Below are positions 1-64,000 of a stretch of DNA of 64,000 nucleotides, in pieces. Location of the stretch: contig NZ_JAUSZL010000002.1 in NCBI RefSeq assembly GCF_030817535.1, positions 248,001 to 312,000 on the forward strand, given 5' to 3'. Positions within the stretch are counted from its first letter, which is position 1, and each line of letters begins with the position of its first letter. The stretch is from Streptomyces sp. V3I8. GTDB taxonomy: Bacteria > Actinomycetota > Actinomycetes > Streptomycetales > Streptomycetaceae. The notes below the pieces were generated by a model, which worked only from the letters and a program-made list of their open reading frames with translations, had not been told where the DNA came from and searched no databases. The position numbers were made by a program, and so were the translations under genes.

Positions 1-1
1 G

Positions 2-229
2 ATGTTCGGTCTGGGCAGCGGGCTGGCCATCCTCCTCGACGCGGTCGCCGTACGCGGAGTGCTCGTGCCCGCCGCGATGCGCCTGCTCGGACGCTCCGCC
101 TGGTACGCGCCCGGCTTCCTCCGCGCGTTCCACAACCGCTACGGCCTCAGTGAGGGCGGGCCCGAGCCGGTGGCCGCCGGCGTACCCGTGGCGCGGCCGC
201 TGCCGGAGAAGAGCCCGACGGAGGTCTGA
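2..229 (+). CDS. MMPL/RND-family membrane protein, C-terminal end (partial)
   Basis: Only the last 75 residues are inside the window; the reading frame is already open at base 1, so the true start lies upstream. The segment GLAILLDAVAVRGVLVPA followed by a short hydrophilic tail resembles the last transmembrane helix of MMPL-type exporters, where a conserved Asp-x-x-x-x-Arg-x-x-x-x-Pro pattern (here DAVAVRGVLVPA) precedes the final loop. MMPL proteins are proton-driven exporters of lipids or other hydrophobic compounds in the cytoplasmic membrane. The tail is proline- and glutamate-rich and non-conserved. A GC-rich hairpin follows the stop. The family call rests on this one motif, so it is moderately sure; the substrate is unknown. 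Confidence 0.65.
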   Translation: MFGLGSGLAILLDAVAVRGVLVPAAMRLLGRSAWYAPGFLRAFHNRYGLSEGGPEPVAAGVPVARPLPEKSPTEV

Positions 230-282
230 CCCACGGGGCTCCGGCCCATGGAGTTCCGACCTCAGGGAAGGTGACCATACGG

Positions 283-309
283 AGGCGGGCCCCTGGTGCG
301 GGCCCGCCT
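283..309 (+). terminator. Hairpin terminator after the MMPL gene
   Basis: AGGCGGGCCC (283-292) pairs perfectly with GGGCCCGCCT (300-309) across a 7-nt loop, about 55 bases after the stop. It is followed by a short T/C-rich stretch. A rho-independent-type terminator of the U-poor kind common in Streptomyces. Confidence 0.6.
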
Positions 310-364
310 TCCTCGTGCCCGCCTCCTCCGGCGCCCGTGGCTCCCGTGGGGCCCGTGGGCCGGA

Positions 365-689
365 CGCCTGTCCGTCGACAGCTTCACCGCGACGCGCACC
401 CGGCGGGAACTCGGCCCCGAGCGCCTGGCCCGCCGGATCGCCCGGACGCTGGCGGTTCCCTTCGGTCTGTCGACTCTCCTGGAGGAACCGACCCCGGCCG
501 GACTGGCGCGGTACCTGGACGCGGAGACATCTCCTTCGGCCACACGGTCGTGGGTGCCGGACACGGAGGCGCGGCTGAGTCCCGCCCTGCGGTTCACCCC
601 CGCACCACAAGAAGCGGACGGCCCGCGCGAGATCCTGCTCACCGGAGCCACGGGGTTCGTCGGCACCTTCCTGCTGGCCGAACTAGCGA
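365..689 (+). pseudogene. Remnant of an NRPS-like / carboxylic acid reductase (carrier protein plus start of reductase domain)
   Basis: The + frame reads the second half of a peptidyl carrier-like domain (SVDSFTATRTRRELG, then ALFEAPTP-like residues LSTLLEEPTPAGLARYL), a linker, and then REILLTGATGFVGTFLLAEL. The last is the Rossmann start of thioester-reductase domains found at the C-terminus of NRPS, Lys2 and carboxylic acid reductases. Similarity stops abruptly after LLAEL, where several hundred reductase residues should follow, and there is no adenylation domain upstream. The carrier motif lacks the usual GGDS phosphopantetheine serine context. This is a truncated relic, not a working gene. 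Confidence 0.6.
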
Positions 690-830
690 GTGGCCCACGG
701 AATCAACGAAGACCTGAGCGATATCGCCGCCGAGGCGACGGCCGAGGTTTTCGCCGCCGACCTCCAGGAGGAATCGGAGGTGCCGCGCCAGGCCGCGAGG
801 AAGACACGTACGACCACCGCGCCCGCATAG
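690..830 (+). CDS. Orphan 46-residue ORF at the pseudogene junction
   Basis: A GTG-initiated frame of 47 codons begins four bases after an in-frame TAG, directly at the point where the reductase remnant loses similarity. The product is acidic in its first half (NEDLSDIAAEATAEVF) and basic/threonine-rich at its end (RKTRTTTAPA). Codon usage looks coding-like, unlike the surrounding bases. There is no clear ribosome binding site. I do not recognise it; it may be the 3' end of a different gene fused here by deletion rather than an expressed peptide. Confidence 0.15.
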   Translation: MAHGINEDLSDIAAEATAEVFAADLQEESEVPRQAARKTRTTTAPA

Positions 831-1345
831 CGAGGCCGATGCGGTGACGAGTGCGCTCGACAGCGGAAGTTCGGCGTCCTTGCACGGCTGCGCCGGCATC
901 GGGAACCGCCTTCGACGCGACGACGACCCTGGGCCGGGCGGAGCTGCGGGCGTTCGACAGCAGCGGTCTCGCCCAGCGGGTCGGCACCTTCCATCCTGGA
1001 CCGCCCTGTCGGGCAGTGCTCCCGGAGCAGCGCGAACACAGTCCATCTCCGCCGCGCTCCGCCCATGGAGCGGAAGCCTTTCGAGGTACGCCGCTGCCGA
1101 AGCCGGCACGGGCGGGCTGACCAGCCGGACGAAGCGGTGCTCGATGTACACCCAGGTCGTGGCCGCATGCCGACCATGGGGAAGACCCATATCGTCCCGT
1201 CCGGGTTTCAGGATCCCGCTCGCCAGGCACCGTGCCGGTGCGGAGCCGTGGGAGACGGGAAACAGGTCCAACCACCCGTCACGGCGGAGGCGACGCATTG
1301 GAGGCGGCCGAACGGGCAAGCCGGCAGATGGCGTGACGGAGTCCG
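831..1345. other. Intergenic stretch with no recognisable gene
   Basis: About 500 bases between pseudogene remnants. All six frames were read; the long frames on either strand show no domain I recognise and no coding-like codon bias. Probably decayed DNA. Confidence 0.5.
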
Positions 1346-1385
1346 CAGAGGGGCCCTGTCGGCCATGGCCGACGGGGCCCCTCTG
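1346..1385. terminator. Very strong hairpin
   Basis: CAGAGGGGCCC (1346-1356) is complementary to GGGCCCCTCTG (1375-1385), and the inner GTCGGCC/GGCCGAC arms also pair, leaving a 2-nt loop and one G-U wobble. A near-perfect 19-bp stem. It stands with no intact gene on either side, so it probably terminated a gene that has since decayed. Confidence 0.6.
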
Positions 1386-1450
1386 AACGGTGTTTCGTTT
1401 ACCAGCGGTACCAGCGGTACCAGCGCCCCTTGCGGCCGCCATGACCGGCA

Positions 1451-1568
1451 GGGCGGATCACCCTCGGGAACCAGGACGCCTGGGTCGTCCTCACGGTGCA
1501 CGACGACGGACCGGGCGTGCCCACCGAGGACGCCGAGCGCATCTTCGGACGCTTCGTCCGGCTCACCG
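1451..1568 (+). pseudogene. Fragment of a sensor histidine kinase ATPase domain
   Basis: About 39 codons read TLGNQDAWVVLTVHDDGPGV followed by PTEDAERIFGRFVRL. This is the N-box/G1 region of a HATPase_c domain (D-x-G-x-G signature DDGPGVP, then the F-box ERIFGRFVR). Nothing upstream encodes a dimerisation domain, and the frame degenerates after FVRL before the G2 box. A short relic of an EnvZ/OmpR-type kinase. Confidence 0.6.
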
Positions 1569-1660
1569 TCCAAGGGGCGGCTGCCGCCACGGTGCGGTCG
1601 GCCGACCCGCGCGGCCCTCCCCTGCCGAGCAGGCATTCCGTCTCCATCGTGTCGGGACTG

Positions 1661-1690
1661 TTGACGCGGACTGAAACATGTCAATAGTTT
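1661..1690 (+). promoter_or_regulatory. Putative sigma70-type promoter for the MpaB-type oxygenase gene
   Basis: TTGACG (1661-1666) and TAGTTT (1685-1690) are separated by 18 bases in a locally AT-rich stretch, about 115 bases before the start codon at 1804. They match Streptomyces HrdB-type -35 and -10 elements well. Inferred from sequence only. Confidence 0.45.
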
Positions 1691-1803
1691 TTGTATCTTC
1701 GCCTCACCGACGGCCTCCGGAACCGCCGTCGGACCCGTGCGCTTCTCCGATCCGAACGTCCGACCTGAACGTCCGCAGCAGGTACCGACAGGAGACGTGA
1801 TCC

Positions 1804-2739
1804 ATGGGCCGTTACAGCCGGCTGCACCGCATCGAGCGGATGGACCCGCGGCAGGACTACGAGGAGATCTTCCGCCTGATCACCGCGTACGAGTTCCCCT
1901 GGGACTACCTCCAGGGCGTCTCGGTGGCCTTCCTGCGGGACTACGGCGTACCACGCATATCGCAACTCCTGGACCGCACGCAGGAGTTCGAGCGGGTGGG
2001 ACAGAAGCGGTACGACGACACCATTCTGATCGCCCACGAGATGGTGCGCGACGGCATGGACTCGGAAGGAGGCCGCGCCGCGGTCCGGCACCTGAACCGG
2101 ATCCACGGGCGCTACCGCATAGCCGACGAGGACTATCTCTACGTCCTGGCCACCACCGTGGTGGGACCCAAGCGGTGGATCGACCGGTACGGCTGGCGGC
2201 CGTTGTCCCCGCAGGAGACCGAGAGCCTCGCACTGGTGGGGCGGCACATGGGCGACATGATGGGCATCGCCGGACTGCCCGCCGACTACGCCGGGTTCGC
2301 CCGCCTCCATGACGCGTACGAGCAACGGATGTTCGCCTACGATCCCGCCAACCGGCGCGTCGCCGCTGCCACGTTGCGGGTCGTCACCCAGTGGTACCCC
2401 AGAGGGCTACGGGCACTGGTGGCGCGGGCCTCGCTCGCCGTCCTCGACGACTCGCTGCTCACCGCGCTGGGCTTTCGCCCGCAGCCGCGCCGGGTACGGA
2501 TCGCCGTGCGCCGCGCCCTGCGGGCCAGGGCCGCCCTGGTGCGCCATCTGCCTCCCCGGCCGGACCGGCTGCCGTACCGGCCCAAGCCCCGCAGCTACCC
2601 CTTCGGCTGGACGCTGGACGACCTCGGCCCGCACTGGTCGCACTCCCGGCCGCTGCGCCCGCTGCCGGACGAGGACGAGGACGAGACGGGCGGCACTCCA
2701 CCGACCGGTGAGCGTCCGCCCCGGCGCGAGCCTCGGTGA
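1804..2739 (+). CDS. Oxygenase MpaB / rubber-oxygenase family (DUF2236) protein
   Basis: A 311-residue protein, about the usual size for the bacterial MpaB/DUF2236 family. These haem-dependent oxygenases are related to latex-clearing protein and fungal MpaB. Visible family features are the N-terminal helical segment with AYEFPWDYLQGVSVAFLRDYG, a conserved TRQEFERVGQKRYDDT-like stretch around residue 60, HLNRIHGRYRIADEDYLYVLATTV near residue 100 (the histidines are candidate haem ligands), and RYGWRPLSPQE. The C-terminal 40 residues are proline/arginine-rich and probably disordered. ATG start preceded by CAGGAGACGTGATCC. It lies tail-to-tail with a TetR regulator. The substrate is unknown; a hydrophobic compound is likely. 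Confidence 0.75.
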   Translation: MGRYSRLHRIERMDPRQDYEEIFRLITAYEFPWDYLQGVSVAFLRDYGVPRISQLLDRTQEFERVGQKRYDDTILIAHEMVRDGMDSEGGRAAVRHLNRIHGRYRIADEDYLYVLATTVVGPKRWIDRYGWRPLSPQETESLALVGRHMGDMMGIAGLPADYAGFARLHDAYEQRMFAYDPANRRVAAATLRVVTQWYPRGLRALVARASLAVLDDSLLTALGFRPQPRRVRIAVRRALRARAALVRHLPPRPDRLPYRPKPRSYPFGWTLDDLGPHWSHSRPLRPLPDEDEDETGGTPPTGERPPRREPR

Positions 2740-2811
2740 CCGACACGGACCAGGACGCGGTGACCCCGCCCGTGCCCGGCCCCGGCCCTCGTACATCGGG
2801 CGTTCGGACGT

Positions 2812-3438
2812 TCAGGCGTTCAGGAGTGGTGCGAGGTAACGGCGGGCGAAGGCGCGGGCCTGTTCCTCGTCCTCCATCTCGATGCAGCTCGACGGGTTCA
2901 GGAGGAAGGAGACGGCGACGCGGATCATGAGTTCGGCGACCGGCCTGGGGTCGGAGTCACCCCGCCCCTCGACCTGCTGGGCACGCACCAGATGTGCCGT
3001 CAGGTAGTCGCAGGTGGCCTCGAGCGAGGGGCCGCCCTGGACGGTCAGATAGGGCAGCACCACCTCCGGTTCGAGGCGCAGCAGACCGCCGAAGAGCGGG
3101 TGGGCCCTGGTGTGCCGCAGCGCCACCACGAACCCTTCGACGACCCGTTCCTCCATGGTCGGCAGCGCTCCCACCGCGGAGTCCAGCTTCTGGAAGAACC
3201 TGCTCCCCTCACGCAGCAGGCAGGCCTCGACCAGCCCGTCCTTGGTCCGGAAACGGCGGTGGACCGTGACCCGCGACACCCCGGCGCGCTTGGCGACGTC
3301 GTCCATGGAGGTGCGGCGCAGGCCGAAGGTCGTGAACTCTTCCAGCGCGGCGTCCAGAATGCGCCGCGCCACCTTCTCCTCCGTCTCGGGCCGGGCGATG
3401 GCCCGGGCGAGGAGGGAGTCGTCCGCAGAAGTCGTCAT
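2812..3438 (-). CDS. TetR/AcrR-family transcriptional regulator
   Basis: A 208-residue repressor-type protein. Residues 25-70 form the TetR helix-turn-helix (RRILDAALEEFTTFGLRRTS, then DDVAKRAGVSRVTVHRRF and KDGLVEACL). The C-terminal two thirds is an all-helical ligand-binding domain without a distinctive signature. I chose the ATG at 3438 because TetR N-termini normally begin shortly before the first helix and the upstream extension is not conserved. It is convergent with the MpaB-type gene, so regulating that gene is possible but not shown; its own promoter region (3439-3530) is the more likely target. Confidence 0.8.
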   Translation of the reverse strand: MTTSADDSLLARAIARPETEEKVARRILDAALEEFTTFGLRRTSMDDVAKRAGVSRVTVHRRFRTKDGLVEACLLREGSRFFQKLDSAVGALPTMEERVVEGFVVALRHTRAHPLFGGLLRLEPEVVLPYLTVQGGPSLEATCDYLTAHLVRAQQVEGRGDSDPRPVAELMIRVAVSFLLNPSSCIEMEDEEQARAFARRYLAPLLNA

Positions 3439-3530
3439 GGTGCCCTTACGATACCGTCCGAGATCCACTCAAGAAGCTGTGGAACGGTCGGCGTTCCTTT
3501 GTAACGGCTCCCTCCGGGCAGCCTCGGCCG

Positions 3531-3731
3531 TTACGTCGGAGGCGAGTGTGCACAGGCCCGTGAGGACGAAAGGGCCTCCGCGCCGACCACCACCGCCGGA
3601 CCGCGTTCGAACTGGGCGAACGCGTCCGGGTTCGTCGTGCCGAGCGTGTCCCCCAGCGGCCGCAGCGCGTGGGCGATGAGCCCGAATACGATCCGCCCCG
3701 CCCCGCGCACGCCAGCGCCCGTCCGGACCAT
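3531..3731 (-). CDS. Small hypothetical ORF
   Basis: A 66-residue frame upstream of the TetR gene on the same strand. It contains a moderately hydrophobic stretch (RIVFGLIAHALRPLGDTLG) and the acidic segment NPDAFAQFERGPAVVVGAE. No family is recognised and no good ribosome binding site is visible. It could equally be non-coding or the remnant of a larger gene. Confidence 0.2.
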   Translation of the reverse strand: MVRTGAGVRGAGRIVFGLIAHALRPLGDTLGTTNPDAFAQFERGPAVVVGAEALSSSRACAHSPPT

Positions 3732-3807
3732 GGCACGGTCCGGACGGGCGGTCGGTCGGTCACTCGGTGGTCAGGCACCTGGACCGACCGACAGGCGGAC
3801 GGACAGA

Positions 3808-3835
3808 CAGGCAGGCAGGCAGGCAGGCAGGCAGG
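3808..3835. repeat. Tetranucleotide microsatellite, CAGG x7
   Basis: Seven perfect tandem CAGG units lie six bases beyond the stop codon of the M4 protease gene. They are preceded by related imperfect repeats (GGTCGGTCGGTC near 3750, GACCGACCGACAGG near 3782). The tract is outside any recognised reading frame. Confidence 0.9.
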
Positions 3836-3841
3836 ACAGCG

Positions 3842-6115
3842 TCAGGGAGTGATCCGCCACTGCTGGATGTAGCCCACGTCGATCGCCGCGACGTCACGCA
3901 CCCGCAGCTTCCAGGTGCCGTCGACCGGCTGCGCCGAGGCGTTCACCGTGAAGGTCTGGTTGACGTTGTCGGCCGAACCCCCGCTGCGGTTCAGCAGCGA
4001 GTACACGGTCCCGTCGGGGCCCACCAGGTCGACCGTCAGGTCGCCCCGGTACGTGTGGACGATGTCGACGTACACCTCGGTGGTCGCCGAGGCGTTGCCC
4101 GGACGGCCCGTGATGGTGACGGGCGACTCGACCGCGGCACCGTTGTCGGGGATGTCGACACGGGTGGAGTTGGCGTAGATGAACGCCACCCGCCACTCGA
4201 AGGTCTCCGACACGCTCGAACCGGTGCCGTCGGTGACCTTCACGGTCACCTCGCTGGTGCCGGTGGTGGTCGGGATCCCGGATATCAACCCGCTGTCGCT
4301 CAGGGTCAGTCCGTCGGGCAGGCCGGTGGCCTCGTAGGTCAGGGCCGCGTCCGAGTTGGTGGTGTAGGCCTCGATCTGCAGGGACACCTCCTGGCCGACG
4401 CCGGAGGTCTGGTCGGCGATCGGGGCGACATTGGTGCCGACCGCGATGCGGTCACCCACGTCGATGCCGGCCCAGGCGGCGGCCACGGCGAGGTAGGTGT
4501 CGCTGTAGGCCCCGAAGAGGTCGCTCGCGGCCTGCAGGGTGGCGACCCTGGCGCCCGCGTAGTTGGTCGACGAGGTCATGTACGTCGACAGCGCGCGGTA
4601 CCAGATGTCGGCCGCGTTCTCGATGCCGATGCCCGTCACCGCCACGCCGTCGACGGTCGGGCTGTCGTAGTCGACCCCGTTGAGGGTCTTCGCCCCGCTG
4701 CCCTCGGCCAGCAGGTAGAAGAAGTGGTTCGCCGGCCCGGAGGAGTAGTGGACGTCGATGCCGCCCAGGGAGGCGTCCCAGTAGTCGCGGGACCGGCTGT
4801 CCTTGGAGGGCTTGTCCATGTAGCGCAGCGGCGTGCCGTTGCCGTTGATGTCGATCTTCTCGCCGACCAGGTAGTCGGGGACGTCCGCCGTCAGGTCGGC
4901 GTTGAACTCCACGGCCGCGGCGAAGATGTCCGAGGTCGCCTCGTTGAGGCCGCCCGACTCTCCCGAGTACGTCAGGTTGGCGGTGGCGGCCGTGACGCCG
5001 TGGCTCATCTCGTGGGCCGCCACGTCCAGCGACGTCAGCGGCGCCGCGTTGCCCGCGCCGTCGCCGTACGTCATGCAGAAGCAGGAGTCCTGCCAGAAGG
5101 CGTTGACGTAGTTGTTGCCGTAGTGGGCGCGGCTGTAGGCGGCCACGCCGTCGTTGCGGATGCCGTTGCGGCCGTGGACGTCCTTGTAGTAGTCCCAGGT
5201 CGCCGCCGCGCCGAAGGCGACGTCCACGCCGGCGGTCTGCCGGTTGCCCGGTGTGCCGTCGCCCCAGACATCGTTGTCATCGCTGAAGAGTGTGCCCGTG
5301 CCGGACGTCCCCTGGTTCAGGTCGTACGTGCGCTGCCCGGCGCGGTCGCCGTCGACGAGCTGGTACGACGAACCGGACGGCGTGCTGCCCACGGAGACCG
5401 TGCCGTTGTACTGGCCCGTGCCCGTACCGGTGTGCACGCCCTCGTACCGGCTGGCGACCTTTCCGGTGCTCGCGTCGGTGACGACGTGCAGCTCGCTGGG
5501 TGTGCCGTCCTCCTGGACCCCCTCGACGACGGACTCCCAGGCCAGCACCGGCTTGCCCGCGGCGGCCCAGACGACCAGCCGGGGCTTGCCCTCGACCTCC
5601 GACTTCTCCACGTCGGCCGCCTTGCCGAGCGCCAGCGCCTTGTCGGCGGCGCGGGTCGCGGAGATCTTCGGCGTGGTGGTCGGCACCGTGATGGTGGCGC
5701 GGGTGCCCTTGGTGGTGGTGCTGGTGCCGTTCTTCTTCTGGTGCACCACGAGGTCGCCGCCGAGGACCGGAAGCCCTGCGTAGGTGCGCTCGTACCGGGT
5801 GTGCGTCGTGCCGTCGGCGTCCTTGACGACGTCCTTGACGAGCAGTTTCTCCTTGGCGCCGAGGCGCAGGGCCTTCGCGGCGTCACCGGACCCGGCGGTC
5901 GCGCTCTTGATGAGCGCGGTGCGCGCGGCGGGAGACAGGGCGGGCTGGGCGGCGCCGGCCCGCGGGGCGGCCACGATCTTCGAGGAGCCGGGATCGGCGG
6001 GCGCGGCGGAGGCGGGTCCGCCCTGGACTCCGAGGGCGAGCAGCGAGCTCGCGGTCGTGAGGGCCAGGGCTGCGGCGCGTCTGCGACGGCGGGCGGAGCT
6101 TTGGTGCCGGGACAA
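3842..6115 (-). CDS. Secreted thermolysin-like (M4) zinc metalloprotease with Ig-like and P domains
   Basis: A 757-residue preproprotein. TTG start at 6115, chosen because GGAGGAG sits six bases upstream and an Arg-rich, Ala/Leu-rich signal peptide (about residues 1-36) follows directly. An FTP/PepSY-type propeptide covers about 45-230. The M4 catalytic domain follows, with zinc motif H368-E369-M-S-H372 and third ligand E392 in GGLNEATSDI; the H-to-E distance of 24 equals thermolysin's. The HYSSGPANHFFYL segment carries the active-site histidine. At the C-terminus are a putative Ig domain (about 555-635: SGLISGIPTTTGTSEVTV) and a proprotein-convertase P domain (HTYRGDLTVDLVGPDGT). It acts outside the cell as a general protease; P domains usually aid stability or substrate binding. 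Confidence 0.92.
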   Translation of the reverse strand: MSRHQSSARRRRRAAALALTTASSLLALGVQGGPASAAPADPGSSKIVAAPRAGAAQPALSPAARTALIKSATAGSGDAAKALRLGAKEKLLVKDVVKDADGTTHTRYERTYAGLPVLGGDLVVHQKKNGTSTTTKGTRATITVPTTTPKISATRAADKALALGKAADVEKSEVEGKPRLVVWAAAGKPVLAWESVVEGVQEDGTPSELHVVTDASTGKVASRYEGVHTGTGTGQYNGTVSVGSTPSGSSYQLVDGDRAGQRTYDLNQGTSGTGTLFSDDNDVWGDGTPGNRQTAGVDVAFGAAATWDYYKDVHGRNGIRNDGVAAYSRAHYGNNYVNAFWQDSCFCMTYGDGAGNAAPLTSLDVAAHEMSHGVTAATANLTYSGESGGLNEATSDIFAAAVEFNADLTADVPDYLVGEKIDINGNGTPLRYMDKPSKDSRSRDYWDASLGGIDVHYSSGPANHFFYLLAEGSGAKTLNGVDYDSPTVDGVAVTGIGIENAADIWYRALSTYMTSSTNYAGARVATLQAASDLFGAYSDTYLAVAAAWAGIDVGDRIAVGTNVAPIADQTSGVGQEVSLQIEAYTTNSDAALTYEATGLPDGLTLSDSGLISGIPTTTGTSEVTVKVTDGTGSSVSETFEWRVAFIYANSTRVDIPDNGAAVESPVTITGRPGNASATTEVYVDIVHTYRGDLTVDLVGPDGTVYSLLNRSGGSADNVNQTFTVNASAQPVDGTWKLRVRDVAAIDVGYIQQWRITP

Positions 6116-6360
6116 TGTCTTCTCCTCCAGCGACGGCCGGCTCCTGGTGGGGGCCGGCGGTGAGCGGGCCGACCGGGTGGGGCCGGACCGCGACAGGGGG
6201 GTGGGGCGGGAGAGAGCGCAGCACGAGGTGGCACACGAAAGGCGCCGGAGAACTCGGCGGCGCGTGAGACGTGGGAGTGCGGGGGATGTGTGAGTGGGGG
6301 GTGTGGTGGCGTGAATGAAGGGTGAACGTTCGACAGCAGAGTGACACCAGGCACACAGGC

Positions 6361-6378
6361 TTGTCATGGATGTGACAA
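6361..6378. promoter_or_regulatory. Inverted repeat in AT-rich region upstream of the protease gene
   Basis: TTGTCA (6361-6366) and TGACAA (6373-6378) form a perfect 6-bp inverted repeat with a 6-bp spacer. They lie about 250 bases upstream of the protease start in the only AT-rich part of this gap. It may be an operator overlapping the promoter; no regulator gene is adjacent. The rest of 6116-6600 shows nothing recognisable. Confidence 0.3.
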
Positions 6379-6619
6379 TACAAAGGCTTGAATTGACCAT
6401 TGCTTGCTGCGGGTTCCGCGTGATCGCCACATGTTTTCGGCCGCTCGCCCATGAACGCGGATTCCCGGAAGCGAGCCGTGGCGGCCGCCCCACGGTGTCA
6501 AGCCTCGGGAGAAGACCACTCCTCGAAGAAGGCCCCGTGGACGAGGCGGAGTCCAGGAGTTGCTGCGCGCCGTCGGTCGACCGGGGCGCGTCCGGACCGT
6601 CCCCGGGGCCGACCGTCCG

Positions 6620-6800
6620 TCCGCCTGCTCCTCGGACGACAGTGCCGACGGCGGTGCGACCAGGATCCGTTTCGGCTACATCGCCGACTACAACGGCGCC
6701 GGCCGTCGCCGACGACCAGGGCCTGTGGAGGAAACACGGCCTGCCGGCCTCGTACAAGACGTTCGTCGACGGGCCCATCCAGATCCAGGCGCTCGGCTGG
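6620..6800 (+). pseudogene. Remnant of an aliphatic-sulfonate/taurine-type ABC transporter binding protein
   Basis: A lipobox-like ACSSDDS is followed by RIRFGYIADYNGA, the start of SsuA/TauA-type periplasmic binding proteins. The match then continues one frame away with AVADDQGLWRKHGLPASYKT and FVDGPIQIQALG. A few codons are missing at the frame change (about 6695), so a small deletion broke the gene, and all sequence after IQALG (some 250 residues) is gone. No permease or ATPase gene is nearby. Confidence 0.6.
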
Positions 6801-6842
6801 GTACGGGGTCCGGCCGCCGGTGCCGCGACCGGTGACGGTGTG

Positions 6843-7278
6843 CTGTCCTGGCCCATCCGGAACGCCGAACCGCACCTCGGCACCAACATCGCGTCGGTCC
6901 TCACCCGGCCCTCGTCGGCCGGTGACCTCACCGTGGAGACCGGGCTCGGCCTGGCCAACGGTCCGGCCGACCAGCAGGCCGGGCTGGTGCTGTACGGCGG
7001 CGACGACCCCGCCGGCCGCCGTGGCGTACGGTCCGATGTCCGGCGGACCGCCCGCCGGGAAACTCCGGATGCGGCCGGCGCACCACGCCGACGAGGCGGG
7101 CGGGGAGCACGCGGTGCGGGCCGCCACCAGCACGGACGGCGTGCACTGGACGTGGACCGGCGTGTGGACTTTGCCGAGGGAACAGGCGCTGCGGATCGGC
7201 CTGGTGTCGCTCGACACCGCCGGGGCGACGGCCCGCTTCCACTGCGTACGCACGTACGGCGGTCGAAGCAGTGGCTGA
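6843..7278 (+). pseudogene. Remnant of a concanavalin A-like (DUF1349 / beta-xylosidase C-terminal type) domain
   Basis: One frame reads NIASVLTRPSSAGDLTVETG and QQAGLVLYGGDD (about 6885-7015). A second frame, shifted after about 7016, continues with STDGVHWTWTGVWTLPREQA and LRIGLVSLDTAGATARF to a TGA at 7278. Both halves belong to the same lectin-like beta-sandwich seen at the C-terminus of many secreted glycosidases. The catalytic part is absent and the frameshift splits the domain, so this is a dead 3' fragment fused behind the binding-protein remnant. Confidence 0.5.
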
Positions 7279-7303
7279 TCCGGCGGCCGGCCCGATGGCT
7301 CCG

Positions 7304-8524
7304 TCAGGCCGGCGTCCCGGCGGCGGCCCGGTCCGTCCGGACCGCCCGGTCGACGACCCGGCGACGGCGGGTCGGCACGCCGAGGGTCGGATTCGCGACA
7401 CCCCAGACCGCGCCCTTGCAGACCAGTTCCTTGTAGAACGCGGCGAGCCGGCCGGTCAGCGCCGCGTCGACGGCCCGGTCGTCCGCGGTGACGTACTGGA
7501 TCAGGCCCTCGGAACGGCCCAGCGAGATGCACTGGTTGAAGTAGCGGATCGTCCCGGTCGGGAGCTTCCCGCCCGTCAGCCGGGCCGCGACGACATCGGC
7601 GGCGCGCCAGGCGGCAGGGGTGCCCGAGGCGCACGACATCCGCAGCGGCTTGTCGCCGGGACCCATCGCCAGGGCGGCGTCGCCGACGACGTACACGTCC
7701 GGGTGCGAGACCGAGCGCATGCTGTCGTCGACCACGATCCGGCCCGTGTCGGTGGTCTCCAGGGCGGTGGCCCGCGCGATCGGGTGGACGGCGAAGCCGG
7801 TCGTCCACACGGTGACCGCGGCGGGGACGGCGCGGCCGTCCCCGGTGATGACGCGGTCGGCCTCGACGCGGGTGACGACGGCCTGCTCGTGCACGACGAT
7901 GCCGAGCCCGTCGACGACCTTCCGCAGATGGCGGCGGCCCTTGTCGGAGAGCCAGTCGCCGAGTCCACCGCGGGCGACGAGAGCGACCGCGAGGTCCGGG
8001 CGGGCCTCGGCGAGTTCCGTCGCGGCCTCCACTCCGGTGAGGCCGCCGCCGACCACGACCACGGACTGCGCGGCGTCCAGGCCGGCCAGCCGCTCACGCA
8101 GCCGCAGCGCTCCGGACCGGCTCGCGATCTGGTGGGCGTGCTCGGTGGTGCCGGGGACGCCCTGGTGGTCCCAGCCGCTGCCGAGGGCGTACACGAGGGT
8201 GTCATACGGGAGCTGCTCGGCGGCGGGGTCCGTTTCGGTGCCGTGGTTCGGCTCGACGGTGACGGTTTTGCGGTCGGCGTCGACGCCGGTGACGGTCGCG
8301 AGCTTCAGCTCGACACCGGTGCCGGCGAGCATCCCGGCGAGCGGCCGGTGCTTGAGGTCCTGGCCGACCGCGAGCTGGTGCATCCGGACGCGCTCGACGA
8401 AGTCGGGCTCGGCGTTGACGAGGGTGATGGCGACGTCGTCACGGTGCAGCCGCCTGGCGAGGCGGCCGGCCGCGATGGCTCCGGTGTATCCGGCGCCGAG
8501 AACGATGATGCGGTGCTGCTGCAT
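7304..8524 (-). CDS. NAD(P)/FAD-dependent oxidoreductase, type II NADH dehydrogenase-like
   Basis: A 406-residue flavoprotein of the pyridine nucleotide-disulfide reductase fold. The FAD-binding Rossmann motif is at the N-terminus (IIVLGAGYTGAIAAGRLA, residues 5-22), a second GxGxxG for NAD(P)H near 160 (VVVVGGGLTGVEAATELAE), and the late FAD motif near 290 (PDVYVVGDAALA). No redox-active CxxC is seen, consistent with NDH-2-like proteins. It lies just downstream of an ECF41 sigma gene on the same strand. ECF41 sigma factors are typically found beside carboxymuconolactone decarboxylases, oxidoreductases or epimerases, so this is probably that partner. The electron acceptor is unknown; quinone is plausible. 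Confidence 0.85.
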   Translation of the reverse strand: MQQHRIIVLGAGYTGAIAAGRLARRLHRDDVAITLVNAEPDFVERVRMHQLAVGQDLKHRPLAGMLAGTGVELKLATVTGVDADRKTVTVEPNHGTETDPAAEQLPYDTLVYALGSGWDHQGVPGTTEHAHQIASRSGALRLRERLAGLDAAQSVVVVGGGLTGVEAATELAEARPDLAVALVARGGLGDWLSDKGRRHLRKVVDGLGIVVHEQAVVTRVEADRVITGDGRAVPAAVTVWTTGFAVHPIARATALETTDTGRIVVDDSMRSVSHPDVYVVGDAALAMGPGDKPLRMSCASGTPAAWRAADVVAARLTGGKLPTGTIRYFNQCISLGRSEGLIQYVTADDRAVDAALTGRLAAFYKELVCKGAVWGVANPTLGVPTRRRRVVDRAVRTDRAAAGTPA

Positions 8525-8631
8525 GTCCTAGCTCCTGTCTGCGCGGGTCCGACCCGTGTCGAGCGCGGTGTCGGCCCTTGAACCGGACAGCACGCCGTTC
8601 CCTGACAGGAACCTCGTGTGAAGCGGATCAC

Positions 8632-8647
8632 ACCGCCGCACGGCGGT
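8632..8647 (-). terminator. Short hairpin at the end of the sigma gene
   Basis: ACCGCCG (8632-8638) and CGGCGGT (8641-8647) form a perfect inverted repeat that touches the sigma gene's stop codon. The stem is short and there is no U-run, so it may attenuate rather than stop transcription into the oxidoreductase gene. Confidence 0.3.
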
Positions 8648-9591
8648 CAGAAGGCGTGGAACAGGGGTTCTCCGTGGTCGGTCGCCGCCCACAGCCCGGT
8701 CGCGCGCTCCAGCTTGTCGGGGTTGGCCTGGGCGCGGAACGCGGCGATGCCGTCGGCGGTGACCTCCAGGCACACGATGCCGACGACCCGGCCGTCGACG
8801 ACCGCCACGACGGCGGGGTCGCCGTTGGCGGTCCAGGCGTGGATCGCGGGCGAGCCGCCGACCAGGGCGCGCTTGGACCGCGCCGGCCTGAACAGGCCCC
8901 GCATGAACTTCGCGACGGCCAGGGCGCCTTCGAACGGCCTGGTCCGGGCCGGGACCTTCCCGCCGCCGTCACCGACCGAGACCACGTCGGCGGTGAGCAG
9001 CCGTACGAGTGGTTCGGTCTCCCCGGTCGTGGCGGCCGACAGGAACTCCTCCACGATCCGCCGGGCGGCGGCCCTGTCGATCTCGGCACGGGCCCTGCCG
9101 TCCGTGAGGTGCTTCTTCGCGCGGTGGAGGATCTGCTGGCTGGCGGCCTCCGTGATGCCGAGGATCTCGGCGACCTCCCGGTGCGGGTAGTCGAAGGCCT
9201 CCCGCAGCACGTACACCGCGCGTTCGTTGGGGGACAGCCGCTCCATGAGGGTCAGGACGGCGTACGAGACCGACTCGCGCTGCTCGACGGTGCCGGCGGG
9301 GCCGAGCATCGCGTCCCCCTCCAGCAGCGGTTCGGGAAGCCACTGCCCCACGTACCGCTCACGCCGTGCGCGGGCCGACGTCAGGAGGTTGAGGCACAGG
9401 TTGGTGAGGACCCGCGTCAGCCAGGCCTCCAGGACCTCGATGTGTCCGGTGTCGGCGGCCTGCCAGCGCAGGAAGGTCTCCTGCACGACGTCCTCGGCCT
9501 CGCCCGCGGACCCCAGGAGGCGGTACGCGATGGCCTCCAGCCGGGGCCTCAGGCTCTCGAACCGGTCCACGTCCTGCACGGTCAGCGGCAT
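8647..9591 (-). CDS. sigJ: ECF41-type RNA polymerase sigma factor (SigJ-like)
   Basis: A 314-residue sigma factor. Region 2 is at about residues 8-80 (RPRLEAIAYRLLGSAGEAED, VVQETFLRW), region 4 at about 115-170 (LSPNERAVYVLREAFDYPHR, then EVAEILGITEAASQQILHRA). A C-terminal SnoaL/NTF2-like domain of about 130 residues follows. This fused C-terminal domain, instead of a separate anti-sigma factor, defines ECF41 proteins, where it modulates activity in cis. No anti-sigma gene is adjacent. The ATG at 9591 was chosen because MPLTVQDVDRFESLRPRLEA matches the family start; the longer upstream frame is proline/arginine-rich and unlikely to be translated. It probably controls the downstream flavoprotein gene. 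Confidence 0.88.
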   Translation of the reverse strand: MPLTVQDVDRFESLRPRLEAIAYRLLGSAGEAEDVVQETFLRWQAADTGHIEVLEAWLTRVLTNLCLNLLTSARARRERYVGQWLPEPLLEGDAMLGPAGTVEQRESVSYAVLTLMERLSPNERAVYVLREAFDYPHREVAEILGITEAASQQILHRAKKHLTDGRARAEIDRAAARRIVEEFLSAATTGETEPLVRLLTADVVSVGDGGGKVPARTRPFEGALAVAKFMRGLFRPARSKRALVGGSPAIHAWTANGDPAVVAVVDGRVVGIVCLEVTADGIAAFRAQANPDKLERATGLWAATDHGEPLFHAF

Positions 9592-9706
9592 GGCCCGGAT
9601 CCTATCGGGACCGTGCAAGAGGCCCCGGGGCAGGACGTGGGGGCGGGACGGCCGGGGTCGCGAGGCCACCCGGGGCCGCGGGGCGGGCTCGAAGGGGCGG
9701 CGGCGG

Positions 9707-10501
9707 TCACGCCGGGATGACGTGCCCGCCGCCGAGCGGTACGGCCTCACCGTCGGCCACGAGGTGGGGCGTGATGCCCCTCTCCCGGGCGGCACGGCCG
9801 AACCGGGCGGCGATGTCGGGCTGTTCGACATAGGCGGGAGGGTTGTCGAACAGCTCGTAGTGGATGGCGCAGGCCGCTGTGGCGCCCAGAGCCGCCGCGG
9901 CCTCCACCGCCTGCTCGGGTGTCAGCGTGACGGGCACGTTGGCCTCGTAGCCCTCGAATCTGGCGATGACGCCGTTGACGGGCAGGAACGCCACGTCGAA
10001 CGGGCCGTGGTCGCGGGCGATCTGCCACCAGTTGCCGTGCCACATGGTGTCCCCGCAGTGGATGATCCGGACTCCGGCGCCCTCCACGATCCACGCGACC
10101 TGGTCGCAGTCGCTGCCGCGCCAGTCCAGCGAGGCGACGGGGGTGACCGTCAGCGGGCCGATACGGCGGGCCTCCCCCAGTTCCTGCGCCTCGGCCGTGA
10201 CGCCGTGCTCGGCCAGCGCCGACGCGGTGGGGGTGTGGCAGCCGACGGTCCCCGAGACGGCCAGGCGCGCGATCAGCTCGCGGTCGTAGTGGTCGGGGTG
10301 CAGGTGGGTGATCAGGGCATGCGTTCCGGCCGGGGCGTCGACGGGAGGCAGGGGCCGCCGTGGCAGGCCCATCACGGGTGCGAGCGGGGCGGTGTTCTCG
10401 AGCGGGTCGATCAGCAGGAGCGTGTCGCCCAGGGCGATCTCGACGCCGGCCCACCCGAGACGGCGCAGGCGCGGTGTGTCGGTGACGGTGTCCGTGGTCA
10501 T
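9707..10501 (-). CDS. Metallo-beta-lactamase-fold hydrolase (UlaG-like)
   Basis: A 264-residue MBL-fold protein. The zinc motif appears as THLHPDHYD (about residues 85-93), with further ligands suggested by IIHCGDTMWHGNW (about 148) and AIHYELFDN near 218. The N-terminal LGWAGVEIALGDTLLLIDP is typical of UlaG/YycJ-like metal-dependent hydrolases. ATG start at 10501. The substrate cannot be inferred. It lies between the sigma gene and a damaged exporter gene on the same strand, with gaps above 60 bases, so it is probably its own transcript. Confidence 0.82.
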   Translation of the reverse strand: MTTDTVTDTPRLRRLGWAGVEIALGDTLLLIDPLENTAPLAPVMGLPRRPLPPVDAPAGTHALITHLHPDHYDRELIARLAVSGTVGCHTPTASALAEHGVTAEAQELGEARRIGPLTVTPVASLDWRGSDCDQVAWIVEGAGVRIIHCGDTMWHGNWWQIARDHGPFDVAFLPVNGVIARFEGYEANVPVTLTPEQAVEAAAALGATAACAIHYELFDNPPAYVEQPDIAARFGRAARERGITPHLVADGEAVPLGGGHVIPA

Positions 10502-10567
10502 GGTGGACCTCCTCGTGCGGCCTGTGGCCGCTCGTTCGGATGTGTTCGTCTGCCTCGGTGGCAGGGT

Positions 10568-11155
10568 TCAGGGGTCGGGGGTCAGGGTGATGAGTACGGT
10601 CACGGCGGCCAGTCCGAGGACGGCCGTCACCGTGGCCATGGGTACGGCGCCGTGCGCGCCGGGGAGTCCGGCCGGCGGCGCGGCGAGGCCGCCGAAGAGG
10701 AACTGTCCGCAGCCGAGGAGCGCCGCCGCCCTTCCTTCGTGCAGGTCGCTGACGTACGCGTAGGCGATCACCAGGGCGAACGCGCCGCCGAGCCCCTGCA
10801 CTCCCCGCAGCACGACGAGGAGCCCGACGGTCGGCGCGAGGGCACGCAGCAGTCCCGCCACCGTGTAGAGGGTCAGCCCGAACAGCAACGGCCGGCGCCG
10901 GCCCAGGGCGTCGCTCAGCGGACCGGCCGCGAGCTGACCGACGGCCAGGCCCATCAGGCATGCGGTGACGGTGAGCTGGACCGCCCACGCCGGGCTGTGC
11001 AGGCTGTCGGCCAGCCGGGGCAGACCGGGCATGCAGGCGTCCATGGACAGCGGTCCGAGGGCGCTGAGGGCCGCGAGGAGCACGAGCACACGGATCCGGC
11101 GGACGGCGCCTCCCCCACCGCCGGTCCGCGTGGGCACCGCTTTTTCCACGGTCAC
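10568..11155 (-). CDS. Bcr/CflA-type MFS exporter, internally deleted (probably non-functional)
   Basis: The product has 195 residues against about 400 for the family. The N-terminal part is a normal Bcr/CflA transporter through four helices, including SMDACMPGLPRLADSL, the loop GPLSDALGRRRPLLFG and the segment ending AYAYVSDLHEGRAAA. The sequence then jumps in frame to a C-terminal segment (LLGCGQFLFGGLAAPPAGLP, then VPMATVTAVLGLAAV) that normally forms the last two helices. About 200 residues, helices 5-10, are missing without breaking the frame. GTG start four bases after the stop of the NmrA-like gene, so the two are co-transcribed. It is unlikely to transport. Confidence 0.7.
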   Translation of the reverse strand: MTVEKAVPTRTGGGGGAVRRIRVLVLLAALSALGPLSMDACMPGLPRLADSLHSPAWAVQLTVTACLMGLAVGQLAAGPLSDALGRRRPLLFGLTLYTVAGLLRALAPTVGLLVVLRGVQGLGGAFALVIAYAYVSDLHEGRAAALLGCGQFLFGGLAAPPAGLPGAHGAVPMATVTAVLGLAAVTVLITLTPDP

Positions 11156-11159
11156 CGGA

Positions 11160-12017
11160 TCAGGGCTTCCGTGCCGCCCGCACCACGTCCGCGAAGGACC
11201 TCGGTTCGCGGCCGGTCAGGTCGGCCACCCCGCTGCCGACCCGGGCGAGGAACCCGCCGCGCGTCGACGCGCCGAACGAGGTCACCAGTTCCGACAGCGG
11301 CTGCGGCAGGCCGGCCTCCTCGAGTGCGGTGGCGAACGCGTGGTCGTCGACGTCGACCGGTTCGACCTCACGGCCGCCGATCTCGCGGGCGAGCCGTACC
11401 AGGTCGAGGACGCTCACCGCCTCCGGACCGGTGATGTCGATGACCTGGTTCTCGTGCCCGTCCTGGGTGAGGACCGCCGCTGCCGCCGCCGCGCAGTCCT
11501 CACGGGTGACGTACGCCGCCGCGCCGGCGCCGCTGTTCGTCACCAGTCGGCCGGTGGCGGCGGCCTGTTCGACGACGGAGACCTGCATGTGCGCGTACAG
11601 GTTGTTGCGCAGCGCGGTCCATCGCAGTCCGCTCTCCCGCAGTGCCTGTTCCGTGCCGGCGTGGTCGGCGACCACGACGGCGGGATTGGCGGGCACCGGC
11701 TCGGGAACGGAGGTGTACGCGATGTGCGAAACCCCCGCTCCGGCCGCCGCCGCGATTGCCGCCCGCTGCCGGTCGAGGCGGGAGCCCACCGCGTCGGTGG
11801 AGACGAGCAGCAGTCGTTCGACGCCGACGAGTGCGGCGGCGACGGTGCGGGGGTCGTCGAAATCGGCCCGCCTCACCTGCGCGCCGCGGTCGGCGAGGTC
11901 GGCGAGCGCCTCCGGCGTACGTGTGGTGAGGACGACCCCACGCGGATCGACGGTCCGCAGCACCAGCTCGGCGGTGGCACGTCCGAGGGGACCGGAGGCA
12001 CCGGTGATGCCGATCAT
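11160..12017 (-). CDS. NAD(P)-binding NmrA/QorB-type reductase
   Basis: A 285-residue atypical short-chain dehydrogenase. The glycine motif is at the extreme N-terminus (MIGITGASGPLGRATAELVL), with RRADFDDPRTVAAAL near residue 50, LLLVSTDAV near 68, and the substrate-side segment HIAYTSVPEPVPANPAVVVADH near 98. The SDR Tyr-x-x-x-Lys motif is missing, as in NmrA and QorB, which act as redox sensors or quinone reductases. It is divergent from an Rrf2 regulator over a 78-bp gap holding an inverted repeat, a layout like qorB-ytfH of E. coli. Probably a stress-induced quinone reductase. Confidence 0.82.
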   Translation of the reverse strand: MIGITGASGPLGRATAELVLRTVDPRGVVLTTRTPEALADLADRGAQVRRADFDDPRTVAAALVGVERLLLVSTDAVGSRLDRQRAAIAAAAGAGVSHIAYTSVPEPVPANPAVVVADHAGTEQALRESGLRWTALRNNLYAHMQVSVVEQAAATGRLVTNSGAGAAAYVTREDCAAAAAAVLTQDGHENQVIDITGPEAVSVLDLVRLAREIGGREVEPVDVDDHAFATALEEAGLPQPLSELVTSFGASTRGGFLARVGSGVADLTGREPRSFADVVRAARKP

Positions 12018-12031
12018 GATCGCACCAATCT

Positions 12032-12076
12032 GTAGTCATCATGAAGACGAATTAGAACTGTAGCTACGATGACTAC
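12032..12076. promoter_or_regulatory. Inverted-repeat operator in the NmrA/Rrf2 divergent promoter
   Basis: GTAGTCATC (12032-12040) and GATGACTAC (12068-12076) are exact reverse complements, 27 bases apart. A third related element, CTGTAGCTAC, lies between them (12058-12067). The arrangement suggests the Rrf2 protein binds here and represses both directions. Confidence 0.5.
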
Positions 12077-12095
12077 GGAATGGCAAGATGGCCGT

Positions 12096-12542
12096 ATGGC
12101 CCGCTCGACCAACACCCGGTTCGCTGTCGCCGTCCATGTGCTGACCTATCTGGCCGGCGTCCTGGAGGGCCGCACCGTCAGCTCGGAGGAGCTCTCCGAG
12201 AGCACCCACGTCAACGCCGCCCACATACGCCGGGTGCTGGGCCCGCTGCGGGGCGCGGGTGTGGTGCGGTCGCGGCCCGGTGTCCACGGGGGCTGGCAAC
12301 TGGCGGTGGACGCCGCGGAGATCGGGCTCGACCGGGTCTGGCTGCTGCTCCAGGGCGCCGACCCGGTACTCGGCCTGCACGAGCCCGCCCCGACCTGCGT
12401 GGTGGGCCGCGCCGTGCAGAAGACCCTGGACACGCTCGACCGGACGGTCGCGGGTGCGGTGGCGACCGAGCTCGGGCACTTCACCGTGCGCGACGTACTG
12501 AACGGGCTGCCCGCTCCGGCGTCCGGTCCGCACGGCTCCTGA
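12096..12542 (+). CDS. Rrf2-family transcriptional regulator
   Basis: A 148-residue winged-helix regulator (Rrf2/YwnA type). Residues 1-60 carry TRFAVAVHVLTYLA and the recognition region SEELSESTHVNAAHIRRVLG followed by the wing (GVHGGWQLAV). A single cysteine (PTCVVGRAV, residue about 106) is present instead of the three-Cys Fe-S cluster motif, so this member is probably thiol-based (YwnA/HypR-like) rather than Fe-S. I prefer the ATG at 12096 over that at 12069 because the latter falls inside the operator repeat and Rrf2 proteins start close to TRFAVAVH. It likely controls the divergent reductase gene. Confidence 0.8.
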   Translation: MARSTNTRFAVAVHVLTYLAGVLEGRTVSSEELSESTHVNAAHIRRVLGPLRGAGVVRSRPGVHGGWQLAVDAAEIGLDRVWLLLQGADPVLGLHEPAPTCVVGRAVQKTLDTLDRTVAGAVATELGHFTVRDVLNGLPAPASGPHGS

Positions 12543-12566
12543 CGAGCGGCGTGCGGGTGCGTACGC

Positions 12567-12610
12567 CCGAAGCCGGTACGGGCCTGTCAGGCGGCCGGTA
12601 CCGGCTTCGG
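12567..12610. terminator. Bidirectional terminator between convergent genes
   Basis: CCGAAGCCGGTAC (12567-12579) is perfectly complementary to GTACCGGCTTCGG (12598-12610). It lies between the ends of the rrf2 gene (+) and the apionate operon (-), so it can serve both. Confidence 0.65.
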
Positions 12611-12645
12611 TGGAACGGGGCGCGTCAGCGCTGCTCAGCGCGTGA

Positions 12646-13521
12646 TCAGCGTGTGATCTCCTTGATCTTCAGCATGCGCGTGATGACCTTGTCGAGCTCG
12701 TCGTCCTCGAAGACCTTCTTCCAGTCGTCGCGCACGATGGACTCGCGGCCGTAGTCCATGGCGATCAGGCAGGCGTCCGAGAACGGGTTGGAGCCCTTGA
12801 GGGTGTTGGCCAGGGCGACCTGGGTGTGGCCCAGGAGCATCGCGCGGGCCGCCTTCTCCGGGACGCCGACGGTGTGCACGGTCTCGTGCAGCGCCTCGGT
12901 CAGCAGGGCGCCCACCATGCAGGCGATGGTCTCGACGAGGGTCGGCTCCAGGACGGCGAGCTGCTTGACGGTGACCCAGTGGACGTCGACCACGGGCGCG
13001 TACATCACGCGGATGACGGAGTCGGCCAGCTCCCGCTTGGCTTCGTCCCCGCCCTCGTACGCGGCGACGACCTCCTGCGGGGCGGCGATCCCGCCGAAGG
13101 TGTCCTGCCACTCCTCCTTGGTGGTGCGCTCCAGGAACACCGACGGGTGGCAGGGGTGCGCACACGCGTAGTGGATGTCGTCCCGGTCGAAGAGCAGGCC
13201 GGCGTAGGCGGCGGCCGGGTCGAGGGTGAGGACGACCGTGCCCGGCCTCATCAGCGGGACGAGTTCCTCCGAGACCTTGCCGAGGACGACGTCGGGGACG
13301 GCGAGGATGACCACGTCGGCCTCGGCGACGGCGTCGGCGGACCCGGTCAGCTCGCGGCCGAGGCCGCGGATCAGCTCCTGGCCCTTGGACGAGGCCTCGC
13401 TGAAGAGCACCCGGAAGTCGCTCTCGACCAGGTTGTCGGAGACGCGCTGGCCCATCTTGCCGGCGGCCCCGATGACGGCGACGGTCCTGACGTCGGCCTG
13501 GGTCTGGATCTCGGTGGCCAT
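12646..13521 (-). CDS. apnO: D-apionate oxidoisomerase (ApnO-like)
   Basis: A 291-residue NAD-dependent enzyme with a Rossmann domain (TVAVIGAAGKMGQRVSDNL, residues 12-30; DVVILAVPDVVL near 70) and an all-helical phosphogluconate-dehydrogenase-like C-terminal domain (PTLVETIACMVGALLTEALH, GVPEKAARAMLLGHTQVAL). The HPCHPSVF segment near residue 121 is characteristic. In the characterised D-apionate pathways, proteins of this family oxidise and rearrange D-apionate to 3-oxo-isoapionate. The assignment is greatly strengthened by its neighbours, which supply every later step. It is the last gene of the operon; its start overlaps the upstream stop as TAATG. An alternative reading is a dehydrogenase for a related branched acid sugar. 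Confidence 0.75.
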   Translation of the reverse strand: MATEIQTQADVRTVAVIGAAGKMGQRVSDNLVESDFRVLFSEASSKGQELIRGLGRELTGSADAVAEADVVILAVPDVVLGKVSEELVPLMRPGTVVLTLDPAAAYAGLLFDRDDIHYACAHPCHPSVFLERTTKEEWQDTFGGIAAPQEVVAAYEGGDEAKRELADSVIRVMYAPVVDVHWVTVKQLAVLEPTLVETIACMVGALLTEALHETVHTVGVPEKAARAMLLGHTQVALANTLKGSNPFSDACLIAMDYGRESIVRDDWKKVFEDDELDKVITRMLKIKEITR

Positions 13522-14330
13522 TACTCGCTCCTCAGAAGGGTGTCGATGCTGTGCTGCGTCCACTGGTGTTCGAGCCGGGCGGTGGCGTCGAAGCCCTCGT
13601 CCTGCCACGGGAGCCAGTGCTCCACGATCTGGTTGATGCCGTCCGCGTCCGGCCGGGCGGCCCGTACGGCGGCGATCATGGCGTCGTACTCCAGGAGGCC
13701 CTCGCCGAGGGGGCAGCCGGCGTAGGTGAAGCCGACCCAGCCGTCCCGGCGGGTGAAGGCGAAGTCCTTGACGTGGATGTTGACCACGTGCGGCGCGGTC
13801 GCGGCGACCACGTCCACCGGGCGTTCCAGGCGGGCGACGCTGTTGCCCGGGTCCAGGACGACGCCGAGCCGCTCGCTGCCGACCCCGCGTACGACAGCCA
13901 GCAGGTCGTCGGTCGACACCTGCTCGTAGGTCTCCAGGCCCAGGGTCACGCCGGCGTCCTCGAAGCGCGGCACCGACTCCCCGAGCAGGGCCACGGCCTC
14001 GGAGGTGTCCGGCCGGTGGCCCGCCGTGTTGAGCATGGAGCGGACCAGGGTGACGTCCAACCGCCGTGCCATGTCGAGGTACTTGAGCAGATGGGCGGTG
14101 CGGACGCCGCGGGTGCCGAGTTCCAGGGTCAGGCCCAGGTCGGCGGCGGTGGCCTTCACGTCCGCCAACTGTGCGGCGTCGTACGACTCGACGGGTGGGT
14201 AGTCGCAGATCTGGAAGACCTGGCCGCCCAGTTCGGCGGTGTCGCGCAGCATCTCGGGGAGCGTCATCGGCCGGGGTGCCCGGTCGGAGAAGCGCCAGAA
14301 GTACGCGTACGTGCTGATTCCGCAGGCCAT
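13521..14330 (-). CDS. oiaC: Xylose isomerase-like TIM barrel protein, probable 3-oxo-isoapionate decarboxylase
   Basis: A 269-residue AP-endonuclease-2/xylose-isomerase-like TIM barrel. Metal-binding positions are visible as GLETYEQ (E near residue 142), LDPGNSV (D near 174), the histidine pair in VVNIHVKDF near 200 and IVEHWLP near 246. This fold includes hydroxypyruvate isomerase and OiaC, which decarboxylates 3-oxo-isoapionate to L-erythrulose. Between ApnO and L-erythrulose enzymes this is the natural job. ATG start overlaps the upstream stop by one base (TGATG), so it is translationally coupled. From sequence alone an isomerase/epimerase role is not excluded. Confidence 0.7.
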   Translation of the reverse strand: MACGISTYAYFWRFSDRAPRPMTLPEMLRDTAELGGQVFQICDYPPVESYDAAQLADVKATAADLGLTLELGTRGVRTAHLLKYLDMARRLDVTLVRSMLNTAGHRPDTSEAVALLGESVPRFEDAGVTLGLETYEQVSTDDLLAVVRGVGSERLGVVLDPGNSVARLERPVDVVAATAPHVVNIHVKDFAFTRRDGWVGFTYAGCPLGEGLLEYDAMIAAVRAARPDADGINQIVEHWLPWQDEGFDATARLEHQWTQHSIDTLLRSE

Positions 14331-15109
14331 CACACCACCGCCGCGGTGGCCGGTGCGCGGATCTCGTCGAGGACGGCGCGGACGTTGCCCGGGTCGTGGG
14401 CGAAGCGGCCGAGGAAGAGGCCGTCCGCCGCTCCCGCGAGGCGGGTGAGCAGGCCGGGGCCCGCGCTGCCACCGTAGATGACCTGCGAACCGGCGTGCTG
14501 CGGGCGGGTGCCGAGCCAGTCCCGCAGGGCCGTGCACACGGCGGTGATGTGCTCGGCGGAGGCAGGCTCGGGCGCGCCGATGGCCCACTGGGGCTCGTAG
14601 GCGAGGACGACGGTGCCGTCCAGTCCGGTCAGCAGGCGGGCGGCCTCGGCGACCGTGCGTTCGGCCGCCTCCCGGGGTGTCCCGCGGTCGAGTTCGCCGA
14701 CGCACAGGACCGGGGTGAGGCCGTTGCGCAGGGCGGCGGCCGTCTTGGCGGCGACGACCGTGTCGCCCTCCCCGTACAGGCGGCGGCGCTCGGCGTGGCC
14801 GACCTCGGCGTAGCGGCAGCCGATCTCCTTGAGGAGGGGGCCGCCGACCTCGCCGGTGTACGGGCCGAAGTCCTCGGTGGCGATGTCCTGGGCGCCGAGC
14901 GCGATGCCGTACGGCGCGAGGATTCCCGCGGCGGGGATCAGGGTGGGGAAAGCCGGCAGGACGAGGAGGCGGGCCTCGCCGGAGGTCACGGCGGGGTGCT
15001 CGGCGGCGAGGCCGGCGATCCGCCGGGCCCAGTCGAGGGTCTGGTGGTGGCCGAAGTACATCTTCAGGCTCACCCCCAGCAGGAGGGGCGGACGGGCCGG
15101 GGCGGGCAT
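14330..15109 (-). CDS. lerI: Triosephosphate isomerase-like L-erythrulose 1-phosphate isomerase
   Basis: A 259-residue TIM-family protein. Catalytic residues are conserved: Lys in LGVSLKMYFG (residue 16), His in EVGHAERR (near 102), Glu in LAYEPQWAIG (near 170), and phosphate-binding loops IYGGSAGPGLL and GLFLGRFAHDP. The first motif reads SLKMYFG, not the NWKMN of glycolytic TPI, typical of the paralogues (LerI, EryH) that convert L-erythrulose 1-phosphate to D-erythrulose 4-phosphate in tetritol pathways. It lies between oiaC and eryI with one-base overlaps at both ends. A second house-keeping TPI is not expected in such an operon. Confidence 0.8.
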   Translation of the reverse strand: MPAPARPPLLLGVSLKMYFGHHQTLDWARRIAGLAAEHPAVTSGEARLLVLPAFPTLIPAAGILAPYGIALGAQDIATEDFGPYTGEVGGPLLKEIGCRYAEVGHAERRRLYGEGDTVVAAKTAAALRNGLTPVLCVGELDRGTPREAAERTVAEAARLLTGLDGTVVLAYEPQWAIGAPEPASAEHITAVCTALRDWLGTRPQHAGSQVIYGGSAGPGLLTRLAGAADGLFLGRFAHDPGNVRAVLDEIRAPATAAVV

Positions 15110-15591
15110 CAGGCGGCCGCCCCGGCGTCGGGGGCGTCCTCGTAGTCGCACATGAGCTGGACCTTCGCCGCCGACGCGGAGGTCTCGTCGAAGCGGTAGG
15201 TGAGCCATTCGGCGGCCAGGCGGCGGGCGAGTTCGAGGCCGACGACGCGCTGGCCGAAGGTCAGGATCTGCGCGTTGTTGGACAGGACCGCCCGCTCGAC
15301 GGAGAAGGAGTCGTGGGCGGTGACGGCGCGGATGCCCTTGACCTTGTTGGCCGCGATGGCCACGCCGAGGCCGGTGCCGCACACCAGGAGGGCCCGGTCG
15401 GCCTCGCCGCGGGCGACCATCTCGGCGGCGGCGATGGCGACCTTGGGGTAGGCGGTGTGGCCGTCGGCGTCGACGCCGACGTCGGTGACCTCGGCGACCA
15501 GTGAACTGCCCAGCAGGTCCTGCTTGAGGGCTTCCTTGTACTGGTGGCCGGCGTCGTCGGATCCGACGACGATACGGAGCTTGTCGGTCAT
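15109..15591 (-). CDS. eryI: RpiB-like D-erythrulose 4-phosphate isomerase
   Basis: A 160-residue RpiB/LacAB-family isomerase. Motifs are [17 protein letters not shown] at the N-terminus (phosphate/sugar binding), the catalytic-cysteine loop [17 protein letters not shown] (Cys near residue 70) and [20 protein letters not shown]. In D-erythrulose/erythritol pathways such enzymes convert D-erythrulose 4-phosphate to D-erythrose 4-phosphate, which enters the pentose phosphate pathway. Ribose 5-phosphate isomerase is the alternative function, but the company of LerI and LerK argues for the tetrose. Its stop overlaps the lerI start (TGATG). Confidence 0.8.
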
Positions 15592-15602
15592 GGCGGCTTT
15601 CC

Positions 15603-17411
15603 TCAGTGCTGGTCGGACGGCTGGTCGGACGGGTCGTCGTGCTGGTGGTCGTGCTGGTGGTCGTGCTGGTGGCGATCGTGCGGGGCGTCGGGCAGGGCTC
15701 CGTGCACGGCGCGGGTGATGAGGGCGAGCGAGTGGGCGCCCGCGTCGGGGGTGCCGAGGGACTTCTCGGCGTGCGGCCGGGCGCGGCCCTTGCGGGGCAG
15801 CAGGTCCGCGGTGGCGGCGGCGGCCCTCCCGGCGGCGAGCGCGGCGCGCCGCCAGGCCTCGGGGAGCGGGTCGCCGGCGGCCGCGGCCTCGGCGAGGGTG
15901 CCGGCGAAGGGCACGAGGACGTCGACCATCGTCTTGTCGCCGACCTCGGCCCCGCCCAGGCGGCGTACGGCGTCGGAGGCCTCCGAGACTCCCCGGGCGA
16001 CCGCCTCGGCGTCCGGGGTGTCCTGGTCGCCGAGTCGCGTACCGAGGGCGCGCAGGATGGTGCCCCACAGGGCGCCGGAGGTGCCGCCGGCCCGGTCGGC
16101 CCAGGCGTCCCCGGCGTGGACGAGCACGGTTCCGGCGCCGGCGCCCAGGTCGTGGGCACGGACCGCGGCCCGCAAAGCGGCGGTGGAGCCGCGCTGCATG
16201 CCGATGCCGTGATCGCCGTCGCCGGCCACGGCGTCGATGCGGCCGAGTTCGCCGGCGTGCGTGTCGACGGTGCCGGCCAGGGCGTTCAGGGCCGCGAGGA
16301 CGGTGTCGGCGGCGGCGCGCGACCGCTCGGTGGCGGCCGGCACACGGGTGTCGTCCGTGGCCTCGGCGACGAAGGCCGCCCCGGCCGCCGCCTCCTGCGG
16401 GGCGGGCGCGCCCTTGCGGTACGCGGGTGCGTCGGCCGGGGCCCGCCACAGCTGCTCGAGGCGGTCGTCGAGCCAGGTCAGGGTGAGGGAGACGCCGGCC
16501 ATGTCGAAGCTGGTGACGAGCTCGCCGACCTCGGGGTCGACGATGTCCACGCCCGCGTTGCCGAGCAGGGCCGCGACCTTGCGGTAGACGACGAACAGTT
16601 CCTCGTACTTGACCGAGCCCAGGCCGTTGAGTATCACCGCGGCGCGCTGTCCGGCGGGCGTGTCGACGTCCTCGGGGAGTTCCTCCAGGAGGGCGGTGAC
16701 CATGAGCCGCGCCGCCTCGTCGGCGGTGGGCAGGGACTCCTCGCCGATGCCGGGCTCCCCGTGGATGCCGAGGCCGACGGCCATCCGGGCCTCGGGGACG
16801 GTGAACAGGGGGTGGTCGGCGCCGGGCAGGGTGCAGCCGGAGAAGGCGATGCCGAAGGAGCGGGTGCGGGCGTTGGCGTGCTCGGCGATGCGCAGCACCT
16901 CGTCCAGCGGCAGGCCCTCCTCGGCCGCCGCGGCGGCGGCCTTGAAGACGGGCAGGTCGCCGGCGATGCCGCGGCGCTTGGCCGACTCCTGCGGCCCGGC
17001 GGAGGAGATGTCGTCGGTGACGGCGAAGGTACGGGTCTCGATGCCGTCGCCGGCCAGACGTTCGGCGGCCTGCCCGAAGTGGAGCACGTCGCCCGCGTAG
17101 TTGCCGTACATCAGCAGGACGCCGGCGCCGCCGTGCGCGGACCGCGCCACGGAGCGGATCTGCCGGGCGGAGGGCGAGGCGAAGACGTTGCCGACGGCCG
17201 CGCCGTGCGCGAGGCCGCGGCCGACCAGTCCGGAGAAGGCCGGGTAGTGGCCCGATCCGCCGCCGACGACGACGGCGACCTGGCCCGCCGGGGTTCCGGC
17301 GGCGCGGACGACGCCGCCCGTGACGGGGCGCACCCAGCCGCGGTGGGCGGCGGCGAAGCCTTCGAGTGCCTCGTCGGCGAAGGCCGCGGGGTCGTTGAAG
17401 AGCCGGGTCAT
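15603..17411 (-). CDS. lerK: DhaK-DhaL fusion kinase, probable L-erythrulose 1-kinase
   Basis: A 602-residue single-chain kinase. The DhaK-like domain is at residues 1-330 ([32 protein letters not shown]; the substrate-anchoring His is in [18 protein letters not shown]). The DhaL ATP-binding domain is at about 370-570 ([17 protein letters not shown], then [16 protein letters not shown]). It phosphorylates a small ketose with ATP in the cytoplasm. Dihydroxyacetone and D- or L-erythrulose are used by different members; the apionate context points to L-erythrulose. The C-terminus is a histidine/aspartate tail ([16 protein letters not shown]) encoded by a 12-bp tandem repeat. ATGA overlap with the transporter gene upstream. 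Confidence 0.8.
15637..15672. repeat. 12-bp tandem repeat x3 encoding the His-rich tail of the kinase
   Basis: TCGTGCTGGTGG occurs three times head-to-tail. Read on the minus strand it encodes a repeating H-Q-H-D unit. Copy number could change by slippage without altering the frame. Confidence 0.85.
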
Positions 17412-18775
17412 CGGAGGGCCTCCATGGGCTTGTGCTCTGCTGCGGGTTCCGGTTCGCCGGTGCCGCCCCGCCTGGAGAGCAGGAGCATCAGCGCGGCGGA
17501 CAGGAGCATGAAGAAGCCGACCAGGTAGAGCGGGACGTAGTAGGCGCCGGTCCAGTCCTTGAGCCAGCCGGTGATGTAGCTGGACGCGAATCCGGCGACG
17601 TTGCCCGCGGTGTTGATGAGGGCGATGCCGGCGGCCGCCGCGGCTCCGGTCAGGAAGCGGGAGGGCAGGGACCAGAAGACGGGCAGGGCCGCGAAGATGG
17701 AGCAGGCGGTCACGGTGATCACGGCGACCGTGGCCGTCGGGGAGCCCATGTAGAGGGCGAGCGGGATGGTGACACCGCCGACCACGGCGGGTCCGGCCAC
17801 GTGCCAGACGCGGGTGCCGTGCCTGGTGGCGTGGCGCGTCCAGAAGAACAGGACGATCGCGGCGGGCAGGTACGGGATGGCGGTGATCCAGGCCTTGTCC
17901 ATCACGCTGAACGTGGTGCCGTACTGCTCCTGGAAGCCGTTGATGATCGTCGGCAGGAAGAAGGCGAGGGCGTACAGGCCGTAGACAAAGCCGAAGTAGA
18001 TGAGGGCCAGGACCCAGACGCGGCCGCTGCCGAAGGCCGTCTTGAGGTGGCCCTTGGCGTGCTTGTCCTCATGGCCGGTCTTCTGCGCGTTCTCCGCGGC
18101 GAGTTCGCCGGTCAGCCAGGTGCGCTCGGCGGGCGTGAGCCACTTGGCGTCGGCGGGCCGGTCGACGAGGTAGAACCACGCGATGACACCCAGGAGGATC
18201 GCGGGCAGCGAGACGAACAGGAACATCACGCGCCAGCCCTCGAGGCCGAACAGGCCGTGCCGGCCGATCAGCCAGCCCGCCAGCGGGGCGCCGAAGACGG
18301 TGGTCAGCGGCTGCGCCAGGTAGAAGAGCCCGAGGATCTTGGTGCGGTGCCGGGAGGGCACCCACTGGCTGAGGAAAAGGATCGCGCCCGGGAAGAAGCC
18401 GGCTTCCGCCACGCCGAGGAGGAAGCGCAGGGTGTAGAGCTGGCCGGTGCTGTCCACCCAGGTGAACAGGAGCGAGACGATGCCCCAGGTCACCATGATG
18501 CGGGCCAGCCAGCGGCGGGCTCCGAACCGGTGCAGGGCCATGTTGCTGGGGACCTCGAGCACGATGTAGCCGAGGAAGAAGATCCCGGAGGCGAAGCCGA
18601 ACTGGGCCGCGGTCAGGGCCAGGTCCTGGCCCATGCCGTTCGGCTCGGCGAATGAGACGGCTGTGCGGTCCAGGTAGTTCACGAAGAACATCAGTGCCAC
18701 GAACGGCACGAGGCGGACTGAGACCTTCTTGATGGCAGTTCTCTCGACTGCCGCGGATGGCGCGTCGGCGACCAT
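17408..18775 (-). CDS. MFS transporter of the anion:cation symporter (ACS) family, probable apionate importer
   Basis: A 455-residue, 12-helix major facilitator. Signature segments are [17 protein letters not shown] (helix 1), the long helix 2 to helix 5 region with [20 protein letters not shown] and [20 protein letters not shown], a charged central loop (about residues 205-245) and ESPSRFLTG-like [20 protein letters not shown] in the second half. ACS proteins import organic anions such as galactonate, tartrate and gluconate with protons. As first gene of the acid-sugar operon its substrate is probably D-apionate. ATG start at 18775; its stop overlaps the kinase start. Expression is presumably controlled at the palindrome 107 bases upstream. 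Confidence 0.85.
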
Positions 18776-18881
18776 GGCGACTCCTCGGCTCGCCCGGACA
18801 GCTCCGTCCGGGGTGGGTCAGGCCGGACGGTTCGCCGAGCAGGCGGCCGACCGGAACGTTTTCACGCTATGTCGACGACTC

Positions 18882-18898
18882 AAATTGGTCACCAATTT
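18882..18898. promoter_or_regulatory. Palindromic GntR/FadR-type operator 1
   Basis: AAATTGGTCACCAATTT is a perfect 17-bp palindrome around a central C, in the only AT-rich part of the divergent transporter/regulator gap. The TGGTNACCA core fits FadR-subfamily operators. It sits where the transporter promoter is expected. Confidence 0.65.
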
Positions 18899-19016
18899 AC
18901 CAATGTGAGGACGGTCTCATCTTCGACCTTCTCGCAACTCTTGACAAACCCGGCGCCGGACCCGCCTTCGACCCCGAGGAACCGGCTGGTCAGCTCCTTG
19001 GGCGCCACATCTGGTT

Positions 19017-19037
19017 GACTGGTGACCGTGACCAGTC
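19017..19037. promoter_or_regulatory. Palindromic operator 2 overlapping the regulator start
   Basis: GACTGGT (19017-19023) and ACCAGTC (19031-19037) are inverted around 7 bases and share the TGGT/ACCA half-sites of operator 1. The site straddles the GTG start of the GntR gene, consistent with autorepression. Confidence 0.45.
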
Positions 19038-19786
19038 AGCCCGACGACCAGACCTCCGCGGCCGCCCCCGACCTCGCGCAACTGCTGCGTCCCGTGGTGC
19101 GCGAGTCCTCCGTCAGCGAGGTCGCCAAGCGGCTCCTCGACCACCTGTCGGCGGGCGACATCAAGCCCGGCACCCGGCTGCCCGCCGAGCGCCAGCTCGC
19201 CGAGGCGCTCGGTGTGGCCCGCTCCAGCGTCCGCGGGGCCCTGTCCGCCCTCGACGTGCTCGGCATCATCGAGATCCGGCCCGGCTCGGGCTCGTACGTG
19301 CGCGAGGGCACCTCGGAGTTCCTGCCCCGGGCGATCAACTGGGGACTGATGCTGGGGCAGCGGCGCACCCAGGACCTGGTGGAGGTGCGCACCTACCTGG
19401 AGGCGGTGTCCGCCCGCCTCGCCGCGGAGCGGGCGACGGACGAGGACCTGGCGCGTCTGGAGGAGCACCTGCGGCACATGCGGGCGGCGGGCGGCGACGC
19501 CAAGGCGTTCATCGACGCGGACATCGACTTCCACCTCGAGATGGCCCGCATCGCGCGCAACAGTGTGCTGAGCGACATCCTGCACAGCATCCGGGCGCTG
19601 CTGCAGGTGTGGATGGAGCGGGTCAGCGACATCGAGGGCACGGTGAGCGGCACGCTGTGCGAGCACGACGCGGTGCTGCGGGCCGTGCGGGCCCGCGACC
19701 CCGAGGCCGCGGACCGGGCGATGGCGGACCACATGGTGATGGCCAGCCGCCGGCTGCGGGAGTCCGTGGACGCCGAAGCCCCCTGA
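19022..19786 (+). CDS. GntR-family (FadR subfamily) regulator of the apionate operon
   Basis: A 254-residue regulator. The winged helix is at about 28-95 (SEVAKRLLDHLSAGDIKPGT, RLPAERQLAEALGVARSSVR, then IEIRPGSGSYV). An FCD ligand-binding domain fills the rest, with the metal-binding pattern D-x3-H (IDADIDFHLEMARIA near 165) and later histidines (LCEHDAVLRAV, ADHMVMASRR). FCD domains bind small carboxylates, often with a metal, which suits a sugar-acid effector. Divergent from the operon it probably represses. GTG start at 19022; a second GTG two codons later is possible. Confidence 0.85.
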   Translation: MTVTSQPDDQTSAAAPDLAQLLRPVVRESSVSEVAKRLLDHLSAGDIKPGTRLPAERQLAEALGVARSSVRGALSALDVLGIIEIRPGSGSYVREGTSEFLPRAINWGLMLGQRRTQDLVEVRTYLEAVSARLAAERATDEDLARLEEHLRHMRAAGGDAKAFIDADIDFHLEMARIARNSVLSDILHSIRALLQVWMERVSDIEGTVSGTLCEHDAVLRAVRARDPEAADRAMADHMVMASRRLRESVDAEAP

Positions 19787-19805
19787 ACCGGTTCCGGCCC
19801 GGTTT

Positions 19806-19837
19806 CGGCCGACCGCGCGACCAGCCACGGTCGGCCG
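19806..19837. terminator. Bidirectional hairpin between gntR and senR
   Basis: CGGCCGACCG (19806-19815) pairs with CGGTCGGCCG (19828-19837) across a 12-nt loop, between two convergent genes. Confidence 0.5.
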
Positions 19838-19865
19838 GCGGACGAAGGCCGGTCGGGGGCGGCGG

Positions 19866-20514
19866 TCACGGCAGCAGGCGGCGTTCCTTGGCCGTGGCCA
19901 CGGCACCCGCCCGTGTCTCCACCCCGAGCTTGGCGTAGATACGGCCCAGGTGCGTCTTCACCGTCGCCTCGCTGATGAACAGCGCCCGGGCGATGTCCCG
20001 GTTGCCGAGCCCTCGGGCGAGCTGCCCGAGGATGTCCCGCTCACGGTCGGTGAGCGCGGGCGGCGGCGTGCGCAGATTGGCCATCACCCGGCTGGCGACG
20101 GGCGGCGACAGCGTCGTACGCCCCTGCGCCGCCGCGTGGATCGCGGCGAACAGCTCCTCCGGCCGCTCGGCCTTGAGCAGGTACCCGGTCGCCCCGGCCT
20201 CGATCGCCCGGGTGATGTCGGCGTCGGTGTCGTACGTGGTCAGCACCAGGACGTGCGGGGCGGCCGGAGCGGCGGTCAGACGGCGGGTGGTCTCCGCCCC
20301 GTCCAGGCCCGCGCCCAGCTGCAGGTCCATCAGCACCACGTCGGGCGTGAGCCGTGCGGCCAGGGCGAGCGCCTCCTCGCCGGTCCCCGCCTGGCCCACC
20401 ACCTCGATGTCGGGTTCGCTGTCGAGAAGGGCGAGCAGACCGGCCCGTACGACGACGTGGTCGTCGCAGACCAGGAGGCGTACGGGGCGCCGCCCGGCGG
20501 GGCGGGCCGGTCAT
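19866..20514 (-). pseudogene. senR: LuxR-type response regulator (SenR-like) with apparent N-terminal frameshift
   Basis: The frame ending at 19866 encodes a NarL/LuxR response regulator: phosphoacceptor VVLMDLQLGAGLD, switch residues VLVLTTYDTDAD and GATGYLLKAERPEEL, and a C-terminal helix-turn-helix (LTDRERDILGQLARGLGNRD, SEATVKTHLGRIYAKLGV). The essential first strand with its acidic pocket (VRLLVCDDHVVVRAG) lies in the same frame further upstream, but that frame has no ATG, GTG or TTG before GTG at 20405/20402. An ATG overlapping the senS stop (20514) is one base out of phase. Deleting one G from the run at 20484-20487 would join them as a normal start. Either a sequencing error, a real frameshift, or a CTG start (in LLVCDD). 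Confidence 0.7.
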
Positions 20515-21770
20515 CGCGGCGTCTCCCCGGTGGGCGGGGCGACCGGGACGACGGCGGTCAGGACGGCGCCCTCCCCCGGTGCGGACTCGATGGCCAGCGT
20601 GCCCCCGAGCTGCTGCATCCGGGCACGCATCGCCCGGATCCCATGTCCCCGCTCACCGGGCGGCTCACCGGTGACGGCCGCGGCGTCGAAGCCGTGCCCG
20701 TTGTCGGCGACGTCGAGGACCACCTGGTCGTCGAGCCGGGTGAGTGTGAGCGCCGTGGCCGTGGCGCCCGAGTGCTCCCGCACGTTGGCCAGCGCGCCCT
20801 GGGCGATGCGCAGGAGCGCGGACTGCGCGCGGTCCGGCAGCGGGGACGTGCGCCCGCCGCCGTCGATGTGCACGCGGACGGTCAGCGTCGAGCCCGACTC
20901 CCGCGCCGCGAGGGTACGCAGCGCCGCGTCGAGGCCGCCGCCCCGGGCGAGGTCGGCGGGTGCGAGGTCGTGCACGAAGCGGCGGGCCTCGGCGAGGTTG
21001 TGCTCGGTGACGGAGGTGGCCGTACGGACGTGGGTACGCGCCTTGGCCGGGTCGGTCTCCCAGGTCCGCAGCGCCGCCTGCAGCAGCATCTGCTGGCTCG
21101 ACAGCCCCTGGGCGAGGGTGTCGTGGATCTCCATGGACAGCCGCTGGCGCTCGGCGAGGACGCCTTCGCGGCGTTCGGTGGCGGCCAGTTCGCGGCGGGT
21201 GCCGAGCAGGTCGTCGATGAGGGCGCGCTGCCGCGCCGCCTGGCGCCGCGTGTGCTCGAAGACCGCGGTCGCGAGGGCGGCGACGGCCGACGGGCCGATC
21301 ACCAGGTCGAGGCTGAACCGGGGCGCCAGCGCGAGTTGCGCGAAGACGACGAGGAGTGTGAGGAACGTGACGAGGACGTACGCGGCGCCCCGCGGCAGGG
21401 CGCGCAGGGCGGTGTAGAACAGCGGCACCGCCACCCAGGCGAAGCTCGGCGCGCACAGGACGAGCACCGTCCAGGTGGCGACGACCGCGCCCAGCCGGAT
21501 CAGCCGGGAGGCCGACGGCCGGGTGCCTGCGTCGCTCGGCACCGGAGGTGTTCTGCGGGTCAGGGCGGTGCCGGCCGCGTAGAGGGCGGCCAGTACGGCG
21601 GCCAGGCCGATCACCCAGGGTGCGCGGGGCTCCGCCGCGTGGCGCTGGACGTAACGGGTCAGGCAGGTGGCCAGCAGCACGTAGAAGACGACGTGCATGA
21701 CCACGGCCAGCCGGCGCTCGTCCCGGGCCGGGCCGTCGTCCGCGGGGGAACCTCTGTCGTCGGGCCGCAC
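20511..21770 (-). CDS. senS: NarL-type sensor histidine kinase, SenS-like
   Basis: A 419-residue kinase. The first 170 residues hold about five hydrophobic segments (VVMHVVFYVLLATCL, WVIGLAAVLAALYAAG, and others). A HisKA_3 dimerisation domain follows with the phosphorylated His216 (RLSMEIHDTLAQGLSSQQML), then a HATPase_c domain (ADNGHGFDAAAV, GERGHGIRAMRARMQQLGG). GTG start at 21770 is preceded by AGGAGG at ideal spacing. In S. reticuli, SenS receives a signal from the extracellular haem-binding protein HbpS and phosphorylates SenR; here hbpS is the divergent neighbour, so the same role is inferred. It overlaps the presumed senR start by four bases. Confidence 0.85.
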   Translation of the reverse strand: MRPDDRGSPADDGPARDERRLAVVMHVVFYVLLATCLTRYVQRHAAEPRAPWVIGLAAVLAALYAAGTALTRRTPPVPSDAGTRPSASRLIRLGAVVATWTVLVLCAPSFAWVAVPLFYTALRALPRGAAYVLVTFLTLLVVFAQLALAPRFSLDLVIGPSAVAALATAVFEHTRRQAARQRALIDDLLGTRRELAATERREGVLAERQRLSMEIHDTLAQGLSSQQMLLQAALRTWETDPAKARTHVRTATSVTEHNLAEARRFVHDLAPADLARGGGLDAALRTLAARESGSTLTVRVHIDGGGRTSPLPDRAQSALLRIAQGALANVREHSGATATALTLTRLDDQVVLDVADNGHGFDAAAVTGEPPGERGHGIRAMRARMQQLGGTLAIESAPGEGAVLTAVVPVAPPTGETPR

Positions 21771-21999
21771 ATACACCTCCTGAACCGGTCGAACACCTTC
21801 ATTCTCGCCCAGGGGCACGGCCCGCGGGTCAACCGATCGGCTGATGCCCGTGTCGGCCGTCCCGCGTGCCGGGTGCAGCCGAACCGTCGACCGGTCGGCG
21901 CCCGTCGCGGACCCACGATGGATGGCAGAGCGGGCGGCCCGCACGGCCAGGGCCCGCCACCATCCGCGTATCCACGTAGACCTCCAGGAGTGGGCAGCC

Positions 22000-22566
22000 A
22001 TGCAGCACGTCAAGAAGACCTCCCGTCGTACCCGCGTCGTCACCGGTGGCGCCCTGGTCGCCGCGGTCGCCCTCGGCGGCGTCGGCGCCTACTCGGCGAG
22101 CGCCTCCTCCACGGCGCCCGCCGCCCGGGCCGCGGTCGCGGCCGATGCCACGGACAAGAACCTGACGCGGTCCACCCACCTGACGGTCGACGCCGCCGAC
22201 CGGGCCGCGCGGGCGGCGCTCGACGCGGCGCGCAAGGACAACCAGCGCGTCTCCGTCGCCGTCGTCGACCGCGACGGCAACACGGTGGTGACCCTGCGCG
22301 GCGACGGCGCCGGCCCGCAGTCCTACGAGTCGGCCGTGAAGAAGGCGTACACGGCGGTGTCGTGGAACGCGCCGACCTCGGAGCTGGCCAAGCGCTTGGA
22401 GCAGGTCCCGAACCTCAAGGACATCCCCGGCACCCTGTTCCTCGCGGGCGGGGCGCCGGTCACCGCGAAGGACGCGCCGGTCGCGGGCATCGGCGTGGCG
22501 GGCGCGCCGTCCGGCGACCTCGACGAGAAGTACGCGCGGGCCGGCGTCGCGGCGACCGGCAGGTAA
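22000..22566 (+). CDS. hbpS: HbpS/GlcG-family extracellular haem-binding protein
   Basis: A 188-residue secreted protein. A signal peptide with twin-Arg-like basic start (KKTSRRTRVVTGGALVAAVA) covers about 1-38. The GlcG/HbpS (DUF336) domain follows: LTVDAADRAARAALDAARKD, VAVVDRDGNTVVTLRGDGAG, SYESAVKKAYTAVSW, and the glycine-rich end APVAGIGVAGAPSGDLDEKY. HbpS from S. reticuli binds and degrades haem, senses oxidative stress outside the cell and controls SenS. The divergent senS-senR pair makes the assignment strong. ATG start follows CAGGAGTGGGCAGCC. Confidence 0.85.
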   Translation: MQHVKKTSRRTRVVTGGALVAAVALGGVGAYSASASSTAPAARAAVAADATDKNLTRSTHLTVDAADRAARAALDAARKDNQRVSVAVVDRDGNTVVTLRGDGAGPQSYESAVKKAYTAVSWNAPTSELAKRLEQVPNLKDIPGTLFLAGGAPVTAKDAPVAGIGVAGAPSGDLDEKYARAGVAATGR

Positions 22567-22610
22567 GTCGTTCGCCCGCCCGGACGTCGGACCGCTACCG
22601 TGCTCACGTG

Positions 22611-23102
22611 ATGACCGCCGACGACGTGCTGTCCGTCCTCTCCGTGCTGCGTGACGCGGACGTCGACGTCTGGGTGGGCGGCGGGTGGGGCATCGACGCC
22701 CTGGTCGGTGAGCAGACGCGTCGCCACCGTGACCTGGACCTGATGCACCGCGAGGACCAGGAGCGGGCGGTCGTCGCGGCCCTCGCCGAGGCGGGGTTCG
22801 CCGAGACGCTCGACCGGCGTCCCGTGCGGTTCGTGGTCGCGGACGCGCGCGGGCGCGAGATCGACCTGCACCCGCTGGTCTTCGCGCCGGACGGGTCGGC
22901 GGTGCAGGCGTCCTCGGACCCGCACCGCCCCTTCGCCTATCCCGCGCCGTGCTTCGTCAGCGGCACCGTCCGGGGCGCGGCCGTTCCCTGTCTGTCGGCG
23001 GAGCAGCAGGTCTACTTCCACCAGGGGTACGAACCGGCCGCCCGCGACCGGCACGACATGGCGCAGTTGCGACGGGTCTTCGGGATCGCCACCCACTTCT
23101 GA
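22611..23102 (+). CDS. Nucleotidyltransferase of the ANT(2'')/LinB-like family
   Basis: A 163-residue protein of the small nucleotidyltransferase fold used by aminoglycoside and lincosamide adenylyltransferases. The core WVGGGWGIDALVGEQTRRHR followed by DLDLM gives the Gly-rich loop and two of the catalytic aspartates. REIDLHPLVF supplies the third carboxylate region. The C-terminal PCLSAEQQVYFHQGYEP is also typical. Activity on a drug cannot be inferred; many actinobacterial homologues have no known resistance role. ATG at 22611; a GTG directly before it is an alternative. Monocistronic, following hbpS by 44 bases. Confidence 0.75.
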   Translation: MTADDVLSVLSVLRDADVDVWVGGGWGIDALVGEQTRRHRDLDLMHREDQERAVVAALAEAGFAETLDRRPVRFVVADARGREIDLHPLVFAPDGSAVQASSDPHRPFAYPAPCFVSGTVRGAAVPCLSAEQQVYFHQGYEPAARDRHDMAQLRRVFGIATHF

Positions 23103-23124
23103 CCGGGTGGCGGCCGGTGGGCGC

Positions 23125-24744
23125 TCAACTCCGCAGCCACACCGCCGTGTCGGAGGGCAGCCTGCCGTCGGGGTCCAGCGGTCCGCTGGAGAGCAGGACC
23201 TCCGTGTGGTCGGGCAGGGTGGCCGCGGCGGCGGCCAGGTTCGTCACGCAGAGCAGGTCCGGGGAACGGCGGAAGGTGAGGACGCCGTCGTCGGCGGGCA
23301 GCCACTCCAACGGGCCGTCACCGAGGGCCGGGTCGGCGCGGCGCAGTTCCAGCGCGGCGCGGTAGAGGTTCAGCATGGACCGCGGGTCGTCGGCCTGGCG
23401 GTCGGCGGCGTAGCCGGACCAGCCGTCCGGCTGCGGCAGCCAGGGTTCGGTGCGTGCGCCGAAGCCGGCGTACGGGGCGTCGGCCGTCCACGGCAGCGGC
23501 ACGCGGCAGCCGTCACGGCCTGGATCGGTGCCGCCTGAGCGGAAGTGCATCGGGTCCTGGATGCGGTCACGGGGTATCTCCACCTCGGGCAGACCCAGCT
23601 CCTCGCCCTGGTAGAGGTAGACCGAGCCGGGCAGCGCGAGGGTGAGCAGGGCGGCGGCACGGGCCCGGCGGGTGCCGAGCCGCAGGTCGGTCGGGGTGCC
23701 GAAGGTCTTGGTGGCGAAGTCGAACCCGGTGTCGTGGCGCCCGTAGCGGGTGACCGTGCGCGTGACGTCGTGGTTGCACAGCACCCAGGTGGCCGGCGCC
23801 CCGACCGGGGCGTGTTCGGCGAGGGTGTCGTCGATGGCGGCGCGCAGCCGGTCCGCGTCCCAGGGGCAGGACAGGAAGGTGAAGTTGAACGCGGTGTGCA
23901 GTTCGTCGGGGCGCAGGTAGCGGGCGAAGCGTTCGGAGTCCGGCAGCCACACCTCACCGACGAAGACGCCGCCGTACTCGTCGGCGATCCGCCGCCAGGA
24001 GCGGTAGATCTCGTGCAGGTCGTCCCGGTCGATGTACGGGTGGGGGTCGCGGCCCTCCACGAACTCGGGCAGGTCCGGGTCCTTGGCGGGCAGCGCGGCG
24101 GAGTCGATGCGTACGCCCGCCACGCCCCGCTCGAACCAGAACCGCAGCACCTCCTCGTGCTCCTCCCGCACGGCCGGGTGGGCCCAGTTGAGGTCAGGCT
24201 GCTGCGGGGTGAACAGGTGCAGGTACCACTCGCCGTCCTCGACCCGGGTCCAGGTCTGTCCGGAGAACTGCGACGGCCAGTCGTTGGGCGGGAGTTCGCC
24301 GTGTGCGCCGCGGCCGGGACGGAAGTGGAAGAGCTTGCGCTCCGGGCTGCCGGGACCGGCGGCGAGCGCGGCACGGAACCAGGCGTGCTGGTCGGAGACG
24401 TGGTTGGGCACGATGTCGACGATGGTGCGGATGCCGAGCCCGCGGGCCTCGGCGATCAGCCGCTCGGCCTCGTCGAGGTCGCCGAAGGCGGGGTCGATGG
24501 TGCGGTAGTCGGCGACGTCGTAGCCGCCGTCGGCGAGCGGGGACAGGTACCAGGGGGTGAACCAGATCGCGTCGACGCCCAGTTCGGCGAGGTAGGGCAA
24601 TCTCGACCGTACGCCCGCGAGGTCCCCGGTGCCGTCACCGTCGCCGTCGGCGAAGCTGCGCGGGTACACCTGGTAGATGGCGGCGCCGCGCCACCAGTCG
24701 TCGGTGTGGCCGGGGGTCGTCGTACCGGGCTCAGGGGCTGCCAC
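23125..24744 (-). CDS. aglA: Alpha-glucosidase, GH13 (AglA-like)
   Basis: A 539-residue intracellular GH13 enzyme of the oligo-1,6-glucosidase/alpha-glucosidase group. Visible conserved regions: VDIVPNHVSDQHAWF (region I), GVRIDSAALPAKD (region II, nucleophile Asp), VFVGEVWLPD (region III, acid/base Glu) and WVLCNHDVTR (region IV, transition-state Asp). YLYQGEELGLPEVEIP is typical of the family. No signal peptide. It is the last gene of the aglEFGA set and would hydrolyse imported alpha-glucosides to glucose. ATG start at 24744. A 174-base gap separates it from the permease gene. Confidence 0.9.
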   Translation of the reverse strand: MAAPEPGTTTPGHTDDWWRGAAIYQVYPRSFADGDGDGTGDLAGVRSRLPYLAELGVDAIWFTPWYLSPLADGGYDVADYRTIDPAFGDLDEAERLIAEARGLGIRTIVDIVPNHVSDQHAWFRAALAAGPGSPERKLFHFRPGRGAHGELPPNDWPSQFSGQTWTRVEDGEWYLHLFTPQQPDLNWAHPAVREEHEEVLRFWFERGVAGVRIDSAALPAKDPDLPEFVEGRDPHPYIDRDDLHEIYRSWRRIADEYGGVFVGEVWLPDSERFARYLRPDELHTAFNFTFLSCPWDADRLRAAIDDTLAEHAPVGAPATWVLCNHDVTRTVTRYGRHDTGFDFATKTFGTPTDLRLGTRRARAAALLTLALPGSVYLYQGEELGLPEVEIPRDRIQDPMHFRSGGTDPGRDGCRVPLPWTADAPYAGFGARTEPWLPQPDGWSGYAADRQADDPRSMLNLYRAALELRRADPALGDGPLEWLPADDGVLTFRRSPDLLCVTNLAAAAATLPDHTEVLLSSGPLDPDGRLPSDTAVWLRS

Positions 24745-24918
24745 GTGTCGGTCCTTTCGGGGCAGGGGTGGTTCTCCGCCGCCGCCCCGGACAGCGAGGC
24801 GTCGGGAACGGGGCGGCGGCGGAGGATCGGTGGGGGCACCGTGTGGGGTTCGCCGCGGGGGGTCGCGGGGGTCGCGGGGGTGGTGCCCGGACGGTGTGCT
24901 GTCGCTGCGCGTGCCCGG

Positions 24919-25794
24919 TCAGCCCTTGAGGCCGCCGGCCGTCAGGCCGCTCATGATGTTGCGCTGGAAGAGGAGGAAGAGGAGGAGCGTGGGCAGGGAC
25001 GCGATGGTCAGCGCGGCGATCAGCACGTTCTCGGGCACGCTGGTGGCGAGCGAGTAGATGCCGACGGCGAGGGTCTGCTTCGACGGGTCGGGCAGGACCA
25101 GCATCGGCCAGAGGAAGTCCTTCCAGACGCCGACGACGGCGAAGATGGACACGACACCGAGGATGGGCCGGGAGACCGGCAGCACGATGGACCACAGGAC
25201 GCGCAGGGAGCCGGCGCCGTCCATCGACGCCGCGTCCAGCAGTTCCTTGGGGATCGAGTCGAAGAACCGCTTGAGCAGGAAGATGTTGAACGCGTTGGTG
25301 ACCGACGGGAGCCAGATCGCCCAGGGCGAGTTGAGCAGGTTGCGCTGGACGATCGGCACGTCCAGCGCGGTGAGGTACTGCGGTACGACGAGGACGGTCG
25401 CCGGGATCATCAGCGTGGCGAGCATCAGGCCGAGGATCGCCTTGCCCAGTACGGGCCGCAGTCTGGACAGCGAGTAGGCGGCGGCCACGTCGAGCACCAG
25501 CTGGAAGGCGAGCGCGCCGAACGCGTAGTAGAGGGTGTTCAGCAGGAGTTTGGCCAGGTCCATCACTTCCCAGGCGCGTCGGTAGTTCTCCGCGTGGACG
25601 GAGCCCGGCACCCAGGTCGGCGGGGTCTGGACGGCTTCCTGGGTGGTCTTGAGCCCGCTGGACACCATCCAGTACAGCGGGCCGAGGAAGGCCAGCGTGA
25701 ACAGGACGACGACGAGCGCGAAGCACACCCAGTACAGGGCCTTGCCGCGCGGGCGGGCCAGCTGGGCGGGTGAGATGAGCGTGCGAGTGGACAT
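24919..25794 (-). CDS. aglG: Sugar ABC transporter permease (AglG/MalG type)
   Basis: A 291-residue inner-membrane permease with six predicted helices. The EAA loop reads AASMDGAGSLRVLWSIVLPV (about residues 190-210) and the C-terminus ends MSGLTAGGLKG, a classic CUT1 MalG-type ending. It pairs with the AglF-like permease encoded 19 bases upstream. No ATPase gene is here; actinobacterial CUT1 importers share the MsiK ATPase encoded elsewhere. Confidence 0.88.
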   Translation of the reverse strand: MSTRTLISPAQLARPRGKALYWVCFALVVVLFTLAFLGPLYWMVSSGLKTTQEAVQTPPTWVPGSVHAENYRRAWEVMDLAKLLLNTLYYAFGALAFQLVLDVAAAYSLSRLRPVLGKAILGLMLATLMIPATVLVVPQYLTALDVPIVQRNLLNSPWAIWLPSVTNAFNIFLLKRFFDSIPKELLDAASMDGAGSLRVLWSIVLPVSRPILGVVSIFAVVGVWKDFLWPMLVLPDPSKQTLAVGIYSLATSVPENVLIAALTIASLPTLLLFLLFQRNIMSGLTAGGLKG

Positions 25795-25813
25795 GTCCTT
25801 GTCTCCCCCGGTC

Positions 25814-26776
25814 CTAGTCCTGGTCGGCGCGGTTGAGCTTGGTGTAGACGGCCGAGAAGCCGGCCAGCAGGACGAGCAGGAGCAGGCCGAGTGCCGCCGC
25901 GGCGCCGTAGTTGTTGAAGTTGAAGGCGTACTGGTAGATCAGGTACACGACGGTGGTGGTGGACCCCTCCGGCCCGGCGCCGCCGGTGAGCAGGAACGGC
26001 TCGATGAAGACCTGCATGGTGGCGATGATCTGCATGAGGAGCATCAGCAGCAGGATGAGCCTGGTCTGCGGGACGGTGACGTGCCACACCTTGCGCAGCA
26101 GGCCCGCGCCGTCGAGTTCGGCGGCCTCGTACAGCTCGCCCGGCACACCTTGGAGTGCGGCGAGGTAGACGAGTGTCGCGCCGCCCATGTTCATCCAGGT
26201 CGAGGCCACGACCACGGAGAGCATGGCGGTGTCCGGATCCTGGAGCCACTGCTGGGCGGGGACGCCGAAGACGCCGAGCACCTCGTTGAACATGCCGTAC
26301 CCGGGGTCGTACAGGTACTTGAAGAGCAGGACCGACGCGGTCGGCGGGAGCATCACGGGTAGGTAGACCAGGAGCCTCAGGTAGCCCTGGCCGTGCCGGA
26401 ACTCGTTGATGACCAGGGCGGTGAGGAACGGTACGACGAAGCCGAGGAGCAGCGCCAGTACGGTGAACCACAGGGTGTTGCGCCAGGCCTGGCCGAAGGC
26501 CGGGTCGTTCCAGACGGTGACGAAGTTGTCCCAGCCCACCCAGCTGACGCGGCCGTCCTCGGTCTTCTGGAAGGCGAGGAGGAACTCCCGGACGATCGGG
26601 TACCAGGAGAAGAAGGCGAAGCACAGGACCGCGCCGACGAGGAAGCCGTGGGCGGCGAGGTTGCGGCGCAGTGCCTTGCCGAACCCGCCATCCCGGAGAC
26701 GTGGGGCACGGGCACGGGACCTGCGGGGACGGCGGTCCCTGACCGCCGGGTCCTTGGTGAGGGTGGGGGCCGACAT
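25814..26776 (-). CDS. aglF: Sugar ABC transporter permease (AglF/MalF type)
   Basis: A 320-residue permease. A basic N-terminal tail of about 40 residues precedes six helices, and the EAA loop reads EAAELDGAGLLRKVWHVTVP (about 215-235). PVMLPPTASVLLFKYLYDPG matches MalF-type partners. ATG at 26776 chosen for AAGGAG at good spacing (eight bases); the longer upstream frame is low-complexity. Forms the channel with AglG, fed by the binding protein AglE. Confidence 0.88.
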   Translation of the reverse strand: MSAPTLTKDPAVRDRRPRRSRARAPRLRDGGFGKALRRNLAAHGFLVGAVLCFAFFSWYPIVREFLLAFQKTEDGRVSWVGWDNFVTVWNDPAFGQAWRNTLWFTVLALLLGFVVPFLTALVINEFRHGQGYLRLLVYLPVMLPPTASVLLFKYLYDPGYGMFNEVLGVFGVPAQQWLQDPDTAMLSVVVASTWMNMGGATLVYLAALQGVPGELYEAAELDGAGLLRKVWHVTVPQTRLILLLMLLMQIIATMQVFIEPFLLTGGAGPEGSTTTVVYLIYQYAFNFNNYGAAAALGLLLLVLLAGFSAVYTKLNRADQD

Positions 26777-26851
26777 GCTCGCTCCTTGACGTGCTGCGGC
26801 GGCGCGCGGACGGGCCGGGCGGTGTGGTGGCACCGCCCGGCCGCCGCACGG

Positions 26852-28270
26852 TCACTGGGTGGCGAGGACCTGGTTGACCTGGGACTCGGCGGTGGACAGG
26901 AGCTTGTCGATGTCGGCGTCCTTGTTGGTGAGGATGCCGGACATGACGTTGTCGAGGACCTTGTAGATCTCCTGGGCCTTCGGCGGCTCGGCCTTGCCGG
27001 GGACCGGGTTGTCGGTGAAGGCCTTGAAGTTCTCCACCGGCATGGTGGCGAACTCCTTGCGGGCGGCGTCGTCCTTGGTCTTGGAGCCGTTCAGCCACAG
27101 GTTGGGCTGCGGGAGTCCCACGGGGAGGTCGTCCGCCTTGTGGCGCTTCCAGTCGTACTGCCCCTTGCCGACCGTGGTGAACTTGAAGTTCAGCCAGGCG
27201 ACGGCGGCCTTGACCTTGTCGGCCGAAATACCCTTCTTGATCATGTAGTTGTTGCCGCCGGCGAGCGTGTTCTCGCCGCCCGGTATGGGCCCCATGCCGA
27301 AGTTCTCGTACTTGGCGCCGAGTTGCTGGACCATGTACGTGACGTCGTCGGGCGCGGCGAGGAACATGCCCAGCTTGTCGGTGGCGATCTGCTTCTGGAG
27401 GTCGCCCCACTTCAGCAGCTGGGTCTTGCCCATGGAGTCGTCGTCCCAGCGCATGGCGTGCAGGTTCTTCGCGACCTTCTTGCCGATGTCGCTGTTGAAG
27501 GCGGCCTTCTTGCCGCTCGCGTCGACGACGTCGCCCCCGAGGCTGTACATCTGCGCGGTGAAGTGCCAGCCACCGGTGTTGGCCGCGCTGTACTCGCCGA
27601 AGCCGGCGACGCCGCCGCCGAGGCCCGCGATCTTCTTGGCCGCGGTGCGGACCTCGTCCCAGGTCTTCGGCGGGGCGTCCGGGTCGAGGCCGGCCTCCGT
27701 GAAGAGCTTGCGGTTGACGAGCAGGCCCATGCGGTAGTTGCTGGTGGGCAGGCCGTAGAGCTTGCCGTCCTTCTTCAGCGAGCCGAGGACGTCGGGGTCG
27801 ATGTCCCCCAGCAGCGGGACGCTCTTGTCGTTGACGTACGCGGTGATGTCCTGGGCGCCGTCGTTGTCGAGGACCTGCGGGAGGTCGGTGAAGTAGGTGT
27901 AGAACACGTCGGGTTGGGACTTCGCCTTGAGCATCGCGGTGAAGCGCGGCGGCTCGAGACACTGTCCCGGCGTGGAGCGGCCCTCGACCGTGACCTTCGG
28001 GTACTTCTTGTTGAACTCCTTGACGTCCTCGTTCCACTGCTTGAGCTCGGCCGCCTTCGCCGCGGGGGGCATGCAGTCGATGGTGATGGACACCTTGGTC
28101 TTCGGGTCCAGGGGTGCGGCGGGGTCGGCTTTCGCGTTGCTCGAGCCGTTGTCGCCGTCGTCGTCGCTGCTGCTGCTCGTGCCGCAGGCGGCGAGTGCCG
28201 TCAGCGTGAGCGCGGAGGCGAGGGTGACCGCGCCGGCGCGGCGGGTGCGGCGGAACCGAGCTCTACTCAT
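26852..28270 (-). CDS. aglE: Alpha-glucoside ABC transporter substrate-binding lipoprotein (AglE-like)
   Basis: A 472-residue CUT1 binding lipoprotein. The lipobox is TALAACG (Cys near residue 28), followed by a Ser/Asp-rich linker. Family features include KYPKVTVEGRSTPG, DVFYTYFTDLPQVL, KLYGLPTSNYRMGLLVNRKL and PPKTWDEVRTAAKKI. It would capture alpha-linked glucose oligosaccharides; with two secreted alpha-1,3-glucanases next door, nigero-oligosaccharides are likely ligands. First gene of the operon; the 220-base gap upstream holds an AT-rich patch (about 28355-28400) that is the likely promoter. Confidence 0.88.
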   Translation of the reverse strand: MSRARFRRTRRAGAVTLASALTLTALAACGTSSSSDDDGDNGSSNAKADPAAPLDPKTKVSITIDCMPPAAKAAELKQWNEDVKEFNKKYPKVTVEGRSTPGQCLEPPRFTAMLKAKSQPDVFYTYFTDLPQVLDNDGAQDITAYVNDKSVPLLGDIDPDVLGSLKKDGKLYGLPTSNYRMGLLVNRKLFTEAGLDPDAPPKTWDEVRTAAKKIAGLGGGVAGFGEYSAANTGGWHFTAQMYSLGGDVVDASGKKAAFNSDIGKKVAKNLHAMRWDDDSMGKTQLLKWGDLQKQIATDKLGMFLAAPDDVTYMVQQLGAKYENFGMGPIPGGENTLAGGNNYMIKKGISADKVKAAVAWLNFKFTTVGKGQYDWKRHKADDLPVGLPQPNLWLNGSKTKDDAARKEFATMPVENFKAFTDNPVPGKAEPPKAQEIYKVLDNVMSGILTNKDADIDKLLSTAESQVNQVLATQ

Positions 28271-28445
28271 GGGTGGTCCCCTTCGGGCATGAACGTGGAG
28301 GGCGCCCTCATCGCCGGTGCGAGGTGGCGCGCCGCACACTCAACCACCGTGAACAGATGACCGCAATATCTCGCGCAGCTTTCGTAAATGTTTGACAGCA
28401 GGACGCATACGAGTGATCTCAGCGGGGTGCCCGCGCGCAAGCGAA

Positions 28446-28479
28446 AGCGCGGTGCGGCCGGGTCCGGCCGCACCGCGCT
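28446..28479 (-). terminator. Strong hairpin terminator after aglR
   Basis: AGCGCGGTGCGGCCG (28446-28460) pairs perfectly over 15 bp with 28465-28479 around a GGTC loop, 14 bases beyond the aglR stop. It isolates aglR transcription from the aglE promoter. Confidence 0.75.
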
Positions 28480-28492
28480 CGGGTCGTACGGA

Positions 28493-29506
28493 CTACCCCC
28501 GGGGGGCCTGCGTCGTCGAGCCGCGGACCACCAGCTCCGGCTCGAACAGCAGCTCGCCGGGCTGGACCTCGGCGCCCTGGATCTGGGCGCACAGCAGGTC
28601 CACCGCGGCCCGCCCCATGGCCTCGACGGGCTGGCGCACCGTGGTCAGCGGGGGTTCGGTGCAGTTCATGAAGGCGGAGTCGTCGTAGCCGACGACGGAG
28701 ACCTGCTCGGGGACGGCGAGGCCGCGCCTGCGGGCCGCCCGGATGGCACCGAGCGCGAGCGGGTCGCTGGCGCAGATGACGCCGGTGACACCGCGCCCCA
28801 GCAGGCGGGTCGTCGCCGCCTGGCCGCCCTCCAGGGAGAACATCGACCGTTCCACGTACGCGTCGGGCAGCGATCCGCCGGCCGCTTCGGCGGCGGCCCG
28901 GGCGGCGGCCAGCTTGCGCCGGGAGGGAATGTGGTCGCCGGGACCGAGGACCACGCCGATGCGCTCGTGCCCCAGCAGGGTGAGGTGGCGCCAGGCCTGC
29001 TCGACCGCCACGGCGTCGTCGCAGGAGACGCAGGGGAAGTCGAGCCCTTCGATGGGGGCGTTGATCAGCACGACCGGGATGCGCCGTTCGGCGAGCTGCC
29101 GGTAGTGGTCGTGCGGCGCATCCGCCTGCGCGAACAGGCCGCCGCCGGCGAACACCACACCGGACACGTGCTGCTGGAGCAGCAGTTCGACGTAGTCCGC
29201 CTCGGAGACGCCGCCCTTGGTCTGCGTGCACAGCACGGGGGTGAGCCCCTGCTGGGCCAGCGCGCCGCCGATGACCTCGGCGAACAGGGGGAAGATGGGG
29301 TTCTGCAGCTCGGGCAGGACCAGGCCGACCAGCCGCGCGCGCTCGCCGCGCAGCTGGGTGGGACGCTCGTAGCCGAGGACGTCGAGCGCGGTGAGCACGG
29401 ACTGCCGGGTGGCGTCCGAGACCCCGGGCTTGCCGTTGAGGACCCGGCTGACCGTGGCCTCGCTGACTCCCACCTTCTTGGCTACCTGAGCAAGTCGTCG
29501 CGTCAT
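28493..29506 (-). CDS. aglR: LacI-family repressor (AglR-like)
   Basis: A 337-residue LacI/GalR repressor. The N-terminal helix-turn-helix and hinge are RLAQVAKKVGVSEATVSRVL and NGKPGVSDATRQSVLTALDV. The periplasmic-binding-protein-like effector domain includes LVGLVLPELQNPIFPLFAEV and GVICASDPLALGAIRAAR, with the typical end SVVGYDDSAFMNCTEPPLTT. The ATG at 29506 starts two residues before the HTH as usual for LacI proteins. A 10-bp inverted repeat 13 bases upstream (29520-29545) looks like its own operator. It most likely represses the agl transport genes and perhaps the GH87 genes. Confidence 0.88.
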   Translation of the reverse strand: MTRRLAQVAKKVGVSEATVSRVLNGKPGVSDATRQSVLTALDVLGYERPTQLRGERARLVGLVLPELQNPIFPLFAEVIGGALAQQGLTPVLCTQTKGGVSEADYVELLLQQHVSGVVFAGGGLFAQADAPHDHYRQLAERRIPVVLINAPIEGLDFPCVSCDDAVAVEQAWRHLTLLGHERIGVVLGPGDHIPSRRKLAAARAAAEAAGGSLPDAYVERSMFSLEGGQAATTRLLGRGVTGVICASDPLALGAIRAARRRGLAVPEQVSVVGYDDSAFMNCTEPPLTTVRQPVEAMGRAAVDLLCAQIQGAEVQPGELLFEPELVVRGSTTQAPRG

Positions 29507-29519
29507 GAGCGCAAGGCTA

Positions 29520-29545
29520 GCGCAAGCCGCGCAAACGGCTTGCGC
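29520..29545. promoter_or_regulatory. Operator-like inverted repeat upstream of aglR
   Basis: GCGCAAGCCG (29520-29529) and CGGCTTGCGC (29536-29545) are perfect inverted repeats with a 6-bp spacer, directly in front of aglR. Typical of autoregulating LacI-family genes. Confidence 0.65.
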
Positions 29546-29573
29546 CAACCTTGGAGCCTCCTTCCGGCCGGTG

Positions 29574-32500
29574 TCAGGGGTTGACGTTGATCTTGAAGGT
29601 GGAGGTGGTGTTGCGGACGTCCACGGCGTTGCCGCCGAACCTCAGGCCGTTGAAGGTGACCTCACCGACCGCCGGACCCTGACCCTGTTCCGGCAGCTCG
29701 TTGGCCCACAGTCCGAAGCCGGACTTCGCGTCGTAGGCGTCCCCGCTCCTGCGGGCCCCCGTGATCGAGATGTCCGTGAGGACCGTGTCCTTGATCGGGT
29801 TGATCGGCCGCCCGCCCGTGTCGTACTGGGTCTGGAACATGATCCCGCTGTAGGTCGGGTCCACGATGTCCACGTCGTTGACGCGGATGCCCTGGAAGAC
29901 CTTCGAGGCGGAGAACAGCCAGATGCCGGGGAAGGTCTGGTTGCCCCAGAAGTGGCCGCCGGAACGGACCACCGAGACGTTCTCGACGGTCGTGGGAGAG
30001 GTGCCGAACCCGTTCATCGGGTAGCCGAAGTCCAGCGAGCTGATCGTGATGCCCGAGTAGACCAGGGTGTCGGCGATGTGGATGTTGCGGAACGTGTTGT
30101 CGTAACCGCCGTAGACGGCGACGCCCGCGGCCCGCCAGGTGAGGATCGAGGTCAGGTTCTCGTAGAGGTTGTCCTTCATGTCGGCGCCGCCCGCGTCGAT
30201 CGCGGAGAACAGCGCGAAGCTGTCGTCGCCTGAGGCCCGGGACTCGCTGTTGACCACGCGGTTGTCCGTCGAACCGTTGGTCATGTTGACGCCGTCGGCG
30301 AACGTGTTGCGGATGCGCGCATCGCTGATCGTCACACGGTCGGTGTTGGCTCCCCAGTAGAGGCAGACCATGTGCTCGGTCCAGGTGTTGTCGATGACCA
30401 TGTCCGACACGTTCGCGAAGTCGAACACCTTGCCGGGCCCGTCGATGCGGGAGGTGTAGTTGCCGAAGTAGGCGAAGTTCTTGAACGCGGACCCCTTGGC
30501 GGAGTTCTCCGCCCGGAAGCCGATGTCGGTGTTGTCCTGGCCCGACGGGGCGTGGAACTGCGTGTACCAGGGCCCGGCGCCGACCACCTGCACGGCCTTG
30601 CCGTAGACCTGGAACTTGCTCGACGTCTCGTAGTCGCCGGGCGGCAGGTAGACCCCGGTGAGCTTGCCGGTGGTGTCCATGCGGACCCGGTCGAGGGCGT
30701 TCTGCACGTCCTGGTGCCCGAAACCGGCCGGGACGGCGTACGCGGCCGGGTCCGGGTTGGCGACCGGCGCGACCTTCTCCAGACTGACGAAGTCGATCGC
30801 GTAGCGGGAGGTGTTGGCCGTGTCCTTCTGCAGCCGGATCTTCGCGCCCTCCGGGACGGTCTCGCCCAGCATCAGGTGCGCCTCGTCGTAGATGTGGCGC
30901 GGGGCACCCGCGGACGGCGAGTTGCCCGGTCCCGACTCCGCCCCGTACAGCCAGGCGTACTTCGAGGTGAGCGGCAGCGCCTTGCGGAAGGTGCCGTCGA
31001 CGTAGACGTCGAGAGTGGCGTCGATCCCGCCGCCGCCCGCGGAGTCCGGGATGGAGAAGCGGGTGACCAGCGTGTTCGTGGCGGCCTTGGTGGTGAACTC
31101 CACGTACTCACCGGTGCTGTCGAGGGTGACCGCCTTACGGCCCGACGCCTCGCCCGCGAGGTCGCCGACGGTCCGGTTGGGCCCGACGGTGGCCGCGCCG
31201 CCGCCGGTGGTGCCGTCCTCCGCCTCGTACATGTCGTAGGGCATGTCGGCGCCGCGTCCGACGAACAGGGACTGGGTGGCGCTGTTGTTCTCCCGCTTGA
31301 CCGGGAGTTCGTTGGCGTCGGCGGCGACGGTGGTGCGTACCGTGTACGAGCCGTTGGCGGCGGTCCAGGTGCCGAGCGTGACGGCCCCGCTCGTGGCACC
31401 CGCGGCGATCGTGCCGTCGTACGAGCCGGTCAGGGTCCGCACGGTGGCGCCCTTGGAGTCGACGAGCGCGACGGTGAGACCGTGCGCGCCGCCCGCCGAG
31501 GCGGTGGTGCCCTGGTTGCGCACGGCGACCTTGAAGGTGACGGTGTCGCCGTCCGCCGGGCCGGACGGTGTGGTGGTCGGGACCGGCACCAGGTCGGAGC
31601 TGCTGACCGGCCGCACGACGAGTGGAGTGGGGCTGGTGTAGGTGTTGTTGGTCTCGTTCTGCTCGATGACCGCTCCGGCTTCGTCGGCCACGGCGCTGAG
31701 CTGATAGGTGCCCGCGTCGCGTGCCCCGATGGAGGCGCTGACGGTCCGGGTCGCGCCGGCCGCGAGGGCGGCGACGGCCGCCGTGGCGACCTTGGTGCCG
31801 CCCAGCCGCAGTGCGAGGGAGCTGGCGGGTGCGGCGGCCTCGCCGCTGTTGCGGACGGTGGCGGTGAGGGTGATCTCGTCGGACTCGACCGGTGAGGCGG
31901 GCGCGGCGGTCAGCGCGGTGACCTCCAGGTCCGGGTTGGGCGCCGCGGTGCCGATCACCTGGAACTCGGCGAGCTGCCCGGCCGGCGCGCCCGTGTTGGA
32001 GGTGAAGCGCAGCTGCACGTCGGCCACGCGCGCGGTGACGGGCACGGTGACGGTGTTGCCGCTCGACGGGCTGAAGGCGTAGTCCTTGGCGGCGACCAGA
32101 CTCGTGTGGCCGGTGGCGTCCTGCTCGCGGCCGAGGACCTGGATGTTCTGGGTGCGGGCGCCCCAGGAGCTGTCCGGGTTGAGTTTGAGGACGAGCGAGG
32201 AGACGTCGGCGTTCGCACCGAGCTTCACGGTGAGGGTGGCGGGGTGACCGGAGCCCTCCCAGTAGGTGGAGGTGCTGTTGTCGTTGGCGTTCTCGGCGGC
32301 GAAGGTGTGCACGGTCGAGGAGGCCGTGATCGGCTTGCCGACCGCGAGGTTGGAGCCGGGGCCCGACGTGCCGTTGCGGGTCACGGTGTTGCTGTTGCCG
32401 GAGACGTTGCCGGCCGCGTCCTTGGCCCGCACGAAGTAGGAGACCGTGGCACTCGCGGAACGGTTGTCGGTGTACGTGGTGACCGCGCCGCCGACCGTGG

Positions 32501-33857
32501 TGAGCAGGCTGTTGTCGGCGTACACCTCGTAGCCGGTGACGCCGGTGTTGTCGCTGGAGGCGTTCCAGGCGAGCCTGATCTGCCCGGCGGCCGGTTCGGT
32601 GAGGGCCAGGTTCGCGGGGGCCGTGGGTGCCTGGGTGTCACCGCTCTCCCCGCGGCGGGTGACCGTGTTGCTGTTGCCGGAGACGTTGCCGGCGGCGTCC
32701 TTGGCGCGCACGAAGTAGGAGACCGTGGCACCGGCGGGACGGTTGTCGGTGTACGTGGTGACCGTGCCCGCGACGCTGGTGAGCAGCTCGTTGTCGGCGT
32801 ACACGTCGTAGCCGGTCACGCCGGTGTTGTCGTCGGACGCCTTCCAGGTCAGCCGGATCTGCCCGGTGGCGGGCTCGGTGTAGGCGAGGTCCGCGGGCGC
32901 GCCCGGCGCCTGGGTGTCGCCGGTCGCCGGCCCGTAGACCTCGAGTTCGGACAGCTGGGCGGCGGGCTGGACGGTGTTGGCGGTGACCAGGACCCGCACG
33001 TACCGGGTGGTGGTCGCGTCGAAGGAGACCGTCACCGAGTTGCCGTTCCCCGGGGCGAACGCGTAGGCCTTGGAGGCGGTCAGGTCGGAGAAGTCCGCGC
33101 CGTTGGCACTGCCCTGGATCTTCAGGGTCTGGCTGCGGGCTCCCCAGCCGTCGGGCAGCCGCAGGACGACCCGGTCGACGCGCACGGAGGAGCCGAGGTC
33201 GGCCTGGATCCACTGCGGCAGGTCGTTGTTGCGGCTCTCCCAGTAGCTGGCCTTGTTGCCGTCGGCCGCGTTGGCCGGCACATACGTCTCGTTGTGGCTG
33301 GCGGCGGTGAGGGTGCGGCCACGGGCCAGGTTCACCGACGAGTCACCGGCCTCGCGGACCTCCAGTGCGGAGAGCTGGGCGGCCTGCCAGCCGGTGTTGG
33401 CGGTGATCTCGATGCGTACGTGCCGGGTCTGCGTGGCGGGGAAGGCCACCGTCACGGTGTTGGCGCTGCCGGGGCTGAAGGCGTACGAGGCTGAGGACTT
33501 CAGCGTGCTGAAGCTGGTGCCGTCCGCGCTGCCCTGCACGGACAGGGTCTGGCTGCGGCTCTCCCAGCCGGTCGGCAGTTTCAGCACCACCTCGTCCACC
33601 CGGGCGGTGGTGCCCAGGTCCGTCTGGACCCACTGGGGCAGGCTGCTCCCGGCGCTCTGCCAGTACGTTCCCTGGTCGCCGTCGGTGATGTTGCGGGCCG
33701 CGTACTCGGCGTGCGAACTGCTGGCGGTGGCGGGCCGTCCGGCGGCGAGGTCGGGCCCGGCGGCCGCGGCGGCGGTCAGTACGGGCAGGCCGAGCAGGAA
33801 CAGGGCGGTCGAGAGGACGGCGGCAATCCCCCGCCATCCCCGGCGTTGAGGTCTCAT
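29574..33857 (-). CDS. Secreted GH87 alpha-1,3-glucanase (mycodextranase-type), multidomain
   Basis: A 1,427-residue secreted enzyme. Order: signal peptide (1-32); two discoidin/F5-8C domains (about 35-310); two fibronectin III domains (314-500) that are near copies; a third discoidin domain (about 502-635); two CARDB domains (637-865); a CBM6-like domain starting MYEAEDGTTGG (874); and a right-handed beta-helix (1039 to end). The catalytic triad fits GH87: Asp1188 in ADGVN and Asp1211-Asp1212 in SGDDS, spaced as in characterised GH87 glucanases. It would cleave alpha-1,3-glucan (mutan, fungal wall glucan). ATG at 33857 directly precedes a clean signal peptide; the ribosome site GGGGAC is weak. 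Confidence 0.85.
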   Translation of the reverse strand: MRPQRRGWRGIAAVLSTALFLLGLPVLTAAAAAGPDLAAGRPATASSSHAEYAARNITDGDQGTYWQSAGSSLPQWVQTDLGTTARVDEVVLKLPTGWESRSQTLSVQGSADGTSFSTLKSSASYAFSPGSANTVTVAFPATQTRHVRIEITANTGWQAAQLSALEVREAGDSSVNLARGRTLTAASHNETYVPANAADGNKASYWESRNNDLPQWIQADLGSSVRVDRVVLRLPDGWGARSQTLKIQGSANGADFSDLTASKAYAFAPGNGNSVTVSFDATTTRYVRVLVTANTVQPAAQLSELEVYGPATGDTQAPGAPADLAYTEPATGQIRLTWKASDDNTGVTGYDVYADNELLTSVAGTVTTYTDNRPAGATVSYFVRAKDAAGNVSGNSNTVTRRGESGDTQAPTAPANLALTEPAAGQIRLAWNASSDNTGVTGYEVYADNSLLTTVGGAVTTYTDNRSASATVSYFVRAKDAAGNVSGNSNTVTRNGTSGPGSNLAVGKPITASSTVHTFAAENANDNSTSTYWEGSGHPATLTVKLGANADVSSLVLKLNPDSSWGARTQNIQVLGREQDATGHTSLVAAKDYAFSPSSGNTVTVPVTARVADVQLRFTSNTGAPAGQLAEFQVIGTAAPNPDLEVTALTAAPASPVESDEITLTATVRNSGEAAAPASSLALRLGGTKVATAAVAALAAGATRTVSASIGARDAGTYQLSAVADEAGAVIEQNETNNTYTSPTPLVVRPVSSSDLVPVPTTTPSGPADGDTVTFKVAVRNQGTTASAGGAHGLTVALVDSKGATVRTLTGSYDGTIAAGATSGAVTLGTWTAANGSYTVRTTVAADANELPVKRENNSATQSLFVGRGADMPYDMYEAEDGTTGGGAATVGPNRTVGDLAGEASGRKAVTLDSTGEYVEFTTKAATNTLVTRFSIPDSAGGGGIDATLDVYVDGTFRKALPLTSKYAWLYGAESGPGNSPSAGAPRHIYDEAHLMLGETVPEGAKIRLQKDTANTSRYAIDFVSLEKVAPVANPDPAAYAVPAGFGHQDVQNALDRVRMDTTGKLTGVYLPPGDYETSSKFQVYGKAVQVVGAGPWYTQFHAPSGQDNTDIGFRAENSAKGSAFKNFAYFGNYTSRIDGPGKVFDFANVSDMVIDNTWTEHMVCLYWGANTDRVTISDARIRNTFADGVNMTNGSTDNRVVNSESRASGDDSFALFSAIDAGGADMKDNLYENLTSILTWRAAGVAVYGGYDNTFRNIHIADTLVYSGITISSLDFGYPMNGFGTSPTTVENVSVVRSGGHFWGNQTFPGIWLFSASKVFQGIRVNDVDIVDPTYSGIMFQTQYDTGGRPINPIKDTVLTDISITGARRSGDAYDAKSGFGLWANELPEQGQGPAVGEVTFNGLRFGGNAVDVRNTTSTFKINVNP
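32366..32918 (-). repeat. Tandem duplicated fibronectin III units
   Basis: Two adjacent units of about 275 bp (roughly 32642-32918 and 32366-32639) are near-identical over long runs, for example around 32385-32455 and 32660-32735. Both encode VSYFVRAKDAAGNVSGNSNT. Evidence of a recent in-frame domain duplication in the GH87 gene. Confidence 0.8.
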
Positions 33858-34334
33858 GTGTCCCCGATCTCCGTCCCGGTCCGGGTCTGGGCGGCGCCGG
33901 GGCGACTGTGTGAGTGGGTGTCCGTCGCGCTCTAATGTGCGGAAGTGGCGCCATCTTTTGCGACGATCGATCAGAGAGTTGCAGACACCTGCCGATACGT
34001 CTATGGCGTGAACACGCCTAAATCGCGGTCCGTCCACCCTGCTTCAGCAGGCACGGCACCGCATCGGCCACTTGCGTGCGGATCGTCATGAAAGCGCAAG
34101 TGGGGCCGCAAGTGATGCAAGCCGTTTTCACCTCAACTACCGCTGCTACCGGGACCGTTGACAAAGCGGAGACGGACTAGAACTCTGTTGGCACAGTTTC
34201 CGCAAAGAATCGACTGAGCAGCTCAATTTGCGCGCAACGCCGGTGCATTCCTCGACGGACGCTCCCTCCTTCCCCCCGTGCCTGCCCCGGCCCGCTCGAC
34301 GCTCTCCCGCTCCCCCACGGAACAGAGGACCCCC
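33858..34334. promoter_or_regulatory. Divergent promoter region between the two GH87 genes
   Basis: This 477-bp gap is AT-richer than its surroundings. It contains GCAAG-type elements at 34096-34100, 34108-34112 and 34117-34121; CTTGCG (34071-34076) faces CGCAAG (34095-34100) as an inverted repeat; and GCAAGCCG (34117-34124) is identical to a half-site of the aglR operator. TTGACA at 34158-34163 is a candidate -35 element for the rightward gene. Binding by AglR is an inference. Confidence 0.45.
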
Positions 34335-37300
34335 ATGAGATGGAGACCCCCAGGCCGCCGGTCACTGACCGGCGCCGTCATCGCCGCGCTCATGACGACC
34401 GGGCTGATACCGCTGGCCTTCACGCCGAACGCCCTGGCGGCCGCTCCGGCCGGGGCCGAGCGGCCGAAGGCGGCGGCCGCCGTCAACCTCGCGCTCGGGC
34501 GGCCGGCCACCGCGGGCGGTGCGAACGGCCCGTACACCGCCGGGAACGTCACCGACGGCGCCCAGGCGTCCTACTGGGAGGGGCCGACCGGGTCCTTCCC
34601 GCAGTGGGTCCAGGTCGACCTCGGCGCCACCCGCACCGTCGACCGGGTGGTGCTCAAGCTTCCCGCCGCCTGGGAGAGCCGCAACCAGACGCTGTCACTG
34701 CAGGGCAGCACCGACGGCTCCGCCTTCCGCACCCTCGCCGCTTCGGCCGGCCGGGCGTTCGGCCCCGCACAGGCCAACACCGTCCCGATCGACCTCGCCT
34801 CCCCCGCCGAGGCGCGCTACGTCCGGGTGAACATCACCGGGAACACCGGCTGGAACGCCGCGCAGCTCTCCGAGCTGGAGGTGATCGGCGACGACGGCGG
34901 CACGACCCCGCCGCCCACCGGCACCAACCTGGCCCGCAACAAGCCGGTCGAGGCCACCTCGTCGGTCCAGTCGTACGTCGCCGCCAACGCCACCGACGAC
35001 TCCACCTCCACCTACTGGGAGGCGGCGGGCCACCCCTCCGACCTGACCGTGAAGCTCGGCTCCGACGCGGACGTCAGCGCCGTCGTGGTCAAGCTCAATC
35101 CGGACCAGGCGTGGGGCGCCCGCACCCAGGCCGTCCAGGTGCTCGGCCGGGCGAACTCGGCCAGTGCCTTCACCTCGCTGCGCGACCGCGCCGACTACGC
35201 CTTCAGCCCGTCCAGGGACAACAACTCGGTGACCGTCCCGGTCACCGGCCGCGTGTCCGACGTACGACTGCGGTTCTTCTCCAACACCGGGGCGCCCGGC
35301 GGCCAGGTCGCCGAGTTCCAGGTCGTCGGCACCGCAGCGCCCGCGCCCGACCTGACCGTCACGGGACTGGACTGGACGCCCGCCTCCCCCTCCGAGCGGG
35401 ACGCGGTGACCGTGAACGCCACCGTCCGCAACGCGGGTACGGCACGCTCGGCCGCCACGACCGTCGAGGCCAGTCTGGAGGGCACGGTCGCCGGCAGCGG
35501 CAATGTACCCGCGCTCGACGCGGGCGCGTCCGCCACCGTGGCCGTCGCCGCGGACACCCGTCCGGCCGGTGACTACTCGGTCTCCGCGGTGGTCGACCCG
35601 CGCGGCACGGTCGCCGAACTCGACGACGGCAACAACAGCCGCACCGCCGCGACCCGGCTGGTCGTCGGGCGGGCTCCCGGCCCCGACCTGGAGGTCGGCG
35701 GCATCACCACCAGCCCGGCCAACCCGGCCGTCGGCTCGTCCGTCTCCTTCACCGTGGCCGTGCACAACCGCGGCACCACCGCCGCGGCCGGCTCCGTGAC
35801 CAGGCTCCAGGTCGGCTCCACCACGCTCAACGGCACCACCGGCCAGATCGCGGCCGGAGCCACGGCCAACGTGGCGATCAGCGGGACGTGGACGGCGACC
35901 GGCGGCGGGGCTACTCTCAGCGCGACCGCCGACGCCACCGGCGTCGTCGACGAGACCAACGAGAACAACAACGTGTTCGCCAAGTCCCTCGTGGTGGGCC
36001 GCGGCGCCGCCGTCCCGTACACCGAACTGGAGGCGGAGGACGGCCGTTACCAGGGCACCCTCCTCACCGCCGACGCCAAGCGGACCTTCGGGCACACCAA
36101 CTTCGCCACCGAGTCCTCGGGCCGCAGGTCCGTCCGCCTGAACTCCACCGGTCAGTTCGTCGAGTTCACCTCGACCACACCCTCCAACTCCCTCGTGGTG
36201 CGCAACTCGATCCCGGACGCCGCGAGCGGTGGCGGGGCGTCGGCCACCATCAGCCTGTACGCCGACGACACCTTCGTACGGAAGCTGGACCTGTCGTCGA
36301 AGCACAGCTGGCTGTACGGGACCACCGACGACCCCGAAGGGCTGACCAACACCCCCGGCAGCGACGCCCGGCGGCTCTTCGACGAGTCGCACGCGCTGCT
36401 GACGCAGACCTACCCCGCGGGCACCAGGTTCCGTCTGCAGCGGGACGCGGGTGACACGGCCGCGTTCTACGTCATCGACCTGGTCGACCTGGAGCAGGTC
36501 GCGCCCGCGGCCGACAAGCCGGCGAACTGCACGTCCATCACCGAGTACGGGGCCGTCCCGAACGACGGACTCGACGACACCGACGCCCTCCAGCGGGCGG
36601 TCACCGCCGACCAGAACGGCCAGATCTCCTGCGTGTGGATCCCGTCCGGCCAGTGGCGCCAGGAACAGAAGATCCTCACCGACGACCCGCTGAACCGCGG
36701 CCAGTACAACCAGGTCGGCATCCGGGACGTCACCGTCAAGGGCGCGGGCATGTGGCACTCCCAGCTCTACACGCTCACCCCGCCCCACCAGGCGGGCGGC
36801 ATCAACCATCCGCACGAGGGCAACTTCGGCTTCGACATCGACCACAACACCCAGATCTCCGACATCGCCATCTTCGGCTCGGGCACCATCCGCGGCGGTG
36901 ACGGCAACGCCGAGGGCGGTGTGGGTCTCAACGGCCGCTTCGGCAAGGGCACGAAGATCACCAACGTGTGGATCGAGCACGCCAACGTCGGCGTGTGGGC
37001 CGGCCGCGACTACTCCAACATCCCCGAACTGTGGGGCCCCGGCGACGGGCTGGAGTTCTCCGGCGTACGCATCCGCAACACCTACGCCGACGGCGTCAAC
37101 TTCGCCAACGGCACCCGCAACTCCACCGTGTACAACTCGTCCTTCCGCAACACCGGCGACGACGCGCTCGCCGTCTGGTCGAGCAAGTACGTCAAGGACA
37201 CCTCGGTGGACGTCGGCCACGACAACCACTTCCGCAACAACACGATCCAGCTGCCGTGGCGGGCCAACGGCATCGCGGTGTACGGCGGTTACGGCAACAC

Positions 37301-37778
37301 CATCGAGAACAACGTCGTCGCCGACACCATGAACTACCCGGGCATCATGCTGGCCACGGACCACGACCCGCTGCCGTTCTCCGGGCAGACCCTCATCGCG
37401 GGCAACGCCCTGCACCGCACGGGCGGCGCGTTCTGGAACGAGGACCAGGAGTTCGGCGCCATCACGCTCTTCGCGCAGGGCCAGGACATCCCGGGGGTGA
37501 CCATCCGTGACACCGAGATCCTCGACTCGACGTACGACGGCATCCAGTTCAAGACGGGGGGCGGCACGATGCCGGGCGTGAAGATCACCGATGTGCGGAT
37601 CGACGGGTCCAGGAACGGCTCGGGCATCCTCGCGATGAGCGGGGCGCGCGGCAGCGCCGCCCTGACGAACGTCACGATCACCGACTCGGCCGAAGGGAGC
37701 GTACTGATCGAGCCGGGGTCGCAGTTCACCGTCAGCGGCGCACCCGTCGGGGCGTCGGCCGCCCGGATGAACCGCTGA
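34335..37778 (+). CDS. Secreted GH87 alpha-1,3-glucanase, second paralogue
   Basis: A 1,147-residue secreted enzyme related to its divergent neighbour but shorter. Order: signal peptide (1-36, ending NALAAAPA); two discoidin domains (about 51-190 and 197-335); two CARDB domains (about 337-555); a CBM6-like domain (YTELEAEDGRYQG, from about 560); and a pectate-lyase-like beta-helix from ITEYGAVPNDGLDDTDAL (about 732). Asp919 (ADGVNF) and Asp942-Asp943 (NTGDDALAVW) give the GH87 catalytic spacing of 23. No fibronectin III domains. Sharing accessory domains but not order with the neighbour suggests complementary binding to different glucan textures. ATG at 34335 with AGAGGA upstream. Confidence 0.85.
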   Translation: MRWRPPGRRSLTGAVIAALMTTGLIPLAFTPNALAAAPAGAERPKAAAAVNLALGRPATAGGANGPYTAGNVTDGAQASYWEGPTGSFPQWVQVDLGATRTVDRVVLKLPAAWESRNQTLSLQGSTDGSAFRTLAASAGRAFGPAQANTVPIDLASPAEARYVRVNITGNTGWNAAQLSELEVIGDDGGTTPPPTGTNLARNKPVEATSSVQSYVAANATDDSTSTYWEAAGHPSDLTVKLGSDADVSAVVVKLNPDQAWGARTQAVQVLGRANSASAFTSLRDRADYAFSPSRDNNSVTVPVTGRVSDVRLRFFSNTGAPGGQVAEFQVVGTAAPAPDLTVTGLDWTPASPSERDAVTVNATVRNAGTARSAATTVEASLEGTVAGSGNVPALDAGASATVAVAADTRPAGDYSVSAVVDPRGTVAELDDGNNSRTAATRLVVGRAPGPDLEVGGITTSPANPAVGSSVSFTVAVHNRGTTAAAGSVTRLQVGSTTLNGTTGQIAAGATANVAISGTWTATGGGATLSATADATGVVDETNENNNVFAKSLVVGRGAAVPYTELEAEDGRYQGTLLTADAKRTFGHTNFATESSGRRSVRLNSTGQFVEFTSTTPSNSLVVRNSIPDAASGGGASATISLYADDTFVRKLDLSSKHSWLYGTTDDPEGLTNTPGSDARRLFDESHALLTQTYPAGTRFRLQRDAGDTAAFYVIDLVDLEQVAPAADKPANCTSITEYGAVPNDGLDDTDALQRAVTADQNGQISCVWIPSGQWRQEQKILTDDPLNRGQYNQVGIRDVTVKGAGMWHSQLYTLTPPHQAGGINHPHEGNFGFDIDHNTQISDIAIFGSGTIRGGDGNAEGGVGLNGRFGKGTKITNVWIEHANVGVWAGRDYSNIPELWGPGDGLEFSGVRIRNTYADGVNFANGTRNSTVYNSSFRNTGDDALAVWSSKYVKDTSVDVGHDNHFRNNTIQLPWRANGIAVYGGYGNTIENNVVADTMNYPGIMLATDHDPLPFSGQTLIAGNALHRTGGAFWNEDQEFGAITLFAQGQDIPGVTIRDTEILDSTYDGIQFKTGGGTMPGVKITDVRIDGSRNGSGILAMSGARGSAALTNVTITDSAEGSVLIEPGSQFTVSGAPVGASAARMNR

Positions 37779-37799
37779 CCGGCCGGACCACCGGACCAC

Positions 37800-37835
37800 G
37801 GGTCCCCGGCTCCGCCGTCACGGGGCCGGGGACCC
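37800..37835. terminator. Bidirectional terminator, GH87 / deoR
   Basis: GGGTCCCCGGC (37800-37810) and GCCGGGGACCC (37825-37835) form a perfect 11-bp stem between two convergent genes; the second arm lies inside the last codons of the DeoR gene. Confidence 0.6.
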
Positions 37836-38636
37836 GCCGTCCTGCCGGGGATCCACCTGGTGCAGTTCGGTTCCGCAGGCGCGTACGCCCTCGGCCGCCG
37901 CCTCGGCCAGCGCGCTGTCGGTGATGACCGTGTCGAACGTGCCGAGGGCGGCCACCCGGTACTTGCCGAAGGTGCCGTACTTCGAGGATCCCGCGACGAG
38001 TACGGACGTACCCGTGCACTCCATGGCCGCCTGCTTGACCTCCACCTTGAGTTCGGAAGGGGTGGTCACGCCGCGCAGCAGGTCCCATGAACTGGTGCTG
38101 ATGAACGCCACGTCCAGGGCGAGCTGGCGCAGGACGGTGGCGGCCAGCCGGCCGACGCTCGACCGGTTGGCGGGCTCCACCTTGCCGCCGACGTGGATGA
38201 CGTCGAGGTGGGGGGCGGTCATCAGCCGGTCCACGGTCGTGAAGTCGTTGGTGACGACGGTCAGCGCGGTGTGGTGCACGAGGAAGGGAACCATGGCCGA
38301 CAGGGTCGTGCCCGCGTCGAGGTAGACGGTCATGCCGTCCTCGACCAGGCGCGCGGCCCTGGCGGCCATGGCGTGCTTCTCGGGCTGCTCGATGAGCGTC
38401 TTGGCCTGGTGGGTGGGTTCGCTCTGCAGGTGGCTGGCGATCCTGGCGCCGCCCGGCACCGAGAACACCTGCCCCTGGCGCTCGAGTTCGGCGATGTCGC
38501 GGCGCACCGTCATGTGCGAGACGCCGAGGAGCTGGGTGATCTGCTGGACGCTGAGCACTCCGTCACGGCGCAGGTGCTTCAGCAACTGCTCGCGCCGCTG
38601 GTCGGGGATCAGCGGGAGGGAGCGTTCCTCGGCCAT
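37818..38636 (-). CDS. DeoR/GlpR-family regulator of the tetronate operon
   Basis: A 272-residue repressor. N-terminal helix-turn-helix: REQLLKHLRRDGVLSVQQIT and LLGVSHMTVRRDIAELERQG. The DeoR sensor domain has the phospho-sugar binding motif YLDAGTTLSAMVPFL (about 105-120), TVVTNDFTTVDRL and FISTSSWDLLRGVTT. Such regulators respond to phosphorylated sugar intermediates, which would fit a 3-oxo-tetronate phosphate. ATG at 38636. It is 85 bases downstream of the GntP gene on the same strand, so it may be the operon's last gene. Similar sequences occur beside DUF1537 kinase genes. Confidence 0.82.
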   Translation of the reverse strand: MAEERSLPLIPDQRREQLLKHLRRDGVLSVQQITQLLGVSHMTVRRDIAELERQGQVFSVPGGARIASHLQSEPTHQAKTLIEQPEKHAMAARAARLVEDGMTVYLDAGTTLSAMVPFLVHHTALTVVTNDFTTVDRLMTAPHLDVIHVGGKVEPANRSSVGRLAATVLRQLALDVAFISTSSWDLLRGVTTPSELKVEVKQAAMECTGTSVLVAGSSKYGTFGKYRVAALGTFDTVITDSALAEAAAEGVRACGTELHQVDPRQDGGSPAP

Positions 38637-38721
38637 CGTCGGTGGTCCTTTCCGTTCTCTCACCAGGTCGTCGCTGGCGATTGTGCCCCTGTTCGGGCGT
38701 CCCCCGCTCGGCCCGGGGCGG

Positions 38722-40080
38722 TCAGCCGCCGACGAAGGTGCTGAGCAGCAGCACTCCGCCGAGGCTGAGCAGCGACTGCAGGGACAGCATCAGTGTCCAG
38801 GTGCGGAAGGTCTGGGACACCGAGAGCTGGAAGTACTCCTTGAAGAGCCAGAAGCCCGAGTCGTTCACATGGGACAGCATGACCGCGCCGGAGGCGGAGG
38901 CCAGCACCATCAGTTCCGGGGAGAGCCCCGGGTAGGCGCCGAGCAGGGGCGCGACGATGCCGGTGGCCGCCGCGGTCGCGACCGTCGCCGAGCCGAGGCA
39001 GATCCGCAGCAGCGCGGCGACGAGCCAGGCCAGCAGCAGCGGGGGTATCGACCAGTCCACGGCGTAGTCCGAGATGAGCTTGTCGATGCCGGTGGCGGTC
39101 AGCATGGCCTTGAGGCCGCCGCCCGCGCCGAGGATCAGGACGATGCCGCCGACCGGCCCGAGGCCCTTGCCGGCCATCTTCTGGAGCTGTCCGAGTCCGA
39201 AGCCGGAGCGGACGCCCAGGGCGAAGAAGGCGAACACGACCGCCGCCAGCAGCGACAGCACGGAGGAGTCGCAGGCCTCGAAGAACGCGTACGGGAGCGT
39301 GCCCTCGGCCGTGTGGGACGTGCCGACCGTGCCGATCAGCATGAGGACCGGGGGCAGCAGCACGGTGATCAGCGCGAGCGTGAAGGACGCGGGCCGCCGC
39401 CGGCTGTCGGGCAGCGGCTCCGGCTCGGGGACGGGCCCCTTGTCGAGGTCGGGGGCGGGCCCGAACCAGCGGCCGGCGACCTTGGTGAGCAGCGGGCCGC
39501 TGACGACCGCGATCGGGATGCCGATGATCAGGCCGTACAGGATGGTCAGGCCGGTGTTGGCGCCGTAGGCGGAGACGGCGAGCGTCGGTGAGGGGTGCGG
39601 GGGCAGCAGGCCGTGCGAGATGTAGAGACCGGCCGCCATCGGCAGTCCGACGTACAGCAGGTGGGTGTGCGTGCGCTTGGCGACCGCGTACACGAGCGGG
39701 ACGAGCATCACGAAGCTGACGTCGAACAGGTGCGGCATGCCGATGAGCAGGGCCGCCGCGGTGATCGCGGTGGGGATCCACTTGACCGGCCGCGCCCCGA
39801 TGAAGACGGTCGCGATGCGGTCGGCGCCGCCGGAGCCCAGCAGGATGCCGCCGAGGATGGTGCCGAGCCCGATGGTGGGGCCGGTGCTCCTGAGCGCGTC
39901 GCCGAAACCGTTCTGGAAGAACTCGACGGTCTTGCCCGGGCCGATCCCGGCGGCCAGCCCCAGACCCAGCGCGGAGATGCTCAGCGCCAGGAAGGGGTGC
40001 AGCTTCGCCTTGGTGATCAGCAGGATCAGCACGACGACGGCGGCAGCGCCGAGGAGCAGATGCTGGATGTCCGTGTCCAT
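38722..40080 (-). CDS. GntP-family permease, predicted tetronate/acid-sugar importer
   Basis: A 452-residue membrane protein with about 12-14 helices. GntP features are KLHPFLALSISALGLGLAAG at helix 2, PTIGLGTILGGILLGSGGAD, SHGLLPPHPSPTLAVSAYGA in the centre, and SASGAVMLSHVNDSGFWLFK near the C-terminus, the most diagnostic segment of the family. GntP permeases carry gluconate and related acids with protons. With a kinase and decarboxylase for 3-oxo-tetronates next to it, erythronate or threonate is likely. Start ATG overlaps the stop of the upstream dehydrogenase gene (ATGA), so the two are coupled. Confidence 0.88.
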   Translation of the reverse strand: MDTDIQHLLLGAAAVVVLILLITKAKLHPFLALSISALGLGLAAGIGPGKTVEFFQNGFGDALRSTGPTIGLGTILGGILLGSGGADRIATVFIGARPVKWIPTAITAAALLIGMPHLFDVSFVMLVPLVYAVAKRTHTHLLYVGLPMAAGLYISHGLLPPHPSPTLAVSAYGANTGLTILYGLIIGIPIAVVSGPLLTKVAGRWFGPAPDLDKGPVPEPEPLPDSRRRPASFTLALITVLLPPVLMLIGTVGTSHTAEGTLPYAFFEACDSSVLSLLAAVVFAFFALGVRSGFGLGQLQKMAGKGLGPVGGIVLILGAGGGLKAMLTATGIDKLISDYAVDWSIPPLLLAWLVAALLRICLGSATVATAAATGIVAPLLGAYPGLSPELMVLASASGAVMLSHVNDSGFWLFKEYFQLSVSQTFRTWTLMLSLQSLLSLGGVLLLSTFVGG

Positions 40081-41486
40081 CAGCGGACCTTCTCGGTGGC
40101 GGTGGCGGTGGCGCGGGAGGCGCGGCCCAGGGTCCAGGCGCGCAGCAGGTCCTCGTCGGGGTCCGCGAGGTCGGCGAGCCGGACGAGTTCACCGGCGGCG
40201 ACCGGGTGGGCGAGCGTGCAGTGGGCGGCGAGGTAGAGCGGGGCGACGTCGTCCGGCGTGTCCTCGTCGCGCAGCAGCACGGCCTGGACGCCGGTCACGT
40301 CGTGGTGGTGCCCGCCCATGGCCAGGACGGTCCCGGCGGGCAGGTCCTGCCGGGCGCGGCCCGCGAGTGCGGCGTGGGCGCGCGGGTCGGTGCCTCCGGA
40401 GGGGCGGTGGTGCAGGACCGCGGAGAGCAGGGAGACCGGGGTCTCGACGCCCATCAGGTGGTACGGGAGGTAGATCGCGGCGTAGCGGCCGTCGCGGCTG
40501 ACGACGTGGCCCTTGCCGCGCAGGGTCTCCCAGGTGACCTGGTCGCCGGTGCGGACGACGACGAACACACCGCCGGCGAAGGACGCCTCGCCGGGCAGTC
40601 GCAGCGCGCTGAACACGTCGACGGCGCCGGTGCGGTGGAGCAGTCCGCCGTCCTCGCGCAGCGCGTAGACGTCGGCGAGCTCGGCGATGCGGGCGACCGG
40701 GTAGTGCAGGCGATCGACGTCGGGGCGGAAGCCGGTGTTCGTGGCGACGACGGCCATCTCGCAGTAGTCGGCGGTGGCCCCGACCGGCAGCGCCGCCACC
40801 GCCTGCGCGCGGGCGGCGAGCGTGCCGGGGACGTCGTCGCCGAGGGTGAGCAGGCCGGCGAGTTCCGGGGCGGGGACGGTGGTGTCGAGCTGGGTGACCG
40901 TGCCCTCGTCCGGGTCCAGGACGAGGTCGTACTCGCTGGACTTGCCGATGGCCACGATGTCGAGGCCGAGCAGCTCGGCCCAGGTCACCAGGCCGATGAG
41001 GTTGGCGGGCTGGTCGCCGTCCGCCGTCGTGTAGGTGACACCGTTGTCCCCGGCCAGGTCCGCGAGGTGCAGTCCGGCGACGGAGTCGACCTCCTTGCTG
41101 ACCATGGCGACGTGGCGGCCCGCGGTGAGGGCCTCGCGCGCCATGGCGTAGCCGTCGGCGGGGCTGCCGGTGGCCTCGACCAGGATGTCCCAGGGCGCGG
41201 CGGACAGCAGGGTGCCGTCCGGGACGAGGGCGACGCGTCCTGCCCGCGCGGCGGCGGCCACCTCGTCGGCGGTGGTGCAGACAGCGAGGTCGCGGGCGCC
41301 GTATCCGAGCTCGCGGAGCATCGCCTCGAGGCGGGGCACGTCACGGTCGCACAGGACGGCGGGGGCCAGGCCGGGGATGCGGGGCGTCTGGGCCAGCAGG
41401 GTCCGGGCGAAGCCGCCTCCGGCTCCGGACAGTGCGTAACGCACGATCCGGTCGCCGGTGTCGGCGAACAGGTGGTGCAGGTTCAT
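40080..41486 (-). CDS. SAF-domain NAD(P)-dependent oxidoreductase (homoserine dehydrogenase-like), predicted tetronate dehydrogenase
   Basis: A 468-residue two-part enzyme. Residues about 15-170 form a Rossmann domain like the N-terminus of homoserine dehydrogenase (IVRYALSGAGGGFARTLLAQ, DILVEATGSPADGYAMAREA, HVAMVSKEVDSVAG). A middle region with KSSEYDLVLDPDEGT follows. The C-terminal SAF-like segment (about 355-450; LPAGTVLAMGGHHHDVTGVQ) is often misnamed flagellar FlgA-like. Families of this type occur beside four-carbon acid-sugar kinases. The usual first enzyme (LtnD or DenD) is absent, so I infer this enzyme oxidises the tetronate to the 3-oxo acid. ATG at 41486; first gene of the leftward transcript. 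Confidence 0.72.
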   Translation of the reverse strand: MNLHHLFADTGDRIVRYALSGAGGGFARTLLAQTPRIPGLAPAVLCDRDVPRLEAMLRELGYGARDLAVCTTADEVAAAARAGRVALVPDGTLLSAAPWDILVEATGSPADGYAMAREALTAGRHVAMVSKEVDSVAGLHLADLAGDNGVTYTTADGDQPANLIGLVTWAELLGLDIVAIGKSSEYDLVLDPDEGTVTQLDTTVPAPELAGLLTLGDDVPGTLAARAQAVAALPVGATADYCEMAVVATNTGFRPDVDRLHYPVARIAELADVYALREDGGLLHRTGAVDVFSALRLPGEASFAGGVFVVVRTGDQVTWETLRGKGHVVSRDGRYAAIYLPYHLMGVETPVSLLSAVLHHRPSGGTDPRAHAALAGRARQDLPAGTVLAMGGHHHDVTGVQAVLLRDEDTPDDVAPLYLAAHCTLAHPVAAGELVRLADLADPDEDLLRAWTLGRASRATATATEKVR

Positions 41487-41508
41487 GGGCCCCTCCTCGA
41501 TGACGAGC

Positions 41509-41566
41509 GCGATGCGTGATGCGCGATGCGTGATGCCGTGATGTGCTCCCGGCGATGTGCTCCCGG
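41509..41566. repeat. Short direct repeats in the tetronate divergent promoter
   Basis: GCGATGCGTGAT occurs at 41509-41520 and 41523-41534, followed by two copies of GATGTGCTCCCGG (about 41540-41552 and 41554-41566). They lie just upstream of the dehydrogenase gene and may be regulator sites or slippage products. Confidence 0.6.
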
Positions 41567-41610
41567 CACGGGCGGACTCGTCGGCGGAGCGACGGCCACG
41601 GAGGAGCTCA

Positions 41611-41655
41611 TTAACAAGATGTATCAGCAGATCCCATCTACGTAAAGTCTGTTAA
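41611..41655. promoter_or_regulatory. Operator/promoter region of the divergent tetronate genes
   Basis: TTAACA (41611-41616) and TGTTAA (41650-41655) are inverted repeats in a markedly AT-rich segment (about 41600-41670) between the dehydrogenase and kinase genes. GTTAAC at 41651-41656 is itself palindromic. A likely site for the DeoR-type regulator. Confidence 0.45.
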
Positions 41656-41737
41656 CATTTTTTCACACGTCCTGATCACGGAAGCACACCCGCCGGACAG
41701 GGCGGGGCACCACACCCACCCATCGCAAGGAGGCCTG

Positions 41738-43006
41738 ATGCCGACCCTCGGGGCCATCGCCGACGACTTCACCGGAGCAACGGACCTCGCCACGACGCTG
41801 GTCGCCCGCGGCCATCGCACCGTGGTGGCCGTCGGCCCCGACAGCATCACCGACGGACCGGGGCGCACCGCGGTGGACGACGCGGACGCGGTCGTCATTG
41901 CGCTCAAATCGCGTACGGCCCCGGTCGCCGAGGCCGTGGACTCCTCGCTCGCCGCGCTGCGGGCCCTGCGGGCGGCGGGCTGCCGGCGCTTCTACTTCAA
42001 GTACTGCTCGACCTTCGACTCGACGGCCCGGGGCAACATCGGCCCGGTCGCCGACGCGCTGCTGGACGCGATCGGGGAGCGGCGCGCCGTCGTCGTCCCG
42101 TCGTTCCCGGCCACCGGCCGCACCGTCTACCGCGGCAGGCTCTTCGTCCACGACGAACTGCTCGACGAGAGCCCGATGCGCCACCACCCGCTCACCCCGA
42201 TGCGCGACTCCCACGTGGGACGCCTGCTGACGCCGCAGACCACGCGTCCGGTACGGCTGGTGGGCCTGGACACCGTACGGGCCGGGGCGGCGGCCCTCAC
42301 GGCGGCGCTGGACGACCCCGGTCTCGCCGACGCGCTCGTGGTCGTGGACGCCACCGAGGACGAGGACCTGCGCACCATCGCCGCGGCCACGCTGGGGCAT
42401 CCGCTCGTCACCGGCGCCGCGGGGCTCGCGCTCGGCCTGGCCGGACCCCGGCCGGACGCCGCGCGCGTACCGGCCGCGTCGAACCCCGGCGATCCGGGCG
42501 TCGTCCTCTCCGGCAGCGCCTCCTCGGCCACCCGTGCCCAGGTGGCGCACGCCCGCGCCCGGCTTCCGCACCGCGCGCTCGATCTCGCCGCCCTGCGCAC
42601 CGACTTCGACGCGGCGGTCGGCGAGCTGGTCGCCTTCGCCCGCGCGTGCTGGCAGCGGGACCCGCGGCGGCCTCCGCTCCTGTACGCCGTCGGTGACCTC
42701 GGCGACCTGGACGGCTCCCCCGGCGCGCCGGCCCTGGTGGAGAGAGCTCTGGCGGCCTGCGCCACGCGCCTGGTCGCGGCCGGCGCGCGGCGGCTGCTCG
42801 TCGCGGGCGGCGAGACGTCGGGCTCCGTGATCACCGCGCTCGGCGTGCGCACGCTCACCATCGGTTCCCCCATCGCCCCGGGCGTCACCTGGGCCCGGGC
42901 CGCCTGCGGGAACGAGAACGACGGGCGGAGCGTCGACGTGGCCCTCAAGTCGGGCAACTTCGGCGCCACGGACATCTTCACCGAGGCTTGGAGCGCCCTC
43001 GCATGA
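41738..43006 (+). CDS. otnK: Four-carbon acid sugar kinase (DUF1537), 3-oxo-tetronate kinase OtnK-like
   Basis: A 422-residue kinase. The diagnostic N-terminal motif is LGAIADDFTGATDLATTLV (residues 4-22). FYFKYCSTFDSTARGNIGPV lies near 88, and the C-terminal nucleotide-binding region has LLVAGGETSGSVITALG (about 350) and GSPIAPGVTWARA. OtnK phosphorylates 3-oxo-tetronates (from threonate or erythronate) at C4 with ATP. DtnK, the D-threonate kinase, is the alternative, but the adjoining OtnC-like decarboxylase favours OtnK. ATG preceded by AAGGAGG at optimal spacing; divergent from the dehydrogenase/permease genes. Confidence 0.88.
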   Translation: MPTLGAIADDFTGATDLATTLVARGHRTVVAVGPDSITDGPGRTAVDDADAVVIALKSRTAPVAEAVDSSLAALRALRAAGCRRFYFKYCSTFDSTARGNIGPVADALLDAIGERRAVVVPSFPATGRTVYRGRLFVHDELLDESPMRHHPLTPMRDSHVGRLLTPQTTRPVRLVGLDTVRAGAAALTAALDDPGLADALVVVDATEDEDLRTIAAATLGHPLVTGAAGLALGLAGPRPDAARVPAASNPGDPGVVLSGSASSATRAQVAHARARLPHRALDLAALRTDFDAAVGELVAFARACWQRDPRRPPLLYAVGDLGDLDGSPGAPALVERALAACATRLVAAGARRLLVAGGETSGSVITALGVRTLTIGSPIAPGVTWARAACGNENDGRSVDVALKSGNFGATDIFTEAWSALA

Positions 43007-43644
43007 ACGACGCGCGATCCGAACTCGCGGCCGCGGGGGCCCACCTCGCCGGGCTCGGCCTCAGCCCCGGTTCCTCCGGCAACCTCAGCATGCGTACGGA
43101 GAGCCGGATCTACCTCACCCCCACCGGCACGGACCTGGCCCGCGTCGACCCCGCGGCGCTCAGCGTCCTGGACCTGGCCGGAGCGCACCTGGAGGGACCG
43201 AAGCCGTCCAAGGAGTTCCCGCTCCACACCGCGTTCTACCGCCGCGACCCGACCGCGCGGGCCGTCGTCCACCTGCACTCCCGCCACGCGGCGGCCGTCT
43301 CCTGCCTGCCCGCCTGGAGCGAGCACAGCGCCGTACCGCCGCTCACGCCGTACTTCGTCATGCGGGTCGGCCAGACGCCCCTGCTGCCCTACGCGGCGCC
43401 GGGCGACAGCGGTCAGGCCGACGAGATGGAAGCCCTGCCCTTCCCCTTCCGCGCGGCCCTGCTGCAGAACCACGGCCCGGTGGTCGCGGGCACCTCCATG
43501 GCCCGTGCCGTGGAAGCGGCGGTGGAGCTGGAGGAGGTCTCCGCGCTCCTGCTCGCACTCGGCGGACGCACGCCCCGGCTCCTGTCACCGGCCGAGATCG
43601 CACCGCTGACGCGGAAGTACGGAGCGCCGTGGACCGGGAGGTGA
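43003..43644 (+). CDS. otnC: Class II aldolase/adducin-family 3-oxo-tetronate 4-phosphate decarboxylase (OtnC-like)
   Basis: A 213-residue zinc enzyme of the fuculose-aldolase fold. Substrate-binding LGLSPGSSGNLSMR near 22, a catalytic Glu in KPSKEFPLHTAFYR (near 74), the zinc-binding His pair VVHLHSRHAAAVS (near 93) and the third His in LLQNHGPVVAG (near 155) are all present. OtnC removes CO2 from the phosphorylated 3-oxo acid to give dihydroxyacetone phosphate. ATG start overlaps the kinase stop (ATGA), so the two are co-translated. Confidence 0.87.
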   Translation: MNDARSELAAAGAHLAGLGLSPGSSGNLSMRTESRIYLTPTGTDLARVDPAALSVLDLAGAHLEGPKPSKEFPLHTAFYRRDPTARAVVHLHSRHAAAVSCLPAWSEHSAVPPLTPYFVMRVGQTPLLPYAAPGDSGQADEMEALPFPFRAALLQNHGPVVAGTSMARAVEAAVELEEVSALLLALGGRTPRLLSPAEIAPLTRKYGAPWTGR

Positions 43645-43709
43645 CCGGCCCCGCGCGGCGGCCGGCCGGGGAGGGCGAGGTTGCCAGGACGGCACGGCAT
43701 GGGAGATTG

Positions 43710-43723
43710 TTGCCTCAAGGCAA
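43710..43723. promoter_or_regulatory. MarR-type palindrome upstream of the phosphatase operon
   Basis: TTGCCTCAAGGCAA is a perfect palindrome with a 2-bp centre, 52 bases before the phosphatase start. The size and symmetry suit a MarR dimer; the fourth gene of this operon encodes a MarR protein, so autoregulation is likely. Confidence 0.55.
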
Positions 43724-43774
43724 TGTTTCTTCGAGTGGATGAGGTGAGGGATTCGCCCAGCGGGTCCTCAATTT

Positions 43775-45430
43775 TTGGTCTCCACCACACAGCAAACCGG
43801 CGTTGACACAGAACGCGGCTCCTTCTGGGGCGACGCTCCCTACCCCGTCCTGGTCGCCGACGCGCAGGGCGTGGTCGTGCTGCGCAACGGCCCGGCCGAG
43901 GTACTCCTGCCCGCTGCCGGCCCGGGTACCCGCTTCTCGGACGTGGTTCCGGCCTGGCTGTCGGCAGCCCACGATGCGGCGCGGGCCACGGGCCCGCGGG
44001 CGGTCGGCGAGGTGGACGCACCGCTGTCGGGCGTGATCGCCGACCGCAGTTTCGAGGCGCACCCCAGCACGCGGGACGACGGAACGGTCGCCTGGTGGCT
44101 GATCGACGACACCGATCACGTGCTGGCGCGCGAGGCACTGCAGACGGAGCTGAGGCGGACCGCGTTCCTGACCGAGGCCTCCAGCGCGCTGCTCTCCTCC
44201 CTCAACCTGGAACGCTGTATGGACGTGACCGCACACCTGGCCGCGGAGCACCTCGCCGACGCGGCACTGGTGATCGCGCCGACGCACGGGCGCCGGCTCC
44301 CGGTGGTGACCTGCCTGCGCGGCGGCAGCCCTTCCCTGTCCCACGAGTCGGTGGACCCCAACGACGTGCCCGGTCTCGGCGAGGCGCTGCGCGGGTTCCC
44401 GCCGGTGCCCTCACGGTGGATCGATCCCTCCGCCGCGCCGGACTGGATGGTGCCCGAGGGTTTCGGCACGGTCGGCTCGATAGTGATCACCCCGCTGCCC
44501 GGCCACGGCGTCCCCGCCGGAGCCCTCGTCCTGCTGCGGCGCTCGGGCGGCGCGGTGTTCACCGACAGCGAGGAGGTGTTCGCCCGGCTGTTCGCCGCGC
44601 GGGCCGGGGCCGCGATGTCGGCCGCCCGCCTGTACGCCGAGCAGACCTCGATCACCGACGTGCTCATGCGGGAACTGCTGCCCCCCTCGCTGCACCAGAT
44701 CTCGGGGGTGGACTACGCCGGCGGCTACCGGCCGTCCGCGGACCACGAACGGATCGGCGGCGACTTCTACGACGTGCATCCCGCCGCCGTGGACGGTGAG
44801 GCGTCCCTGGTCACCCTGGGAGACGTCTGCGGCAAGGGGCTGGAAGCCGCCGTACTGACCGGGAAGATCCGCAACACCCTGCACGCCCTGCTGCCGCTGG
44901 CCGACGACCACCAGCGGATGATCACCCTGCTGAACACCGCGCTGCTCAACTCCCACCACACCCGGTTCGCGACCCTGGTCCTCGCCTCCGCCGTACGGGC
45001 GGGCAGCGAGGTGAGCCTGCGTCTGACCAGCGCCGGCCATCCGACCCCGCTGATCGTCCGCGCGAGCGGCGCCGTGGAGGAGGCCGAGACACGCGGCACC
45101 CTGGTCGGGGCCATGCCGAACGCCCCCGCCCGCACGGCCGCCCTCACGCTCGCGCCCGGAGAGTCCTGCGTGCTCTACACGGACGGGATCACGGAGGCCG
45201 AGGGCGGGCCGATGGGCGGCGTCCAGTTCGGTGAGGCACGCCTCAAGCGCGTTCTGGCGGAGTGCGCGGGCATGCCGTCCGAGAGCATCGTGGAACGTGT
45301 CCAGATGCTCGCCTCGCAGTGGATCGGTTCGGGACGCCACGACGACATGGCCGTGGTCGTGATCTCCGCGCCCCGCACCCACCACCTCAGCGCGGTGAAC
45401 GGCCACACTAGGGGCAGGTTCACGGCATGA
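43775..45430 (+). CDS. PAS-GAF-PP2C serine phosphatase (SpoIIE/RsbU type)
   Basis: A 551-residue signalling phosphatase. A PAS-like region is at about 20-115 (YPVLVADAQGVVVLRNGPAE), a GAF domain at about 130-290 (TEASSALLSSLNLERCMDVT), and a PP2C/SpoIIE domain at about 305-535. Metal-binding aspartates are in RIGGDFYDVHP, LVTLGDVCGKGLEAAVLTG, VLYTDGITEAEGG and SGRHDDMAVVV. It would dephosphorylate a STAS protein to start a partner switch. TTG at 43775 is the first usable start after an in-frame stop; no good ribosome site precedes it. Its stop overlaps the B12-domain gene (ATGA). Confidence 0.85.
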   Translation: MVSTTQQTGVDTERGSFWGDAPYPVLVADAQGVVVLRNGPAEVLLPAAGPGTRFSDVVPAWLSAAHDAARATGPRAVGEVDAPLSGVIADRSFEAHPSTRDDGTVAWWLIDDTDHVLAREALQTELRRTAFLTEASSALLSSLNLERCMDVTAHLAAEHLADAALVIAPTHGRRLPVVTCLRGGSPSLSHESVDPNDVPGLGEALRGFPPVPSRWIDPSAAPDWMVPEGFGTVGSIVITPLPGHGVPAGALVLLRRSGGAVFTDSEEVFARLFAARAGAAMSAARLYAEQTSITDVLMRELLPPSLHQISGVDYAGGYRPSADHERIGGDFYDVHPAAVDGEASLVTLGDVCGKGLEAAVLTGKIRNTLHALLPLADDHQRMITLLNTALLNSHHTRFATLVLASAVRAGSEVSLRLTSAGHPTPLIVRASGAVEEAETRGTLVGAMPNAPARTAALTLAPGESCVLYTDGITEAEGGPMGGVQFGEARLKRVLAECAGMPSESIVERVQMLASQWIGSGRHDDMAVVVISAPRTHHLSAVNGHTRGRFTA

Positions 45431-46551
45431 GCATGCGCACTCCGCACCGTGCCGCCGTCGGGGACACCGTCCGGCACCTGGCCGACGAGCTGTGGGACGC
45501 CGTCTCCACGGCCGACGAGTACACCGCCACCGAGGTGGTCCTCGGCGCGTTGGAGCGCGGCGTCGACCCGGAGACCGTGCTGCTGGACGTGATCGCCCGG
45601 GTACAGCGCAAGGTCGGCGAGGAGTGGGCCGCCAACCGTCTCAGCGTGGCCCGGGAACACGCCGCGACCGCCATCAACGAACGGGCCGTCGCCGCGCTCT
45701 CCCTGCACCCCGCCACCCGTACCGCCCCCACCCGGGGCAGGATCACGGTGGCGTGCGTCGACGGCGAATGGCACGCGCTGCCCGCCCGGCTGCTCGCCGA
45801 GGTGCTGACCCTGCGCGGCTGGCAGGTGGACTACCTCGGCGCCCAGGTGCCCGCTCCGCACCTCATCGCCCATCTGCACCGCACCAACTCCGACGCGGTC
45901 GCCCTCTCCAGTTCGATCGCGACCCGGCTGCCCGCCGCGCACGCCGCGATCACCGCCTGCCAGGCCGTCGGCGTCCCCGTGCTCGTCGGGGGTGCCGCCT
46001 TCGGCCCCGACGGCCGCTACGCCTTCCTGCTGGACGCCGACGCCTGGGCACCCGACGCCCGCGCCGCCGCCGACCGTCTCGCCGCGGGCCCGCTGCCCCG
46101 CCCGCGCCGCGACCACCAGCAGCTGGACGACCTGCCGCACCTGGTCGATCAGGAGTACACCCTGATCACCCGCAACAGCGCCGCGCTGGTGCGTACCGTC
46201 TTCGCCGCCCTCGAAGCGGCGTTCCCCGCGATGCTCACCTACAGCGAACTGCAGCGCGAGCACACGGCGGAGGACCTCGCCCACATCGTGGAGTTTCTCG
46301 GCACGGCGCTGTACCTCGGGGACGAGGAACTCTTCGCCTCCTTCCTCACCTGGACCGCGCAGATCCTCACCGCCCGCGGTGTGCCCGCCCGCAGTCTTCC
46401 GCCGACCCTGTCCATCCTGGCCGGCGAGCTCAAGGACTTCCCGCGGGCCCTCCGTATCCTCGAACACGGCACCACCGCACTCACCCGCCCCGGACACGGC
46501 ACCGATCCGTACGCCCCCGTCGACCGCAGCACCGCCGAGAGCCCCTCATGA
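45427..46551 (+). CDS. B12-binding (CarH-type photosensory) protein with an uncharacterised helical C-terminal domain
   Basis: A 374-residue protein. A helical cap (about 14-90) carries the W-x9-EH signature of CarH/LitR photoreceptors: Trp67, Glu77, His78 in EEWAANRLSVAREHAA. The Rossmann-like cobalamin domain (about 103-225) has the lower-ligand His116 in VDGEWHALPARLL, LRGWQVDYLGAQVP, ALSSSIATRLP and VLVGGAAFG. The residue after Trp67 is Ala, where CarH has the light-state upper ligand His. There is no DNA-binding domain; instead about 145 C-terminal residues form a helical module I cannot assign. Start and stop both overlap the neighbours (ATGA), so it acts with the phosphatase and STAS protein, probably as their light or cobalamin sensor. 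Confidence 0.8.
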   Translation: MSMRTPHRAAVGDTVRHLADELWDAVSTADEYTATEVVLGALERGVDPETVLLDVIARVQRKVGEEWAANRLSVAREHAATAINERAVAALSLHPATRTAPTRGRITVACVDGEWHALPARLLAEVLTLRGWQVDYLGAQVPAPHLIAHLHRTNSDAVALSSSIATRLPAAHAAITACQAVGVPVLVGGAAFGPDGRYAFLLDADAWAPDARAAADRLAAGPLPRPRRDHQQLDDLPHLVDQEYTLITRNSAALVRTVFAALEAAFPAMLTYSELQREHTAEDLAHIVEFLGTALYLGDEELFASFLTWTAQILTARGVPARSLPPTLSILAGELKDFPRALRILEHGTTALTRPGHGTDPYAPVDRSTAESPS

Positions 46552-46982
46552 CCACGATGCCCCCCGCCCACCTGCGTCTGACCACGGTCGACACCGAGGA
46601 CACGGTCCGTATCGAGCTCCACGGAGACCTCGACTACGACACGGCCGACAGTTTCCTGGCCGAGGTCACCACCGCCCTCGCCACCCACCCGCGCCTGGAG
46701 CACCTGCACCTGCACTGTGCCGGGCTCGGCACGGTCGACTCCATGGGACTGTCCATCCTGCTGATGGTCCGCCGCCGGACCGGCCAGGCCGGTGTACGTC
46801 TCCACCTGGACGACCGGCCGGCGGCGCTGGACCGGCTCCTGACCATCACGGGCAGCCTGGAGTACCTCACGGGGTCCTCCTCCGACGCCGCGAACTCCGC
46901 CTCCCCGGGGACGGGTGAGCCTGCGGCCGCGAGCGAGGAGACGCGGGCGGCCCGCCCCACCGGACCGGACGGCACCACCTGA
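46548..46982 (+). CDS. STAS-domain anti-sigma factor antagonist
   Basis: A 144-residue protein. The STAS domain covers about 8-105: VRIELHGDLDYDTADSFLAE, HLHLHCAGLGTVDSMGLSIL (Ser in DSMG is the expected phosphorylation site) and DRPAALDRLLTITG. The last 35 residues are Ser/Ala/Pro-rich and non-conserved. Such proteins, when dephosphorylated, bind an RsbW-like kinase and free its target. The phosphatase two genes upstream is the likely activator. Start overlaps the B12-protein stop; its own stop touches a possible MarR start (TGATG). Confidence 0.85.
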   Translation: MTTMPPAHLRLTTVDTEDTVRIELHGDLDYDTADSFLAEVTTALATHPRLEHLHLHCAGLGTVDSMGLSILLMVRRRTGQAGVRLHLDDRPAALDRLLTITGSLEYLTGSSSDAANSASPGTGEPAAASEETRAARPTGPDGTT

Positions 46983-47047
46983 TGCCCCGCTCCTTGCCGA
47001 CCAGCCGATCAGCTACGGGGCACGCCAGTCACACCGACGGGGAGCTC

Positions 47048-47575
47048 ATGCCAGTACCAGACTTCGCCTCACGGGACCTCTCCCACGAGGCCACCCGGTC
47101 CGCCGGGGACATCACCGAACTCCTCGACGTGATGTGGGAGAGTGCCAGGCAGGCCACCGCCGCGGCCACCGCCCCCGCCTCCACCTCGCAACTGCGCCTG
47201 ATGTACCTCGTCGACCGCGCCGACCACGAGGAGGGGGTACGGATGCGGACCGTGTGCAAACAGCTCGGTGCCGCGCCCCCCTCCGTCAGCCGGCTGTGCG
47301 ACCGCCTGCAGGCCATCGGGTTCCTGGAACGCCGGCCGTGCCCGGACAGCGGACGGGAGGTCGTCCTGCGGCTGACGAGTGCGGGACGGACCCATCTGCG
47401 ACGCATCCGCGAGCAGCGCGAGACGATGCTGCACCAGGCCATCGACGCCATGCCGCACGGCGAACGGCACGCACTGGCCGTGGGGCTCGCGGGGCTCCAC
47501 GCCCGGCTCACCGCGACCGGCACCGCCGGGCACGACGCCACGGACGGCGGCCGCGGCACCACCTCCGCCGCCTGA
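47048..47575 (+). CDS. MarR-family transcriptional regulator
   Basis: A 175-residue winged-helix regulator. The helix-turn-helix lies at about 50-110: VRMRTVCKQLGAAPPSVSRL and CDRLQAIGFLERRPCPDSGR, with the wing EVVLRLTSAGRTHLRRIREQ. Start uncertain: ATG at 47048 has GGGGAG close upstream, while ATG at 46982 overlaps the STAS stop as TGATG and adds 22 unconserved residues. Fourth gene of the phosphatase operon. A palindrome (43710-43723) in front of the operon is a good candidate target, giving feedback on the signalling set. Confidence 0.8.
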   Translation: MPVPDFASRDLSHEATRSAGDITELLDVMWESARQATAAATAPASTSQLRLMYLVDRADHEEGVRMRTVCKQLGAAPPSVSRLCDRLQAIGFLERRPCPDSGREVVLRLTSAGRTHLRRIREQRETMLHQAIDAMPHGERHALAVGLAGLHARLTATGTAGHDATDGGRGTTSAA

Positions 47576-47619
47576 GCCGCGGGGCCGTGCGGCACGCCCC
47601 GGCCCCGGCGGCCGTGCGG

Positions 47620-48450
47620 TCAGAGCGCGGGCCAGGACGCCGTCGGCCGCTTCTCGTGGGCGGGTGCTGCGCTCTGCGCGCCGTGGACGTCCTGGTCGTG
47701 GACGGGCTCGTTGCCGATGAGCATGTCGGGGTCGAACATGACGATCACGGCGGCCAGGACCAGGAGGAGGACCGGCCCGCCCACCATGGGGAGCAGGGAG
47801 ACGAGCAGGTCCAGCGACGACTGGCCGAGGACCGCGGCGTCCGCGTCGACGTGGACGCTCATGGCGGCCATGCCGGTGTAGTGCATGCCCGTCACGGCGA
47901 CGCCCATGATGACGCTCGCCGCCGAGGCGGAGGCCAGGGTGTGCAGGGACACGGCCGCCCACAGCGCGGCGGTCGCCGCCGTCACGGCTGTCAGCACCGA
48001 CAGGCCGACGGTCACGGGGTCGAACGTCAGATGTCCGGCGAACTCCATCCCGTACATCCCGATGTAGTGCATCGCCGCGACGCCCGCGCCGGTGACCAGA
48101 CCGGCGACACCCAGGGTGAGCGGCGAGGCGCCGCGGTACCCCACCACGAACACACCGAGGAACACCACGGCGATCGCGACGCCGAGGCTGAGGAACGTGA
48201 GAGCGGGGTCGTAGCTGATGGACGCGCCCCGAGCGGTGAATCCGATCATGGCGATGAAGTGCATCGTCCAGATGCCCGACCCGATGCAGATCGCACCCAG
48301 CGTGAGCCACGGGGCTCTGCGGCCCCGGCTGCCCATGCGTACCGACCGCGTCGTGCAGCGCAGGCCCAGGGCCGAACCGGCGCAGGCCATCAGGAACGCG
48401 ACGACGGGAGTGATCGTTCCGTAGTTGAACTGGCTGACCGTGCTGTTCAC
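47620..48450 (-). CDS. MHYT-domain integral membrane sensor protein
   Basis: A 276-residue protein with seven predicted helices and three MHYT motifs: TMHFIAMIGF (about residue 62), AAMHYIGMYGM (about 125) and TGMHYTGMAAM (about 188). MHYT domains are proposed to bind copper through His and Met and to sense O2, CO or NO. There is no GGDEF, EAL or kinase output; the C-terminal 40 residues are cytoplasmic and variable. ATG at 48450. Convergent with the MarR gene. It may be a stand-alone sensor feeding the neighbouring partner-switch proteins, but nothing in the sequence proves this. Confidence 0.85.
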   Translation of the reverse strand: MNSTVSQFNYGTITPVVAFLMACAGSALGLRCTTRSVRMGSRGRRAPWLTLGAICIGSGIWTMHFIAMIGFTARGASISYDPALTFLSLGVAIAVVFLGVFVVGYRGASPLTLGVAGLVTGAGVAAMHYIGMYGMEFAGHLTFDPVTVGLSVLTAVTAATAALWAAVSLHTLASASAASVIMGVAVTGMHYTGMAAMSVHVDADAAVLGQSSLDLLVSLLPMVGGPVLLLVLAAVIVMFDPDMLIGNEPVHDQDVHGAQSAAPAHEKRPTASWPAL

Positions 48451-48869
48451 CGAACGCCTTTCGGACCGCTGGCCCCGTACGGGGTTCCGCTCGGGGGAAA
48501 CCTTTCTGCGAGGTCGCCGAAGGCGCCCCGGTCACACAGACCTGCGCGGGGGAAAGCGTCGGAAGGTCCCCTGGTCCGCGTATGACCCGGGACGGTCCGA
48601 ACGGACGGACGGGCCGGGTTCACCGGCACCCGCATCCGATGCGCCCCGGAATCCGCTCCGGGACCGTACGGCGCCGGAACGCATGACAGCCGGTCATGCG
48701 GGGATCTCGGGGAGTGAGGGGGGAGGTTCATGGTAGGCAGGCGCTCCCCGCTTGTCACTGCGGGTCCCGTGGCGCAATCAAATCGAGACTTGTGCCGTCA
48801 TATTCCGTCTGCATGCCTTCATGGGCATACTCCGCACATACGGCGCAAAGCGGTGCAGGAGGGGAGGTC
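48451..48869. other. Intergenic region, MHYT gene to RsbW-like gene
   Basis: About 420 bases with no convincing gene in any frame. It should contain the leftward MHYT promoter near 48460-48560; an AT-richer segment at about 48775-48850 lies beyond the end of the RsbW-like gene. Confidence 0.5.
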
Positions 48870-49361
48870 TCACCGCGCTTGCGATCCGGGAGTGCCGTCG
48901 GGCCGGTCGGCCAGGGCGATGCGGGCCGTGATGCGCTTGCCCACGGACTCCTGCCGAATGACGAGTTCCTCGGTCACGGCGGCGACGATCTCCAGGCCGT
49001 GCTGGCCGATCCTGCCCGGGTCGGCGGTCCGGGCCGTGGGGACGGTGGGGTCGCTGTCCCGCACGGTGACGTCCACGGCGTCGGCGGTGATGCGCAGCTC
49101 CATCAGGACGGGACCGGGCGCGTACTTGCGGGCGTTGGTGACCAGCTCGCTGACCACCAGCTGGGTGAGGTCCATCGCACGCTCCGACACCGCCAGTTGG
49201 TGGTCGGTGCGGGCCCGGGCGAGGAAGTCGACCGCGTGGTGCCGGGCCTCGGCGATGCAACCGTGGTCCCCGCCCAGTGCGTAGCCCGCGCGCATCAGGT
49301 ACCCGTCTGAGGCTATACAGCCGTCGTCGCCGGCATGGGATCCCACTGGCCTCGCCCTCAT
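48870..49361 (-). CDS. RsbW-like ATP-binding protein (anti-sigma factor / serine kinase type)
   Basis: A 163-residue GHKL ATPase. N-box LTQLVVSELVTNARKYAPGP (about 85), G1-like VDVTVRDSDPTVP (about 112) and G2-like GQHGLEIVAAVTEE (about 135) are present. The usual DNGxG of G1 is replaced by DSDPT, as in many Streptomyces regulatory ATPases. These bind STAS proteins and sigma factors. ATG at 49361 chosen; ATG at 49295 is an alternative. Divergent from a STAS gene across a 157-bp gap. Confidence 0.8.
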   Translation of the reverse strand: MRARPVGSHAGDDGCIASDGYLMRAGYALGGDHGCIAEARHHAVDFLARARTDHQLAVSERAMDLTQLVVSELVTNARKYAPGPVLMELRITADAVDVTVRDSDPTVPTARTADPGRIGQHGLEIVAAVTEELVIRQESVGKRITARIALADRPDGTPGSQAR

Positions 49362-49518
49362 TCCCCGTTCACGTGCGCACCACTACAGGTCTTGCGTACC
49401 CCCGTGCCACAGGAGGTGTCGTTCGGCACAACCACCCGGGTGTATTCGGCCCGGGCGGTGGGGCAGAATCGTCCGTGCAGGTTCTGACCCGGGGTAAGCC
49501 TAATCAGTCGAGGAGACT
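49362..49518. promoter_or_regulatory. Divergent promoter region, RsbW-like / STAS genes
   Basis: On the + strand GTTC (49421-49424) and GGGTGT (49438-49443) are 13 bases apart, loosely like Streptomyces SigB-group promoters (GTTT, then GGGTAT/C). On the minus strand GGGTAC is present at 49396-49401. Both matches are imperfect. Confidence 0.3.
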
Positions 49519-49881
49519 GTGACCGACATACAGAACGGGAGCCGGCCCGGCCGGCTCTCCATCGAACACTCCGACATCGACAGCGTCCGTGTCGTGACGG
49601 TGCGGGGCGAGATCGATCACGCCGTGAGCGGTGTCCTCGGCCAGGCCCTGCTGGTCGAGGACCACGAACCACCGCGGATCGTGGTGGACCTCAGCGGTGT
49701 GACCTTCATGGACTCCAGCGGCATCAACGCGTTCATCCTGGCCCACCAGGCCGCGAGCGGCGCCCGGGGATGGCTGCGTATAGCCGCCGCACAGGAGCCG
49801 GTCCTGCGGGTGCTGCAGCTGGTCGGCGTCGACGCCCTCATCCCCTGCCACCCGACCGTCGAACAGGCCGTACGCGGCTGA
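49519..49881 (+). CDS. STAS-domain anti-sigma factor antagonist
   Basis: A 120-residue single-domain STAS protein: VRVVTVRGEIDHAVSGVLGQ, VVDLSGVTFMDSSGINAFIL (Ser in DSSG is the phosphorylation site) and LRVLQLVGVDALIPCHPTVE. GTG start with GAGGAG five bases upstream. The divergent RsbW-like gene is the natural binding partner; together they are a minimal partner-switch pair. Confidence 0.87.
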   Translation: MTDIQNGSRPGRLSIEHSDIDSVRVVTVRGEIDHAVSGVLGQALLVEDHEPPRIVVDLSGVTFMDSSGINAFILAHQAASGARGWLRIAAAQEPVLRVLQLVGVDALIPCHPTVEQAVRG

Positions 49882-50372
49882 ACGCCGCGGTCGGCTCCGC
49901 CGCCCTGGCCCCTCGCCCCCTTCGTGACGTACGTCCGCCGCAGACACGGCCCTGCCCGGAGTGCGGACAGGATGCGTTCGCGGTGGCAGGCTGGTGGGGT
50001 CCGGTCACCGCCTCGTTCGTACGGCGGCGGCCGGGGCGCGAGCCGTCGGGGCTCCCCCTCGATCGATCCTCGCGCGAGATGCCCTCCGCGGCGCACGACG
50101 GCGGGAGTTGCCCCGCCGGCACACCCGGAGAGCGGAGGCTGGAGCCGCGTTGTCGGCGATGCGGCTCCAGCCGACCGGGACCGTCCGCACCGCCCGCCGT
50201 CCTGGCCGCGGATCACCGGCCCCGTACTCACCCCGGTTCCGTCCGGCACCTGGCACCCGGCACCTGGCGGATCGTCTTCGGGCTTCCGTCCAGGGCTGCG
50301 TCCGCGTCATGCCCGGGCGGCGGACGGGGGTCTCGGCCGGGGTTCCGGTGCGGCGGGTCACGGCGGTCGTCC
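49882..50372. other. Intergenic region without recognisable genes
   Basis: About 490 bases. Long frames exist on both strands because of high GC content, but none shows a domain, a ribosome site or coding-like codon use. Confidence 0.5.
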
Positions 50373-50426
50373 CGTGTGCGTGCGGCCCCGGGACTCGGTC
50401 ATGAGTCCCGGGGCCGCACGCACACG
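50373..50426 (-). terminator. Perfect 24-bp hairpin terminator of the DHA2 exporter gene
   Basis: Positions 50373-50396 are exactly complementary to 50403-50426 around a 6-base loop (GGTCAT). It begins 14 bases after the exporter stop codon. No U-run. Confidence 0.8.
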
Positions 50427-50440
50427 GCAGGGCGGCAGGC

Positions 50441-51892
50441 TCAGACCGCGGCCTGTTCCGACGCGCCGGCCCGGTCGGCCGTGGCGCCGTCGGCCGTCCC
50501 GACGCGGGCGGCCGGGATGAGCGCCGCGATGACGGCGGCCACCAGGGCGACCCCGCCGCCGATGATCAGCGCGGTACGGAACCCGTCCTCCGAGGTGATG
50601 CTGAAGCCGCCCATGGTGACGACGTTCTGGGAGAGGACGACGCCGACGACGGCGGCGCCCACCGAGGTGCCGAGCGAACGCATCAGCGTGTTGAACCCGT
50701 TGGCGGCGGCGGTCTCGGACAGCGGCACCGAGCTCATGATCAGGGCCGGCATCGCCCCGTAGGCGAGGCCCACGCCGCTGCTGGTCACCATGAGGACCAG
50801 CATCAGGCCCCAGGCGGAGCCCATCAGCGCGAGCGACAGGCCGTAGCCCGCGGCGATCACGAGGATGCCCGAGACCAGCGTGAACTTCGGGCCGCGCGCG
50901 TCGGTGAGCTTTCCGCCGAACGGGGAGACGATCATCATCATGATGCCGCCGGGAGCCATCCACAGGCCCGCCGCGAGCATCGACTGCCCCAGTCCGTAGC
51001 CGGTCTCCTCGGGGAACTGCAGCAGCTGCGGAACGATCAGCATGCCGGCGTACATACCGAAGCCGACGAAGAGCGAGGCGGCGTTGGTGAGCAGTACGCG
51101 AGGGCGGGCCGTGGTGCGCAGGTCGACCAGCGGGTCGCGGGTGCGGGTCTCCCACACGCCCCAGGCGAGCAGCACCACGACGGCCGCGGCGAACAGCCCG
51201 AGGGTGGTCCCCGAGCCCCAGCCCCACTCGGCGCCCTTGGAGACCGCGAGCAGCAGGCAGACCAGGCCGACGCCGAGTCCGATCGCGCCGGGCGCGTCGA
51301 AGCGCTGCCCCTTGGCCGCGGCCGGGACGTCCGGGATCAGGAACCAGATCAGGAGGGCGATGACCAAGGCCAGGACGGCCGAACCCCAGAACAGCACGCG
51401 CCAGTTGGCGTACTGGGCGACGGCCGCCGCGATCGGCAGGCCGAGCCCGCCGCCGATGCCCATGGACGCGCTGACGAGCGCGATGGACGAGCTGAGCTTC
51501 TCGGCGGGTATGACGTCACGCAGGAGCGCGATACCGAGCGGGACCATGCCCATGCCCACGCCCTGCAGGCCACGGCCGACGATCATCGGCACGACGGACG
51601 ACGACAGCGCGCACACCACCGAGCCCGCGACGAGAGGGACCGAACAGGCGAGGAGCATCCGCCGCTTGCCCAGCAGGTCGCCCAGCCGCCCGGTGACGGG
51701 CACGCAGACGGCCGCCACCAGCAGCGTGACCGTGATCACCCACGCCGTGTTCGAGGCCGTGCTGTTCAGGATCTTCGGCAGGTCCGCGATGAGCGGCGTC
51801 ACCAGGGTCTGCATGATCGCCGCCGTGGTGCCGGCGAAGGCCAGCGTGGCGACCACCCCGTTGGCGTGGGGGGAAGTCGGTGGGGTTCCCAT
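50441..51892 (-). CDS. MFS exporter, DHA2 (14-helix) drug:H+ antiporter family
   Basis: A 483-residue membrane protein with 14 predicted helices. Motif A appears as TGRLGDLLGKRRMLLACSVP, motif C-like as SMGIGGGLGLPIAAAVAQYA after helix 4, and NWRVLFWGSAVLALVIALLI marks helix 6. DHA2 members export drugs, dyes or self-made antibiotics. The divergent MarR gene and the operator between them suggest substrate-induced expression. ATG at 51892 with AGGAG at good spacing; a TTG one codon earlier is unlikely. Confidence 0.88.
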   Translation of the reverse strand: MGTPPTSPHANGVVATLAFAGTTAAIMQTLVTPLIADLPKILNSTASNTAWVITVTLLVAAVCVPVTGRLGDLLGKRRMLLACSVPLVAGSVVCALSSSVVPMIVGRGLQGVGMGMVPLGIALLRDVIPAEKLSSSIALVSASMGIGGGLGLPIAAAVAQYANWRVLFWGSAVLALVIALLIWFLIPDVPAAAKGQRFDAPGAIGLGVGLVCLLLAVSKGAEWGWGSGTTLGLFAAAVVVLLAWGVWETRTRDPLVDLRTTARPRVLLTNAASLFVGFGMYAGMLIVPQLLQFPEETGYGLGQSMLAAGLWMAPGGIMMMIVSPFGGKLTDARGPKFTLVSGILVIAAGYGLSLALMGSAWGLMLVLMVTSSGVGLAYGAMPALIMSSVPLSETAAANGFNTLMRSLGTSVGAAVVGVVLSQNVVTMGGFSITSEDGFRTALIIGGGVALVAAVIAALIPAARVGTADGATADRAGASEQAAV

Positions 51893-51946
51893 CAAGGGAC
51901 TCCTCGCATCTCTTACGGGCTAGTGGAGATGCAGTCTACATATCTT

Positions 51947-51959
51947 ATGCATCATGCAT
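51947..51959. promoter_or_regulatory. MarR operator-like inverted repeat
   Basis: ATGCAT (51947-51952), C, ATGCAT (51954-51959): each arm is palindromic and together they form a symmetric 13-bp site. It lies in the AT-rich gap between the exporter and marR genes, close to the exporter start. Confidence 0.5.
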
Positions 51960-52056
51960 GTCGCGTGCCTGATACACAGCCTGTGCGAGGATGGAGCCGG
52001 GGCCACCGCAGAACGAGCCGCGCCGGCCCCGTCGGCACAGCGGAGGGCAGTAACGC

Positions 52057-52509
52057 ATGGGCAGGCCAACGTACGAGGTCGAGTACGAGCAGATGCTGCT
52101 CGGCAGGCACGCCCTCGCGGCGCACGGCGGTCGCAGCAAGGAGAGCGTGCTGGAGCGGAGCTCCTACATCCTGCTCAGCCGCATCCGCGTCCAGGGACCC
52201 ATGTCGATCGGCGAGCTGAGCGACGCGTTCGGGCTCGACGCCTCGACGCTCAACCGGCAGACCGCCTCGGCCATGCGCGCCGGACTCGCGGAGCGCATCC
52301 CCGACCCCGACGGCGGACTGGCCCGCAAGTTCCGCATCACGGACAAGGGTGCCCGGATCCTGGACGAGGAGCGGGAGCGGACGATCGGTTCCCTGGACCG
52401 GGTGATGGCGGACTGGTCCGACGAGGACATCGCCGAGTTCGCCGTCTATCTGCGGCGGTTCAACACCGGCATCGAGCGTCTCGGCGGGCGGCCCTGGCCC
52501 CGCCCGTGA
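52057..52509 (+). CDS. MarR-family regulator of the DHA2 exporter
   Basis: A 150-residue regulator. The winged helix spans about 35-105: ERSSYILLSRIRVQGPMSIG, ELSDAFGLDASTLNRQTASA and the wing DPDGGLARKFRITDKGARIL. The C-terminal helices (TIGSLDRVMADWSDEDIAEF) complete the dimer. ATG at 52057. Divergent gene order and the shared operator indicate repression of the exporter until a ligand binds. Confidence 0.85.
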   Translation: MGRPTYEVEYEQMLLGRHALAAHGGRSKESVLERSSYILLSRIRVQGPMSIGELSDAFGLDASTLNRQTASAMRAGLAERIPDPDGGLARKFRITDKGARILDEERERTIGSLDRVMADWSDEDIAEFAVYLRRFNTGIERLGGRPWPRP

Positions 52510-53000
52510 CGGCGGCCGGCGGACACGGCCGCGCCGCTCGCTCGGGTCAACTTCCGCCGCCGGCACGGCAGTAGGGCCGCGCCGGGTTCGCCGGGACCGC
52601 GGACGGGTACGCATGAGCCCTATGCGGGAGACGGAAACATGCCAGGTGCGGGGCCGCGCATCCCGGCGCCCGCTCCACAGGCCGCGCATCCTTCGCAGAC
52701 CGCCCACGCTCCGGAGACCGCACACCCCCGGCCCGCGTACGCCCCTCGGGGCCGAAAGCCCTTGCCCCTGAGGCACCGGACGATCCCCGCGAGGACTCAC
52801 CCGTCCCTTCAGTCCCGTCCCCCACCCGTCGGCAGAGCCATCGCCCACGGCCTCCGCCACGGACACGCGCGAACCAGCCAGATCGCCCAAAAAGCCTCGG
52901 ATACGGATCTCGCCGAATAGCGTGCGAGAAATCGAACACCTCTCCCCACCTCCCTGCGGTCCGCGCCCCCGCGGACCCCTGCCGCGCTAGGAGAACCGGG
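52510..53000. other. Intergenic region without recognisable genes
   Basis: About 490 bases. A 93-codon + frame (52639-52920) is proline/histidine-rich and without a ribosome site or known domain, so I do not call it. The promoter for the DUF485/symporter pair should be here; the AT-richer 52860-52945 is the likely place. Confidence 0.45.
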
Positions 53001-53447
53001 ATGTCCGACGACCCCATGGATGCGTACGCCCCCCGGCCGCACCCCGCCGACCGGCCCGCCAGACATCCCACGAGCGTCCCCGCCTGGGCCACCCCCGAAG
53101 AGCACTTACCCGAGCGCGCGGCGCTCCCCGCCGGGCCCGCGCCCGGGCACCACAGGGACTTACGCGTCCTGCGCCGCGCCTACCGCCGGCAGCGCCGGGT
53201 CGCCACCTTCACGGTTCTCGGCTACTTCACGCTCTTCCTGATCCTCTCCGCCCGGTCCCCGGACTTCATGACGCGGCCCGTCACCGGGGGTCTGTCCACC
53301 GGCATGGTGCTCGGCCTGGTCCAGCTCCCGGTCACCTGGCTGGCGATCGTGCTCTTCGAGTACACGGCGAACCGGTTCGTCGATCCCCTCGCGCGCCGGA
53401 TGCGGCAGCGTACGGCCCTGCTCGCCGAGCGGGAGCCGGGTCGATGA
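53001..53447 (+). CDS. DUF485 membrane protein (symporter accessory subunit)
   Basis: A 148-residue protein. The first 60 residues are proline/alanine-rich and probably cytoplasmic. DUF485 follows: LRRAYRRQRRVATFTVLGYF, a first helix, a short loop, and a second helix with FTANRF-like EYTANRFVDPLARRM at its end. DUF485 proteins (YjcH-like) are nearly always encoded directly before ActP-type acetate symporters, as here with a 4-base overlap. AGGAG precedes the ATG. Confidence 0.82.
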   Translation: MSDDPMDAYAPRPHPADRPARHPTSVPAWATPEEHLPERAALPAGPAPGHHRDLRVLRRAYRRQRRVATFTVLGYFTLFLILSARSPDFMTRPVTGGLSTGMVLGLVQLPVTWLAIVLFEYTANRFVDPLARRMRQRTALLAEREPGR

Positions 53448-55054
53448 CCGAGTTCAGCGGCACCGCCCAGACGTGGTCCCTGGTCGCCTTCTGCAGCGTC
53501 GTCACCGTGACCCTCCTGCTCTGCGTCATCGCGGGTCCGGACCGTGACGACCTCGACGAGTTCTACACCGGGTACCGCTCGCTGTCCCCGGTGCGCAACG
53601 GCCTCGCCATCGCCGGCGACTACATCTCCGCCGCCACCGTCCTCACCATCGGCGGCGTCATCGCCCTGTGCGGCTACGACGGCGTCGTCCTCGCCCTGAG
53701 CACCCTCCTGTCCCTGCTGCTCCTGATGTTCCTGCTGGCCGAACCCCTGCGGAACACCGGCCGCTTCACCCCCGGGGACGCCATCGCGCGGCGCATGCCG
53801 GGACGCGCCGTGCGTATCACGACGTGCGTCGTGACCATCGCCTCGCTGATGCCGATGATGCTGGTCCAGCTCGCCAGTACCGGCCAGTTGCTCGCGTTCA
53901 TCCTCGGCTTCAGCAGCGCCACCATGAAGACCGGATGCGTCGTCGGGGTCGGCGGGCTGATGATCACCTATGCGGCCATCGGCGGGATGAAGGGCACCGC
54001 CCTCATCCAGATCCTGAAGATGGTGATGCTCCTCGGCTCGGGAGCGGTGGTCGCCGTCCTCACGCTCCGCGCGTTCGCCTGGGACCCGGGAGAGCTGTTC
54101 GGCAGGGCCGCGGAACGCAGCGGCGCCGGGACGGCGTTCCTGCGCTCCGGCCTGCAGTTCGCCGGGGGTCCGCACGCCGACCTGGACATGATCAGCACAC
54201 AGTTCGCCATCGTGCTCGGCGGCGCGTGCCTCCCCCACGTGACCATGCGCATGTTCACGGCGGACAGCGCACGGCAGGTACGCCGCTCGATGTCCTGGGC
54301 GGTGTCGTCGGTCGCCCTGTTCATGCTGGTCATCACCATCGTCGCGACCGGGGCGACCGCGCTCCTCGGCCGGTCCGGGATCACCGCGGCCGACCCACGC
54401 GGCAACACGGCCTACCTCCTGGGCTCGCGGGCGGTGTTCGGGACGCACGTCTCACGGGCCGAGACCTTCCTGTTCACCACCGTCACGGCGGCGATCTTCC
54501 TCACCCTGCTCGCCTCGGTCGCGAGCATGATCCTGGCCTGCGCCAACTCCCTGGCCCACGACGTCTACGCAAGCCGCGCCACCTCCCGGTCACCGGTACG
54601 GGAAATGGCCGTCGCCCGCATCTCCGCGCTCGCGGTCGGCATCCCGACGATCGTGCTCGCGGGCCTCATCCAGCACCGCAGCCTCCAGCCCCTGGCGACC
54701 CTGTCCTTCTGCCTGGCCGCCTCGGCCATCGCCCCCGCGCTGATCTACAGCCTCTTCTGGCGGCGCTACACCCGAACGGGCCTGCTGAGCACGCTCATCG
54801 GCGGTTCGCTCGCCGTCCTCGTGCTGATGCCGGGCACCCGGCTGGTCTCCGGGACACCCATGGCGGCCTTCCCCGGGGCGGACTTCAACTGGTTCCCGTT
54901 CACCACCACCGGCCTGGTGTCCATCCCGCTGGGCTTCGCCCTCGGCTGGCTCGGCACGATGCTCTCCGGCCGCCGCGGGGCACGGCAGGGAAAGAAGGAG
55001 TACGAGCGGATCGAGACCAGGATCCTGGCGGGCCCGGAGCGCAGGCCGAGATGA
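53444..55054 (+). CDS. Sodium:solute symporter, cation/acetate symporter type (ActP-like)
   Basis: A 536-residue membrane protein with about 13 helices. SSS-family signatures: DEFYTGYRSLSPVRNGLAIA with GDYISAATVL in helix 1-2, YAAIGGMKGTALIQILKMVM near residue 180, and ASVASMILACANSLAHDVYA near 370. The C-terminus is basic. Members take up acetate, pyruvate or other short monocarboxylates with Na+ or H+. The DUF485 gene upstream supports an ActP-type transporter. ATG start overlaps the preceding stop (ATGA). Confidence 0.87.
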   Translation: MTEFSGTAQTWSLVAFCSVVTVTLLLCVIAGPDRDDLDEFYTGYRSLSPVRNGLAIAGDYISAATVLTIGGVIALCGYDGVVLALSTLLSLLLLMFLLAEPLRNTGRFTPGDAIARRMPGRAVRITTCVVTIASLMPMMLVQLASTGQLLAFILGFSSATMKTGCVVGVGGLMITYAAIGGMKGTALIQILKMVMLLGSGAVVAVLTLRAFAWDPGELFGRAAERSGAGTAFLRSGLQFAGGPHADLDMISTQFAIVLGGACLPHVTMRMFTADSARQVRRSMSWAVSSVALFMLVITIVATGATALLGRSGITAADPRGNTAYLLGSRAVFGTHVSRAETFLFTTVTAAIFLTLLASVASMILACANSLAHDVYASRATSRSPVREMAVARISALAVGIPTIVLAGLIQHRSLQPLATLSFCLAASAIAPALIYSLFWRRYTRTGLLSTLIGGSLAVLVLMPGTRLVSGTPMAAFPGADFNWFPFTTTGLVSIPLGFALGWLGTMLSGRRGARQGKKEYERIETRILAGPERRPR

Positions 55055-55084
55055 CCCCGTCGCACGCAGCGTCCTTTTTCGATG

Positions 55085-55103
55085 TTAGGTTTGCCTTACC
55101 TTA
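55085..55103 (+). promoter_or_regulatory. Iron box (DmdR/IdeR-type) controlling the siderophore ABC operon
   Basis: TTAGGTTTGCCTTACCTTA closely matches the DmdR1/IdeR consensus TTAGGTTAGGCTCACCTAA, with both TTAGGT and ACCT half-sites intact. It lies 123 bases before the first permease gene and right after the symporter gene. Expression is expected when iron is low. Confidence 0.85.
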
Positions 55104-55225
55104 CTGAACGGAACTCGCTGTTCCGTAAATCTGCGCTGCCCGCGAGCGGGCGGACAAGGAAGATTTCCCGTGCGCTTCGTACCGTCGCCGCCCCGTCGCG
55201 GCACGTCCCCCCGGATACGCGTCGC

Positions 55226-56284
55226 GTGACCGTCTCCCTCTCCCCGCCGACACCCGCCGACACCTCGCGCGAGCGGCGACGCCACGGCAGACCCGCCCTG
55301 GGCGCGGGCCTGTTCGCGGCCGCCCTGGCCCTGGCGGCCATGAGCCTGCTGAGCCTCGCCGTGGGTTCGGGGCACGTGGCCCCGCACGACGTGGTGGCCG
55401 GTCTGTTCAGCCCCGACCGTTCCGTCCACGGCCAGATGATCATGCAGGAGGTCCGCCTCCCCCGCACACTCGCCGGGCTGCTCGCCGGGGCGGCGCTCGG
55501 CGTGGCCGGGGCCCTGATGCAGGGTGTCGCCCGAAATCCCCTGGCGGATCCCGGTCTGCTGGGCGTCAACGCGGGCGCTTCCGTCACCGTCGTCCTCGCG
55601 ATCAGCGTTCTGTCCCTGACCGAGCCGGCGCAGTACATCTGGTTCGGTTTCCTCGGGGCGTGCGTGGCCGCCGTGCTCGTCCACGGCATCGGCAGTCTGG
55701 GCCGCGAGGGCGCGACTCCCGTGAAACTGGCCCTCGCCGGGGCGGCGACCACCGCCGTACTGGGCTCGCTCACCAGCGCCATGCTGCTCACCGACAGCCG
55801 GACGTTCGACCAGTTCCGGTTCTGGCAGGTGGGCGCGCTCAACGGCCGTGACATCGATGTCCTGTGGCAGGCGCTCCCCTTCATCGCCGTCGGCGGTGTC
55901 CTGGCTCTGCTGCTGGGCCCCTCCCTCAACGCCCTGGCCCTCGGCGACGACATCGCGCGCGGCCTCGGGCAGCGCATCGTCGCGGTCCGGCTGGCCGCCG
56001 CCGCGAGTGTCGTGCTGCTCTGCGGCGCGGCGACGGCGATCGCGGGGCCGATCGGGTTCCTGGGCCTGGCGGTTCCGCACGCGGCCCGGCTGATCACCGG
56101 TCCCGACTACAAGTGGGTCCTCCCCTACAGCGCGCTGCTGGCACCGGCCGTGCTGCTCTTCGCGGATGTCGTGGGGCGGCTCGTCGCCCGGCCAGGTGAG
56201 GTACAGGTCGGCGTGATCACCGCCGCGCTGGGCGCCATCCCCTTCGTCCTGCTCGTCCGCCGCCGGAACGTGGTCGAACTGTGA
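55226..56284 (+). CDS. FecCD-family iron-siderophore ABC permease, subunit 1
   Basis: A 352-residue permease with about 10 helices. FecCD/BtuC motifs: RLPRTLAGLLAGAALGVAGA, LMQGVARNPLADPGLLGVNA (the conserved NPLA-P-LG), FRFWQVGALNGRDIDVLWQA and GPIGFLGLAVPHAARLITG. GTG at 55226 chosen because the residues before it run through the iron-box region and are unconserved. Forms the membrane channel with the next gene's product. Stop overlaps the following GTG. Confidence 0.87.
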   Translation: MTVSLSPPTPADTSRERRRHGRPALGAGLFAAALALAAMSLLSLAVGSGHVAPHDVVAGLFSPDRSVHGQMIMQEVRLPRTLAGLLAGAALGVAGALMQGVARNPLADPGLLGVNAGASVTVVLAISVLSLTEPAQYIWFGFLGACVAAVLVHGIGSLGREGATPVKLALAGAATTAVLGSLTSAMLLTDSRTFDQFRFWQVGALNGRDIDVLWQALPFIAVGGVLALLLGPSLNALALGDDIARGLGQRIVAVRLAAAASVVLLCGAATAIAGPIGFLGLAVPHAARLITGPDYKWVLPYSALLAPAVLLFADVVGRLVARPGEVQVGVITAALGAIPFVLLVRRRNVVEL

Positions 56285-57498
56285 ACCGCACGACAGCGTC
56301 CGGGCCCGCCGGAACGCCGCCCACCGAGTCCTCCGCACCGGCCGGCACGGCCGGTACCCGCGGTACGGCCGACGCGGGTGACACAGCCGGTACGAGTACC
56401 GCAGCCGGTCGGGGTGACGCGGCTGCTGGGAGCGGTGCGGCCGGCCGGTCCCCCGCCGTCGCCACGCGCGATGCCGTGGCCCGGCTCGAGCACGTCAGGC
56501 GCCGTGGACTGGTGCGCCGGACCACGGTGAGCGGTGCCCTGCTCGGCGTCGTCCTGGCGGCCTTCGCCCTGTCCCTCTCCACCGGCGACTTCGTCGTTCC
56601 GCTCGCCGACGTCCTCGCCACGCTGACCGGGGGCGGGGACGCCGGAACCCGGTTCGTCGTCCTCGAACTGCGCCTGCCGCGTGCCCTGCTGGCGCTCCTG
56701 GTCGGCGCCTGCTTCGGCCTCTCGGGAGCCGTGTTCCAGGCCCTGCTGCGCAACCCGCTGGCCAGCCCCGACGTCATCGGCGTGAGCGCCGGGGCCGGCG
56801 CGGCCGCCGTCCTCGCGACGATGGTCCTCGGTCTGAGCGGGATCGCGCTGTCGGGGCTCGCCCTGCTCGGCGCGCTGCTGACCGGGGCCGCCGTGTATCT
56901 GCTGGCCTGGCGCAAGGGCGTCGCGGGTTACCGCCTGGTCCTCGTCGGCATCGGCATCGGTACGGGTCTGTCGAGCGTCGTCTCGTACGTCATGACGCGT
57001 TCCGACGTCACCGAGGCCCAGGGGCTCTTCCTCTGGCTGACGGGCAGCCTCAACGGCCGTTCCTGGACACACTTCTGGCCTCTGTTCGGCGGCGCGCTGC
57101 TCCTGGTGCCCCTGACCCTGCTGAGCGCACGGGCGCTGCCCGCACTGCAGTTGGGCGACGAGGCCGCCGGCGGTCTGGGAGCGCGCGTCGAGCCCGGCCG
57201 GCTGGCCATGCTGGCCTGCGCGACCGCCCTCGCCGGTCTGGCGACGGCCGCCGCCGGTCCCGTCGGCTTCGTCGCCTTCGTGTCCCCGCCCGTCGCCCGG
57301 CGGCTGCTCCCCGGGCACGGCGCCGCCCTGGTGCCCTCGGCCCTGGTCGGGGCCGCCCTGGTGCTGCTGGCCGACTACGCCGCCCAGCACCTGATCCCCG
57401 GTACGCAGCTGCCGGTGGGGATCGTGACCAGCCTCGTCGGTGCGCCGTACCTGCTGTGGCTGCTCGCGCGCGCCAACCGCGTGGGCCAGGGCGGCTGA
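56281..57498 (+). CDS. FecCD-family iron-siderophore ABC permease, subunit 2
   Basis: A 405-residue permease. It carries an unusual N-terminal extension of about 75 residues rich in Gly, Thr and Ala (AGTAGTRGTADAGDTAGTST). Then come the usual motifs: LRLPRALLALLVGACFGLSG, FQALLRNPLASPDVIGVSAG, LWLTGSLNGRSWTHFWPLF and AGPVGFVAFVSPPVARRLLP. GTG start overlaps the first permease's stop (TGTGA), so the pair is coupled. The extension may be real or the true start may be later; the conserved part begins near residue 80. Confidence 0.85.
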   Translation: MNRTTASGPAGTPPTESSAPAGTAGTRGTADAGDTAGTSTAAGRGDAAAGSGAAGRSPAVATRDAVARLEHVRRRGLVRRTTVSGALLGVVLAAFALSLSTGDFVVPLADVLATLTGGGDAGTRFVVLELRLPRALLALLVGACFGLSGAVFQALLRNPLASPDVIGVSAGAGAAAVLATMVLGLSGIALSGLALLGALLTGAAVYLLAWRKGVAGYRLVLVGIGIGTGLSSVVSYVMTRSDVTEAQGLFLWLTGSLNGRSWTHFWPLFGGALLLVPLTLLSARALPALQLGDEAAGGLGARVEPGRLAMLACATALAGLATAAAGPVGFVAFVSPPVARRLLPGHGAALVPSALVGAALVLLADYAAQHLIPGTQLPVGIVTSLVGAPYLLWLLARANRVGQGG

Positions 57499-57569
57499 CC
57501 GTGACGAGATCCCCGCACGAAGGTTCCGGCGAGCCCCGCGAACCGCTCGGCACCACCAAGGAGACGACG

Positions 57570-58385
57570 GTGACCTCCCAGCACACCCTGCAGGCCCGGG
57601 ACCTGCGACTCGGCTACGGAGAGCGCGAGGTCGTCTCCGGGCTCGACGTCGACCTGCCGCCGGGCCGCATCACCTGCATCGTCGGGCCCAACGCCTGCGG
57701 CAAGTCCACCCTGCTGCGGTCGATGGCCCGGCTGCTCGTGCCGTCGGCGGGCGCCGTCCTCCTCGACGGGCGCAGCATCCAGGAGCTGCCCACCCGCCAG
57801 GTGGCCGCGACCCTGGGCGTGCTGCCGCAGTCGCCGGTGGCGCCGGAGGCCATCACGGTCGCCGACCTGGTCGGCCGCGGCCGGTACCCGCACCAGGGCT
57901 GGTTCCGGCGCTGGACGGCGTCCGACACCGAGGCCGTCGCCGCGGCCATGCTCGCCACCGATGTCCTCGAACTCGCCGACCGGCCCTTGGACGAGCTCTC
58001 CGGCGGACAACGCCAGCGCGTCTGGATCGCCATGGCCCTGGCCCAGGAGACCGACGTACTGCTGCTCGACGAACCCACCACGTACCTCGACATCAGCCAC
58101 CAGCTGGACGTCCTGGACCTGCTGACCGACCTCAACCGGCAGCGGGGCGCCACCCTCGCCGTCGTCCTGCACGACCTCAACCTCGCGTGCCGGTACGCCG
58201 ACCACCTCATCGCGATGAAGGACGGCCGCATCGTCGCGGAGGGCACCCCGTCCGCGATCGTCACCGAATCCCTGGTCCGCGAGGTGTTCGGCCTGCGCAG
58301 CGCGGTCGTCCCGGACCCGGCGTCGGCCACGCCGCTGATCGTCCCGATGGGCCGGCACCACATCACGGCGCCGACGCCCTCCTGA
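57570..58385 (+). CDS. Iron-siderophore ABC transporter ATPase (FepC/FecE-like)
   Basis: A 271-residue ABC ATPase. Walker A GPNACGKST (near 40), Q-loop LGVLPQSPVAP, signature LSGGQRQRVWIAMAL, Walker B DVLLLDEPTTYLD and switch His in VVLHDLNLA are all intact. The GTG at 57570 is preceded by AAGGAG at good spacing; the frame is open upstream to GTG 57501, but those residues are unconserved. Energises the two FecCD permeases. Confidence 0.9.
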   Translation: MTSQHTLQARDLRLGYGEREVVSGLDVDLPPGRITCIVGPNACGKSTLLRSMARLLVPSAGAVLLDGRSIQELPTRQVAATLGVLPQSPVAPEAITVADLVGRGRYPHQGWFRRWTASDTEAVAAAMLATDVLELADRPLDELSGGQRQRVWIAMALAQETDVLLLDEPTTYLDISHQLDVLDLLTDLNRQRGATLAVVLHDLNLACRYADHLIAMKDGRIVAEGTPSAIVTESLVREVFGLRSAVVPDPASATPLIVPMGRHHITAPTPS

Positions 58386-58463
58386 ACCTCCCTGCCCTCT
58401 CCCTGCCTTCTCTCTGCCTTCTCTCTGCCCTTCACTGGAACACCTCGGAAAAGAGCACCCACC

Positions 58464-59495
58464 ATGTCCCCTCGCCCCGCCGACTCCGGCTCCCGACGCC
58501 GTCCGGTCCGGCTGCGCCTGCTGACCGGCGCCCTCGCCCTCACCCTGATGGGGGCACCGGCCGCGTGCGGCTCGTCCGACGACTCCGGCACCCAGGAGAG
58601 CGCCGCGCGGGAGCCCGGCGGCGCGTTCCCCGCGAAGGTCGCCACCAAGTTCGGGACGGTCACCGTGGACGCGGCGCCCAAGCGCGTGGTGGCGCTCGGC
58701 TGGGGTGACGCCGAGGCGGCGCTCTCGCTCGGGGTGCAGCCGGTCGGGGCCGGCGACTGGCTCGCGTTCGGCGGCGACGGTGTCGGCCCCTGGGCCGAGG
58801 ACCTCTACGACGAGAGCCCGCAGAAGATCGGCACGCTGGAGCCCGAGTACGAGAAGATCGCGGCGCTCAGGCCCGACCTGATCCTGGACACCAAGTCCAG
58901 CGGCGACCGGACGCGTTACGACACCCTGAGCAAGATCGCGCCGACCGTCGGCGTGCCGAAGGGCGGCGACCAGTACAAGATCTCCTGGGAGAAGCAGACC
59001 ACCATGGTCGCCCAGGCGCTGGGCGTCCCCGACGACGGCAAGAAGCTGATCGCCGAGACGGAGGAGAAGTTCGCGGACGCCGCCGGGGCGCATCCCGAGT
59101 TCAAGGACAGGACGATCACCCTCGGTTCGCGGACCGCCTCCGCCTGGGGCGCGTACGTCCGCGGCACCGGCCGGGTCGACTTCGTCGAGCGGCTCGGTTT
59201 CCGCAACAACCCGGCCGTCGAGGCCGAGGCCGGGGCGGCGTTCTCGGTGCCCGTGTCGGAGGAGAACCTGCAGCTCCTCGACGCCGATCTCACCGTCATG
59301 GCCCCGATCGGCGTCACAGCGAAGAAGATCAGCTCCGATCCTCTCTACAAGGCCGTGCCGTCCGTGGAGAAGGGTCACTCCGTCGTCTTCGACGACGCGG
59401 ACATCAGCCAGGCCTTCGCGATGGATTCCGTGCTGTCGGTCGACTACGCGCTGGAGAAGGTCGTCCCGCTGTTCTCGAAGGCCCTGAAGTCCTGA
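58464..59495 (+). CDS. Iron-siderophore substrate-binding lipoprotein (FepB/FhuD-like)
   Basis: A 343-residue lipoprotein. Lipobox-like GAPAACG (Cys near 34), a Ser/Asp-rich linker, then a class III binding fold: APKRVVALGWGDAEAALSLG, LEPEYEKIAALRPDLILDTK, KIAPTVGVPKGGDQYKISWE, and a long connecting helix. It presents a ferric siderophore to the permeases. No siderophore synthesis genes are in view, so it may serve a remote cluster or foreign siderophores. The leader (58386-58463) contains imperfect TCTCTCTGCCT repeats. Confidence 0.88.
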   Translation: MSPRPADSGSRRRPVRLRLLTGALALTLMGAPAACGSSDDSGTQESAAREPGGAFPAKVATKFGTVTVDAAPKRVVALGWGDAEAALSLGVQPVGAGDWLAFGGDGVGPWAEDLYDESPQKIGTLEPEYEKIAALRPDLILDTKSSGDRTRYDTLSKIAPTVGVPKGGDQYKISWEKQTTMVAQALGVPDDGKKLIAETEEKFADAAGAHPEFKDRTITLGSRTASAWGAYVRGTGRVDFVERLGFRNNPAVEAEAGAAFSVPVSEENLQLLDADLTVMAPIGVTAKKISSDPLYKAVPSVEKGHSVVFDDADISQAFAMDSVLSVDYALEKVVPLFSKALKS

Positions 59496-59534
59496 CCCGG
59501 GCCCTCCGCCCGCCCAGGGCGGTACACGGAACCC

Positions 59535-59570
59535 GCCGGCCCGCCTCCGGTCACCCGGAGGCGGGCCGGC
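59535..59570. terminator. Strong bidirectional terminator
   Basis: GCCGGCCCGCCTCCGG (59535-59550) pairs perfectly with 59555-59570 around a TCAC loop, between two convergent operons (siderophore importer and dipeptidase). Confidence 0.8.
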
Positions 59571-59592
59571 GCCGGTCTCGGCACCGGCGCGG

Positions 59593-60669
59593 TCAGGCGG
59601 GCTCCGGCGCCCAGACGCGGTCCGCGTAATCGAGGAAGTTGCGCCCGAGGATCTTCTCGATGCGCTCGGAACGGTAGCCGCGCCGCTCCAGCAGCCGGAT
59701 CAGCTCCCGGAACTGGTCCACCCCGCGCAGGTCGAGGACGAAGGGCAGGGTGTCACCGCGCTCCCCCGCCGCGCCGACCCCGGCCGCCCGGCGCAGCGCG
59801 ACGTGCTCGACGAGGTCCGCGCGGTAGGCGTCGAGGTCGTCGATCGACGTGACGGGCCCGTCGGTGCCGATGCCGACGTGGTCCTCGCCGCACACGTTCA
59901 CCGCGTGGTCGATGTGCGCGACGACATCCGCCGCCGTGGCGTGGCCGGACACGTCGAGGAACGGCATGAAGTAGATGCCGACGAACCCACCGCGCGAGGC
60001 GACCAGACGGAGTTCCTCGTCGGTCTTGTTGCGGGGCAGGTCGGCGAGCGCCCGGCAGCCGGTGTGGTTGATCGACACCGGTGCGCGGGAGAACGTCGCG
60101 GCCTCCAGGCAGGTGCGCTCGCCGCTGTGCGAGAGGTCGACCATCAGGTGGTGCTCGTCGAGCGCCTCGACGACGCGGCGCCCGAAATCGCTCAGGCCCC
60201 GGTTGCCCGGCGCCATGGAGCCGTCGCCGATGTGGTTGGCCTGGTTGTAGGTGAGCTGCACGACGCGCACACCCAGCTCGGCGAACGTGGCCACGCGCCC
60301 GGTGTCCTCGCCGACCGCGACGGCGTTCTGGAAGCCGTAGACGACACCGATCCGGCCCTCTTCCCGGGCCCGGCGGAGGTCGGCCGCCGTGCGGACCTTC
60401 AGGAGGTCCGCCGCGTGCTCCCGGACGATGCCGTCCCAGACCGAGATCTCGTGCAGCGTGTGCTCGTACGGGGGCTCGTCGCCCATGGTGTAGCCGAGGG
60501 TGATGTTGACGGCGGTCAGGCCCGAGGCGTGGGCGTCCGCCAAGGTGCGCACGTCGATGGTGAGCTGGTCGCTGGTCGGGTTGAGCTGTGCGGCCGCCGC
60601 GGCCGACCGGGGCGCGTTGGGGTTGTCGAGCTGCCCGAGCGCGTTGATGATCATGGGGGTGGAGGTCAT
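59593..60669 (-). CDS. Membrane dipeptidase (peptidase M19)-like protein with altered metal ligands
   Basis: A 358-residue TIM-barrel protein of the renal-dipeptidase family. Family landmarks include VVQLTYNQANHIGDG (usual LT.N..N..G), VVEALDEHHLMVDLSHSGER, APVSINHTGCRAL and HVGIGTDGPV near 270. However, the N-terminal zinc pair His-x-Asp is replaced (IINALGQLDNPN), and the bridging glutamate position (usually I-E-G) reads YGFQNAV. Only the two later histidines are clearly kept. It may act as a mononuclear enzyme or on unusual substrates. ATG start overlaps the amidohydrolase stop (ATGA). Partner genes suggest breakdown of imide-type or modified dipeptides. Confidence 0.75.
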   Translation of the reverse strand: MTSTPMIINALGQLDNPNAPRSAAAAAQLNPTSDQLTIDVRTLADAHASGLTAVNITLGYTMGDEPPYEHTLHEISVWDGIVREHAADLLKVRTAADLRRAREEGRIGVVYGFQNAVAVGEDTGRVATFAELGVRVVQLTYNQANHIGDGSMAPGNRGLSDFGRRVVEALDEHHLMVDLSHSGERTCLEAATFSRAPVSINHTGCRALADLPRNKTDEELRLVASRGGFVGIYFMPFLDVSGHATAADVVAHIDHAVNVCGEDHVGIGTDGPVTSIDDLDAYRADLVEHVALRRAAGVGAAGERGDTLPFVLDLRGVDQFRELIRLLERRGYRSERIEKILGRNFLDYADRVWAPEPA

Positions 60670-62030
60670 CGGGCTTCCTCGGTTCCGGCACGGCCCGGTT
60701 CTGCCGTGCGTACGGTGCGGGGATGCGCCGCGTCGTAGGCGCCGCGCTCGTAGCGGTGGCCGCGTTTGACGGTCAGGCAGACGCTGCGCAGGTGGTCGAT
60801 GTCGAGCAGCGGACTCTCCTCCAGGACCACGAAGTTGGCGAGTTTGCCCGCCTCGACGCTGCCCATGCCGGCCTCGGCGCCGGCGGCGCGGGCGCCGAGC
60901 AGCGTGGCCGAGCGCAGCACCTCCTCGGGCGGGATGCCGCAGCGGCGCACCAGGAACGCCAGCTCCTCGAACAGCGCGGGGAAGGGCTCCTGCGGCGGAG
61001 TCTCGTAGTCGGTGCCGGTCGAGAGGTCCACCCCGGCACGGTACGCCTGGGCCGTGATGTGGGCGGCCAGCTTCGAGTGGGCCCGCGCGCGGGCGGCGTC
61101 CTCGGGCCCGTCCCCCGCCAGTTCGGCGCTCTCCCACATGCCGGCGGTCGCGTCGAGGACCGTCCCGTTGCGGCGCATCAGGGCGAACAGCTCGTCGAGG
61201 CGCGGATCGTCCTCGGCGGCGAACCTCTCGTGATCGACCCGCGGCTTGTCCTTGTACGTCGTCAACGGCCCGTCGGCGCCCTCGAAGGCGAGCAGCGTGA
61301 CGTGGGAGACGCTGTCGACGCCGGCCTCGACGACCTGCCGGGGCGTGGCGGGGAAGACCGCCGCGTGGGCCCAGACGGGGATGCCCTGGCGGTGCGCCTC
61401 CGCGGTGATCGCGGCGACCGTGCGGTGGTCGAGGTCGGCGTAGACCTTGATGGCGGCGGCGTGCGTGCCGCGCGCCAGGGCGACGGCGACGCGCAGGTCC
61501 GTGTCGGGCGTGACGGCCTGCATCCACGGCACGGCGCCCGGTGTGGCGCCCTGGGACACCTGATGGGTGCGCGGGTCGTCGAAGAAGCCCGGCCCCGCCA
61601 TCAGCGCGGCGTAGCGGATGTCCGGGCCGGGGATCTCGCCGACGAGGGTGGCCCGCGCGAGGTCGCCCACCTGGCGCAGGTCGTCGGCCATGTCGCGGAT
61701 CGCCGTGATGCCGCTGTGGACGAGCCGGTCCAGCACCGCCTCGGCCTCGGGCCGGTCGGGCGGGGTGGCGAGGTGCTGGTGGGAGTCGATGAGGCCCGGC
61801 ATGACGAAGCGTCCGCCGAGGTCGAAGACGTGCGCGTCGGCGGGCACCGTGGCGGCGATCTCGGCGTCGTCGCCGACCGCGCGGATCATGGGGCCGTCGA
61901 CGACGACCGACGTCGACGGCCGGGGCGGCCGCCCGGTGCCGTCGAACAGCGTGGCGCCGCGGTACACGGCGACCGTGCCCGGCGGTGGCGGGGCGTGCGG
62001 GGTCGGCGCTCCCGTGGCCTCGTGCGTCAT
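60666..62030 (-). CDS. Amidohydrolase-superfamily protein (imidazolonepropionase / Xaa-Pro dipeptidase-like)
   Basis: A 454-residue metal-dependent hydrolase. The first metal motif is PGLIDSHQHLA (HxH, about residue 80). KVYADLDHRTVAAITAEAHR and IPVWAHAA supply a lysine and a histidine, DSVSHVTLL a further His, and STGTDYETPP the catalytic Asp (about 345). The C-terminal beta-sandwich has MGSVEAGKLANFVVLEESPL. Related proteins hydrolyse Xaa-Pro or N-acyl amino acids. First gene of a leftward pair with the dipeptidase-like gene. ATG at 62030 with GAGGTGAAG upstream; the promoter overlaps a 19-bp inverted repeat. Confidence 0.82.
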   Translation of the reverse strand: MTHEATGAPTPHAPPPPGTVAVYRGATLFDGTGRPPRPSTSVVVDGPMIRAVGDDAEIAATVPADAHVFDLGGRFVMPGLIDSHQHLATPPDRPEAEAVLDRLVHSGITAIRDMADDLRQVGDLARATLVGEIPGPDIRYAALMAGPGFFDDPRTHQVSQGATPGAVPWMQAVTPDTDLRVAVALARGTHAAAIKVYADLDHRTVAAITAEAHRQGIPVWAHAAVFPATPRQVVEAGVDSVSHVTLLAFEGADGPLTTYKDKPRVDHERFAAEDDPRLDELFALMRRNGTVLDATAGMWESAELAGDGPEDAARARAHSKLAAHITAQAYRAGVDLSTGTDYETPPQEPFPALFEELAFLVRRCGIPPEEVLRSATLLGARAAGAEAGMGSVEAGKLANFVVLEESPLLDIDHLRSVCLTVKRGHRYERGAYDAAHPRTVRTAEPGRAGTEEAR

Positions 62031-62050
62031 CTTCACCTCGTGATCGGGCT

Positions 62051-62069
62051 TGTTACGCTGTACGTAACA
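62051..62069. promoter_or_regulatory. IclR-type operator between the amidohydrolase and regulator genes
   Basis: TGTTACGCTGTACGTAACA has perfect 7-bp arms (TGTTACG/CGTAACA) and a 5-bp centre. A further half-site, GTAACG, follows at 62073-62078. It lies 21 bases before the amidohydrolase start and 71 before the IclR start. Confidence 0.65.
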
Positions 62070-62139
62070 TGTGTAACGTCTGAAGAAACATGCGTCACCG
62101 TACGCCGCCGTGCCCCGATGCCACAAGGAGTGGTCGGAC

Positions 62140-62919
62140 GTGACCGAAGCGCCCCGCACCGCGGTGGACAAGGCCCTGGACCTGGTGGAGGCCGTGGCCC
62201 GGTCACCGCACCCGCCCCGCCTCACCGACCTCGCCGAGGAGGTCGGGCTGCACCGCGCGACCGCGTACCGCGTGCTCCTGGATCTCGTACGCCGCGGGTG
62301 GGTGCTGCGGGCCGGGGACCGCTACCTGCCCGGCGCGGCGGTGCTCCGGCTGTCGTCGTCCGCGGCGGGCAACTCGCTGGCGGCCCTCGCCCGGCCGGTC
62401 CTCGTGGAACTGTCCGCGCGCACCGGCATGATGGCCAACCTCCAGGTCCTGGAGGACGACCGCTCGCGGGTGATCGACGCCGTACGGCCCGAGCGGCTCG
62501 CGATGATCACCGATCTGGTCGGTGAGGGGCTGCCCGTGCACCGGTTCGCGGGTCCCCTCGCCCTGGTCGCCGCGCTCGCTCCCGCCGCCCGTGCCCCCTA
62601 CCTGCGTCCCGCCGAGGCGGCCGGGCACCCGCTGGAGGGCCCGGACGGGCTGCTGGCCGACCTCGAACGCGCCGGGCGCACCGGCTTCGCCGTCGAACAC
62701 GGCCGCAACGAACAACCCGTCGCCTCGATCGGGCGCGCCGTCGTCCCGACGCCCGGCGCGCCCGTCTGCGCGGTGACGGTCGTCGGTCTGGACGCCGAGT
62801 TCACGCCCGCCCGGCTGCCCGCACTGCGGGGGCACCTGAGCGAAGCCACCGACAGCCTGCAACGGTTGCTGACCGCCCCCGGCGCGCCCGCCTCGCCACG
62901 GACGGACCGGCCGGTATGA
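62140..62919 (+). CDS. IclR-family transcriptional regulator
   Basis: A 259-residue regulator. Helix-turn-helix: VDKALDLVEAVARSPHPPRL and TDLAEEVGLHRATAYRVLLD with the wing RAGDRYLPGAAVLRL. The IclR effector domain follows: GMMANLQVLEDDRSRVIDAV, LPVHRFAGPLALVAALAPAA and FAVEHGRNEQPVASIGRAVV. GTG at 62140 chosen because AAGGAG precedes it and IclR proteins begin shortly before the first helix. Divergent from the amidohydrolase/dipeptidase genes and coupled to the ornithine-cyclodeaminase-like gene, it probably controls both transcripts through the 19-bp palindrome. Confidence 0.85.
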   Translation: MTEAPRTAVDKALDLVEAVARSPHPPRLTDLAEEVGLHRATAYRVLLDLVRRGWVLRAGDRYLPGAAVLRLSSSAAGNSLAALARPVLVELSARTGMMANLQVLEDDRSRVIDAVRPERLAMITDLVGEGLPVHRFAGPLALVAALAPAARAPYLRPAEAAGHPLEGPDGLLADLERAGRTGFAVEHGRNEQPVASIGRAVVPTPGAPVCAVTVVGLDAEFTPARLPALRGHLSEATDSLQRLLTAPGAPASPRTDRPV

Positions 62920-63866
62920 GCGACGTCCTCGTTCTCGACCGCGCCCGGACCCGTGCGGCGCTCGACCCGCACCGCGTGATGGCGGCCGTGGCCCGGGCGC
63001 TGATCGCCATCAGCCGGGGCGAGGCCTCCGCGCCGCCGCGCGTGGCCGCCCGCGCGCCGGGCGGGCTGCTGGGCGTCATGCCCGGTTACGTCCCCGGACT
63101 CGGGCTCGCCGCCAAGCTCGTCTCCGTGTTCGCCGACCCGGCCGACCCGGGCCGCGGCGCCCACCGCGGCATCGTCGCCCTGTTCGACCCGCAGGACGGG
63201 CGTCCCCTGGCCCTGCTCGACGCGGAATCCCTCACCGCGATCCGTACGGCGGCGTCCGCCACCCACAGCGCCCTCGCGCTGGCACCGCCCGGTCCGGGCC
63301 GTATCGCCGTCCTGGGTTCCGGCGCCCAGGCGCGGGCCCAGCTCTCACTGCTGGCCCTGCTCAAGCCTGCCGTACCCGTCACGGTGGCGGGCCGCGACCC
63401 GGGACGCGTACGCGAGGCGGCCGGTCTGCACCCGGCCGCCGTACCGGCCCCGCACGCCGAAGCGGCCGTGCGCGGCGCCGACGTGGTGTTCTGCTGCACC
63501 GGCGCGGCCCGTCCGGTGATCAGCCGGTCCTGGCTCGTCCCCGGCGCCCACGTCAGCTCGGTGGGCGGCTCCCACGGTCCCGAGGTGGACGCCGACACCG
63601 TCCGGGACGCCGCCCTCTTCACGGAATGGCCCGGCGCCTCGACCACCCGGCCGCCGTCCGGTGCGCACGAGTTGCAGAACCTGCCCGGGGAAAGGACCGT
63701 CACGCTGCTGGGCTCCGTGCTGTCCGGCCACCACCCCGGCCGCGGGAACGAGTCCGGGCCGACCCTGTTCAAGTCCACGGGCCACGCGGCGCTGGACGTC
63801 GCCGCGGCCCACGTCGCGTACACGGTCGCCGTGCGCGCGGGATGGGGGACGGTGGTCGACCTGTGA
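62916..63866 (+). CDS. Ornithine cyclodeaminase / mu-crystallin family protein
   Basis: A 316-residue NAD(P)-dependent enzyme. The substrate domain has AAKLVSVFADPADPGRGAHR and GIVALFDPQDGRPLALLDAE, then LTAIRTAASATHSALALAP. The Rossmann motif is IAVLGSGAQARAQLSLLALL (about 128-147), and DVVFCCTGAARPVISRSWLV follows. The family includes ornithine cyclodeaminase, ketimine and pyrroline-2-carboxylate reductases and alanine dehydrogenases. Next to a Xaa-Pro-type amidohydrolase, reduction of a cyclic imine or cyclisation of a basic amino acid is plausible. ATG start overlaps the IclR stop (ATGA). Confidence 0.83.
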   Translation: MSDVLVLDRARTRAALDPHRVMAAVARALIAISRGEASAPPRVAARAPGGLLGVMPGYVPGLGLAAKLVSVFADPADPGRGAHRGIVALFDPQDGRPLALLDAESLTAIRTAASATHSALALAPPGPGRIAVLGSGAQARAQLSLLALLKPAVPVTVAGRDPGRVREAAGLHPAAVPAPHAEAAVRGADVVFCCTGAARPVISRSWLVPGAHVSSVGGSHGPEVDADTVRDAALFTEWPGASTTRPPSGAHELQNLPGERTVTLLGSVLSGHHPGRGNESGPTLFKSTGHAALDVAAAHVAYTVAVRAGWGTVVDL

Positions 63867-63920
63867 GCGGTGGCCGGACCGCACACCGCGCAACGGCTCC
63901 CTGCAGCCGTGCGCCGTTCT

Positions 63921-64000
63921 TCAGAGCCGTAGGCCGTTCTTCTCCGCCTGCTCGACCCTGCGTGACAGTTCCACGCGGGAGCGCACGCCCAGTACGGCGA
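63921..64000 (-). CDS. LuxR-family transcriptional regulator, C-terminal end (partial)
   Basis: Only the last 26 codons are present. They read AVLGVRSRVELSRRVEQAEK followed by NGLRL and a stop. This matches the final recognition-helix end of a LuxR/NarL DNA-binding domain (K-LGVRSRVELARRV). The gene starts outside the window. Confidence 0.7.
   Translation of the reverse strand, partial: AVLGVRSRVELSRRVEQAEKNGLRL

Follow-up and report, generated by a model that had tools for sequence, protein, structure and literature searches.

A conserved PP2C-photocobilin-STAS gene set in Streptomyces and its possible role as a light input to a partner switch

What might a B12 photoreceptor-type protein do when it has no DNA-binding domain and its gene lies between those of a phosphatase and a STAS protein? 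The question is raised by a locus in the window analysed here, a 64-kb stretch of DNA from Streptomyces sp. V3I8. An earlier note had listed seven genes at this locus and proposed a new signalling system in which the B12 protein gates a phosphatase-STAS-kinase relay. All seven genes, called here with a simple GC-based caller, proved real and stand in the order given:

43775..45430, plus strand: PP2C/SpoIIE phosphatase with an N-terminal GAF-like domain (PF07228, 135 bits)
45368..45427, plus strand: C-terminal tail of the PP2C protein, APRTHHLSAVNGHTRGRFTA
45427..46551, plus strand: standalone photocobilin with B12 helix bundle, B12 Rossmann domain and C-terminal globin-type biliverdin domain (Pfam, structure match, residues, model)
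46548..46982, plus strand: STAS protein of anti-sigma-factor-antagonist type, with a D-S-M-G site (PF13466/PF01740)
46982..47575, plus strand: MarR-type regulator, likely start 47048 (PF12802)
47620..48450, minus strand: MHYT gene
48870..49361, minus strand: RsbW-like ATPase
49519..49881, plus strand: second STAS gene (STAS2)

The ATGA-type overlaps that had been described are present in the window sequence between the PP2C and B12 genes (45427-45430) and between the B12 and STAS genes (46548-46551), while the STAS and MarR frames touch as TGATG; the gene caller starts MarR at 47048, directly 3' of GGGGAGCTC. The order of the last three genes had also been given correctly, with their strands left unstated.

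The B12 protein is a photocobilin and not merely CarH-like. Its residues 20-353 align to the crystallised SasPcob (8J2W, E 3e-82), and Pfam recognises both a helix bundle (PF02607, 55.5 bits) and a Rossmann domain (PF02310, 58.1 bits). The globin-type domain, into which the alignment extends as far as residue 353, is helical in the predicted structure model, which is confident, and carries D283 and W309 of the biliverdin pocket. These two residues are invariant in 80/80 relatives (the window and 79 others, from the best 80 of 407 matches), as are W67, E77 and H78 of the adenosine pocket and the lower-ligand H116; seven published adenosylcobalamin/biliverdin residues are invariant in this set. 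With these residues the protein should bind both chromophores, and a heme oxygenase, a source of biliverdin, is encoded in the genome. The earlier note had the B12-photoreceptor class right, from the W67-x9-E77-H78 signature, His116 and the missing DNA-binding domain (Pfam), all of which hold, and overlooked the C-terminal globin-type domain. Membership of CarH/LitR itself was rejected, as the protein is without the MerR-type N-terminal DNA-binding domain (Pfam) and scores 58.6 bits against the NCBIfam CarH cut-off of 400. The genome also encodes a separate protein read as LitR-type. Matches to the photocobilin at E <= 1e-30 were found in 21 of the 61 sampled genomes of the genus, and in a quick tree the clade holding the window protein excludes SasPcob.

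Conserved synteny of the phosphatase, B12 and STAS genes, which the earlier note had named in advance as a check on its idea, was found. The 80 called loci comprise the window and the best 80 of 407 matches less L075, which has no called B12 gene; in 78 of them a PP2C gene precedes photocobilin, and in 71 a STAS gene follows it. This order is beyond chance, even with 42 SpoIIE and 38 STAS matches in the 9.32-Mb genome; the other neighbours in the same 80 loci are scattered. Being drawn from the best matches, the 80-locus set leans to close relatives; in an even sample of the genus, PP2C comes before photocobilin in 23/24 fetched places and STAS after it in 17/24, and among the closer members sampled across the phylum PP2C is in place in 8/8 and STAS in 7/8. 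The core unit is therefore PP2C-photocobilin-STAS, a three-gene set kept in many actinomycetes. STAS is missing from the remaining 7/24 places of the genus sample, and both partners are missing beside photocobilin in most of the distant relatives in the phylum sample, so photocobilin can work without them. A plasmid photocobilin adjoins gas-vesicle genes and has neither PP2C nor STAS next door.

Within this unit the phosphatase has the metal-binding catalytic motifs (GGDFYD, GDVCGKG, DG, HDD), which are nearly invariant in 78 relatives; its GAF match lies just below the Pfam cut-off. The protein ends in a tail with the conserved motif HLSAVxGHTRGRFTA, within whose coding sequence an AGG codon (45416-45418) is probably the ribosome site for the photocobilin gene. 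None of 39 other SpoIIE proteins encoded in the genome carries this tail (40 were fetched, of which 39 gave a match; another match, below the cut-off, was left out). The tail is usually missing at loci without a STAS gene as well: over 112 loci the tail-STAS association stands at 92/6/2/12, the last figure being the loci that lack both, although the link is not significant after allowing for relatedness (8 independent pairs, median p 0.125), and 7 of these 12 loci belong to distant relatives, in which the tail may never have existed. The count uses a threshold of 7 matches that was set after viewing the tails, and the poor tails of L079, L117 and L216 pass it. L074, where no PP2C was found, and the split-photocobilin loci L225 and L226 are outside the count, and L015, with a broken PP2C frame, enters as STAS without tail. 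L117, which the automatic rule counts as having both, was judged by hand to have neither, in a tally that left out L015 and L074. The tail is probably a docking peptide for STAS or for a STAS-photocobilin complex.

The STAS protein is of antagonist type, with the phosphorylatable Ser of the D-S-x-G site kept in 69/71 relatives and a TIGR00377 score of 49.6 bits, slightly below the cut-off of 53.45. In several lineages the module has genes for RsbW-type kinases as neighbours: an RsbW-like gene is at most four genes away in 31 of the 80 best-match loci, the window included, and within about 3 kb in 10/24 places of the even genus sample. MarR is a less regular companion, found at position +2 in 25 of the 80 best-match loci, a subset of those of Streptomyces type, and within 1.8 kb downstream in 32.

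Upstream of the PP2C gene, the following features can be distinguished:

43681..43686, plus strand: TTGCCA, -35-like element 29 bases before the palindrome (sequence)
43710..43723, no strand: palindrome TTGCCTcaAGGCAA, over the probable transcription start
43741..43747, plus strand: GAGGTGA, Shine-Dalgarno-like, for the PP2C gene (columns 3-9 of leader alignment A5)
43748..43768, plus strand: hairpin of 9 bp with a CCA loop, between Shine-Dalgarno and start codon (covariation)

The palindrome occurs once in the 64-kb window, and the exact pattern TTGYCN4GRCAA is found in 45/79 upstream regions, compared with 0.00076 in shuffles; it lies at the probable promoter in many Streptomyces copies and is probably an operator. 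TTGYCA precedes it by 28-29 bases in 31 of the 45 loci that have it, which makes TTGCCA at 43681..43686 a candidate promoter element. That the palindrome belongs to MarR alone was rejected, as 19 of its 45 exact copies are in loci without a downstream MarR. Further along, GAGGTGAGG is present in 48/79 upstream regions; a translated upstream frame was rejected as the reason why the leader is conserved, because the frame that opens at the GTG in GAGGTGAGG stands, by eye, in no fixed register with that of the PP2C gene. In 46 selected leaders, 99.2% of the hairpin cells are paired and 20 cells are changed on both sides, against 34-58% pairing in slid controls. These leaders (alignment A5) are of standard length and were chosen by eye from the 56 located, with L008 re-anchored by hand and L021, L038, L048, L051, L066, L067, L070, L073, L113 and L117 left out. 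The 77-base leader does not fold with unusual energy (z 0.18), so the case for the hairpin is one of conservation and covariation rather than stability.

Taken together, these observations favour, at a probability of roughly 0.6, reading the operon as a module that feeds light into a PP2C/STAS partner switch, with photocobilin gating the phosphatase. By analogy with SasPcob, photocobilin would be a dimer in the dark, and green light, or red light via biliverdin, would cleave the Co-C bond to give a monomer. This change may set the dephosphorylation of STAS by PP2C through direct contact, with the tail perhaps holding PP2C to STAS or to the STAS-photocobilin complex, and dephosphorylated STAS would capture an RsbW-type kinase or anti-sigma factor. 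Expression of the operon is probably under the control of a regulator acting at the palindrome and of the hairpin, which would bring ribosome site and start codon together. The fuller picture, a green/red-light-gated partner switch in non-photosynthetic actinomycetes with a single photocobilin/tailed-PP2C/STAS complex, a light-set phosphatase and hairpin-tuned synthesis, is tentative, and we would put it at somewhat under even odds.

Other readings change the membership, the signal or the target of this relay. In the larger circuit of the earlier note, the MHYT sensor, the window ATPase and STAS2 would share a pathway with the module. Kinase-STAS gene pairs do recur beside the module in other lineages, and among the 80 best-match loci the ATPase and STAS2 are also near it in L003 and L005, and MHYT in L003 and L004. 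But L003 and L005 are the window's nearest relatives in a quick tree, the arrangement is not seen as such in the remaining loci, MHYT and the ATPase are on the opposite strand, and the transcription units are separate. We rejected the three as core members, common as they are to close kin only, with other kinase and STAS genes linked elsewhere, and a shared pathway seems unlikely.

A relay of the same build could instead have photocobilin report how much adenosylcobalamin is available, the breakdown of heme (biliverdin) or the redox state; the invariance of W67, E77, H78, D283 and W309 in all 80 best-match relatives fits joint photochemical use, and we find this input improbable. Equally improbable is that photocobilin binds STAS and so sequesters it, or has the MarR protein as its target, rather than setting phosphatase activity: STAS adjoins it in 71 of the 80 best-match loci and MarR follows in 25, but most loci are without MarR, and PP2C is the more constant neighbour (78/80; 23/24) and remains where STAS is missing. 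Finally, some records carry the name 'methanogenic corrinoid protein MtbC1', and there are weak NCBIfam matches to corrinoid proteins. A methyl-transfer role was rejected and is very hard to credit, given that the best match of that kind reaches 38.3 bits against a cut-off of 215.3, that the photocobilin match spans residues 20-353, and that PP2C and STAS are constant neighbours.

If the light-input reading is true, the module would be a trans-acting green/red switch for protein dephosphorylation, useful in optogenetics. With matches in about a third of the sampled genomes of the genus, light may feed into the control of stress responses or development in many soil bacteria that seem indifferent to it.

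RsbU/RsbV/RsbW and SpoIIE/SpoIIAA/SpoIIAB are PP2C/STAS/kinase partner switches, and the module resembles them in its adjoining PP2C and STAS genes and, in several lineages, a nearby RsbW-like kinase; unlike them, it has the gene of a trans-acting B12/bilin sensor between phosphatase and antagonist. The stressosome proteins RsbR and YtvA join a non-heme globin or a photosensor to STAS in one chain. A globin or photosensor would be coupled to STAS here too, but sensor and STAS are separate overlapping genes and a PP2C is added. The RsbR globin serves as outgroup for photoglobins in the accessible part of PMC10151467. With CarH/LitR the window protein has in common the B12 fold, W-x9-EH and the lower His, and it differs in lacking the DNA-binding domain and having the extra globin-type domain. 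The closest comparison is with the photocobilins themselves, published as a family in 2024 (PMC10979010): SasPcob (8J2W/8J2X) and AbDPcob (8J2Y) have the same domain order, chromophore residues and standalone form. SasPcob, a dimer in the dark, becomes a monomer when green light, or red light via biliverdin, breaks its Co-C bond, and the standalone protein alters the activity of an isolated cyclase in a light-dependent manner (PMC10979010). The same paper suggested from STRING that a Saccharothrix photocobilin might interact with STAS, SpoIIE and PP2C. The system proposed in the earlier note is thus not wholly new, since the sensor family and the idea of its link to PP2C/STAS were already known; what stands is a B12 sensor tied to PP2C and STAS by synteny. 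We found no mention of the operon structure, the PP2C tail, the leader or the linked kinases in the accessible part of PMC10979010, which calls the function of standalone photocobilins less clear. For these photocobilins, the synteny, tail and linked kinases offer a concrete candidate chain, from light to phosphatase, STAS and anti-sigma kinase.

The module that joins a PP2C phosphatase, a photocobilin and a STAS protein is real and conserved. Its gene order, residues, synteny, PP2C tail and leader hairpin are shown directly. As the earlier note had claimed, PP2C, B12, STAS and MarR genes follow one another on the plus strand, and the first two neighbouring pairs (PP2C/B12 and B12/STAS) overlap by ATGA. 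The MHYT, ATPase and second STAS genes that it placed next are present, but only the last of these lies on the plus strand.

43775-45430, plus strand: SpoIIE-type PP2C
45427-46551, plus strand: B12 protein (photocobilin)
46548-46982, plus strand: STAS
46982-47575, plus strand: MarR (start probably at 47048)
47620-48450, minus strand: MHYT membrane protein, convergent with the operon
48870-49361, minus strand: RsbW-like ATPase
49519-49881, plus strand: second STAS (STAS2), divergent from the RsbW-like ATPase

The last two genes make up a pair of their own.

The B12 protein had been described as of B12-photoreceptor type, with signature residues of CarH/LitR; the photoreceptor type holds, but the closer match is to photocobilins. 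The crystallised photocobilin SasPcob aligned to residues 20-353 (8J2X, E 3e-82; 8J2W, E 3.4e-82) and AbPcob (8J2Y) to residues 29-346 (E 4e-41), whereas the alignment with CarH (5C8A) was confined to the B12 part, residues 45-196. PMC10979010 names residues of photocobilins that hold adenosylcobalamin and biliverdin; their seven checked equivalents in the window (W67, E77, H78, H116, H145, D283 and W309) are invariant in 80/80 aligned proteins. An AlphaFold2 model from 17 sequences (mean pLDDT 88.4, pTM 0.85) has a helical C-terminal part. In a quick tree, the window's clade (51 rows, SH-aLRT 99) leaves out SasPcob and the relative at locus L120. The genome encodes a heme oxygenase (225.5 bits, cut-off 23), so biliverdin can be made. 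The B12 protein would be expected to bind its chromophores and to act as a light gate. The same genome holds a second B12 protein (L002 853-2040; C2 near 8178635), which by our own reading of its translation appears to be a MerR-B12 protein of the LitR type; a photolyase-like gene seems, on the same reading, to adjoin it on the other strand.

Scanning one genome per species gave 407 relatives, and the best 80 of them were kept. Across the 80 called loci (79 of these best 80 plus the window), PP2C stands at position -1 in 78, STAS at +1 in 71 and MarR at +2 in 25, and other neighbours are scattered. Counting open frames in the same set gave a STAS close downstream in 76/80 and a MarR within 1.8 kb downstream in 32/80. 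A photocobilin match was present in 21 of 61 sampled genomes of the genus, and the 24 places fetched from that sample, leaving out the window and the already fetched genome G107, had PP2C upstream in 23 and STAS downstream in 17. The conserved synteny that the earlier note had proposed looking for is evident in both sets. By sequence reading, a second SpoIIE-like gene lies directly upstream on the same strand, at position -2, in 12/80 called loci, and also in L203, L207, L209, L211 and L113. Two genomes of the genus (L225, L226) have the photocobilin match split over two frames, perhaps as decaying copies. Close relatives occur on six of 72,556 plasmid records (five Streptomyces, one Nonomuraea), so large plasmids can act as vehicles for the gene.

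Farther away the arrangement thins out. In an even sample of the phylum, 29/396 genomes had a match at 1e-20. Apart from the window, the eight best (49-66% identity) all had PP2C upstream and seven had a called STAS, the eighth (L117) having a DUF72 gene called in its place and a weak 58-bit STAS match. Among 12 distant places with long flanks (identity at most 41%), PP2C lay upstream in three, two of which also had a divergent STAS (L129, 49 bits; L122, 22 bits), and neither PP2C nor STAS lay beside the gene in nine. A shorter stretch, L109, has a PP2C-like frame downstream of the relative. On a plasmid of Streptomyces sp. SGAir0924 (NZ_CP027299.1; L135 5983-7062), a photocobilin of 60.8% identity lies just upstream of gas-vesicle genes, adjoined by neither PP2C nor STAS, and could possibly put another output under light control. 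A GGDEF gene lies directly upstream of two distant relatives (L128 5545-6318, L130 7249-8433), an arrangement in which sensor and c-di-GMP output would be encoded separately instead of in a single fusion. Schneider et al. (2022) reportedly predicted light sensing by photoglobin from gene neighbourhoods and fusions.

The proposed partner switch is a good reading for the family. In 31/80 called loci, window included, a short RsbW-like gene is no more than four genes away (a count that omits L042, L072 and the more distant gene at L051), and in 10/24 genus-sample places an RsbW-like gene lies within about 3 kb; Pfam confirmed two such kinases near the module. Their placement varies: Amycolatopsis and L038 have STAS-kinase upstream on the module's strand, the S. 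virginiae group has an upstream kinase-STAS pair that is divergent, and the globisporus group has STAS-kinase-STAS downstream on the minus strand. On an S. xanthophaeus plasmid, the record annotates PP2C, cobalamin-dependent protein, STAS and MarR in that order, divergent from STAS, ATP-binding protein and STAS. However, among the 80 loci only L003 and L005 have the window's type of ATPase and STAS2 close to the module, and only L003 and L004 its type of MHYT gene, so the switch is unproven for the window's own ATPase. The genome (9.32 Mb) has 42 SpoIIE, 38 STAS and 109 HATPase_c_2 matches. The STAS protein would capture a kinase.

The PP2C ends in APRTHHLSAVNGHTRGRFTA, C-terminal to its last catalytic motif. 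A strict pattern for this tail was matched by 72/78 called PP2Cs, and the tail is absent from all 39 other SpoIIE proteins examined in this genome; a DNA pattern for it has two occurrences there, one of them at the module. In the HLSAV part, variation is largely confined to third codon positions, the first two being nearly constant, which suggests selection at the protein level. For the Arg four codons before the end, 62/72 tails use AGG, a codon that probably serves the B12 gene as its ribosome site. Over 112 loci with PP2C, 92 had tail and STAS, six STAS only, two tail only and 12 neither, seven of the last being distant relatives (Fisher p 3e-10, relatedness ignored); with relatedness included, eight independent pairs remained, about four agreeing and none disagreeing (median p 0.125, not significant). 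An earlier hand-labelled count of 86 loci gave 77, four, two and three for these classes in turn. The tail is probably a docking peptide for STAS or for a STAS-photocobilin complex.

The leader carries a palindrome, TTGYCN4GRCAA, exact in 45/79 upstream regions against 0.00076 in single-base shuffles, and in 26/31 loci with a downstream MarR against 19/48 without. TTGYCA lies 28-29 bases 5' of it in 31/45, and together they would form a promoter whose start site is covered by an operator. Next come GAGGTGA, directly a 9-bp hairpin, six bases and the PP2C start codon TTG. Across 46 leaders selected by eye, 99.2% of hairpin cells were paired (slid controls 34-58%), and 20 cells changed on both sides, a number reached in 0/500 shuffles. 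Of these changes, 18 fall in one pair (A-U versus G-C) and the other two in a second pair; pair types were no more numerous than in the shuffles, so independent events are few. Rfam gave no match to the leader near the gathering score. A hairpin model found one strong place in the genome, at the module (next E 0.47 and 0.80), and matched at 0.01 in 10 of 61 genomes of the genus. Four of these genomes, the window's own among them, gave strong matches (E below 1e-9), and in each the hairpin precedes a same-strand photocobilin match by less than 2 kb. In a fifth genome (G405, E 0.0017) the hairpin sits about 2.1 kb ahead of a photocobilin match that is split; the remaining five matches are weak, and their genomes gave no photocobilin match. 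As 16 of the 21 photocobilin genomes in that sample lack a match, the hairpin is confined to part of the family.

As far as the literature was covered, PMC10979010 reports from STRING networks that SasPcob (Saccharothrix) potentially interacts with STAS, SpoIIE and PP2C proteins and gives it a putative role in stress response. PMC11796333 and PMC10151467 treat photocobilins and photoglobins, neither text mentioning STAS or SpoIIE, and CrtR is described as a light-related MarR regulator (PMC6739363). Among the titles returned by a literature search, none paired a B12 photoreceptor with a module of the PP2C/STAS type. The module is a known kind of sensor set beside a known kind of relay, a joining that had been suggested before but, in the literature covered, had not been laid out.
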